The notes beneath the pieces are model-generated. The model was not told where the DNA came from and did no database searches. It saw nothing but the letters and a program-made list of their open reading frames with translations. From Parcubacteria group bacterium GW2011_GWA2_40_23 (GTDB lineage: Bacteria; Patescibacteriota; Patescibacteriia; UBA11705; JABHMO01), in NCBI GenBank assembly GCA_000996245.1, contig LBYP01000018.1, forward strand, positions 1 to 32,065: a DNA stretch of 32,065 nt, read 5' to 3'. A program made the position numbers and the translations under genes. Below, one piece after another: positions 1 to 32,065 of this stretch (position 1 is its first letter; every line of letters starts with the position of its first letter).

Positions 1-139
1 AACAACGACTAAAATTTACTTAAAAAGCCAGTAATGTGGCGGAATATTAAGAGTTAAAATGAGATTTTGTATCATTGTTGTGGTTTTTCAACGCTCTCGC
101 AGCAACACATGCAAGGACGTAGCAAAGCTTTACCATACG
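1..139. other. intergenic, nothing recognised
   Basis: AT-rich start of the window. No convincing gene, RNA or terminator is visible before the palindromic repeat that begins near 140. Confidence 0.5.
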
Positions 140-265
140 ATTTGCGAGCCCCGCTACTTTGCGACGGATTCAACAGTGGGGCGAAGCAATCTCTTACTCG
201 TTTCCGAAGGATATGATTAAGAGATTGCCGCGTCGCTTTTTTAACAAAGGTGCTCCTCGCAAATC
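140..265. repeat. palindromic intergenic element, copy 1
   Basis: The ends are inverted repeats (GATTTGCGAG at 140-149, CTCGCAAATC at 256-265). An inner hairpin pairs GCAATCTCTT (186-195) with AAGAGATTGC (219-228). A second copy lies at 8012-8185; its ends match directly, while its central hairpin matches this one better in reverse complement. The GCAATCTC / GAGATTGC and CTCGCAA blocks resemble widespread bacterial interspersed palindromes of the 'cattgcgag...gcaatctc' kind. An open frame through it (159-401) looks fortuitous. Confidence 0.75.
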
Positions 266-410
266 GGATAATAATACAGCTCCCTATCTGGAAGCTGTCT
301 TGTTTGTGAAGTTAATTCTTTTAGTCGCCTCGCTCCTCATCACCTTAAACATACTCGGAGTCCGAAAGCGCGTCACTTTTTTATTTGTCTTATGCGCGTA
401 ATTTTTCATA

Positions 411-1421
411 TCATCGTTTATAAATCTTGCGTAAAAATCGATACAAACCCAACTTCACCGGTTGATAATTTTTTTCATAAGTTCCTAAATATTCTGTTAG
501 TTCTGCTTCTGGTGAAAAACCTTTTTTAAATCTCGTAAAACCAGCCCAGGCAGCTTCTTGTCCCTTAACACCTTCTGGCGCAGCACCCCAAAAGTCGTAA
601 AACCACATATCTTTATCTTTCGCATCTTTAATCGCTTTCCATTGCAATAAATATGGCGCCATAAGTGCTCGCGCTTCGTAATCGGACGCACCAATCAGAT
701 AAGTTGCCGTATGATTCCAAAAAATCATAATATTAGCCGCCACTACCCTGCCCGCATATTCAGCCAAATACAATTGTGCAAAGGGACTTTCTAATAATTT
801 CTTAAAATAATCAGCTCCAAATAATTTAATCTTTTGACGCATTTCTGTTTTTTTCAAAAGCTCATGAAATTCTTTAAACGAATTATTATCAACTTTGATG
901 CGAATCATCTTTTTTTCGGCCAGACGAATATTATAACGTGCCTTTTGATGCATTTGTGCTAAAAGTTCCTCATCTGATTTACGAATATCGAGAATCAATG
1001 TATGTCGTGGTTGAATATCATAATCTGATTTCACAAAACCAGATTCATTATATAAATCTAACCATTCTTTTTCATTAACCGCTGGATCTAATTCAAAAGT
1101 TAAGACTTTTTCTTCTTCCGCCAAATGGTCAACTGCAGTTATAAATAAATCCCAACATTTTTGACGATTTACTTCTGGACTAATAAGTGGGCTCTTTGGC
1201 GCATGTAAAGAAAACTGGCCTAATTTTAATGTTGTTAAAAACAAAAACATAACGGCCACAATCTGGCCATCAGATTCTATAAGATAACGCCAAGTTTTAG
1301 ATTTTTGAGTAGCCAAAAAATCTGCCCAGCCCCAGGATTGCAAAAAAGAACCATTTTCGTGTTGCTCGACAAAATGATCCCAGTTTTGTTTATCGTTGAT
1401 TACGGCTTCGCGTAGTATCAT
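411..1421 (-). CDS. FemAB-family peptidoglycan bridge aminoacyltransferase-like protein
   Basis: Predicted 336-residue protein of the FemA/FemB/FemX (GNAT-fold) group. Family members add amino acids from aminoacyl-tRNA to the lipid II stem peptide; in CPR the exact substrate is unknown. Visible family features are the N-terminal block with SFLQSWGWADF, a central HQKARYNIRLAEKK helix, and a C-terminal acetyltransferase-like half ending in GFSPEAELTEYLGTYEKNYQP. The ATG at 1421 (MILREAVIND) is preferred over one at 1460, because the extra 13 residues look non-conserved; neither has a clear Shine-Dalgarno. It is last of a minus-strand series after the U32 peptidase and ruvA, about 100 bases from ruvA, and a small inverted repeat (ATATCAC...GTGATA) lies just upstream. 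Stop is TGA. Confidence 0.85.
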   Translation of the reverse strand: MILREAVINDKQNWDHFVEQHENGSFLQSWGWADFLATQKSKTWRYLIESDGQIVAVMFLFLTTLKLGQFSLHAPKSPLISPEVNRQKCWDLFITAVDHLAEEEKVLTFELDPAVNEKEWLDLYNESGFVKSDYDIQPRHTLILDIRKSDEELLAQMHQKARYNIRLAEKKMIRIKVDNNSFKEFHELLKKTEMRQKIKLFGADYFKKLLESPFAQLYLAEYAGRVVAANIMIFWNHTATYLIGASDYEARALMAPYLLQWKAIKDAKDKDMWFYDFWGAAPEGVKGQEAAWAGFTRFKKGFSPEAELTEYLGTYEKNYQPVKLGLYRFLRKIYKR

Positions 1422-1523
1422 AGTGACAAACTTATTACGTCGGCATATATCATGTAACATATATCACAAACTCTGATACATGATATGTGATACAGGACAA
1501 ATCTAATACAGCTATTCGTAACA

Positions 1524-2105
1524 TTATTTGGTAAGAAACTTTAAAACGGCTTTCACTTTAGCACCAGATTCCTTAATTTCTGGATCAATCTTCTTTAAAG
1601 CTTCTTGCGCTTGTCGTGCTTGATAGCCCAGTGACACCAAGGCATCAATAACATCAGAATCTGCATTCATTTCTTCGGAAGTCTTTATGCCGTCAAATCC
1701 AACTAACACGGCCATCTTATTTTTCAATTCAAGAACAATTCTCTCTGCTGTCTTTGCTCCAATGCCAGAAACTTTTTTAAGGATGGCCGGATCCTCGTTG
1801 ACAATAGCCGACTTAATATCTTTGGCACTGGCAACAGAAAAAGCATTCATCCCTGTTTTTGGTCCAACGCCAGAAACAGAAATCAGTTTCTCAAATAATT
1901 CCAATTCCTCCAAAGTCAAAAATCCAAAGAGCTGAAGCGCATCCTCACGTACATGCTGATAAATAAAAAGTTCTAATTCATCACCGCTATTTTTACCGAG
2001 CAAAATATTCTCTGGCACAAAAACTTTATAGCCGATTCCTTGATTTTCTAAAACCAAAAAATTTTCTTTTTTAAATTTAATTGTGCCTTTAATAGATGCT
2101 ATCAT
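1524..2105 (-). CDS. ruvA: Holliday junction branch migration subunit RuvA
   Basis: 193 residues, normal RuvA length. RuvA binds four-way junctions as a tetramer and loads the RuvB helicase. The N-terminal OB domain begins MIASIKGTI and contains the typical GIGYKVFVP. The helix-hairpin-helix pair follows: LISVSGVGPKTGMNAFS, then LKKVSGIGAKTAERIVLELK, the canonical DNA-binding motifs. The C-terminal domain (DALVSLGYQARQAQEALKKI) is the RuvB-contact region. It starts 12 bases after the U32 peptidase stop, so the two are probably co-transcribed. No ruvB or ruvC is in the window. Identification is secure. Confidence 0.97.
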   Translation of the reverse strand: MIASIKGTIKFKKENFLVLENQGIGYKVFVPENILLGKNSGDELELFIYQHVREDALQLFGFLTLEELELFEKLISVSGVGPKTGMNAFSVASAKDIKSAIVNEDPAILKKVSGIGAKTAERIVLELKNKMAVLVGFDGIKTSEEMNADSDVIDALVSLGYQARQAQEALKKIDPEIKESGAKVKAVLKFLTK

Positions 2106-2117
2106 ACTACTACAATT

Positions 2118-3347
2118 TTACACCTTTAATGCCTTCTTGGACAATCGACGGCGCAGGAGTGTCATCGGTGCCACAGCATCTTTCATATCCAAATATACAA
2201 TCGTTTCCTGCCCGCCATGCGCTTCTTCCATTTTCTTATACTTTTTATCTTCTATATTCTTTATTCTATATTCAAAATTATTTCCACATGGAGGAATAAG
2301 CTCCAGTGTATCTCTAACCTTAAATTGATTATGAACCAAAACCTTTGCTTGACCATTTTTATAGTCGATGACCTCACCGCAAAATTCCCACGGACAATAA
2401 TCATGACTTTTATTAACTTCTTGTTCGACTTCTTCTTTACCAAATAAAAAGCCTTTGGTGTATCCACGATTTTGAGTTTTTTTGAGTTCCTCAATAAATG
2501 GTTTAAAATTTTTGATCGTTTTCTTTGCGTCGATAACCTCTCGATAAACTTTTACGGTATTAGCTAAATAATAAATGCTTTTAGCACGCCCCTCGATCTT
2601 AAATGACATGACGCCAGCCTTTTTTAATTGATCTAAATACTCAATAAGACATAAATCACGCGAATTCATAATATATGTTCCGCGATCATCTTCTTCGATT
2701 TCCAAAAGATCGTCGGGACGAGTAACCTCTCCAATAAAATGGCGGAACTGCCAACGGCAAGGTTGAGTGCAATCGCCAAGATTCGCACTTCTGTTGGTAT
2801 AATATTTCGAAAGCAAACATCTTCCAGAATATGACATGCACATAGCGCCATGAACAAAAACTTCGAGTTGAACTTTAGGAACTTTTTTATGAATTTCTTT
2901 AATTTCTTTTAAGGTAACTTCGCGTCCAAGAATAATTCGTTTGACGCCTTGTTCGTACCAAAATTTTGCTGCTTGCCAATTAGTACAATTCACTTGCGTG
3001 GAAAGATGTATCTCTATTTTAGGACAAATCTTTTGTGCGAGTTTAATTACTCCCGGATCAGAAACAATAAGCGCATCAGGTTTTAATGTTTTTAAAAGTT
3101 TAAGATGCTTTTCTAATTTTTCTAAATGTTTATTATGAGCAAAAATATTCGTGGTCACATAAACCTTCTTGCCGAGTTGATGCGCATAATCGATGCCGAC
3201 TTTAAGACTCTTTAAATCGAATTGATTAATACGGACTCGCAAAGAAAAATCTGGGATACCACAATAGACAGCATCAGCGCCAAACTCTAAGGCGTACTGT
3301 AATTTCTTTAAATTCCCGGCTGGAGCTAGTAATTCAGGCTTATTCAT
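2118..3347 (-). CDS. U32 family peptidase / tRNA-hydroxylation-type protein
   Basis: About 409 residues. The start at 3347 (MNKPELLAPAG) is the usual family N-terminus; an ATG 18 bases upstream adds MLNLVY and is less likely. The U32 signature EVFVHGAMCMSYSGRC is intact, and further cysteines (CTQPCRW, C in PWEFCG) fit the cluster-binding cysteines of the YegQ/TrhP/RlhA group. Those relatives act in prephenate-dependent tRNA or rRNA hydroxylation, while other U32 members are called collagenases; which applies here cannot be decided. It is followed directly by ruvA. A short AT-rich gap separates it from the divergent DHH-like gene. Confidence 0.9.
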   Translation of the reverse strand: MNKPELLAPAGNLKKLQYALEFGADAVYCGIPDFSLRVRINQFDLKSLKVGIDYAHQLGKKVYVTTNIFAHNKHLEKLEKHLKLLKTLKPDALIVSDPGVIKLAQKICPKIEIHLSTQVNCTNWQAAKFWYEQGVKRIILGREVTLKEIKEIHKKVPKVQLEVFVHGAMCMSYSGRCLLSKYYTNRSANLGDCTQPCRWQFRHFIGEVTRPDDLLEIEEDDRGTYIMNSRDLCLIEYLDQLKKAGVMSFKIEGRAKSIYYLANTVKVYREVIDAKKTIKNFKPFIEELKKTQNRGYTKGFLFGKEEVEQEVNKSHDYCPWEFCGEVIDYKNGQAKVLVHNQFKVRDTLELIPPCGNNFEYRIKNIEDKKYKKMEEAHGGQETIVYLDMKDAVAPMTLLRRRLSKKALKV

Positions 3348-3412
3348 ATAGACTAAATTTAGCAAAAATTTAGCTTTTTTACAATTTTATCTAAAATTAC
3401 GCAAATTCCGTA

Positions 3413-3441
3413 TTGACAAAAGTTTAAGTTTATATTATACT
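3413..3441 (+). promoter_or_regulatory. sigma70-type promoter and RBS of the DHH-like gene
   Basis: TTGACA (3413-3418), a 17-base spacer and TATACT (3436-3441) form a near-perfect vegetative promoter. A strong GGAGG (3466-3470) lies 6 bases before the ATG at 3477, giving a short leader of about 28 bases. Confidence 0.85.
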
Positions 3442-3476
3442 AATAGGTCTGCGATGGACACAAACGGAGGTTCCAC

Positions 3477-4604
3477 ATGTACTTCTCCACTGAGCAAAAA
3501 TGGACGTTCTACCAACGTCTACAGACTTGTCTTGCCCTCGGCGGCACGTTCTACATCAACACCCACATCGATCCTGACCAGGATGGTGCCGGCGCTGCCG
3601 CGCTTATCATGAACAAGTTCAATCTGCCCCCGACCACCACCCAGGTCGCGTTTCATTTCATCCCGCAAGGAGAGGTGTTGACTCGCGAAGCTTTTGCGGC
3701 TCTCTATCAGTTGGAGCCGCACGACCTAGTTATGAACATCGACACCGGAAAGGTGCTCGATATCGACAACTTGGTGTTTGACCACCACTACCCTGAGTGT
3801 CCGTTCCATTCGGCCACGGACATCATCTACGACCTCCTCTACCTCCGCGAGGGCTACAGTCCTCCACCGAAGTACGCCCAAGATATCGTGCAGTTCGTGA
3901 ACCGAATCGACTCGGGCCACGAAGTACAAGATTTCCCTCCGGAAGTATACGGCGACATCGATCTTTGCAACCAAATGTTGCACGATGCTCACGGCCGTGT
4001 CGGCCGTTTCGTCGCTAATCTGCCGGGACCCCAGTGGCTCATGGTCATGATCAAGCACGCGCCGCCCGGAACGCCGGACAACTGGAAAATGGCAAACCTC
4101 GTCTTCGCGCTGGCATGCGAAATTCAGCGCGCAAAAGACTTCTCGAATGTCGAGCGCACGTTCGTTTCGATTATCGAGCCTCAACTCGAAATCAAGGAAA
4201 TAAACGGACTGCACATCGCCTTCTCGTCCAAAAACCCGTTCACACCCAGCGACTTCCGAGACGCCATGAATCGTCGTCACGCTAACGACGTAGACGTCGT
4301 TGTCTACGAGAACACGGGCATGCCCGAAGAACGTGGACGCTACGCCGTCGCAGTCCTGAGTCGCAAGACGGACATGGTGGGAGGTATGGCGGAACTCAGA
4401 GACACCATGCAACAGTTGGCACCGAAAGCCAAGATCTTCCTGCATCCCAAGCTGTTCCTGATCTACGGCAGGGCGATCAACGGAATCCCCCTGCCCTTCG
4501 ACTTCAACAAGCTCAAAGCTCTGGTCGAAGCTCACCTTTCGTGGCGAGATCCGACGATTCCGCGAACAGTAATATTCACCAGTACGGAGGCAACACTTGC
4601 CTGA
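3477..4604 (+). CDS. DHH-like phosphoesterase domain protein
   Basis: 375 residues. The N-terminal half carries DHH-superfamily metal motifs: INTHIDPDQDGAGAAA (residues about 27-42), a second aspartate block VMNIDTG, and FDHHYP (about residues 100-105), the name-giving DHH triad. Later LVFALACEIQRA and a C-terminal segment with RYAVAVLSRKTDMVGG could be the DHHA-like half, but the usual GGHxxAAG-type motif is not clear. DHH enzymes hydrolyse phosphodiesters such as nanoRNA, cyclic dinucleotides or single-stranded DNA; the substrate here is unknown. The gene is a monocistronic unit with its own promoter, RBS and double terminator. It is visibly GC-richer than its neighbours, with different codon choice. 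Confidence 0.7.
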   Translation: MYFSTEQKWTFYQRLQTCLALGGTFYINTHIDPDQDGAGAAALIMNKFNLPPTTTQVAFHFIPQGEVLTREAFAALYQLEPHDLVMNIDTGKVLDIDNLVFDHHYPECPFHSATDIIYDLLYLREGYSPPPKYAQDIVQFVNRIDSGHEVQDFPPEVYGDIDLCNQMLHDAHGRVGRFVANLPGPQWLMVMIKHAPPGTPDNWKMANLVFALACEIQRAKDFSNVERTFVSIIEPQLEIKEINGLHIAFSSKNPFTPSDFRDAMNRRHANDVDVVVYENTGMPEERGRYAVAVLSRKTDMVGGMAELRDTMQQLAPKAKIFLHPKLFLIYGRAINGIPLPFDFNKLKALVEAHLSWRDPTIPRTVIFTSTEATLA

Positions 4605-4611
4605 TCAACCC

Positions 4612-4645
4612 CGACGCTTTGGCTCTTGCCGAAGCGTCGTTTTCT
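4612..4645 (+). terminator. rho-independent terminator
   Basis: CGACGCTT (4612-4619) pairs with AAGCGTCG (4632-4639), followed by TTTTCT. It lies 8 bases after the stop of the DHH-like gene. Confidence 0.85.
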
Positions 4646-4646
4646 A

Positions 4647-4683
4647 TCCCGAACCCACCACTGTGGGTGAGGGACCTTTTTTA
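4647..4683 (+). terminator. second tandem terminator
   Basis: TCCC-GA-ACCCAC pairs with GTGGGT-GA-GGGA around a four-base loop, with symmetric GA/GA mismatches, followed by CC and six T. It backs up the preceding terminator before the APH-like gene. Confidence 0.7.
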
Positions 4684-4710
4684 TCTCAATCAATCTGTTA
4701 AGCTTAATAT

Positions 4711-5655
4711 ATGAAAATAAACAATCAAACAATTAAACAAATAATCAACAAAATCAGCTCGGAAAAAGTAATTTCGATCCAACCTCTTGAAAAAAACTCC
4801 AAACGCAACTACTTAGTCGAAACAAATATTGGCAATTTTGTTTTTTCTTTTTATTCTGATGGCCCACGTTACCGAACTCTCGGAGAATTAAAAGCTCAAC
4901 AGGAATTGAGTGATTACCTTCTTAGTAAAAAGCTCCCAGTCGCAAAAATAATTTCTATTTTCAAATTAAAAGATGAGAAAACAAATATTCTCATTAAAAA
5001 ATACATAGTCGGACGATCAAAATCAACACCGACCAAAGCCGAACTCAGTCAATTCGCTAAAATGTTTGGACAATTTCATAAACTGACACAAAATTTTAAA
5101 ACTAAAAATAAATTTCAACATCACTGGGATCTTCAGTCGACACTTCGACACGCAGATGAACTTAAGCATGAATTCCCAAAAGATAAATTTTTATTAAAAA
5201 TACAATCTGAACTGAAAAAAATTGAAATTCCGAATAAATTACCGAGTGGCATAATTCACGAAGACCTTGGTCGCCGTCATGTTCTGTGGAATCGCACCAA
5301 GATTGTTGGCTTTATTGATTTTGAACGTAGTTATTATGCTCCACTTGTTTATGATTTGGGCCAGTCAGTACGCGGTTGGTGTTTCTATTCTAATTGGCAA
5401 AAATGGTGCAATAAAAAATTAACTAACCTGCTTAAATTTTATTCAACTCAAAGAAAAATCACTGTTGAAGAGAAAAAATATTTGTTCGACGCCATTAAGT
5501 TTGCAGTGATCGAGAGAGCTTTATCATTTTATATAAAATATTTACGTCAGAAAGATAAGTCAGCCAAAGAATATACAAAACATTCGCTAAATTATCTACT
5601 ACCACTGCTAGAGAAAAAGAAAACTAAAATTCAATCTATTATAAACGCCGCCTAG
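4711..5655 (+). CDS. aminoglycoside phosphotransferase (APH)/choline kinase-like protein
   Basis: 314 residues with the protein-kinase-like APH fold. The N-lobe region has NFVFSFYSDGPRYRTLGELKAQQELSDYL, and the catalytic loop reads GIIHEDLGRRHVLWN (near residue 180). The Brenner-type HxD aspartate is present, but the usual following asparagine is histidine. GFIDFERS matches the metal-binding DFE/DxD segment. Families of this type phosphorylate small alcohols, sugars or drugs; the substrate is unknown. The gene is AT-rich like the backbone and has no clear Shine-Dalgarno; the ATG at 4711 follows an AT-rich region after the double terminator. Its TAG stop lies inside the terminator stem. Confidence 0.75.
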   Translation: MKINNQTIKQIINKISSEKVISIQPLEKNSKRNYLVETNIGNFVFSFYSDGPRYRTLGELKAQQELSDYLLSKKLPVAKIISIFKLKDEKTNILIKKYIVGRSKSTPTKAELSQFAKMFGQFHKLTQNFKTKNKFQHHWDLQSTLRHADELKHEFPKDKFLLKIQSELKKIEIPNKLPSGIIHEDLGRRHVLWNRTKIVGFIDFERSYYAPLVYDLGQSVRGWCFYSNWQKWCNKKLTNLLKFYSTQRKITVEEKKYLFDAIKFAVIERALSFYIKYLRQKDKSAKEYTKHSLNYLLPLLEKKKTKIQSIINAA

Positions 5656-5679
5656 TTATGAAACTACGCGGCGTTTTGG
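5644..5679 (+). terminator. terminator overlapping the stop codon
   Basis: AACGCCGC (5644-5651) pairs with GCGGCGTT (5668-5675); the stem extends inward through TAG/CTA after one mismatch and is followed by TTTT. The stop codon of the APH-like gene (5653-5655) is part of the stem. Confidence 0.75.
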
Positions 5680-5708
5680 TACGTGCAGGGCTAGACCTGC
5701 ACGTACCC
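5679..5708. other. 12-bp hairpin overlapping the MFS gene stop
   Basis: GGTACGTGCAGG and CCTGCACGTACC pair perfectly around a six-base loop that contains the minus-strand TAG stop of the MFS gene (5691-5693). There is no T-run on the minus strand, so it may stabilise the 3' end or work with the adjacent hairpin. Confidence 0.7.
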
Positions 5709-6905
5709 ATTGGAAACACGAGTCGACTTCCGCAGCAGGAAGAAAAACGGCAGCGTCAGAAGCAGACAGATACCCGAGAAGAACCAGCAATTGAGGATTG
5801 GAACTCTCTCGAGAAGCAACCCCGAGAGGAACCAACCAGCCCCAGCTCCTAGACGAGTTACCACGGAAGTGATCGAACCCATGGTTGCGCGAATCGCACT
5901 CGGAATCTGCTTTTGCAGATATGATTCAGACAAGGAGCTCCACGAGCCTCTCGGTATTTCGTGGAAGCAAAAGAAAAAGACAACCAGCAATGGACTAATC
6001 TGCTGTGCCATAAGCAGTACGAGCACACTAGTCAACAACTGCACGATGAAAAGCAATGTCACTTCGGACGAATTGTCTTTCTTCAACAGACAGCTCACTG
6101 TGTGCGAGCCCAAGAAAAGACTAAACGACACCCCCAGCCAGATGAGAAGAATGGACCCAATACCAAATTCCTTTTCAAAGTAGAGAGACCATTGTTGATT
6201 CATTGGCTGCAGCGCGAACAAAGTTAAGCAGGTAATAATGTAGAAGTAGCGCAATTCTTTTTTATTCCAAGAAAGACTAAAACCTGCTTTGAAAATCTGA
6301 ATAGTCTTTTGCCAATTTTCTTTCCAGCCAAGTTTTTCGTGGACAAAATAACTTTCATCAACGAGCCAGAAACACAGAATGGCTAAGCCCAAGATTCCGA
6401 GACATGCCACGAGCCAAGGTAATGGCAGATAGATACTGGCCAGCAAAGCACCAATGAAGCCGCCAACAACACTGGCTAGATGTGCAAACTTTTCACCATT
6501 GCTCCAGACAACGCCGAACTTGTTCTTTCCATTGTGATGCGCAATGGAATCATGAAGCCACGCCTGTAAGGATCCAGAAATAAAACTTACACCAAGGGCG
6601 ATGATCATTTCTGCTGTTGAATACATCCAGAGACTGTGGCTCGAGAAATACCATAAGTGCCCGAAGCTGCATACGAAGAGACCGATGATTATTGAACGCT
6701 TTCTACCGAAACGATCGCCAACAATACCTGTGGGTATTTCGAAGAGAACGACCGCCAGCAGAAACATGGTGTTAATGATACCGATCTCGCTCGGCTTCAT
6801 GCCACCATCTTTCAGGAACAGCACATAAGTCGGAAACGACAGCGCAAAGAAGAATCGATCCAGCACCTTGAACAGGAAGAAATTGCGCTCGTGCTTGTCG
6901 GACAT
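5691..6905 (-). CDS. major facilitator superfamily transporter
   Basis: 404 residues with about 12 hydrophobic segments, typical MFS length. The loop 2-3 motif A is clear: GIVGDRFGRKRS near residues 60-71. A second half starting near residue 215 (ELRYFYIITCLTLFALQPMNQQW) follows a cytoplasmic charged linker, as in the 6+6 topology. The motif pattern resembles multidrug or small-molecule efflux carriers, but the substrate cannot be named. AGGGGGT lies five bases upstream of the ATG. It is GC-richer than its APH neighbour, with which it converges. A small ORF and a terminator-like hairpin lie directly upstream on the same strand, so attenuation is possible. Confidence 0.88.
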   Translation of the reverse strand: MSDKHERNFFLFKVLDRFFFALSFPTYVLFLKDGGMKPSEIGIINTMFLLAVVLFEIPTGIVGDRFGRKRSIIIGLFVCSFGHLWYFSSHSLWMYSTAEMIIALGVSFISGSLQAWLHDSIAHHNGKNKFGVVWSNGEKFAHLASVVGGFIGALLASIYLPLPWLVACLGILGLAILCFWLVDESYFVHEKLGWKENWQKTIQIFKAGFSLSWNKKELRYFYIITCLTLFALQPMNQQWSLYFEKEFGIGSILLIWLGVSFSLFLGSHTVSCLLKKDNSSEVTLLFIVQLLTSVLVLLMAQQISPLLVVFFFCFHEIPRGSWSSLSESYLQKQIPSAIRATMGSITSVVTRLGAGAGWFLSGLLLERVPILNCWFFSGICLLLTLPFFFLLRKSTRVSNGYVQV

Positions 6906-6961
6906 GATGACCCCCTGGTTGTGGGTTGTACCCTTAATTTGTAATGATCACAGCTAGAAGC

Positions 6962-6996
6962 AAAAAATGCGTCCAGCCGATCTGGCTGAACGCATT
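6962..6996 (-). terminator. terminator (or attenuator) between small ORF and MFS gene
   Basis: AATGCGT-CAGCC (6966-6978) pairs with GGCTG-ACGCATT (6984-6996) with one mismatch. On the minus strand it is followed by six T (6962-6967). It lies after the small ORF and 57 bases before the MFS start codon. Confidence 0.8.
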
Positions 6997-7007
6997 ATAT
7001 ATTGTTG

Positions 7008-7045
7008 TATTGGTAGGGGTTCAAAATTTTGAACCCTTACCAATA
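7008..7045. other. long near-perfect palindrome at the small-ORF stop
   Basis: TATTGGTA and GGGTTCAAAA pair with TTTTGAACCC and TACCAATA, an 18-bp stem with a single G/T position out of register and virtually no loop. The stop codon of the small ORF lies in the stem. Confidence 0.8.
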
Positions 7046-7161
7046 TACGCAATTATTCGTGCAAACAGATCGACTTGAGCCTTTTGGCAGATACCAAAAA
7101 GCGCAACAGAATAATCTTCTGTCATCTGCATGCGTTGATAATTGTGTCCGTTTGGATTCAT
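7021..7161 (-). CDS. small ORF, 46 residues, candidate leader peptide
   Basis: Starts MNPNGHNYQRMQMTEDYSVA and ends ARIIAYIGKGSKF. I do not recognise it. Reasons to take it seriously: it sits between a TTGACA-17-TACAGT promoter and a T-tailed terminator on the same strand, it fills most of that transcript, and a GGGAC is about 9 bases before the ATG. Just upstream the leader can form GTCC-TATA...TATA-GGGAC, which would cover that ribosome site. It lies 115 bases upstream of the MFS start, so it may be an independent micro-protein or a leader peptide controlling the transporter. A non-coding RNA is the alternative. Confidence 0.5.
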   Translation of the reverse strand: MNPNGHNYQRMQMTEDYSVALFGICQKAQVDLFARIIAYIGKGSKF

Positions 7162-7228
7162 ATTTTTTGTCCCTATATAATATAGGACGTAATTTTGTGA
7201 AAACCATTACAGGAATGATTGACTTTAC

Positions 7229-7257
7229 ACTGTAACCTGAAATTTTAATTTTGTCAA
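7229..7257 (-). promoter_or_regulatory. promoter of the small ORF
   Basis: On the minus strand TTGACA (7252-7257), a 17-base spacer and TACAGT (7229-7234). Transcription would start near 7222. Confidence 0.8.
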
Positions 7258-7275
7258 TATTGGCTATATTTAAAC

Positions 7276-7311
7276 AAAAAAACGTCATCATACCCGCGGG
7301 GTAGACGACGT
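7276..7311 (-). terminator. terminator of the P-loop gene
   Basis: ACGTC...TACCC (7282-7295) pairs with GGGTA...GACGT (to 7311), followed on the minus strand by seven T. It begins 8 bases after the stop codon. Confidence 0.8.
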
Positions 7312-7318
7312 CATGAGA

Positions 7319-7885
7319 TTAGAACTCGTAGGTGAACCGCGGACCGCGTCGAGTCCAACGTGACTTGATGATGCGAACTTGGATCTCGGTCTTGTAGATC
7401 ACCGCGAGGTCCTCAGCGATCCAGCGCCGACGATTCCAGCAGGCACGAAGCATTTCTTTGGCAATGCCAGGAATGTTACGCCAGTCGCGCGGCTTGCCAG
7501 TTCCTTTCCAGCCAGTCTTGGGCTTCCAAGAATACTTACCTTTCTCGAACCAGCGCTGAGCACGCGTCAGCCAGAACAGTGGGTATGCCCACCATACCGG
7601 CATGACGTAGAAGATGAGATCGTACGTGGAGAGGGGTCTCAACCCACTGTGTCCCTGTGGTGCATGGACATCTTCGATGATGGTCAGGCTGTCGCGACGA
7701 TCGAGGATCGTCGGCACATCGCGCGGGTCGAGCACGCTCCACGTATCACGCGCGTCGCGCACAGTCGTAAAAGCGTCAGCATCGTACTGAAAGAAAGGGA
7801 CTCCGAACTTACTGAGCGCAGAGACAAGCTTCCGACGAAGTGTACTCTTTCCGCAAATACCGATTCCCGTAATAAGCACGTTCAT
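7319..7885 (-). CDS. P-loop NTPase, small-molecule/nucleotide kinase-like
   Basis: 188 residues. A Walker A motif sits at the extreme N-terminus (MNVLITGIGICGKSTLRRKL, GxxxxGKST at about residues 7-15), as in adenylate, thymidylate and shikimate-kinase-like proteins. An acidic stretch SLTIIEDVHAPQGH (about residues 68-81) may act as Walker B. The C-terminal third is rich in Trp and Arg (KYSWKPKTGWKGTG, WNRRRWIAED), which is unusual. A GGAGG lies 7 bases before the ATG, and the gene is markedly GC-rich against the backbone. Substrate and pathway are unknown. Confidence 0.6.
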   Translation of the reverse strand: MNVLITGIGICGKSTLRRKLVSALSKFGVPFFQYDADAFTTVRDARDTWSVLDPRDVPTILDRRDSLTIIEDVHAPQGHSGLRPLSTYDLIFYVMPVWWAYPLFWLTRAQRWFEKGKYSWKPKTGWKGTGKPRDWRNIPGIAKEMLRACWNRRRWIAEDLAVIYKTEIQVRIIKSRWTRRGPRFTYEF

Positions 7886-7950
7886 TTTGTGCCTCCATGC
7901 ACGGTTTTGTTCGGACTGGTTAGCTTATATTAAAGTAAACAAATAATCAA

Positions 7951-7985
7951 CCCAGTACTATAAAGTGTGCCCTTTAAGTGCTGGG
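7951..7985. other. conserved-loop hairpin, copy 1
   Basis: CCCAGTACT (7951-7959) pairs with AGTGCTGGG (7977-7985); an inner AAAG-CTTT helix closes the loop. Read on the minus strand it aligns with the hairpin at 15228-15262: inner TAAAGGG-N-ACACTTTATA is conserved while the outer stem differs by paired changes. CTTGCCC precedes both. Confidence 0.7.
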
Positions 7986-8011
7986 CAAGTAAAACAAAAA
8001 AAAAAGTGCTC

Positions 8012-8185
8012 CATCCGATTTGCGAGCCCCGCAACGTTAAAGTGCTAATTCGGGACGTGGCAATCTCTTGATCAAATCCTTAGGAAACGAATTAGAGATT
8101 GCTTCCCTGCACCAGAAAGTGTTCCCTTTCGGTACGGGGTAAACGTCGTTAAATATTTTAGAAAAGCCTCCTCGCAAATCGGATG
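8012..8185. repeat. palindromic intergenic element, copy 2, with T-tail
   Basis: Perfect 15-bp inverted ends (CATCCGATTTGCGAG at 8012-8026, complement at 8171-8185) enclose the GCAATCTCT...AGAGATTGC hairpin (8060-8102) and a third AAAGTGT-N-CCCTTT hairpin (about 8113-8147). On the minus strand the closing stem is followed by GGAGCAC and ten T, so the whole element can act as a large terminator for the SanA-like gene that ends 8 bases upstream. Confidence 0.75.
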
Positions 8186-8193
8186 AAATTTAA

Positions 8194-8865
8194 TTACAAA
8201 TCTATCTTCTCTCCCAAAATAGGTTTTGGTTTTAGAATGTTAATGTCGAGCCAGGCTTTGAAGCTGGCCGGCCATTCTCTTAAAGAAAATTTCCATTTAT
8301 AAAAATACCCGCGATCAATGGCCGGCACACCCAAAGCAGATACGCCAAGTTCTTCGCAAAGGTATAAGGCCCGCGGCAAATGATAAGCTTGAGTTATTAA
8401 AACAATTTTATTTAAAGAAAAAATTTCTTTGACTCTATAACAACTGTCATAAGTTCGGCGACCAGCATAGTCAAGAATGATAACATCCTCTGGCAAACCT
8501 TCACCGATAGCAAAATCTTTCATGGCCTGCACTTCATTATAGTCGACGGTTGGATTAGCGCCACTCATTATAATCTTGCCAACCTTACCATCTTGATAAA
8601 GTTTTATGGCTGTCAAAACTCTATCCTCTAAAACATGACTAGGCCCACCTACCTTATTAAGCCCCGCACCAAAAACCAAAGCAATATTTGGACCTTCGAT
8701 CTTTTCGGATGTTATAATCTCATCTTTGAACTTGGACTGAACATGCCAACTAATAAATAAAAAAAACAGAACCAAGATTAGCCCTGACCAAAATAAAATC
8801 TTTATAAACCTAGACCAAGGTTTATGAACTTTTCGATAAGAACCTCTCTCGATCCCAATATCCAT
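8194..8865 (-). CDS. SanA/ElyC/YdcF-family (DUF218) membrane-anchored protein
   Basis: 223 residues. A positively charged N-terminus precedes one transmembrane helix (ILFWSGLILVLFFLFISW, about residues 24-41). The DUF218 domain follows: IALVFGAGLNKVGGPSHVLEDRVLTA, IIMSGANP, DYAGRRTYDSCYRVKEIF, and VLITQAYHLPRALYLCEELG. SanA and ElyC are inner-membrane proteins linked to envelope barrier function and peptidoglycan precursor metabolism in Enterobacteria; the chemistry is not settled. The start lies 7 bases after the upstream FAD gene, implying co-transcription. Family assignment is firm, the role here is inferred. Confidence 0.9.
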   Translation of the reverse strand: MDIGIERGSYRKVHKPWSRFIKILFWSGLILVLFFLFISWHVQSKFKDEIITSEKIEGPNIALVFGAGLNKVGGPSHVLEDRVLTAIKLYQDGKVGKIIMSGANPTVDYNEVQAMKDFAIGEGLPEDVIILDYAGRRTYDSCYRVKEIFSLNKIVLITQAYHLPRALYLCEELGVSALGVPAIDRGYFYKWKFSLREWPASFKAWLDINILKPKPILGEKIDL

Positions 8866-8872
8866 CGCAATA

Positions 8873-10219
8873 TTATAAAGTATTTAAAATTCCTTCTGCA
8901 GAAATTAGTCCAGTAACAGCGGCTCCGGTGATGTTTCCAGAAACTCCAGCTCCATCCCCAGCGACATACAGTCCCTTTATTTCTGTTTGCAAATTTTTAT
9001 CTGTTTGAATCTTAGATGATCGTAATTTAATTTCCGGCGCATATAATAATGTATGGCCAGAGTTGATCCCCGGCAAAACTTGATCTAACATTTCTAAACC
9101 TTCAGTAATGTTGGTGACGATTCTGTGTGGCAAGGCCATGGAAATATCACCAGGAGTAACATCACGCAAAGATGGAATCACAAAACTTTTGTCGATTCTA
9201 TCCCAGGTGCTACGTCTTCCCTTTTGCAAGTCAGTCAGCCGTTGAAGGATTGGTTTGCCTCCACCAATAGTTGTCGCCAATTTAGCGATTGACTTGGCAT
9301 AAGCGATGGTATTTTCAACTGGTTCAGTCAATGAAACCTCTGAAACAAAAGCAAAATTCGAATTCTCTGTATTATTATCAGAATTGGAATGACCGTTCAC
9401 ACAAACAAAGTCATCGTACTGTTCAGCAGCCACATAACCTTTAGGACAGGGACAAAACGTTCGCACCACATCATCAAACGTTGGCGTGCGCATCATAAAG
9501 ATTGTTTCGTACATAAGTTCAGCATGTTTTTTCAAAACTGCCTCAGCAAATTCAACTCGCACACCGATTTCAACTTTTTCGTAAGTGTAAGCCAATCCCA
9601 ATTTTTCAGAAAGTTGCTGCAACCAATGCGCTCGTATTCTACCTGGAGCTAAAATTACTTTCGAAGCATACAAATTCTGCCCATTACTCAAACGAACGCC
9701 CTGAACAGTTTTATCCTGAACCAAAACATCGACAACTTCTGTTTTATCTTTAATGGTGACGTTCTTGGAAATTAAAAAGTCTTCAAAGTTTTTGATAACT
9801 GCTGGTAATTTGTCAGAACCGACATGTTGAGCCTTGCGAATAAATAATTTAATGCCTTTTTTCTTAGCATTATCAGCTAAAGTTTTGGCTTCTTCCATGT
9901 TGCGTGGATAATATTCGGCATGCACTCCAAACTGGGTAAAAATAAGTTCAACTGCATCTAAATATTTTTGATATTCATGCGGTTGGTAAAGATGGAACAT
10001 TTTTTCGTGACTCAAAACCGGAGTGTAATGTAACTTTCCGTCCGAAAAAGTTCCTGCACCACCCACGCCCGACATAACTTCATGTCTTTCGCGATTTTTA
10101 ATCAAATTTCCTAATTCAACTAAACAAATATTGAGTGACGGGCGATTCCGCACCAACTCATAGGCCGCAAAAATTCCAGTTGGGCCAGCACCGACAATGA
10201 TGACATCGAATTTATCCAT
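8873..10219 (-). CDS. FAD-dependent dehydrogenase (COG2509-like)
   Basis: 448 residues. The N-terminal Rossmann motif is IIVGAGPTGIFAAYEL with a following acidic VELG, typical for FAD ADP-binding. The segment GVGGAGTFSDGKLHYTP matches the family's flavin-contact region. The C-terminal flavin-binding segment GLYVAGDGAGVSGNITGAAVTG is clear. Proteins of this family are uncharacterised oxidoreductases, some annotated as NAD(P)/FAD enzymes; the substrate is unknown. First of a two-gene unit with the SanA-like gene; upstream lies a repeat-rich spacer shared with ileS. No Shine-Dalgarno is visible. Confidence 0.9.
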   Translation of the reverse strand: MDKFDVIIVGAGPTGIFAAYELVRNRPSLNICLVELGNLIKNRERHEVMSGVGGAGTFSDGKLHYTPVLSHEKMFHLYQPHEYQKYLDAVELIFTQFGVHAEYYPRNMEEAKTLADNAKKKGIKLFIRKAQHVGSDKLPAVIKNFEDFLISKNVTIKDKTEVVDVLVQDKTVQGVRLSNGQNLYASKVILAPGRIRAHWLQQLSEKLGLAYTYEKVEIGVRVEFAEAVLKKHAELMYETIFMMRTPTFDDVVRTFCPCPKGYVAAEQYDDFVCVNGHSNSDNNTENSNFAFVSEVSLTEPVENTIAYAKSIAKLATTIGGGKPILQRLTDLQKGRRSTWDRIDKSFVIPSLRDVTPGDISMALPHRIVTNITEGLEMLDQVLPGINSGHTLLYAPEIKLRSSKIQTDKNLQTEIKGLYVAGDGAGVSGNITGAAVTGLISAEGILNTL

Positions 10220-10223
10220 AAAA

Positions 10224-10331
10224 TACTAATTACTAATCTTATTACGAATCTACGAATCATTACTAATTACTCCTTTGTCATGGTGAGGTGCGCTTCTGGA
10301 TTTCATTATAGTGAAGCCTCGAAACATGACG
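10224..10331. repeat. repeat-rich spacer
   Basis: Short iterated units of the ACTAATTAC / ACGAATC type (10224-10271) are followed by an imperfect palindrome (GTCATGG...GAAGCCTCGAAACATGAC, 10277-10330), a relative of the TGTCATCCTGAG elements elsewhere in the window. No gene is visible. Confidence 0.6.
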
Positions 10332-10337
10332 CAATCG

Positions 10338-13220
10338 TTAGCTCTTGGTCAACGTGATTTTTAATTTCTCATCATTAACCTTAACTTCATTCGTCCCCTC
10401 CCCAACTTTAATTGACGCCAGCAATGTTGCCTTACGTAATTGTTCGACAAAATTTTCTTTTGTAAAGAATTCTTTTAACTGTTCACTTTCCGTCGAGTAG
10501 ACTAAATCAGCCTTATCTTCGATAGTAAAACCAGCTTCTTTACGAAGATTATTTACTTGACGAGTAATCTCACGAACCAAGCCCTCCCATTTCAATTCTT
10601 CGGTTATCTCTAAGTTCAAAGCAACTTTAAGATCACCGCTTTCCTTCATCATGCGACCAGGTTTGATGATAATGCCTTCAGTCCACTTAACTTCTTTGAC
10701 ATTCAATTCCTCCGCGATGATACGCTCGAACTCTTTGTTCAATTCCTTAGCTTCGTAACGAATGTATTGTAATGGTTGACGCACTTTAACCTTAGCTTCG
10801 TCGCGCGCAGCCAAACCAAGCTCCACAATTTCACGAACGCGCGACATGTCTTCGAGAATTTTCTTGTCGATCGCTTTTTTATCTACTTCTGGCCAATCTT
10901 GCAAGTGGACTGAATCTTTATTCCCAAGAGTTTGCCAGATATGTTCAGCTAAATATGGCATGAATGGTGCTAAAACCAAAGACAATTTTTCGAGAGCTTG
11001 ACGTAAGGTCGCTCCGGCTGGAGAAATCTCCGATTCCTCTTTAAAGCGGTCGCGACTTCTGCGTACATACCAAGTTGAAAGTTCATCAATATAATCAGCG
11101 ATGGGACGAGCAGCCTTAGTTAATTCATAAGCTTCCATTTTTTCGCCAACTTCTTGGATCAATAAATTAGTCTTTGTCATTAACCATTGATCTAGAACGT
11201 TTTCGCTCTTGGCTTTAACATCGACTCGAGCTTCATACATCTTATAGAAATTCAAAACATTCATTAAGATCAAAACCACTTTTTTGTAAACTTCATCCAC
11301 GCCTTTTTCAGAGAAACACAAGTCCTCAGCGCGCATAACCGATGCGCTCGTCAAATAAAAGCGAAGTGCATCGGCGCCATATTTATCTACAACCAGCATT
11401 GGATCTGGATAATTTTTTTTGCTCTTAGACATTTTTTGGCCATCTTCTGCCAAAACGATTCCGTTGACGACAACATTTTTATAAGCATTTTTATTAAATA
11501 ATGAAACGCCTAAAACATGAAGGACATAGAACCAAGCACGACATTGATCAACGCCCTCAGCGATAAACTCAGCAGGGTAATTAGCTTCAAACTTGGCTTT
11601 ATTTTCAAACGGATAATGCATCTGGCCGTAAGGCATGGAACCACTTTCAAACCAACAATCCAAAACTTCTGGGATGCGTTTCATTTTTTTACTACACTTA
11701 TCACAAGGGATTTCTAATTTATCGACAAAATGCTTGTGTAAATCTTCGACTTTAGATCCGCTCAATTCTTCCAATTCTTTTTTAGAACCAATAACTTTGA
11801 TATTACCACATTCGCATTTCCAAACCGGTAATGGGTTTCCCCAATAACGAGAACGAGAAATGGACCAATCACGTGCGCCTTCCAACCATTGACCAAAACG
11901 ACCTTCTTTTAAATGGTCAGGAACCCAATTGATCTTTTCAGCATTTTTAAGCAACGCTTCTTTCTGTTCAGCTACTTTTACGAACCAAGAATTGGTGGCG
12001 TAATTTAATAATGGTGATTCGCAACGCCAGCAAAATGGGTAGCTATGCGCATATTTTTCTTTAGAGAAAATTAAACCTTTGGCTGATAAATATTTCAAAA
12101 TCTCAACATCAGTGGCGGCTGGGTCTTCCTTGGGTTTAACTTCTTTACCTGCAAAGTCTTTGACGTCTGCAGTGAAACGACCATCTTGACCCACATGTTG
12201 AATGAAAGATAACTTTTTTTCTTGACCTAAACGCATATCATCCTCACCAAAGGCTGGTGCGATATGAACAACACCAGTTCCATCTTCAGTAGAAACAAAA
12301 TCTGCACTTTCGATCACATAAAGATTTTCTTTGTTGATCAAATCAGCATCTTTATAATAATCAAATAGTGGAACATATTTTTTCCCGACTAAATCACTAC
12401 CTTTAAAACTGCCCAATACCTTATATTCTTTACCGTCGAAGAATTTAGCGACCAATTCTTTTACCAGAATATATTTTTCTTCACCCATTTCTACTTTGAC
12501 GTATGTTAAATCAGGTCCGACAGCCAATGCGACGTTTCCAGGAAGAGTCCACGGCGTTGTCGTCCAAGCAAGCACATAGGTTTTTGGTTCGTCGACTAGT
12601 TCAAATTTTGCGGTGACGGAAATATCTTTGACGTCTTTATAATTTTGAGACACTTCAATATTACTCAACGTTGTTTCACAACGGGGACAGATATGCATGC
12701 TCTTGTGCCCTTCATATAACAAATTTTTATCCCAAAGACTTTTAAACACCCACCAGACTGATTCCATAAAATCTACGTCCATGGTCTTGTAATCATTTTC
12801 CATATCAACCCAACGACCTAAACGTTTTACAATGCGCTTCCATTCATCGGCATAAATTAAAACTTTAGACCGGCAAGCTTCGTTAAATTTATCTACGCCC
12901 ATGGTTTCAATGTCTTTGCGGCTATTGAGATTTAATTCTTTTTCAACAATATTCTCGATTGGTAATCCATGACAATCCCACCCCCAGCGACGTTCCACGC
13001 GCTTACCTTTCATAGTCCAAAAACGTGGCACCAAATCTTTCATGGTTCCAGCGACTATGTGGCCATAATGCGGCAGGCCAGTAGCAAAAGGAGGCCCATC
13101 ATAAAAGACATAAGAGTTTGATTCTTTACGATTTTCAACTGACTTTTCAAAAATTTTATTTTCTTCCCAAAATTTCATTATGTCTTCTTCGATTTGGGGA
13201 AAAGTTTTTTTGGTTTCCAT
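10338..13220 (-). CDS. ileS: isoleucyl-tRNA synthetase, eukaryote-like type
   Basis: 960 residues. Class I signature motifs are intact: PHYGHIVAG (HIGH-type, residues 50-58) and KMSKS (about residue 597, in GQKMSKSKKNY). The editing domain contains WTTTPWTLPGN. The CP-core WGWDCHGLPIE and the long C-terminal extension after the anticodon-binding domain match the archaeal/eukaryal-like bacterial IleRS2, known for natural mupirocin tolerance. The enzyme charges tRNA-Ile. There is no Shine-Dalgarno. It lies 40 bases downstream of a four-helix-bundle gene, and the candidate T-box leader lies beyond that gene, so expression may be tRNA-regulated through the whole transcript. Confidence 0.97.
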   Translation of the reverse strand: METKKTFPQIEEDIMKFWEENKIFEKSVENRKESNSYVFYDGPPFATGLPHYGHIVAGTMKDLVPRFWTMKGKRVERRWGWDCHGLPIENIVEKELNLNSRKDIETMGVDKFNEACRSKVLIYADEWKRIVKRLGRWVDMENDYKTMDVDFMESVWWVFKSLWDKNLLYEGHKSMHICPRCETTLSNIEVSQNYKDVKDISVTAKFELVDEPKTYVLAWTTTPWTLPGNVALAVGPDLTYVKVEMGEEKYILVKELVAKFFDGKEYKVLGSFKGSDLVGKKYVPLFDYYKDADLINKENLYVIESADFVSTEDGTGVVHIAPAFGEDDMRLGQEKKLSFIQHVGQDGRFTADVKDFAGKEVKPKEDPAATDVEILKYLSAKGLIFSKEKYAHSYPFCWRCESPLLNYATNSWFVKVAEQKEALLKNAEKINWVPDHLKEGRFGQWLEGARDWSISRSRYWGNPLPVWKCECGNIKVIGSKKELEELSGSKVEDLHKHFVDKLEIPCDKCSKKMKRIPEVLDCWFESGSMPYGQMHYPFENKAKFEANYPAEFIAEGVDQCRAWFYVLHVLGVSLFNKNAYKNVVVNGIVLAEDGQKMSKSKKNYPDPMLVVDKYGADALRFYLTSASVMRAEDLCFSEKGVDEVYKKVVLILMNVLNFYKMYEARVDVKAKSENVLDQWLMTKTNLLIQEVGEKMEAYELTKAARPIADYIDELSTWYVRRSRDRFKEESEISPAGATLRQALEKLSLVLAPFMPYLAEHIWQTLGNKDSVHLQDWPEVDKKAIDKKILEDMSRVREIVELGLAARDEAKVKVRQPLQYIRYEAKELNKEFERIIAEELNVKEVKWTEGIIIKPGRMMKESGDLKVALNLEITEELKWEGLVREITRQVNNLRKEAGFTIEDKADLVYSTESEQLKEFFTKENFVEQLRKATLLASIKVGEGTNEVKVNDEKLKITLTKS

Positions 13221-13228
13221 AGTGCTAT

Positions 13229-13260
13229 GTAACCAGTAACCAGAGACCAGTCACCAGTAA
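13229..13260. repeat. (GTAACCA/GTCACCA) heptamer repeat, left flank
   Basis: Degenerate copies of GTAACCA, AGACCA and GTCACCA lie between ileS and the four-helix-bundle gene. The array at 13655-13684 is its inverted counterpart, and a clean triplet recurs at 22283-22307. Confidence 0.8.
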
Positions 13261-13650
13261 TTATTTATGAATATTTAATTGACTTTCTGTTGATTTGATT
13301 AATCCATTGATTAGTTTACCCACTGTTTTTGTATCAATAAATAACCTGTTAAAAATGTTCTCCCCGATAAAACCCAAGTCTTTTACAACAAAGAGAAAAT
13401 TTTGTACCTCTGCCAGAGATGCCCGTGAATTATAATAAAACCTAATCTTGTCTTTAAAATAATATCTTTCATAGCCTTCTGCAATGTTCGCCGTTATCGA
13501 GCTTGCAGCTCTTTGTATTTGAGAAATCAATCCAAACTTTTCTTCAGGAGGGAACAATTTAGTAAGTCTATAAATAGCTAATACCAAAGCATGTCCATTT
13601 TGCCATGCAAGCAAATCATTAAAATCTTTTATTTCTTTTTTCTCGTCCAT
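13261..13650 (-). CDS. four-helix-bundle protein, S23/Avd-like
   Basis: About 129 residues from MDEKKEIKDF; an ATG 12 bases upstream is possible but lies in the repeat region. Family hallmarks are FNDLLAWQNGHALVLAIYRL, FPPEEKFGLISQIQRAASSI, ANIAEGYER, and SLAEVQNFLFVVKDLGF. These proteins (named for the 23S rRNA intervening-sequence ORF) form small helical bundles that may oligomerise and bind nucleic acid; they are structural relatives of DGR Avd. No defined biochemical role is known. It stands between the T-box leader and ileS and is flanked by inverted heptamer repeats, so it looks like an inserted cassette. Confidence 0.9.
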   Translation of the reverse strand: MDEKKEIKDFNDLLAWQNGHALVLAIYRLTKLFPPEEKFGLISQIQRAASSITANIAEGYERYYFKDKIRFYYNSRASLAEVQNFLFVVKDLGFIGENIFNRLFIDTKTVGKLINGLIKSTESQLNIHK

Positions 13651-13654
13651 ATTT

Positions 13655-13684
13655 CTGGTCACTGGTTACAGGTGACTGGTCACA
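13655..13684. repeat. (TGGTCAC/TGGTTAC) heptamer repeat, right flank
   Basis: TGGTCAC-TGGTTACAGGTGACTGGTCAC is the inverted-orientation partner of the array at 13229-13260; the pair encloses the four-helix-bundle gene. Confidence 0.8.
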
Positions 13685-13699
13685 CAGAAACTTAAATAC

Positions 13700-13915
13700 A
13701 AAAACCCCAACTGCCAAGAGTCCGGGTTTATTTGGACGTTACCATCTTGAACTTTAACTTAATTTACGCTTTTACGGGCGCACCCGACTGAGTCTACTCA
13801 CATTGTCATCCTGAGGTGCGAGGCGTAATGCAATGAAGACGAGCCTCGAAGGAGACAATGCTTTCTTTCAATGGCTTCTCTGACGATAATCAGAGTCAAC
13901 TGCCTTTAATATTGT
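13700..13915 (-). promoter_or_regulatory. candidate T-box leader (tRNA-sensing) for the ileS transcript
   Basis: On the minus strand an antiterminator has exactly the T-box layout: AAGA (13745-13748), seven-base bulge TGGTAAC (13738-13744), GTCC, loop, GGAC, TCTT (13716-13719). TGGT in the bulge can pair with the ACCA end of uncharged tRNA-Ile. The competing terminator pairs AACCC (13724-13728) with GGGTT (13703-13707) and ends in five T. Consensus T-box bulge is TGGNACC, so one base differs. Upstream, a hairpin CTCTGA-TTATCG-TCAGAG (13878-13895) shows an ATC triplet in its loop, a possible Ile specifier. A standard long stem I is not evident, and a palindromic repeat (13801-13860) sits in the middle. 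Confidence 0.55.
13801..13860. repeat. TGTCATCCTGAG-type palindromic repeat inside the T-box leader
   Basis: CATTGTC and GACAATG form its ends, with ATCCTGAGGTGCGAGGC and GCCTCGAAGGA inside. Relatives occur at 10277-10330, 21118-21169 and 21191-21227. Confidence 0.75.
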
Positions 13916-13922
13916 CGCTAAT

Positions 13923-13950
13923 ATAGTATCATAAAACACCTTTTAGTCAA
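13923..13950 (-). promoter_or_regulatory. promoter of the T-box / ileS transcript
   Basis: Minus-strand TTGACT (13945-13950), 16-base spacer, TACTAT (13923-13928). It lies immediately downstream of the large RNA and upstream of the T-box candidate. Confidence 0.65.
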
Positions 13951-13954
13951 TGAA

Positions 13955-14742
13955 AACGAAAAGATCCTCGGCAGTGAAGCTTTGGACCTCTTAGGGGACA
14001 GCCCCGCACCTTGCAGCGCGTGGTGATCCGACCTTCGCCAGGTCGGATGGGATTGCTCCCAGTCACCTCCCAAAAATGAGGGAAAACTTACGGTCTAGGC
14101 CAGCCGTAAGTAGAAGCGTTTGCTCAGGTTCCATGTAGAAAATGGATACTCCTGAGTGACCACCCCTCGACTGTACGCGTCCGTACACGTCGACGAGCAA
14201 ACGCCTTTGACCTCACGTGCGCTTCGACCTGTTGTCGATGTACGCTTGGCTCCGGGGGACTTCCCCGCGAGTCGCTGGGTTTCGTGAACCCCGGGTGACA
14301 CCAGCTTATTGGATTCGTTACACACAGGGCCTGCAGACCCTGCATGAATAAATCCATGCGTAGGGTCCGGACCCTGCGCTCCCGCTTTTCAACCCATACT
14401 TTGCCCTCACAAAGCCGGGTCTTGCGGTTTGGCCCAACGCTGGTGGCCCACGCTAGAAACGATCTCTTTTCATTTCTAATGTGGGACACCCGTTGGTTGA
14501 TCAGGTCACAGCTCATTCCCCCACTTAAGGGTAGAGGAAATGAGAGCGCACTCATCTTTCCTAAGCTCAGATAGTCTAAATGTTGAATTGTAGCCACTGG
14601 CTTGGAATAAAGAGTAATTTTCCAGGAACAAGGTTAAAGGTAATAATTGGTAGCCGTGTTCCGAGACATTCAGCCTAGGCTTCAAAGAGCACTGGCTGAT
14701 AATCCTTCCAAAGAAGGAATTGTTGTTCACTTTCATTTGCAA
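13955..14742 (-). ncRNA. large structured RNA, unidentified
   Basis: Between a consensus promoter and the T-box promoter lie about 790 bases with no credible protein. Many stable helices are seen: GCGTTTGCTC with GAGCAAACGC (14100-14210 region, long range), CTTACGG with CCGTAAG, CCGACC with GGTCGG, CGAC-TGTACG with CGTACA-GTCG, GGGTTTCGTGAACCC, CGGGGGA-type and CCCAC-TTAGAAA with TTTCTA-GTGGG hairpins. It is GC-richer than the surrounding intergenic DNA, as structured RNAs in AT-rich genomes are. I could not match it to RNase P RNA (no GAGGAAAGTCC block), tmRNA, SRP RNA or a group II intron domain V. Confidence 0.55.
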
Positions 14743-14748
14743 CTTTGT

Positions 14749-14777
14749 ATGATAGCAAATCCTTTTAATTTTGTCAA
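14749..14777 (-). promoter_or_regulatory. consensus promoter of the large RNA
   Basis: Minus-strand TTGACA (14772-14777), 17-base spacer and TATCAT (14749-14754) preceded by TGC, an extended -10. Start expected near 14742. Confidence 0.8.
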
Positions 14778-15036
14778 GCCCTATGACCAAATTTGATAAA
14801 AGTTATTTAAATTTAGCCAATAAAACATGTTGATAGCTTTCGACAAAATTACCATGCTTTATAAAATATTAATTTGAAAATTTAAAAAGCAAAAGCTGAT
14901 GTCCAATTTCTTAACGCTTAACGATGCTAATCCCCTTAAACCGAGAAAACACACCTCATATTGACCCAATCGATTGTTTTTGCTATTATTCAATCACGTT
15001 TGATTTCTATAAACTGCTTCCTTGATGATGGGCTTG
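14778..15036. other. AT-rich intergenic region
   Basis: I see no gene, RNA or clear repeat here. It probably contains the promoter of tRNA-Ala, but no convincing boxes were assigned. Confidence 0.4.
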
Positions 15037-15068
15037 CCCTAAAGTCATGCGAAGCATGTACTTTAGGG
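15037..15068. other. hairpin overlapping the 5' end of tRNA-Ala
   Basis: CCCTAAAGT-CATGC pairs with GCATG-ACTTTAGGG; the last GGG is the first three bases of the tRNA, so the hairpin competes with the acceptor stem. Confidence 0.65.
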
Positions 15069-15141
15069 CCCTTAGCTCATTTGGTAGAGCACCTGCTTTG
15101 CAAGCAGGGGGTGATCGGTTCGATCCCGATAGGGTCCACCA
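15066..15141 (+). tRNA. tRNA-Ala(TGC), CCA encoded
   Basis: Complete cloverleaf: acceptor GGGCCCT with AGGGTCC including the G3-U70 identity pair, D arm GCTC...GAGC, anticodon stem CCTGC-TTTGCAA-GCAGG with anticodon TGC, T arm ATCGG-TTCGATC-CCGAT, discriminator A and genomic CCA (15139-15141). Confidence 0.97.
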
Positions 15142-15170
15142 TACAGTACACGTTTCTCGTGACTGTATGG
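15139..15170 (+). other. hairpin overlapping the tRNA-Ala CCA end
   Basis: CCATACAGT...CACG pairs with CGTG-ACTGTATGG. Its first three bases are the CCA of the tRNA, mirroring the 5' hairpin. Confidence 0.7.
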
Positions 15171-15185
15171 TAAACCATACATTGA

Positions 15186-15207
15186 ACGCACTAAAGTGCG
15201 TTTTTTT
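15186..15207 (+). terminator. terminator of tRNA-Ala
   Basis: ACGCACT-AA-AGTGCGT hairpin followed by seven T. Confidence 0.85.
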
Positions 15208-15227
15208 GTTTTAACATAGCTGGCTTG

Positions 15228-15269
15228 CCCTGCAGTTAAAGGGTACACTTTATACTGCAGGGTGCTTTT
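15228..15269 (+). terminator. conserved-loop hairpin, copy 2, with T-tail
   Basis: CCCTGCAGT (15228-15236) pairs with ACTGCAGGG (15254-15262), inner AAAG with CTTT; followed by TGCTTTTT. Same inner sequence as the 7951-7985 hairpin but a different, still fully paired outer stem. Confidence 0.75.
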
Positions 15270-15277
15270 TGTTTCAT

Positions 15278-15295
15278 GAAAACACTAGTGTTTTC
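15278..15295. promoter_or_regulatory. 18-bp perfect palindrome, possible operator
   Basis: GAAAACACTAGTGTTTTC lies 13 bases upstream of a TATACT -10 element (15308-15313), over the place of the -35 region of the frameshifted gene. A dimeric repressor site is the natural guess. Confidence 0.5.
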
Positions 15296-15345
15296 TATTT
15301 AATTAGTTATACTAGATTAGAAGCAATATTAAATAACTTTATTTG

Positions 15346-15957
15346 TATGGTAAACTTTGACAAACCTCAAGAAGTTCTTTCCCCTAGCTCTAAAGACGCA
15401 GTAACAACAGCTCGCGACACCTTTAAAAAACAGCTGCTGCAAAACAGGAGGAAGCTTCCGTAAAACAAAAACAGCAAAACATTCGTCTGGCCGTAGTTTG
15501 CGAAAATCTTTATGCAAAAACAACTGAACGAACTAACTTTCAGGAATTTACAGTTGATGGTTCTGCTCTTGGTATTCCAGGTGAACTAAAAATAACATTA
15601 AAAACAAAAGAACATCGTGATGAGGACGAAATAGATGCCATTGGTGAAAACAAAAAAGGCAAACTATATGCAAGAGAAGTCGCCATCGACGAGATCATGG
15701 CCGTTCTCCCACCAGCAGAGGCTAGTAAATTTTTGCCTCAAGCAACAGAAGAACAATGGACATTACGTTATGCTAAAGCAGGTCTTGTTGTAGATTATAA
15801 TGATGAAGGCCAAGCTTGGCGTGTACATACTTTCCCGGGCTTTAACACCCTCATGCGCGAAAGCGGAGAAGGTATTGCACTAACCAACAACGACAAGGTG
15901 CCTCAACTTGACGATGCCGCAATTGAAAAAATTCTCAGCCAAATTGCGGGAGAATAA
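15346..15957 (+). pseudogene. frameshifted gene of unknown function
   Basis: The reading frame starting MVNFDKPQEVLSPSSKDAVT runs to a run of six A (15425-15430) and then ends at LLQNRRKLP. Shifting by -1 (or adding one A) continues into AAAKQEEASVKQKQQNIRLA and a long open frame to 15957 ending IEKILSQIAGE, total about 204 residues. The joined protein is acidic, soluble and Ala/Glu-rich, with no signal peptide or membrane helix; I do not recognise it. Causes may be a real frameshift, programmed slippage on the A-run, or a base miscount in the homopolymer. A strong terminator follows. Confidence 0.65.
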
Positions 15958-15973
15958 AAATTTAATCGGTTAT

Positions 15974-16005
15974 AAAAAAGAATCTTCAACTAAAGATTCT
16001 TTTTT
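15974..16005. terminator. bidirectional terminator
   Basis: AAAAGAATCTT pairs with AAGATTCTTTT around CAACTA, with T-runs in both directions. It separates the frameshifted gene from the convergent nitroreductase. Confidence 0.85.
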
Positions 16006-16019
16006 AAAAAAAAATTTTC

Positions 16020-16649
16020 TTATTCAACAAACTTAACCAACTTCTTAAAATTCACTTCCCGTTTTTTTGTTTTATAAGCCGGATAACCAATAGCCACACC
16101 AATCATAAACTGATATTCTAACTTAAAAAGTTTTTTAATCTTGACTGCTCCAGGATAAACGTCGGCCATAGCAACAGCTCCAAGATTTTGTGCATGAGCA
16201 GCTAATAAAATGTTTTGCATACAAGCGCCAAGACCAAGGACTTCCACCGCATAAGTATAGAGTTGACGTGCATCAATTCTTTTTCCTTTTGCTTCACTAA
16301 AGCCTTGAGAATAAACTTCGCGATTAAAGATAAGAATTACGGCTGAAGATTCTTCTATTATTTTTATTGACTCGTTAGTTGAATCAAACATGCCCTTTAT
16401 TTTTTTACCATCAGTTACATTTGTTGGCACACAATCATAATTTTTCATGTCGTCCCGAATGCAATCAGCAATGCGATTTTTTTCTTTACCTTGTAGAACC
16501 ACTAAATACCATGGTTGTGCATTTTTAGACGATGGCGCTCGCAAACCAGCTTCAGCTATTTGTTCCAGCTGCTTTTTCGTAACTTTTCGTTTTGTAAAAC
16601 TCCGTATGCTTCGACGAGTATTAATAAATTGTAGTAACTTGTTTCTCAT
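16020..16649 (-). CDS. nitroreductase-family flavoprotein
   Basis: 209 residues. FMN-binding N-terminus RRSIRSFTKRKV (residues 12-23) and APSSKNAQPWYLVVL (about 38-52) are diagnostic, as is the later LGLGACMQNILLAAHAQNLGAVA. The family uses FMN and NAD(P)H to reduce nitro-compounds, quinones or enones, or acts in flavin and iodotyrosine chemistry; the substrate is unknown. It starts 7 bases after the radical SAM gene and is probably translated from the same mRNA; a joint role is inference only. Confidence 0.9.
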   Translation of the reverse strand: MRNKLLQFINTRRSIRSFTKRKVTKKQLEQIAEAGLRAPSSKNAQPWYLVVLQGKEKNRIADCIRDDMKNYDCVPTNVTDGKKIKGMFDSTNESIKIIEESSAVILIFNREVYSQGFSEAKGKRIDARQLYTYAVEVLGLGACMQNILLAAHAQNLGAVAMADVYPGAVKIKKLFKLEYQFMIGVAIGYPAYKTKKREVNFKKLVKFVE

Positions 16650-16656
16650 ATATTTT

Positions 16657-17712
16657 TTAAAACGATAGAGTATTATGGCCGCAAGCCTTACATCTTGGGC
16701 CCAAGACTACACCAGGATACTTTGCTACTATTTTTTCAGCTCGACGATACGCTTTGGCCATCAATTCATAACTTAGAGATGGCAACTTCTCTAAAGGCGT
16801 TCCAGGCGCTGGCCGGAAAGGACTTAATACAGGGTCACAACCGATGCAAGCCAAAGCTTCGACAGCTTTAAGTATTTCTTCAATTGGTTCCAATCCGATA
16901 ACCAATAACGAACGGACCTTGCCCTGACCAAAAATTTTAACTGCTTTCTCTATAAACTTTAAATATTTTTCTCTGCCAATCAAGGCTTTTTCTGGTGCGT
17001 AAATTTTCAATAATTTCTCATTGTATAACTCTAGGTTAATACATAAACTGTCGATTCCGATCTTCTTTAATTCCTCAAGATCTAAAATATTTTCATTTGG
17101 GATCATCATTATATCAATCGGAATCCCTTTAAACTCCTTAGCGAATGATCGATAAAAATTTTTCATATATTCATAATCCGCTGGACGTGGCGTTCCACCA
17201 GAGATTAAAATGTGACGGCCAGGCAAAACAGGATCAACTAAAGCTACTTTTGTCGCCTCGATGCTTTCTTCGATCTTATCTTTTCTATATTGATAATTTT
17301 TTGAAAGGGTACAAAATTTACAGTGATTATTACAACCAGTAATTGGCGCCACACAAACTCTATCTGTGTGCGTGACAGCTAACTCAGAATATAAAATGCC
17401 TTGAGAATTCATTTTGTTATAAAAACTAGGAATTGGAATAACTTCGACTTCTAACCTTACTTTCCTATAGTGCAGATAGAATTTTGATTTAGAATAAACC
17501 AATCTAATTAAAGAATTTTTTACAAAATTGTAGTTATATTTAGAAAAAGGAGCATTAACATAAATCCCACTGGGAAATTTTAGAATAACACCTGAGTTAG
17601 TCCCATACGAATCTAAAGTTAAAGGTGTCTTAACAATGTTAAAAACACTTTGATCAATACTAATCCCTTTAGCAAAAATTTTTGTTTTAATCTTTTGTTC
17701 TAATGTCCACAT
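16657..17712 (-). CDS. radical SAM protein, canonical CX3CX2C
   Basis: 351 residues. The [4Fe-4S]/SAM motif CNNHCKFC lies at residues 127-134, later than usual because of a roughly 110-residue N-terminal domain of unknown function. The glycine-rich SAM contact ILISGGTPRPADYEY follows, with further radical SAM barrel blocks (IGIDSLCINLELYNE, VRSLLVIGLEPIEEIL). The C-terminus has an extra CKACGHNT pair of cysteines, possibly a metal site. It resembles biotin-synthase/HmdB-like small radical SAM proteins, but no product can be named. Co-directional and 7 bases from the nitroreductase gene. Confidence 0.85.
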   Translation of the reverse strand: MWTLEQKIKTKIFAKGISIDQSVFNIVKTPLTLDSYGTNSGVILKFPSGIYVNAPFSKYNYNFVKNSLIRLVYSKSKFYLHYRKVRLEVEVIPIPSFYNKMNSQGILYSELAVTHTDRVCVAPITGCNNHCKFCTLSKNYQYRKDKIEESIEATKVALVDPVLPGRHILISGGTPRPADYEYMKNFYRSFAKEFKGIPIDIMMIPNENILDLEELKKIGIDSLCINLELYNEKLLKIYAPEKALIGREKYLKFIEKAVKIFGQGKVRSLLVIGLEPIEEILKAVEALACIGCDPVLSPFRPAPGTPLEKLPSLSYELMAKAYRRAEKIVAKYPGVVLGPRCKACGHNTLSF

Positions 17713-17772
17713 AATTTTTATTTACTATTAATTCACTAAAAAAAACTTCTGTTGAAATATTCTTTAGTGACT

Positions 17773-17800
17773 GGGCAACCCGATTGTGGTCGGGTTGCCC
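17773..17800. other. 11-bp hairpin after the RaSEA-like gene
   Basis: GGGCAACCCGA and TCGGGTTGCCC pair perfectly around TTGTGG, 12 bases past the stop of the minus-strand gene; no T-run. Possibly an mRNA 3'-end stabiliser. Confidence 0.7.
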
Positions 17801-17811
17801 AAGGACAGGAA

Positions 17812-18960
17812 CTAGATCTTGACTTTGTACTGCGTGGCGAGCCGCTCGATGGTTTCTACGATCCGTACTTCGAGAGACTTCGGATGCTTTTGGGTCATGC
17901 GTTGCACCCAATCGAACTTGCATTCGCAGTTGAGCGAATCTGCCAGTGCGAGGATCTCCGCATGTTCGCTCGGTGCACAGGAAAAGCGCAGGATTTTTCT
18001 ACGCAAGGTCGCTTCACAACCCGAGCAAAACTGTGAGACTTTGATCGTCGGGTCGTCCGTGACGAAGCCGAAGAAATGAATGTCCCGACAACGTTCTGCA
18101 CCCAAGCGACGCATCAACGCCACCACAGACCAAGGACTCGGCAACTGGTAAAGACCTTCCTCGTACAGTTGCCCCACGAGTGTCCCCTTTTTCAGGTTCA
18201 TGCTCATGACGATCAGCGCATCCGCGAGACCGCTGTCTTGCAACTCCACCGCCGACTGGTACACATCTTCGAGAGTCTCAGCTTCGGTCAAGAGCGGAGC
18301 ACCGAGCTGGAGGTGAGCACAGACCTTCACATCGTAACAGTGCATGAGTTCGCACTTTTCACGCCAATCTGCTGGCAGGTGCTTATTGATGCAGCCTTCG
18401 CGCACCAACGGGTTCATGCTTTCGATGCCGAAGCCCATTTCGACCTTGACCGTCGACCCGAGGATTTGTCGGAGCTCGGACATGTTCGCGTCGGTGATGA
18501 ACTCCAAGCGACTTTCGGTGGCCATCTCCACGATCTCGTACCGAGGGACAGCTGCCGCGATCCGCGACAGGATGTAGCGCCGTACGTCGGCCGGAACTTC
18601 GCTCGTGTCAAAGAAAGAACCGATGCCGTTGACGTTGAACAGGATGTACTTTCCCTGATCGCACTGCACAGACTCGATGTGATCGCACATTTCCTTGGCC
18701 GCCTGCATCAACTCCCAGTCTTCCGGCTTTTGCGGACGGCAGGTGTAGTCGCACATCGTGCAACCACCGGCCCAAGCATGCCGACAGCCCCTGGAGTTCA
18801 AGAACGAAAGCGGAGCGACACGACCGGGGAGCGCGGAAATGGGGAGATTGAAACAGCCCCAGTTCCCTTCGCTGATGCGACGACCGCGCTCTTCGCGCAA
18901 CTTGCGCATGATCGGATTCCAGTTTTTGCGCGCGAACTCGAGAACGTTCTGCTTTTCCAT
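17812..18960 (-). CDS. radical SAM protein, archaeosine-synthase-partner (COG1244/RaSEA)-like
   Basis: 382 residues. The cluster cysteines are in SRGCRHAWAGGCTMCDY (C59, C67, C70), the spaced CX7CX2C arrangement of Elp3-like and RaSEA-type enzymes rather than CX3CX2C. KVEMGFGIESMNPLVREGCINK matches the GxExxxxxvR-type SAM contact. A C-terminal cluster of cysteines (SQFCSGCEATLRRKILRFSC) may bind a second metal. RaSEA works on the archaeosine base of archaeal tRNA; bacterial homologues are uncharacterised. It has a GGAGG five bases from the ATG and is markedly GC-rich. The membrane protein gene upstream (19076-19600) is 115 bases away on the same strand; two hairpins lie between. Confidence 0.7.
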   Translation of the reverse strand: MEKQNVLEFARKNWNPIMRKLREERGRRISEGNWGCFNLPISALPGRVAPLSFLNSRGCRHAWAGGCTMCDYTCRPQKPEDWELMQAAKEMCDHIESVQCDQGKYILFNVNGIGSFFDTSEVPADVRRYILSRIAAAVPRYEIVEMATESRLEFITDANMSELRQILGSTVKVEMGFGIESMNPLVREGCINKHLPADWREKCELMHCYDVKVCAHLQLGAPLLTEAETLEDVYQSAVELQDSGLADALIVMSMNLKKGTLVGQLYEEGLYQLPSPWSVVALMRRLGAERCRDIHFFGFVTDDPTIKVSQFCSGCEATLRRKILRFSCAPSEHAEILALADSLNCECKFDWVQRMTQKHPKSLEVRIVETIERLATQYKVKI

Positions 18961-18998
18961 TCACTCCTCCCAGTTTTTTTGTAAGAGTCCACATTGAA

Positions 18999-19067
18999 CT
19001 CATCAGAACACACTTTTGCAAATGTACTCTGATGAGCGGGCGTCCTGAACTTGGTCAGGACACCCGC
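18999..19067. other. two adjacent hairpins between the membrane-protein and RaSEA-like genes
   Basis: CTCATCAGA (18999-19007) pairs with TCTGATGAG (19028-19036); GCGGG-GTCCTGA (19036-19048) pairs with TCAGGAC-CCCGC (19055-19067). They share base 19036. No T-run follows on the minus strand, so read-through into the RaSEA-like gene is possible. Confidence 0.7.
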
Positions 19068-19075
19068 AAAACGAA

Positions 19076-19600
19076 CTACTTCTGGCCTTCTGCAGGCTTC
19101 ACCAACTTTAGCAGGAACTTGCGGATTGGCATGGTGAAGACTCTGAAGATCAGGATAAACAGCCCGGTTAGGCCAGTGAGGATGAGTCTGCGAATCAAGT
19201 GGAAGAGGAAACTACACAATAAACAAACCACAAAGAGCATTAGCCCAGCGACCATTAATGGCCAGAGGAAAGTCACAAGATAAGGATAATTCTTTTCCTC
19301 TTCCGGACAAGTCAAATACTTCAAGGCGTCAGGTGCATACACATAAGCATCAATGTTGCTTTCCCTGCCTAACATCTGGAAACTTAACCAGGGAAAAATG
19401 ATAAAGGTCCAGAAGCCCAGATCGATACTAAATAGATAAGTGTGGCTATACTCGATATACCTGAAGTAGCGCTTTGCCACCTTCAGTTTTGCCAGTAGTA
19501 GCAAGTAGCCGATATTGATGTAGACGAAGCCACCAATTATCAGGACTGGAAACCAGATCCAGTGCGCACACACGAATTCCCAGAGATTTTCGAACATCAT
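19076..19600 (-). CDS. integral membrane protein of unknown function
   Basis: About 174 residues from MMFENLWEFV (ATG at 19600, second ATG at 19597). AAGGGGA lies 8 bases upstream and decides the start; the TTG further upstream would overlap that site. Four hydrophobic segments are seen: WIWFPVLIIGGFVYINIGYLLLL, LGFWTFIIFPWLSF, YLVTFLWPLMVAGLMLFVVCLL and LTGLTGLFILIF, with a short loop bearing YAPDALKYLTCPEEEKNYP between the second and third. I do not recognise the family. The gene has its own strong promoter and moderate GC, unlike the AT-rich backbone. Confidence 0.65.
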   Translation of the reverse strand: MMFENLWEFVCAHWIWFPVLIIGGFVYINIGYLLLLAKLKVAKRYFRYIEYSHTYLFSIDLGFWTFIIFPWLSFQMLGRESNIDAYVYAPDALKYLTCPEEEKNYPYLVTFLWPLMVAGLMLFVVCLLCSFLFHLIRRLILTGLTGLFILIFRVFTMPIRKFLLKLVKPAEGQK

Positions 19601-19689
19601 GGTCAGTTCCCCTTTCAAACAATCCTCTCAGCTACTTAGCCAAGTCGATTGTTTGCTGCTGGTTTTAATGAACTTCATCTTGACACTAC

Positions 19690-19718
19690 ATTGTACCAGA
19701 TTTATTGCAAAATGTCAA
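19690..19718 (-). promoter_or_regulatory. promoter of the membrane-protein gene
   Basis: Minus-strand TTGACA (19713-19718), 17-base spacer, TACAAT (19690-19695), giving a leader of about 85 bases. Confidence 0.85.
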
Positions 19719-19804
19719 TGTTCAACACTACATCTTATTTTATAGACTTACTATTTGTTTAAATTTAGATAAATTAGAATAAAGTAAACATGTCAAGAGC
19801 GTAC

Positions 19805-19832
19805 TTGACATATTATACAGATGTGCTATAAT
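19805..19832 (+). promoter_or_regulatory. promoter of the TrmB-type regulator
   Basis: TTGACA (19805-19810), 16-base spacer ending TGC, TATAAT (19827-19832): consensus boxes plus an extended -10. Leader about 105 bases. Confidence 0.85.
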
Positions 19833-19944
19833 TAGAGTAGATTTAGATAAAACATCATCCACCCACAGATAGACATATAAATAAAAATCGCTAAATTTAC
19901 CCTAAAGTACAGTATGAACTGACGTTAGGACAAGCTACAAAAAA

Positions 19945-20706
19945 ATGGATTCTTTAAACGGAATTTTAATTAAACTAGGTCTTGAACCGTCAGTTGCTGA
20001 GATATACCTCTCCCTCATTAATAATGGAGAACAAAATGTTTCCCAGATTTTGGATAAAACAAATCTAAGTAGAACAACTGTTCATGATGTTTTAAATTAT
20101 CTTGTGGCACGAGAGTTGGTTGGTTATCGTAAATCTGGTCGACATGCATTTTACCGCGCCGAACATCCGAGCAAACTAAATGATTTGATAATTGAAAATA
20201 AAAAAGAATTTGATTCCGCGCAACAAGAATTTGAAGATACGATCCAAAATTTAACCGGCGCTTACAATATTGCGAACAACAAACCCGGAATAAAATTTTA
20301 CGAAGGCGAAGAACAGTTTGAGGAAGTCTTCATGGAAAATTTAAAAGCAACAGAAACAATATATTCGTATGTAAACCGCGACGCCGTTACATCTCAGCAC
20401 AAAAAAGCATTAGATAAATACGTTTCCGAAATAATTAAAAAAAATATTTCAGAGAAATTAATTTGTGCAGATACACCAGATGCACGAGCTCTTAAAGAGC
20501 GTTTAGCAAACGACAAACAAACGCAAGTAAAATTGTTACCAGCAGAACAGATGCCTTTTTCTTCTGGCATGGATATCTATAACAATAAAATTTCTTACAG
20601 CACATACAAAGGCGAAAAAAGTATCACCGTCGTGATCGAAGATCCAGAAATATATAAAATCCACCGTCAAACATTCGAAGCGTTATGGAATTTGTTGCCA
20701 GAGTAG
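19945..20706 (+). CDS. TrmB-family transcriptional regulator
   Basis: 253 residues. The N-terminal winged helix-turn-helix is typical of TrmB: LIKLGLEPSVAEIYLSLI, then QILDKTNLSRTTVHDVLNYL, and GLVGYRKSGR-like wing (ELVGYRKSGRHAFYRAEHP). A helical linker (ENKKEFDSAQQEFEDTIQNL) leads to a C-terminal effector or dimerisation domain with IKFYEGEEQFEEVF. TrmB proteins are mostly archaeal sugar-responsive regulators and are common in CPR; target and ligand are unknown here. It is a single-gene unit with a near-ideal promoter and weak RBS. Stop is TAG. Confidence 0.88.
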   Translation: MDSLNGILIKLGLEPSVAEIYLSLINNGEQNVSQILDKTNLSRTTVHDVLNYLVARELVGYRKSGRHAFYRAEHPSKLNDLIIENKKEFDSAQQEFEDTIQNLTGAYNIANNKPGIKFYEGEEQFEEVFMENLKATETIYSYVNRDAVTSQHKKALDKYVSEIIKKNISEKLICADTPDARALKERLANDKQTQVKLLPAEQMPFSSGMDIYNNKISYSTYKGEKSITVVIEDPEIYKIHRQTFEALWNLLPE

Positions 20707-20810
20707 TTATAAATAATTTTGAATCAATCAAAAAAACAATAAAACAAAAAAAATGCATGCCATAGTTATCAGTTTGCTTTTTTGCTTTCTTGCTTTATTG
20801 ATTATCTGCT

Positions 20811-20880
20811 GAACAATTTCAATAAGCGAAGCGATAAAACAATTTGAACAACTTCAACAAACGAAGTGATACAACAATAA
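20811..20880. repeat. two degenerate 35-bp tandem repeats
   Basis: Units at 20811-20845 and 20846-20880 share GAACAA-TTCAA-AA-CGAAG-GATA-AACAA. A T-rich stretch with TTGCTTT repeats precedes them. No coding potential. Confidence 0.75.
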
Positions 20881-20917
20881 AAAATAAAAAAGTTATCCAC
20901 ACTTTCGTGTTTTATCA

Positions 20918-20946
20918 TTGTTTACATTAACAAAAAGATTTATAAT
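20918..20946 (+). promoter_or_regulatory. putative promoter
   Basis: TTGTTT (20918-20923), 17-base spacer, TATAAT (20941-20946). It would transcribe the 16-codon ORF at 21049. Confidence 0.5.
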
Positions 20947-21048
20947 GTAATTGAAAAATAAAAAGTTAATTAAAAAATAAAAATTGCTTGAAACTTTTAT
21001 AAAGTATTCTAAAAAAATCCTTCACAAAAGTTTTTACATGGAACTAAT

Positions 21049-21099
21049 ATGCCAGCAAAGAAAAAGGCAGTAAGAAAGCCAGTAGCAAAATCCCCGTGA
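21049..21099 (+). CDS. 16-residue Lys-rich mini-ORF
   Basis: Encodes MPAKKKAVRKPVAKSP. The composition resembles the beginning of CPR histone H1-like Lys/Ala-rich proteins, so it may be a remnant. The TGA stop is the loop (GTGA) of a terminator hairpin. Too short to be sure it is translated. Confidence 0.3.
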   Translation: MPAKKKAVRKPVAKSP

Positions 21100-21113
21100 G
21101 GGGATATTTTTTA
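21090..21113 (+). terminator. terminator with GTGA tetraloop
   Basis: ATCCCC-GTGA-GGGGAT followed by a T-rich run. Confidence 0.75.
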
Positions 21114-21117
21114 TTTG

Positions 21118-21227
21118 CTTGTCTCCTTCGGCAAGCCTGCCGGCAGGCAGGCAGGCTCAACATGACAAGTAAGATGTTATAACAATTTATTTGTTTGTCA
21201 TCCTGAGTTTACCGAAGGAGACAAACA
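21118..21227. repeat. inverted pair of TGTCATCCTGAG/CTCCTTCGG repeats
   Basis: One element (21118-21169) reads CTTGTCTCCTTCGGCAAGCC...GGCTCAACATGACAAG; the second (21191-21227) is its relative in opposite orientation, TTTGTCATCCTGAG...CGAAGGAGACAAAC. GCAGGCAGGCAGGC lies inside the first. Confidence 0.75.
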
Positions 21228-21235
21228 CGCTTAAA

Positions 21236-22513
21236 CTATAATAATACTTTCTGCTTTGATTTTTGTGATAGCAATTCACCCTCTTTAAATACTTTTATTA
21301 CTCCATAAACACCATCGTATCCGGGCGTTGCTATGATTTTACCATCACGCATACGCATAATTGCTTCTGCGATTAGTTCAGTCGAAATATTCTTGATATC
21401 ATTCCGCGAGAGATTCAGCAAAATATTAAATTCACTCCCTCCTTTCGCAATCATTTCTTCATATTGAGCCACGACTGACTTACACGATTTCGTTTTTTGC
21501 TGACACTCGGCAATTATTTCTTGCAATGGAATTAAACTTTTGTATGGGATTAAATTTTTTGGTTTAAATCCGAGAGGACGATCTGCTAAATCTTCAACGC
21601 GATGATCAACACCAAGAACTAAGGGTCGTTTACACTTGGGACAAATATTTTTGTACTTCAACTTTGCTTCGTGCGGTGCGCAAGAAAAGTTACAAGACAA
21701 ATGTCCATCGTAATGATACTTCCCTTCTTGCGGAAAAAACTCAATCGTATATAAAAATCTTTTTTTGTCCTTTGTTTTAATAATTTCCCTAATTTCATCG
21801 TAAGTATAATCTTTTAAATCGAAAACATTTGCTTCGCGACCAAGATTTGCTGGTGAGTGAGCGTCAGAGTTAGAAAGTAAAGTGATATCATCTAGTTGCG
21901 AAAGGCGCCAATTCATAGCTGGGTCCGACGAAAGACCAGTTTCAATCGCGAATATCTTTGGCGTAAGTTCTTCAAAACATTCTTGCAAAGAATCATATCC
22001 AGACTTTGAACCAAAGACAGCAAACCACGGCGTCCAAGCATGCGCAGGGATAATCATGACACGTTCATCAATCGAAAAACACAATTCTGCTAATTGTTTC
22101 GCTGATAAACCGATGATGGGACGACCGTCAGATCGTAAATTACATTTAAGTCGAGTTAGTTCTGCATTTATTTTACTAACGGTTTCAAAGCTTGGAGCAT
22201 TAACGCAAATATGCAGACGTCTGCACTTGCCACCATGTTTATATATGCAAGCAATTTCTGAGGTCAACATAAACTTCGTCTTACTGGTGACTGGTGACTG
22301 GTGACTAGCTACTTTCAACTCCAACAACCCCGAACCATCCTCAACAAGTTTATCTTTAAGTTCCTTAAAATATGCTGGATGAGTAAAATCTCCCGTGCCA
22401 ACAATGTTAATCCCCTTTTTCTTCGCCCAAAAATCAATCATCACTGGCTCCATTTGTGGGGAAGTGGCGCGGGAATATTTGGAATGTATATGTAGATCGG
22501 CGATTGTGTGCAT
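21236..22513 (-). CDS. EndoQ-like PHP-domain endonuclease (TIGR00375 type)
   Basis: 425 residues. The PHP motif I is at the N-terminus (IADLHIHSKYSRATSP) and other metal ligands are in GTGDFTHPAYF, IIPAHAWTPWF and LLSNSDAHSPANLGRE. A zinc-ribbon-like part follows (CNFSCAPHEAKLKYK then ICPKCKRPL, and LGVDHRVEDLADRP). This architecture is that of Endonuclease Q, which nicks DNA 5' of uracil or hypoxanthine, known from Thermococcales and some bacteria. Residues about 69-77 (ASHQSPVTS) are encoded by three copies of a GTCACCA repeat that also flanks the four-helix-bundle gene, an in-frame repeat insertion. Activity is inferred, family is clear. Confidence 0.85.
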   Translation of the reverse strand: MHTIADLHIHSKYSRATSPQMEPVMIDFWAKKKGINIVGTGDFTHPAYFKELKDKLVEDGSGLLELKVASHQSPVTSKTKFMLTSEIACIYKHGGKCRRLHICVNAPSFETVSKINAELTRLKCNLRSDGRPIIGLSAKQLAELCFSIDERVMIIPAHAWTPWFAVFGSKSGYDSLQECFEELTPKIFAIETGLSSDPAMNWRLSQLDDITLLSNSDAHSPANLGREANVFDLKDYTYDEIREIIKTKDKKRFLYTIEFFPQEGKYHYDGHLSCNFSCAPHEAKLKYKNICPKCKRPLVLGVDHRVEDLADRPLGFKPKNLIPYKSLIPLQEIIAECQQKTKSCKSVVAQYEEMIAKGGSEFNILLNLSRNDIKNISTELIAEAIMRMRDGKIIATPGYDGVYGVIKVFKEGELLSQKSKQKVLL

Positions 22514-22524
22514 ATTATTTAATT

Positions 22525-22606
22525 ACGCGTAGGGTCAAATAATTATTAGACCCTACGCCGACGTATTATTATGTAAATTTTATCATAATGACTTTAAATT
22601 ACAACG
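22525..22606. repeat. 82-bp direct repeat, copy A (includes RT 3' end)
   Basis: About 93% identical to 25425-25506 (offset 2900). It holds the last seven codons and stop of the RT and an AT-rich tail ending in a GCGTAGGGTC...GACCCTACGC hairpin. Confidence 0.9.
22526..22558. terminator. hairpin between the RT and EndoQ-like genes
   Basis: GCGTAGGGTC and GACCCTACGC pair perfectly around an AT loop. The T-run is poor, so terminator function is likely but unproven. In the other copy of the repeat the stem has decayed. Confidence 0.6.
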
Positions 22607-23620
22607 ATTATTTATTATTTTACTCATCGACCCTCTTATATTTAAGCTACAACAATACTTTAACATTCCAGAATACGAACTAAGCGTTTGCTTAAAAGAA
22701 TTATATGAGATGCCCCTTTGCGCATATTCGATTGTTTTACCTAAAACACAACTTAACATCCTTTTCTTTGTTTTCGTTCTGAGTAAAGTGAAATATGGAA
22801 AAACAACATATCCCAAAAAATCAACTCCTTGCCCTACTTTTCTGATCGAAACTTTCTGCGGATGTAAATTTAACTTTAATTGATGTTGCAAAGTTGTGCT
22901 GATTCCGGGCACTAACTGTTCTAAGTATTTTCTACTGTTGTGAACAAAGACAAAATCGTCAGTATAACGAATATAATTTTTAATTTTCAGATTTTTCTGT
23001 GCATACTGATCGAATTCATTCATGTATATATTTGCAAACAGTTGAGAGGTCAAATTACCTAAGGGGATCCCCTTGCCTTCAACACAATTAAAACTATAAA
23101 CAATTTTCTAAATCAGATCCATAGCTTTATCATCAGTAATCTTCTTTTGAATCAAGCTCAATAAGATTTGATGATCAATAGAATGAAAAAACTTTTTAAT
23201 GTCGCATTTTAAAACAAAACAATTTTGTTGATAATTTCTGCTAACTTTTTGTATATACGAACCCAATTGCTTAACGGCTTTATGTGTTCCTTTATTTATT
23301 CGGCAGGAATATGAATCATTGATGAACATTTCATCAAATATCGGATACAAAACGCGAAAAATGGCGTGATGTAAAACTCTATCGACGACTGGAGCCTTGT
23401 GAATTATCCTTGGTTTTGGATCTTTTACACAAAAACTGACATAATTACCATGTTGATACCTGCCGGTCTTCAATAACCAGTGTAGTTTGAATATATTGTC
23501 CTCTAAATTGAATTCAAATGTTTGAACATCTAACTTGTGACGCTTCCCCTTTCTAAACTCCGACCAAGCTGAAAACAAATTATCAAGACTAATTATTTTA
23601 TCAAATACATTATGGATCAT
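22583..23620 (-). pseudogene. DGR reverse transcriptase with one in-frame TAG
   Basis: One continuous frame of about 345 codons except for a TAG at 23108-23110. The 5' part has NLEDNIFKLHWLLKTGRYQHG-like RT block, PVVDRVLHHAIFRVLYPIF, the catalytic aspartate block LKCDIKKFFHSIDHQ. Eighteen sense codons after the TAG begin the motif GIPLGNLTSQLFANIY, whose LGxxxSQ form is characteristic of DGR RTs (group II introns have QGxxxSP). YIRYTDDFVF is the YxDD active site. So all catalytic residues are intact; only the stop interrupts. A second start (TTG at 23053) would lack the first catalytic aspartate. Either a recent nonsense mutation, readthrough, or a sequence error. Start overlaps avd. Confidence 0.9.
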
Positions 23621-23962
23621 AATTCCATTTCGTTAATTCCAAAGGCCTACGAGCTGCACAAAAATTTGTATCAAGTTCTCAAAACTTTTCCCAAAGGCGA
23701 CAAATACAATTTAGGCAATGAGATAAAACTAAATTCCATCAATTTACTAGAATTATTTTTAGAGGCTGAATCAACACCCAAAGAGTGGAAAATGCCCCTT
23801 TTAAATAAAGCGAACGTCAAACTTTCGATGTTAAAACTATTTATCAGGCTGGCAAACGACCTCGGTATAATAGACCAAAAGACAATGATTAACATTCAAG
23901 AACAACTGCAAGAGGTGGGTCGCATGCTTGGTGGTTGGATAAAATTTCTCACAAAAACATAA
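23612..23962 (+). CDS. avd: DGR accessory variability determinant Avd-like protein
   Basis: 116 residues, normal for Avd. Sequence blocks IPKAYELHKNLYQVLKTFPK, KYNLGNEIKLNSINLLELFL, KANVKLSMLKLFIRLANDLG and LQEVGRMLGGWIKFL give four helices and the basic face expected for the pentameric barrel that binds RT and TR RNA in studied DGRs. It is essential for homing in the Bordetella phage model. Here it is divergent from the RT: its ATG (23612-23614) and the RT start (23618-23620) lie within nine bases, so the promoters and ribosome sites of each must lie inside the other gene. AT-rich like the RT. Confidence 0.88.
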   Translation: MDHNSISLIPKAYELHKNLYQVLKTFPKGDKYNLGNEIKLNSINLLELFLEAESTPKEWKMPLLNKANVKLSMLKLFIRLANDLGIIDQKTMINIQEQLQEVGRMLGGWIKFLTKT

Positions 23963-23964
23963 AA

Positions 23965-23998
23965 GTCCTGAGGTTTATTTCAGAACTTCTATTTTTAC
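23965..23998. terminator. hairpin between avd and the TR
   Basis: AAGTCCTGA pairs with TCAGAACTT with one mismatch; T-rich stretches lie on both sides. It can end both avd (plus) and the TR RNA (minus). Confidence 0.5.
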
Positions 23999-24002
23999 TA
24001 TA

Positions 24003-24131
24003 GACATTTCGGGAGGAAGCCAGAGACCGAACCCCACTGCTTGTTCTGATTGTCGATTCCGTTGTAGTTCAGTTCGAGTTGCTGGTTGATTCTGTTCCAG
24101 TTGAAGTTGAGGCAGAGCGAGAACGAACCTT
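24003..24131 (-). repeat. DGR template repeat (TR)
   Basis: 129 bases aligned without gaps to VR1 (25605-25733). All 17 differences are at T on the plus strand, i.e. at sense-strand adenines, though only 37 of 129 positions are such. In the target frame it would read LNFNWNRINQQLELNYNGID..., with AAC/AAT codons at most variable sites. Confidence 0.97.
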
Positions 24132-24352
24132 ATCCAAAAACATTGCCATATTTCGTCCAAAGCATACCAACAAGATTGGTATGGGTTCCTCTGTGGAATT
24201 AATATGCGATAGACACCCAAAAACGCAGGGCTCTACACTAAAACATGGCAAGCAATGTCTATATTGTAAGAATACTCTTGGAGATTATTATCAAAACTCC
24301 AACGCTGATTTTTACAATCAGAGATTTCGGTGACTAATGTTTTAATATTAGT

Positions 24353-25264
24353 TCAATAACCTACTTTCAAAATCATTATAGCAAATGATAAAAATTTTGT
24401 ATGTAAAAAAATAGAATCGGCCCGCCTCTCATGAGCCCGATCGTCGAGGCCGCTGCAGCTCAGTGCGAGTAGCCGGTAGATGCCGAACCAGTAGAAGCTG
24501 CGGCAGAGCGAGAACACGGCTTTAGGATCATCGCGGTATTCGACCCCAGAGCAGTCGATGTACAACTGGTCATTGCCAGTAATGCGATCCGGATGGGTCA
24601 GCAACAGTATGCCTGTCTCGAATGGTCCAAGACCGAATTCTTCCTGCAAGTAACGCACACGACCGTGACGGATCGACGCACCTGCCCAGCGTTTGCCGAA
24701 CTGAGCATCGAACACGAGGAAGTCTCCAGGTTGACTGGACGCGAGCTGTTGGTAGGCCTGCGCGGTCTTTTCGACCAACCGCATGTGCTCGTCCGTCAAC
24801 TTCTCACCGCGATAGTTGTTGAACTTGTCGCCGTGCAATTTCTTGAGCAACGCGACCACGATCATCAACGCTTCGCCATAGGTATTGGCAATGGCTTGCC
24901 ACTTGGGAATCACGGGGGTGAACTCAGCTTGCGGATGCCTCTTCCCCTTGGCCTGCACCAGACGCTTGACGTGACTGGCGTCCAAACCAGGAAACAACTT
25001 CAACAATTCTCGCGTCTGAGTCCGTGGTGTCCGAAAACGAAAACCATTCTGATAACCGTACATACTTGAGACTCTTTCATCCGCATACGGCAATACAATA
25101 GCGCTTTGAGTCGAACGGCCCTGATCATGAAGGAAATCGTGCAGAAAAGAAACCACGGCACCTTTTTCCCCTTCTGCCCCATTACTGAGACGTTTAATCA
25201 GACGCTCGATCAAAGCAACTTCTCCATCGTTTAAAGAACCTACGTCCACGCTTCGCTGACTCAT
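24353..25264 (-). CDS. DGR target protein 2, with truncated VR
   Basis: About 303 residues from MSQRSVDVGSLNDG; the ATG at 25264 has GGAGG five bases before it, whereas an ATG at 25276 would overlap that site. It is a paralogue of target 1 along the full length (shared YADERV, YGYxxGFRFRTPR, KAKGKRHPQAEFTPV-like, KWQ-IA-TYGEALMIVVALLKKLHGDKF, LVFDAQFGKRWAGASIRHGR, EFGLGP, LLLTHPDRITG). The C-terminal variable domain is of the C-type-lectin-like kind expected for DGR targets. VR2 occupies 24435-24515; after it the sequence jumps into the right half of a terminator like that of target 1, so the last 25 or so residues are encoded by non-VR DNA. GC-rich, with its own promoter. Confidence 0.85.
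   Translation of the reverse strand: MSQRSVDVGSLNDGEVALIERLIKRLSNGAEGEKGAVVSFLHDFLHDQGRSTQSAIVLPYADERVSSMYGYQNGFRFRTPRTQTRELLKLFPGLDASHVKRLVQAKGKRHPQAEFTPVIPKWQAIANTYGEALMIVVALLKKLHGDKFNNYRGEKLTDEHMRLVEKTAQAYQQLASSQPGDFLVFDAQFGKRWAGASIRHGRVRYLQEEFGLGPFETGILLLTHPDRITGNDQLYIDCSGVEYRDDPKAVFSLCRSFYWFGIYRLLALSCSGLDDRAHERRADSIFLHTKFLSFAIMILKVGY
24435..24515 (-). repeat. DGR variable repeat 2 (VR2), truncated
   Basis: 81 bases aligned to TR 24044-24124: 20 differences, 19 at sense adenines and one A-to-C on the plus strand (TR 24110). The TR part 24003-24043, which corresponds to the 3' end of the VR, is missing. Confidence 0.9.
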
Positions 25265-25276
25265 ATCAGCCTCCAT

Positions 25277-25424
25277 AGCTCCGACGATTTACTCCGCCGT
25301 TAAGCCCTGCCCTTAACTCAAGGACAGAAAAATTAAGATAACTTATTACCTTAACTTTTCTATACTCGGACATTAGATATTAGCTAAAATTATTGTTCAT
25401 GTCAATGGCGACTACTTTCACCAT
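25277..25424. promoter_or_regulatory. leader and promoter of target 2
   Basis: Minus-strand TTGACA (25400-25405), 17-base spacer, TAATAT (25377-25382) gives a leader of about 105 bases before the ATG at 25264. A CCTG...CAGG-type hairpin could form in it. Nothing else is recognised here. Confidence 0.8.
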
Positions 25425-25506
25425 TAGCGTAATGTCAAATAATTATTGGATCCTACGCCGACGTATTATTATGTAAATCTTATCATAATGACTTTAAATT
25501 ACAACG
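25425..25506. repeat. 82-bp direct repeat, copy B (RT 3'-end remnant)
   Basis: Carries the last codons of an RT gene (RCNLKSL then TGA on the minus strand) and downstream tail, directly joined to the terminator of target 1. Its hairpin arms have lost pairing relative to copy A. Confidence 0.9.
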
Positions 25507-25509
25507 CTA

Positions 25510-25549
25510 TAAAAATAGAACCGGCCCGCCTCTGGTGAGAGGCGGGCCG
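25510..25549 (-). terminator. terminator of target 1
   Basis: CGGCCCGCCTCT and AGAGGCGGGCCG form a perfect 12-bp stem around GGTG, followed on the minus strand by a T-rich run. A GGGGAC-TAG-GTCCCC hairpin (25562-25576) precedes it. Confidence 0.9.
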
Positions 25550-25584
25550 ATAAGGAACAAGGGGGACTAGGTCCCCAAGAAAGT

Positions 25585-26478
25585 TCAAGCAGACAAGGGT
25601 CGAGGACATTGCGGGAGGAAGCCAGAGACCGAACCCCACTGCCGGTTCTGAGGGCCGATCCCGTGGTAGCGCAGTACGAGTTGCTGGTTGATACCGCTCC
25701 AGAAGAAGTAGAGGCAGAGCGAGAACGAACCTTTAGGATCATCTCGGTACTCGCACCCAGCGCAGTCGATGTACAACTGGTCAATGCCAGTAATGCGATC
25801 CGGATGCGTCAAGAGCAGAATGCCGACCTCGTATGGTCCGAGACCGAACTCTTCCTCCAAATACCGCACACGACCATGGCGGATCGATGCACCTGCCCAG
25901 CGCTTGCCGAACTGGGCATCGAAGACGAGGAAATCTCCAGGTTGGCTGGCACCGAGCTGTTGGTAGGCCAGCGTGGTCTTTTCGATGAGCTGGACATGCG
26001 CATCCGTCAGCTTTTCACCGCGATAGTTGTTGAACTTGTCGCCGTGCAACTTCTTGAGCAAGGCGACCACGATCATCAACGCTTCGCCATAGGTCTTGGC
26101 AATGGATTGCCACTTAGGAACCACGGGCGTGAACTCAGCTTGCGGATGCCTCTTTCCCTTGGCCTTGACCAAGCTTTTGACATGACTGGCGTCCAGCTGA
26201 GGGAATAGTTCCCGCAGACTCTGGACTTGCGCACGTGGCGTGCGGAAACGGAATCCCGAAGGATAGCCGAAACTGCTTGCAACTCGTTCGTCCGCATACG
26301 GCAGTATTGCCGAGATCTGCACGAGGTCGAACGGATTACGATGCTCGAGAAATGCTCGAAGTTGGTTTTCCGTCAAACCTTTCAACGGATCCTTGGCTCC
26401 TGCCTTGAGCTGTTTCATCAGCTCTTCCAGCAACCCGAACGGCGTGCCGTCCGAATCACCGACAACCACGGTATTCAT
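25585..26478 (-). CDS. DGR target protein 1, with complete VR
   Basis: 297 residues, ATG with GGAGG 7 bases upstream. Same architecture as target 2: N-terminal 90 residues specific, shared middle domain (FGYPSGFRFRTPR, KAKGKRHPQAEFTPVVPKW, TYGEALMIVVALLKKLHGDK, LVFDAQFGKRWAGAS) and a C-terminal variable domain beginning near CAGCEYRDDPKGSFSLC. VR1 covers about residues 249-291, ending QWGSVSGFLPQC, a C-type-lectin-like fold end. Compared with the TR translation, Asn codons became Tyr, Phe, Ser, Arg, His and Pro. No signal peptide or membrane helix is seen, so location is unclear. It lies 28 bases downstream of yvcK on the same strand. Confidence 0.9.
   Translation of the reverse strand: MNTVVVGDSDGTPFGLLEELMKQLKAGAKDPLKGLTENQLRAFLEHRNPFDLVQISAILPYADERVASSFGYPSGFRFRTPRAQVQSLRELFPQLDASHVKSLVKAKGKRHPQAEFTPVVPKWQSIAKTYGEALMIVVALLKKLHGDKFNNYRGEKLTDAHVQLIEKTTLAYQQLGASQPGDFLVFDAQFGKRWAGASIRHGRVRYLEEEFGLGPYEVGILLLTHPDRITGIDQLYIDCAGCEYRDDPKGSFSLCLYFFWSGINQQLVLRYHGIGPQNRQWGSVSGFLPQCPRPLSA
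25605..25733 (-). repeat. DGR variable repeat 1 (VR1)
   Basis: 129-base gap-free match to the TR (offset 1602). The invariant 3' part (25605-25642 on the plus strand) has one difference and is the likely initiation-of-homing region; variation concentrates at 25643-25710. Confidence 0.97.
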
Positions 26479-26506
26479 GGCTGTCCTCCTTCTGTCACGA
26501 CGTATC

Positions 26507-27454
26507 CTACTCTAAAATTAACGTTTTAAAAACATTCTCCAGCTTTTTCATATCATGTCTCGCCAGCGGCCCCTCTGACAAAAGCTCAGCTGAAATTATC
26601 CTTTCGTCTTTTTGATTGGGATCAAAACTAACAACCTCAGCTTTTTCTGATTTATACTTTTGTTTTAACTCCACAGAGACAAATTCATTGTTGGCCAGGA
26701 TTAAATCAAACTTGCGACCCAGATATTTCTCGACAACATCGACAATCTCCGCTCCCGACAAACCCGACGTCTCGCCGTGCTTAGTCATGATATTAGAAAT
26801 ATAAATCAATTTTGCTTTAGTCGATTGGATAGCTTCTTTAACTCCGGGAACAAGAAAATTCGGCGTGATGCTGGTATAAATATCACCAGGACCAATAATA
26901 ATGAAATCCGCGGACTCGAGGACTGTGACAACCGGAGGATAGACTGAAAGAGCGACTGAGTGCGGCACTAAAAATGTTCTTTTTATTCTCGCCCGACTAT
27001 CTTGCTTAACAATATCAATTACCGTTTCACCAAAAATAAATTGACCATCTTCAAGCTCTGCACCAAGAGTTGCTTTATCAGTTGTCACTGGCAAGACTGA
27101 ACCTTTAACTTTAAGTATTTTGCTGAATGCTTTGACAGCTTCTGGGAAATCGCCACTTAAATATTGAGACATAAAGGTTAAAAGAAGATTGCCAGCATTG
27201 TGTTTGGATAATTTCGCATTATCTTCGAACCGTGTTTGTAAAATTTCGCGCGCTTCTTTGTATGGTGAAAGTGCAATTAAACATTTGAGGATGTCTCCAG
27301 GGGGCAAAACACCATACTCGTCGCGTAATTGACCAGTACTGCCACCATTGTCAGCCATGGAAACAATTGCTGTTAAATCAATATCTAAATTCTTCAATGC
27401 TGAAAGCAAAGTAAATTGTCCTGTGCCACCGCCAATTGTTACAATCTTTTTCAT
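26507..27454 (-). CDS. yvcK: YvcK/CofD-like gluconeogenesis factor
   Basis: 315 residues. The N-terminus has the family's IGGGTGQFTLLSALKN and SMADNGGSTGQLRDEYGVLPPGD; later INAGNLL-like HNAGNLLLTFMSQY, SADFIIIGPGDIYTSITPNF and LIYISNIMTKHGETSGLSG. YvcK binds UDP-sugars and in Bacillus and mycobacteria supports cell-wall synthesis through GlmM/GlmU/GlmS regulation; CofD relatives make F420. No F420 genes are near, and a sugar nucleotidyltransferase gene lies just upstream, which favours the YvcK reading. No Shine-Dalgarno; a palindromic repeat lies in the spacer before it. Confidence 0.92.
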   Translation of the reverse strand: MKKIVTIGGGTGQFTLLSALKNLDIDLTAIVSMADNGGSTGQLRDEYGVLPPGDILKCLIALSPYKEAREILQTRFEDNAKLSKHNAGNLLLTFMSQYLSGDFPEAVKAFSKILKVKGSVLPVTTDKATLGAELEDGQFIFGETVIDIVKQDSRARIKRTFLVPHSVALSVYPPVVTVLESADFIIIGPGDIYTSITPNFLVPGVKEAIQSTKAKLIYISNIMTKHGETSGLSGAEIVDVVEKYLGRKFDLILANNEFVSVELKQKYKSEKAEVVSFDPNQKDERIISAELLSEGPLARHDMKKLENVFKTLILE

Positions 27455-27477
27455 AGGTTACGAATTATCGCACGTAG

Positions 27478-27525
27478 CGTCATTGCGAGAGCGCTCTGAG
27501 CAGACTCGAAGCAATCTCCGATGTG
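27478..27525. repeat. GTCATTGCGAG...GCAATCTC repeat
   Basis: CATTGCGAG and CGAAGCAATCTC flank GAGCGCTC; GCAC/GTGC close the stem. It is the short standard form of which 140-265 and 8012-8185 may be derived. Confidence 0.7.
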
Positions 27526-27555
27526 CTCCAATAATGAATTAAATACCTCTTACTT

Positions 27556-28287
27556 TTATCCCAACAACTTCCCCACCAACTCCAACTGCTCCTTTGTATT
27601 AATTCCGAGGCATTCAATTGGATCTAATTTCTCCGACGGAATCTTTTCTCCTTGTTTGACGGCCATTTCGACAAGATCAGTTAAATAATATTCTTTTTGT
27701 TGATTTGTATTTTGAAGTTTATCGATATTTTCCCAAAGCCACTCTGAATCAAAGCAATAATAGCCGGGATTTACTTCTAAAATTTGTTTTTCAGATTCAA
27801 AACAGTCTTTAAGTTCACGGATAGCCACGATTTGATCATCATCATTTCGCAAAATACGACCGTAAGCATAAAAACCTTCACGCCATTCATCAAAATCTAT
27901 GACTTCTGTCGTTAACATTGAAACATACGCCTGCTCTTTTTCGTAAAGATTAAAAAGAGTTTGAATCGTCTCTGGGCTAACGAGTGGATGATCGCCGTAA
28001 AGAACGACGATTGGTCCTCGAAAGTCCTTCAACAACTCTTTAGCTGAAGCAACGGCGTGTCCAGTGCCGAGTTGTTCAGTTTGGATGGCATAGTCAACTC
28101 GATCACCAAGTTGCTTTTTGACTTGCTCCGCGCCGAAGCCAATAACAACGATTGGCCGGCCGACGATATGGGAGATTAGATGTTCAATCATAGGTCGGCC
28201 GGCCAGTTCTAACAAAACTTTCGGTTTGTCGACCGCTCCAATGCGAGTTCCCTTGCCAGCTGCGAGGATAATTATTTTACCTTCCAT
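27556..28287 (-). CDS. sugar nucleotidyltransferase, GlmU N-terminal domain-like
   Basis: 243 residues, one Rossmann-like nucleotidyltransferase domain. The G-X-G-T-R-x6-P-K signature is LAAGKGTRIGAVDKPKVLLEL (residues about 8-28), with QLGTGHAVASA and VVLYGDHPLVSPETIQTL as in UDP-GlcNAc pyrophosphorylases. The left-handed beta-helix acetyltransferase part of bifunctional GlmU is missing, which is normal in some CPR and archaea. It overlaps the upstream Nudix gene by 11 bases. A role in envelope sugar supply is inferred. Confidence 0.88.
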   Translation of the reverse strand: MEGKIIILAAGKGTRIGAVDKPKVLLELAGRPMIEHLISHIVGRPIVVIGFGAEQVKKQLGDRVDYAIQTEQLGTGHAVASAKELLKDFRGPIVVLYGDHPLVSPETIQTLFNLYEKEQAYVSMLTTEVIDFDEWREGFYAYGRILRNDDDQIVAIRELKDCFESEKQILEVNPGYYCFDSEWLWENIDKLQNTNQQKEYYLTDLVEMAVKQGEKIPSEKLDPIECLGINTKEQLELVGKLLG

Positions 28288-28792
28288 AGATATTCTTTTT
28301 ATAATATTCCAAAGCTTCCCAAAGTAATGGCTGGCATTCTTCCTGTTTTAATTCCAAAGGATTAATCCAAACAGGAACTTGAGATTCTTCATCTTCTATT
28401 TCTGCTTGTGTCTTTAGTTTAAAGCTTAATGGCTGACAAAGATAAAAATGGCAATGGCAGTAATATGATTCATCGATATTTGAATCGAATTTCGGTTGAT
28501 AATTGAAAAACGATTCTTTAAAAAAGAAATGATTTCCAATTTTTATTTCTAAACCAGTTTCCTCCATAATCTCCCGTTGCAGACCATCAGCCAGTGTTTC
28601 GTTGATTGTTATTCCATCTTCATTAAAGATGTTTACTCCACCACCTGGAACAAAATATTTATTACTGGAACTGATTTTCGCAACAAGAATTTTCCCCTCA
28701 TGTTCAATAAAACCATAAGCACTAGCCCGGGAAACAAGGTCATTTTTACTTTTTAAAATCTTAGTTCCATAAATTGTGTCGCATTCTATCAT
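28277..28792 (-). CDS. Nudix hydrolase
   Basis: About 171 residues from MIECDTIYGTKI. An ATG 42 bases upstream would put an extra 14 residues (NPASRERRGNSEN) inside a CCCCGCTTCTCGCGAGAGGCGGGG-like hairpin, so it is rejected. The Nudix box is GGGVN...ETLADGLQREIMEETGLEI, with an insertion of a few residues between the glycine and the first glutamate. Such enzymes hydrolyse nucleoside diphosphate derivatives; the substrate is unknown. It is translationally coupled to the nucleotidyltransferase gene by overlap. Confidence 0.88.
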   Translation of the reverse strand: MIECDTIYGTKILKSKNDLVSRASAYGFIEHEGKILVAKISSSNKYFVPGGGVNIFNEDGITINETLADGLQREIMEETGLEIKIGNHFFFKESFFNYQPKFDSNIDESYYCHCHFYLCQPLSFKLKTQAEIEDEESQVPVWINPLELKQEECQPLLWEALEYYKKNIYGR

Positions 28793-28847
28793 ATTCTCGC
28801 TATTCCCCCGCCTCTCGCGAGAAGCGGGGTTCATTATTTTTTATTCG

Positions 28848-29555
28848 TTATTCTTGCTTTATTGTTTTATTGCTTTCTTGATTATCCCCTTCCTGCTCTG
28901 CCTTAACCTTCATATCCAATTCCCAAATTTCTTTTTGATTTTTATAAACCACATAAAAAAGTCCTAATGTTGTAAAAATAAAAATAAATGGGATTAACGT
29001 AGTAAGGAATGTTCTGTCTGCTAAAATATTTAGGACATAAACTATTATAAACGCAATACGCGCTTCAGTTGGTCCAATTCCTAAGTGTGCTATTTTAAAA
29101 TTATTTGTAGCCGCAAAGCGCAAATATGAATCCATCATATACCCTACCAAAATAGCAAAAAGAAAAAACAAAAATAAGTTATATTTAAACGGCAGAATAA
29201 ACCAAAAACTGATTAAAACTGAACATAAAAATACATAATCCAAAAAATGATCTGCATAAAAACCCCATTTAATTAGTCCCGTGTTTCTTTTTCTACCAAC
29301 TGCTCCGTCAAACAAGTCTGTAACATATTGAAGGAGCACACAAACTGCAGCACCCCAAAGCCATTGTATATTGAATGTAGCCAAATAACCAAAAAGAACG
29401 ATAAGCAAGCTCCAAAGAATAGTTGAATAAGTCAGATGGTACGTTTCAATACACTTAGGAATCTTATCGACATACTTTATCACAAACCATTTTTCAAAAC
29501 GAGACAAAAACGATTGATATTTCTCTCCTGCCCCACCAAACTTTTCTGCTGTCAT
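28848..29555 (-). CDS. CDP-alcohol phosphatidyltransferase-family membrane protein
   Basis: 235 residues, about five or six hydrophobic segments. The catalytic motif is DLFDGAVGRKRNTGLIKWGF followed by YADHFLDY, matching D-x2-D-G-x2-(A)R-x8-G-x3-D-x3-D with G for the usual A before R. The family joins CDP-diacylglycerol or CDP-alcohols to an alcohol acceptor in phospholipid synthesis. The C-terminus is a Glu/Lys-rich tail (VKAEQEGDNQESNKTIKQE). It starts 3 bases after the methyltransferase stop. The substrate cannot be told. Confidence 0.85.
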   Translation of the reverse strand: MTAEKFGGAGEKYQSFLSRFEKWFVIKYVDKIPKCIETYHLTYSTILWSLLIVLFGYLATFNIQWLWGAAVCVLLQYVTDLFDGAVGRKRNTGLIKWGFYADHFLDYVFLCSVLISFWFILPFKYNLFLFFLFAILVGYMMDSYLRFAATNNFKIAHLGIGPTEARIAFIIVYVLNILADRTFLTTLIPFIFIFTTLGLFYVVYKNQKEIWELDMKVKAEQEGDNQESNKTIKQE

Positions 29556-29558
29556 AAA

Positions 29559-30101
29559 TTAAATGTGATAAATAAAAATTCTACTTAAATTCTTATTGGT
29601 TTCATTTGTATAAATAATTTCTGGTTCGCCCCACTCTTTAATCGCAAAAGCAAATGAAATAACTTTTGTTCCTGGCTTTAGTTCTTTATCAAATTTTTTC
29701 CGCAGACTGCTCAGACAATCTTCAAGCAAATAACAGAACACTACATTATATTTTTCTAAATTGATGCGATTAAAATTTTTGTAAATGACTCGAGAGCGCG
29801 ATTTCACTAATGAATTGATAACTTGAGCTTTAAGATAGGCCCAAAAATTTATTTCATAACCTTCCAATTTTCTAACACCTTGTTTTTCAAACAAGCGAAG
29901 AACTCGTCCATCACCGCAACCTAAATCAACCACGTAATCCTTCTCTTCCAGTTTGATGTACTTCTGAACCAAGGCCAATTGCTTTTTAGTCAAAGGTACA
30001 AAAGGAACCCATTTGGCTCTTAATAAACCAACAAAGGTCGCAATATTCCACAAAGCGAGCGGGAAAAGAATGATGAAGATAAGAATATAACCCCAAATCA
30101 T
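29559..30101 (-). CDS. membrane-anchored class I SAM methyltransferase
   Basis: 180 residues. An N-terminal hydrophobic helix (YILIFIILFPLALWNIATFVGLL) is followed by YVVDLGCGDGRVLRLFEKQG (motif I, near residue 56) and EGYEINFWAYLKAQ (motif II acidic). VVFCYLLEDCL fits motif IV. Homologues with this N-terminal anchor are common in CPR and uncharacterised. First gene of the operon-like run to yvcK. No strong promoter was identified between it and the rRNA terminator at 30144-30183. Confidence 0.85.
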   Translation of the reverse strand: MIWGYILIFIILFPLALWNIATFVGLLRAKWVPFVPLTKKQLALVQKYIKLEEKDYVVDLGCGDGRVLRLFEKQGVRKLEGYEINFWAYLKAQVINSLVKSRSRVIYKNFNRINLEKYNVVFCYLLEDCLSSLRKKFDKELKPGTKVISFAFAIKEWGEPEIIYTNETNKNLSRIFIYHI

Positions 30102-30143
30102 ATGGTAAATCGTCTTAATTTTAGCACTTTAGCTAGATTTAGT

Positions 30144-30183
30144 AAAAAATACCCAGCACTACAGACGATGTCTGAGTGCTGGG
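30144..30183 (-). terminator. terminator of the rRNA operon
   Basis: CCCAGCACT-CAGAC (30152-30166) pairs with GTCTG-AGTGCTGGG (30170-30183), followed on the minus strand by ATTTTTT. CTTGCCC precedes it as in the 7951 and 15228 hairpins. Confidence 0.85.
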
Positions 30184-30223
30184 CAAGTCCTTCCATAAAT
30201 TTAATAAAAAAAGAGAGACAAGG

Positions 30224-30332
30224 TCCTGGCGACGTCCTACTTTCCCACTGAGTAGTATCATCGGGGCTGCAAGGCTTAACTGCTGTGTTCGGGATGGGAA
30301 CAGGTGTGGCCCTTGCGCTAGAATCACCAGGA
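30224..30332 (-). rRNA. rrf: 5S ribosomal RNA
   Basis: Terminal helix TCCTGGTGA/TCGCCAGGA, and the conserved CCCATCCCGAACACAG and TAGTA regions, identify it. Complementary flanks (GAGACAA with TTGTCTC) extend the terminal helix, and a seven-T run follows the 3' flank. Confidence 0.95.
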
Positions 30333-30444
30333 CTTTGTCTCCCTTTAAAAGAAACAAAGATCCTTGCCCCGCACTCAACCCACTGGTTGTAGTGCGGGGA
30401 ATATAGATATACGTAACGAAGTCATGCAATATTAGCATTATAGT
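30333..30444. other. 23S-5S spacer
   Basis: No tRNA. A hairpin pairs CCCCGCACT...CAACC with GGTTG...AGTGCGGGG (about 30369-30401). Confidence 0.7.

Positions 30445-32065
<1,621 letters not shown>

Follow-up and report, generated by a model that had tools for sequence, protein, structure and literature searches.

Detailed molecular knowledge of how diversity-generating retroelements (DGRs) work comes mainly from a single phage system. In the BPP-1 DGR, the folded part of the template RNA, which recruits the reverse transcriptase (RT) and Avd and primes cDNA synthesis, is located 3' of the template repeat (TR), while a signal stopping reverse transcription lies in avd, 5' of TR (PMC12875486; PMC8867640). 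The TR of BPP-1 (AY029185, positions 2887-3020) adjoins avd and is located 144 nt from the RT gene brt. In retrons (msr-msd), a folded RNA is found 5' of the reverse-transcribed template (PMC8867640).

The DNA analysed here, referred to as the window, is a stretch of 32,065 nt representing contig C18 of Parcubacteria group bacterium GW2011_GWA2_40_23, whose 1.22 Mb genome is available as a fragmented assembly of 37 contigs. Patescibacteria are ultra-small bacteria, and the locus is confirmed as a real DGR of a Patescibacteria/CPR genome, present as a decayed copy. Like the BPP-1 DGR (mtd/avd/TR/brt), it comprises an RT, an Avd and a TR/VR pair with adenine-specific changes, with the variable repeat (VR) at the 3' end of the target gene and hairpins downstream of VR.

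Gene content, repeats and decay of the locus

The original prediction placed an RT, an Avd, a TR and two paralogous targets together in this region. All of them are present, but the cassette is not intact: a stop codon interrupts the RT frame, the second variable repeat (VR2) is truncated, avd is antisense, and a folded RNA lies 5' of TR. The genes and repeats are as follows:

22527..22606, minus strand: 80-bp repeat, copy 1, comprising the last 8 RT codons and the downstream palindrome
22583..23620, minus strand: DGR reverse transcriptase gene, 345 codons, with an in-frame TAG at codon 171 (23108-23110)
23612..23962, plus strand: avd (accessory variability determinant), antisense to TR and RT and overlapping the 5' end of the RT gene
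24003..24131, minus strand: TR, 129 nt with 37 adenines
24353..25276, minus strand: target gene T2 with the VR2 remnant (about 24437-24522), its frame running into the putative promoter of the TR RNA
25427..25506, minus strand: 80-bp repeat, copy 2, a remnant of the RT end after T1, 94% identical to copy 1
25522..25576, minus strand: two hairpins 3' of VR1, read from the sequence (25561-25576, GGGGAC-CTA-GTCCCC; 25522-25549, terminator)
25585..26478, minus strand: target gene T1, 297 aa, intact
25605..25733, minus strand: VR1, at the 3' end of T1, defined by its alignment with TR

The gap-free alignment of TR with VR1, both on the minus strand, spans 129 nt. The 17 mismatches all fall on the 37 TR adenines (hypergeometric p = 2.2e-11), with no non-adenine mismatch over the 129 nt, and VR1 carries T, G and C in place of A. 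Twelve codons are altered and the residue is replaced in 11 of them. Recomputation thus bears out the original prediction, which had placed all 17 substitutions on adenines, noted A-to-C, A-to-G and A-to-T changes and at least eleven changed codons, and put the chance of such a pattern at one in a billion; the computed value is stronger still. The hallmark of DGR mutagenesis is therefore real, and chance or ordinary paralogy is ruled out as the source of the pattern (p = 2e-11). An unbiased scan of the region recovers both the TR/VR1 and the TR/VR2 pairs, the latter matching over 79 nt (24437-24515) with 17 mismatches at adenines and one other.

VR2 retains only the 5' two thirds of the repeat. 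Where its match to TR ends, the sequence continues as one arm of a terminator hairpin, which indicates that the 3' part of VR and the T2 stop codon were deleted; fused to this arm without a stop of its own, the T2 frame therefore enters the promoter region of the TR RNA. The 80-bp repeat includes a near-perfect 32-bp palindrome (GCGTAGGGTCAAATAATTATTAGACCCTACGC), located after the RT at 22527-22558 and repeated at 25427-25458, and no further copy of this repeat was found in the rest of the genome. Since copy 2 holds the RT C-terminus, the simplest history would be a tandem duplication of the target-TR-avd-RT unit followed by deletions, in which the upstream unit may have lost TR, avd and RT, and the downstream unit the 3' end of its VR. 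An empty-site comparison in four genomes of the same family revealed no clean synteny.

The RT frame matches Pfam RVT_1 (6.9e-24), carries the DGR-type motif IPLGNLTSQ (of the [IVL]GxxxSQ type) in addition to YTDD, and has 8ub7_A as its best PDB relative (E 3e-43). The TAG codon is located after catalytic motif A (KCDIKKFFHSID) and before motif C (YTDD). Reassignment of this codon is ruled out, because TAG terminates 7 of the 25 genes of the window. RT frames are also interrupted by stops in several other CPR loci (e.g., G254, G290, and G138), so that RT decay is common. The product of avd was identified by matches to Pfam bAvd (2e-20), NCBIfam NF033474 (86.9 bits, cut-off 80) and the PHROG Avd profile (1.3e-25). 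Elsewhere in the window, a radical SAM protein (17812-18960) resembles, in a bacterium, the archaeosine enzyme RaSEA (TIGR01210, 150 bits, below the cut-off).

Members of the T1 family occur in 44 of the 381 genomes of the class, and the closest named relative of the target is found in Candidatus Buchananbacteria. An AlphaFold model of T1 reached a pLDDT of 86 with 25 sequences, compared with 45 with 6 sequences, and contains three long strands over VR. Modelling of the target for a C-type-lectin fold, suggested along with the original prediction, thus yielded a confident structure, but its best matches are weak: 2y3c TvpA, 5aoh CarF and 5hha PvdO recur at E 4-6, and no match with E below 0.001 was found among PDB and viral structures. 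The two hairpins 3' of VR1 are candidates for a target-recognition stem-loop. A third target paralogue, T3, is split between the ends of two other contigs of the genome (C20, L008 1-662; C24, L009 6085-6449) and has a similar hairpin pair. Its junction contains inverted terminal repeats (TACCGTTTAATTTTGGGTGC) and a 9-nt repeat, GAAAAGCTG, as expected for an IS insertion, and T3 was probably split by such an IS-like element.

The predicted TR RNA and its 5' domain

The region between T2 and avd contains the following elements, all on the minus strand:

23953..23988, minus strand: intrinsic-terminator-like hairpin closing the predicted TR RNA, about 15 nt after TR
24142..24260, minus strand: conserved three-way-junction RNA domain (match to covariance model R1, covariation of helix P1, folding z -2.75)
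24329..24361, minus strand: hairpin P0 at the 5' end of the predicted TR RNA, GGU-UAUUGA-stem-C-ACC with an asymmetric 6/1 internal loop
24375..24380, minus strand: TATAAT, an extended -10-like box (TTGCTATAAT), promoter-like sequence for the TR RNA

From this arrangement, TR is predicted to be made as a separate small RNA with its own promoter, consisting of P0, the three-way junction, TR and the terminator; in the window the transcript would extend from about 24365 to 23953. The distance from TR to the avd open frame is 43 nt.

The conservation of this organization was analysed in 43 related loci, comprising the window, L018, L049 and 40 others located around the best class-level RT matches. 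The alignment of TR with VR proposed with the original prediction was thereby extended to relatives: in 38 of the 43, an unbiased scan recovered a TR/VR pair with an adenine bias. Avd was detected in 41 of these 43 CPR loci, and in 41/41 it is antisense and located between TR and RT, whereas in the viral comparison loci, mostly of BPP-1 type, it is sense in 68/68 and as a rule lies directly 5' of TR. All RTs associated with antisense avd form one clade in the RT tree (support 0.84). The closest relative, L018 from Ca. Buchananbacteria CSMAG_470, has 18 of 18 TR/VR mismatches on adenines and shares with the window the target family (50% identity), antisense avd, TR, 5' RNA and the order of these elements relative to RT; unlike the window, it has an intact RT and a single target. 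Four viral contigs from IMG/VR (L214-L217), with RTs close to that of the window, are the only viral ones with antisense avd; they carry CPR-type DGRs and possibly belong to viruses of Patescibacteria.

The window form of P0 is also found in most related loci. Its general form comprises GGY, a six-nt bulge near UAAUGC, a stem, one pyrimidine and RCC, preceded by a TATAAT-like box. The joint P0 and TATAAT-like motif score is reached by 18 of 38 loci and by 0.4% of shuffles; the pairing within P0 was itself selected by the motif search and therefore carries no independent statistical weight. Beyond TR, a terminator-like hairpin follows at 2-28 nt in 38/38 loci, with a U-tract on the TR-sense side in 30/38 and on the other side alone in 0/38. 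Ten of the 38 terminators are bidirectional, as expected from their location between convergent genes.

The three-way-junction domain is closed by helix P1, formed in the window by 24240-24251 with 24143-24154. The 3' arm of P1 lies 11 nt from TR; its distance to TR homology is 0-7 nt in most loci and up to 20 nt in one locus pair. An alignment of 20 loci (A2) supports the three-way junction, with 19 of 21 pairs changed on both sides and 96.0% paired cells, compared with 61.6% in shuffled and 40-50% in slid controls. In alignment A3 (13 loci, including the window), the proportion of paired cells for P1 is 97.4%, versus 74.5%, and a refined set of 37 loci has 95.2% paired cells versus 60.5%; alignments of the A2/A3 type were trimmed at helix ends, which favours P1. 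Taken alone, locus by locus, P1 is only about 2 sd above shuffles. Since single-locus folding of P1 is thus not significant per locus, the case for this helix rests on position, covariation and model matches in loci outside the training set.

A covariance model built from A2 (R1) was searched over 50 loci totalling 563 kb and gave 38 matches at E up to 1, all beside TR or in the equivalent place, with none elsewhere in the 563 kb. Eighteen of the matches are in loci outside training (one of which, L066, is nearly identical to a training locus). The window copy, likewise outside training, was matched with a weak score (27.1 bits, E 0.0033). R1 matches are absent in 5 of the 43 DGR loci, L049 among them. 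The refined model (R2) has matches in 125 of 381 genomes of the class, about a third, and the refined model also matches 42 of 192 genomes across the phylum; the window copy was not recovered by R2 under the stricter filters used for whole genomes. Among the 150 R2 class matches listed, at least 87 are followed after 510-627 nt by an RT encoded on the same strand. A further 20 R2 matches were inspected: an RT lies downstream of 10 of them, and an Avd or a TR accompanies most of the remainder. Among 83 viral DGR loci, model matches with E below 0.01 are confined to those with antisense-clade RTs (L214, L216, and L217). Strong matches to the 5' RNA model also occur at L121 2557-2655 and L131 2455-2551, with no recognisable TR behind them. 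A search of Rfam with the 5' domain found no family at or above its gathering score, and none of the known families thus provides its identity. The template-RNA architecture appears to be a variant common to a whole clade of DGRs, with a 5' domain previously uncatalogued in Rfam.

Proposed mechanism, activity and alternative explanations

The TR/VR signature, the gene content with its antisense avd, the terminator and the conserved, covarying RNA 5' of TR, all of them observed, are best accommodated by a DGR of a Patescibacteria-centred RT clade that rewrites the C-terminus of T1, using a TR RNA whose 5' domain would serve as the scaffold for RT and Avd; we hold this to be very probable. According to this scheme, a short RNA containing TR would be produced from a dedicated promoter, RT with Avd would copy TR into cDNA with errors at adenines, and the mutated cDNA would replace VR1 (mutagenic retrohoming), altering the T1 C-terminus. 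The 5' domain most likely binds RT-Avd, and P1, because it ends beside the TR boundary, probably marks the stop of reverse transcription. The lack of room for a 3' spacer and the conserved fold at the 5' border of TR suggest that the 5' domain takes over the function of the stop signal at least, and probably that of the RT-Avd binding site too. Priming of cDNA could occur either in the 5' domain, in a retron-like manner, or near the 3' hairpin. A fully reversed layout, with both RT-Avd binding and cDNA priming assigned to a domain 5' of TR and a cDNA start unlike that of BPP-1, is a tentative proposal and rather doubtful. The target protein itself may also have a role in recognition.

Two other explanations of the RNA elements were considered. 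The TR RNA could read through the terminator, so that the antisense-avd region acts as a 3' spacer as in BPP-1 and the 5' structure is secondary. The canonical system does depend on a spacer located 3' of TR and containing an internal adenine for priming (PMC12875486), and some of the terminators are bidirectional, but the presence of the hairpin shortly after TR in every one of the 38 loci, mostly with the U-tract on the TR-sense side, and the fact that loci of BPP-1 type all lack the 5' domain and retain a sense avd next to TR, make read-through highly improbable. The 5' element could instead regulate the stability or transcription of the TR RNA, or act at the DNA level, without being an RT scaffold. 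The evidence for the element consists of location and covariation, which such a regulator would also fit; nevertheless, it tracks one RT clade, lies 0-20 nt from TR in nearly all loci and marks TRs even in cassettes without a nearby RT, so that a purely regulatory role appears distinctly unlikely.

As for the scaffold scheme in the window, where the local RT is broken, it follows that rewriting either ceased only recently or now depends on a different DGR RT of this genome, acting in trans. Three further DGR-type RTs are encoded there (one on C4 and two on C15), with stop-free frames 50-53% identical to the window RT. The first belongs to a second DGR (C4, L049 7237-9720) with antisense avd, a VR at 7882-8008 and a TR at 8163-8289 that differ by 28 mismatches at adenines and one other; the R1 model of the 5' RNA gave no match in this locus. 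No TR/VR was detected near the two RTs on C15 (L050 2063-2950 and L051 7959-9200); a short lectin-like target remnant adjoins the RT of L051. Four other CPR cassettes (L120, L133, L135, and L136) contain target, VR, 5' RNA and TR with a partly decayed adenine bias and no RT or Avd nearby, and can be read as RT-less or trans-served DGRs. Their TR/VR pairs have 6-29 non-adenine mismatches each, versus none in VR1. The absence of such changes in VR1 implies that its diversification is recent or supplied in trans, for which another DGR RT of the same genome may be responsible.

That the RT stop ended activity, leaving VR1 as the frozen last state of a dead DGR, has only slightly less than an even chance. 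The TAG codon, the truncated VR2 and the IS-split T3 agree with such a loss, while the clean VR1, compared with the RT-less cassettes, and the stop-free RTs elsewhere in the genome speak against it; the same comparison indicates that any death must have been recent. The TAG might also be an assembly error or a minority variant, with RT intact in most cells, as a lone stop within an otherwise well conserved frame of a fragmented assembly could suggest; given the stops in RT frames of several other CPR loci, this is unlikely.

Comparison with known systems

A large cellular clade of DGRs thus appears to lack the 3' spacer and instead to have a conserved fold 5' of the template. In that case, cDNA priming and recognition of the template would have evolved in at least two ways, the RNA model would be a sensitive TR detector capable of finding cassettes with a missing RT, and the combination of RT and Avd with a short, separable RNA would be attractive for reconstitution and directed evolution.

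The CPR DGRs of clade 2 in Roux et al. 2021 (PMC8144416) share with the window the host group, cellular location and a target without a recognised domain; the passages of that paper covered here mention neither antisense avd nor a 5' RNA domain, and an earlier description may exist elsewhere. The likeness to retrons is an analogy of layout only, since the RT of the window is of DGR type and is accompanied by TR/VR and Avd; retrons have an msr-type priming guanosine, none being shown for the window. The structured spacer of about 100-150 nt found 3' of TR in the BPP-1 type is absent from the layout of the window and its relatives. In BPP-1, the sense-oriented avd is adjacent to TR, and a folded spacer of about 144 nt separates TR from brt. 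In the window, by contrast, avd is antisense, the folded domain precedes TR on its 5' side, and TR is immediately followed by a terminator.
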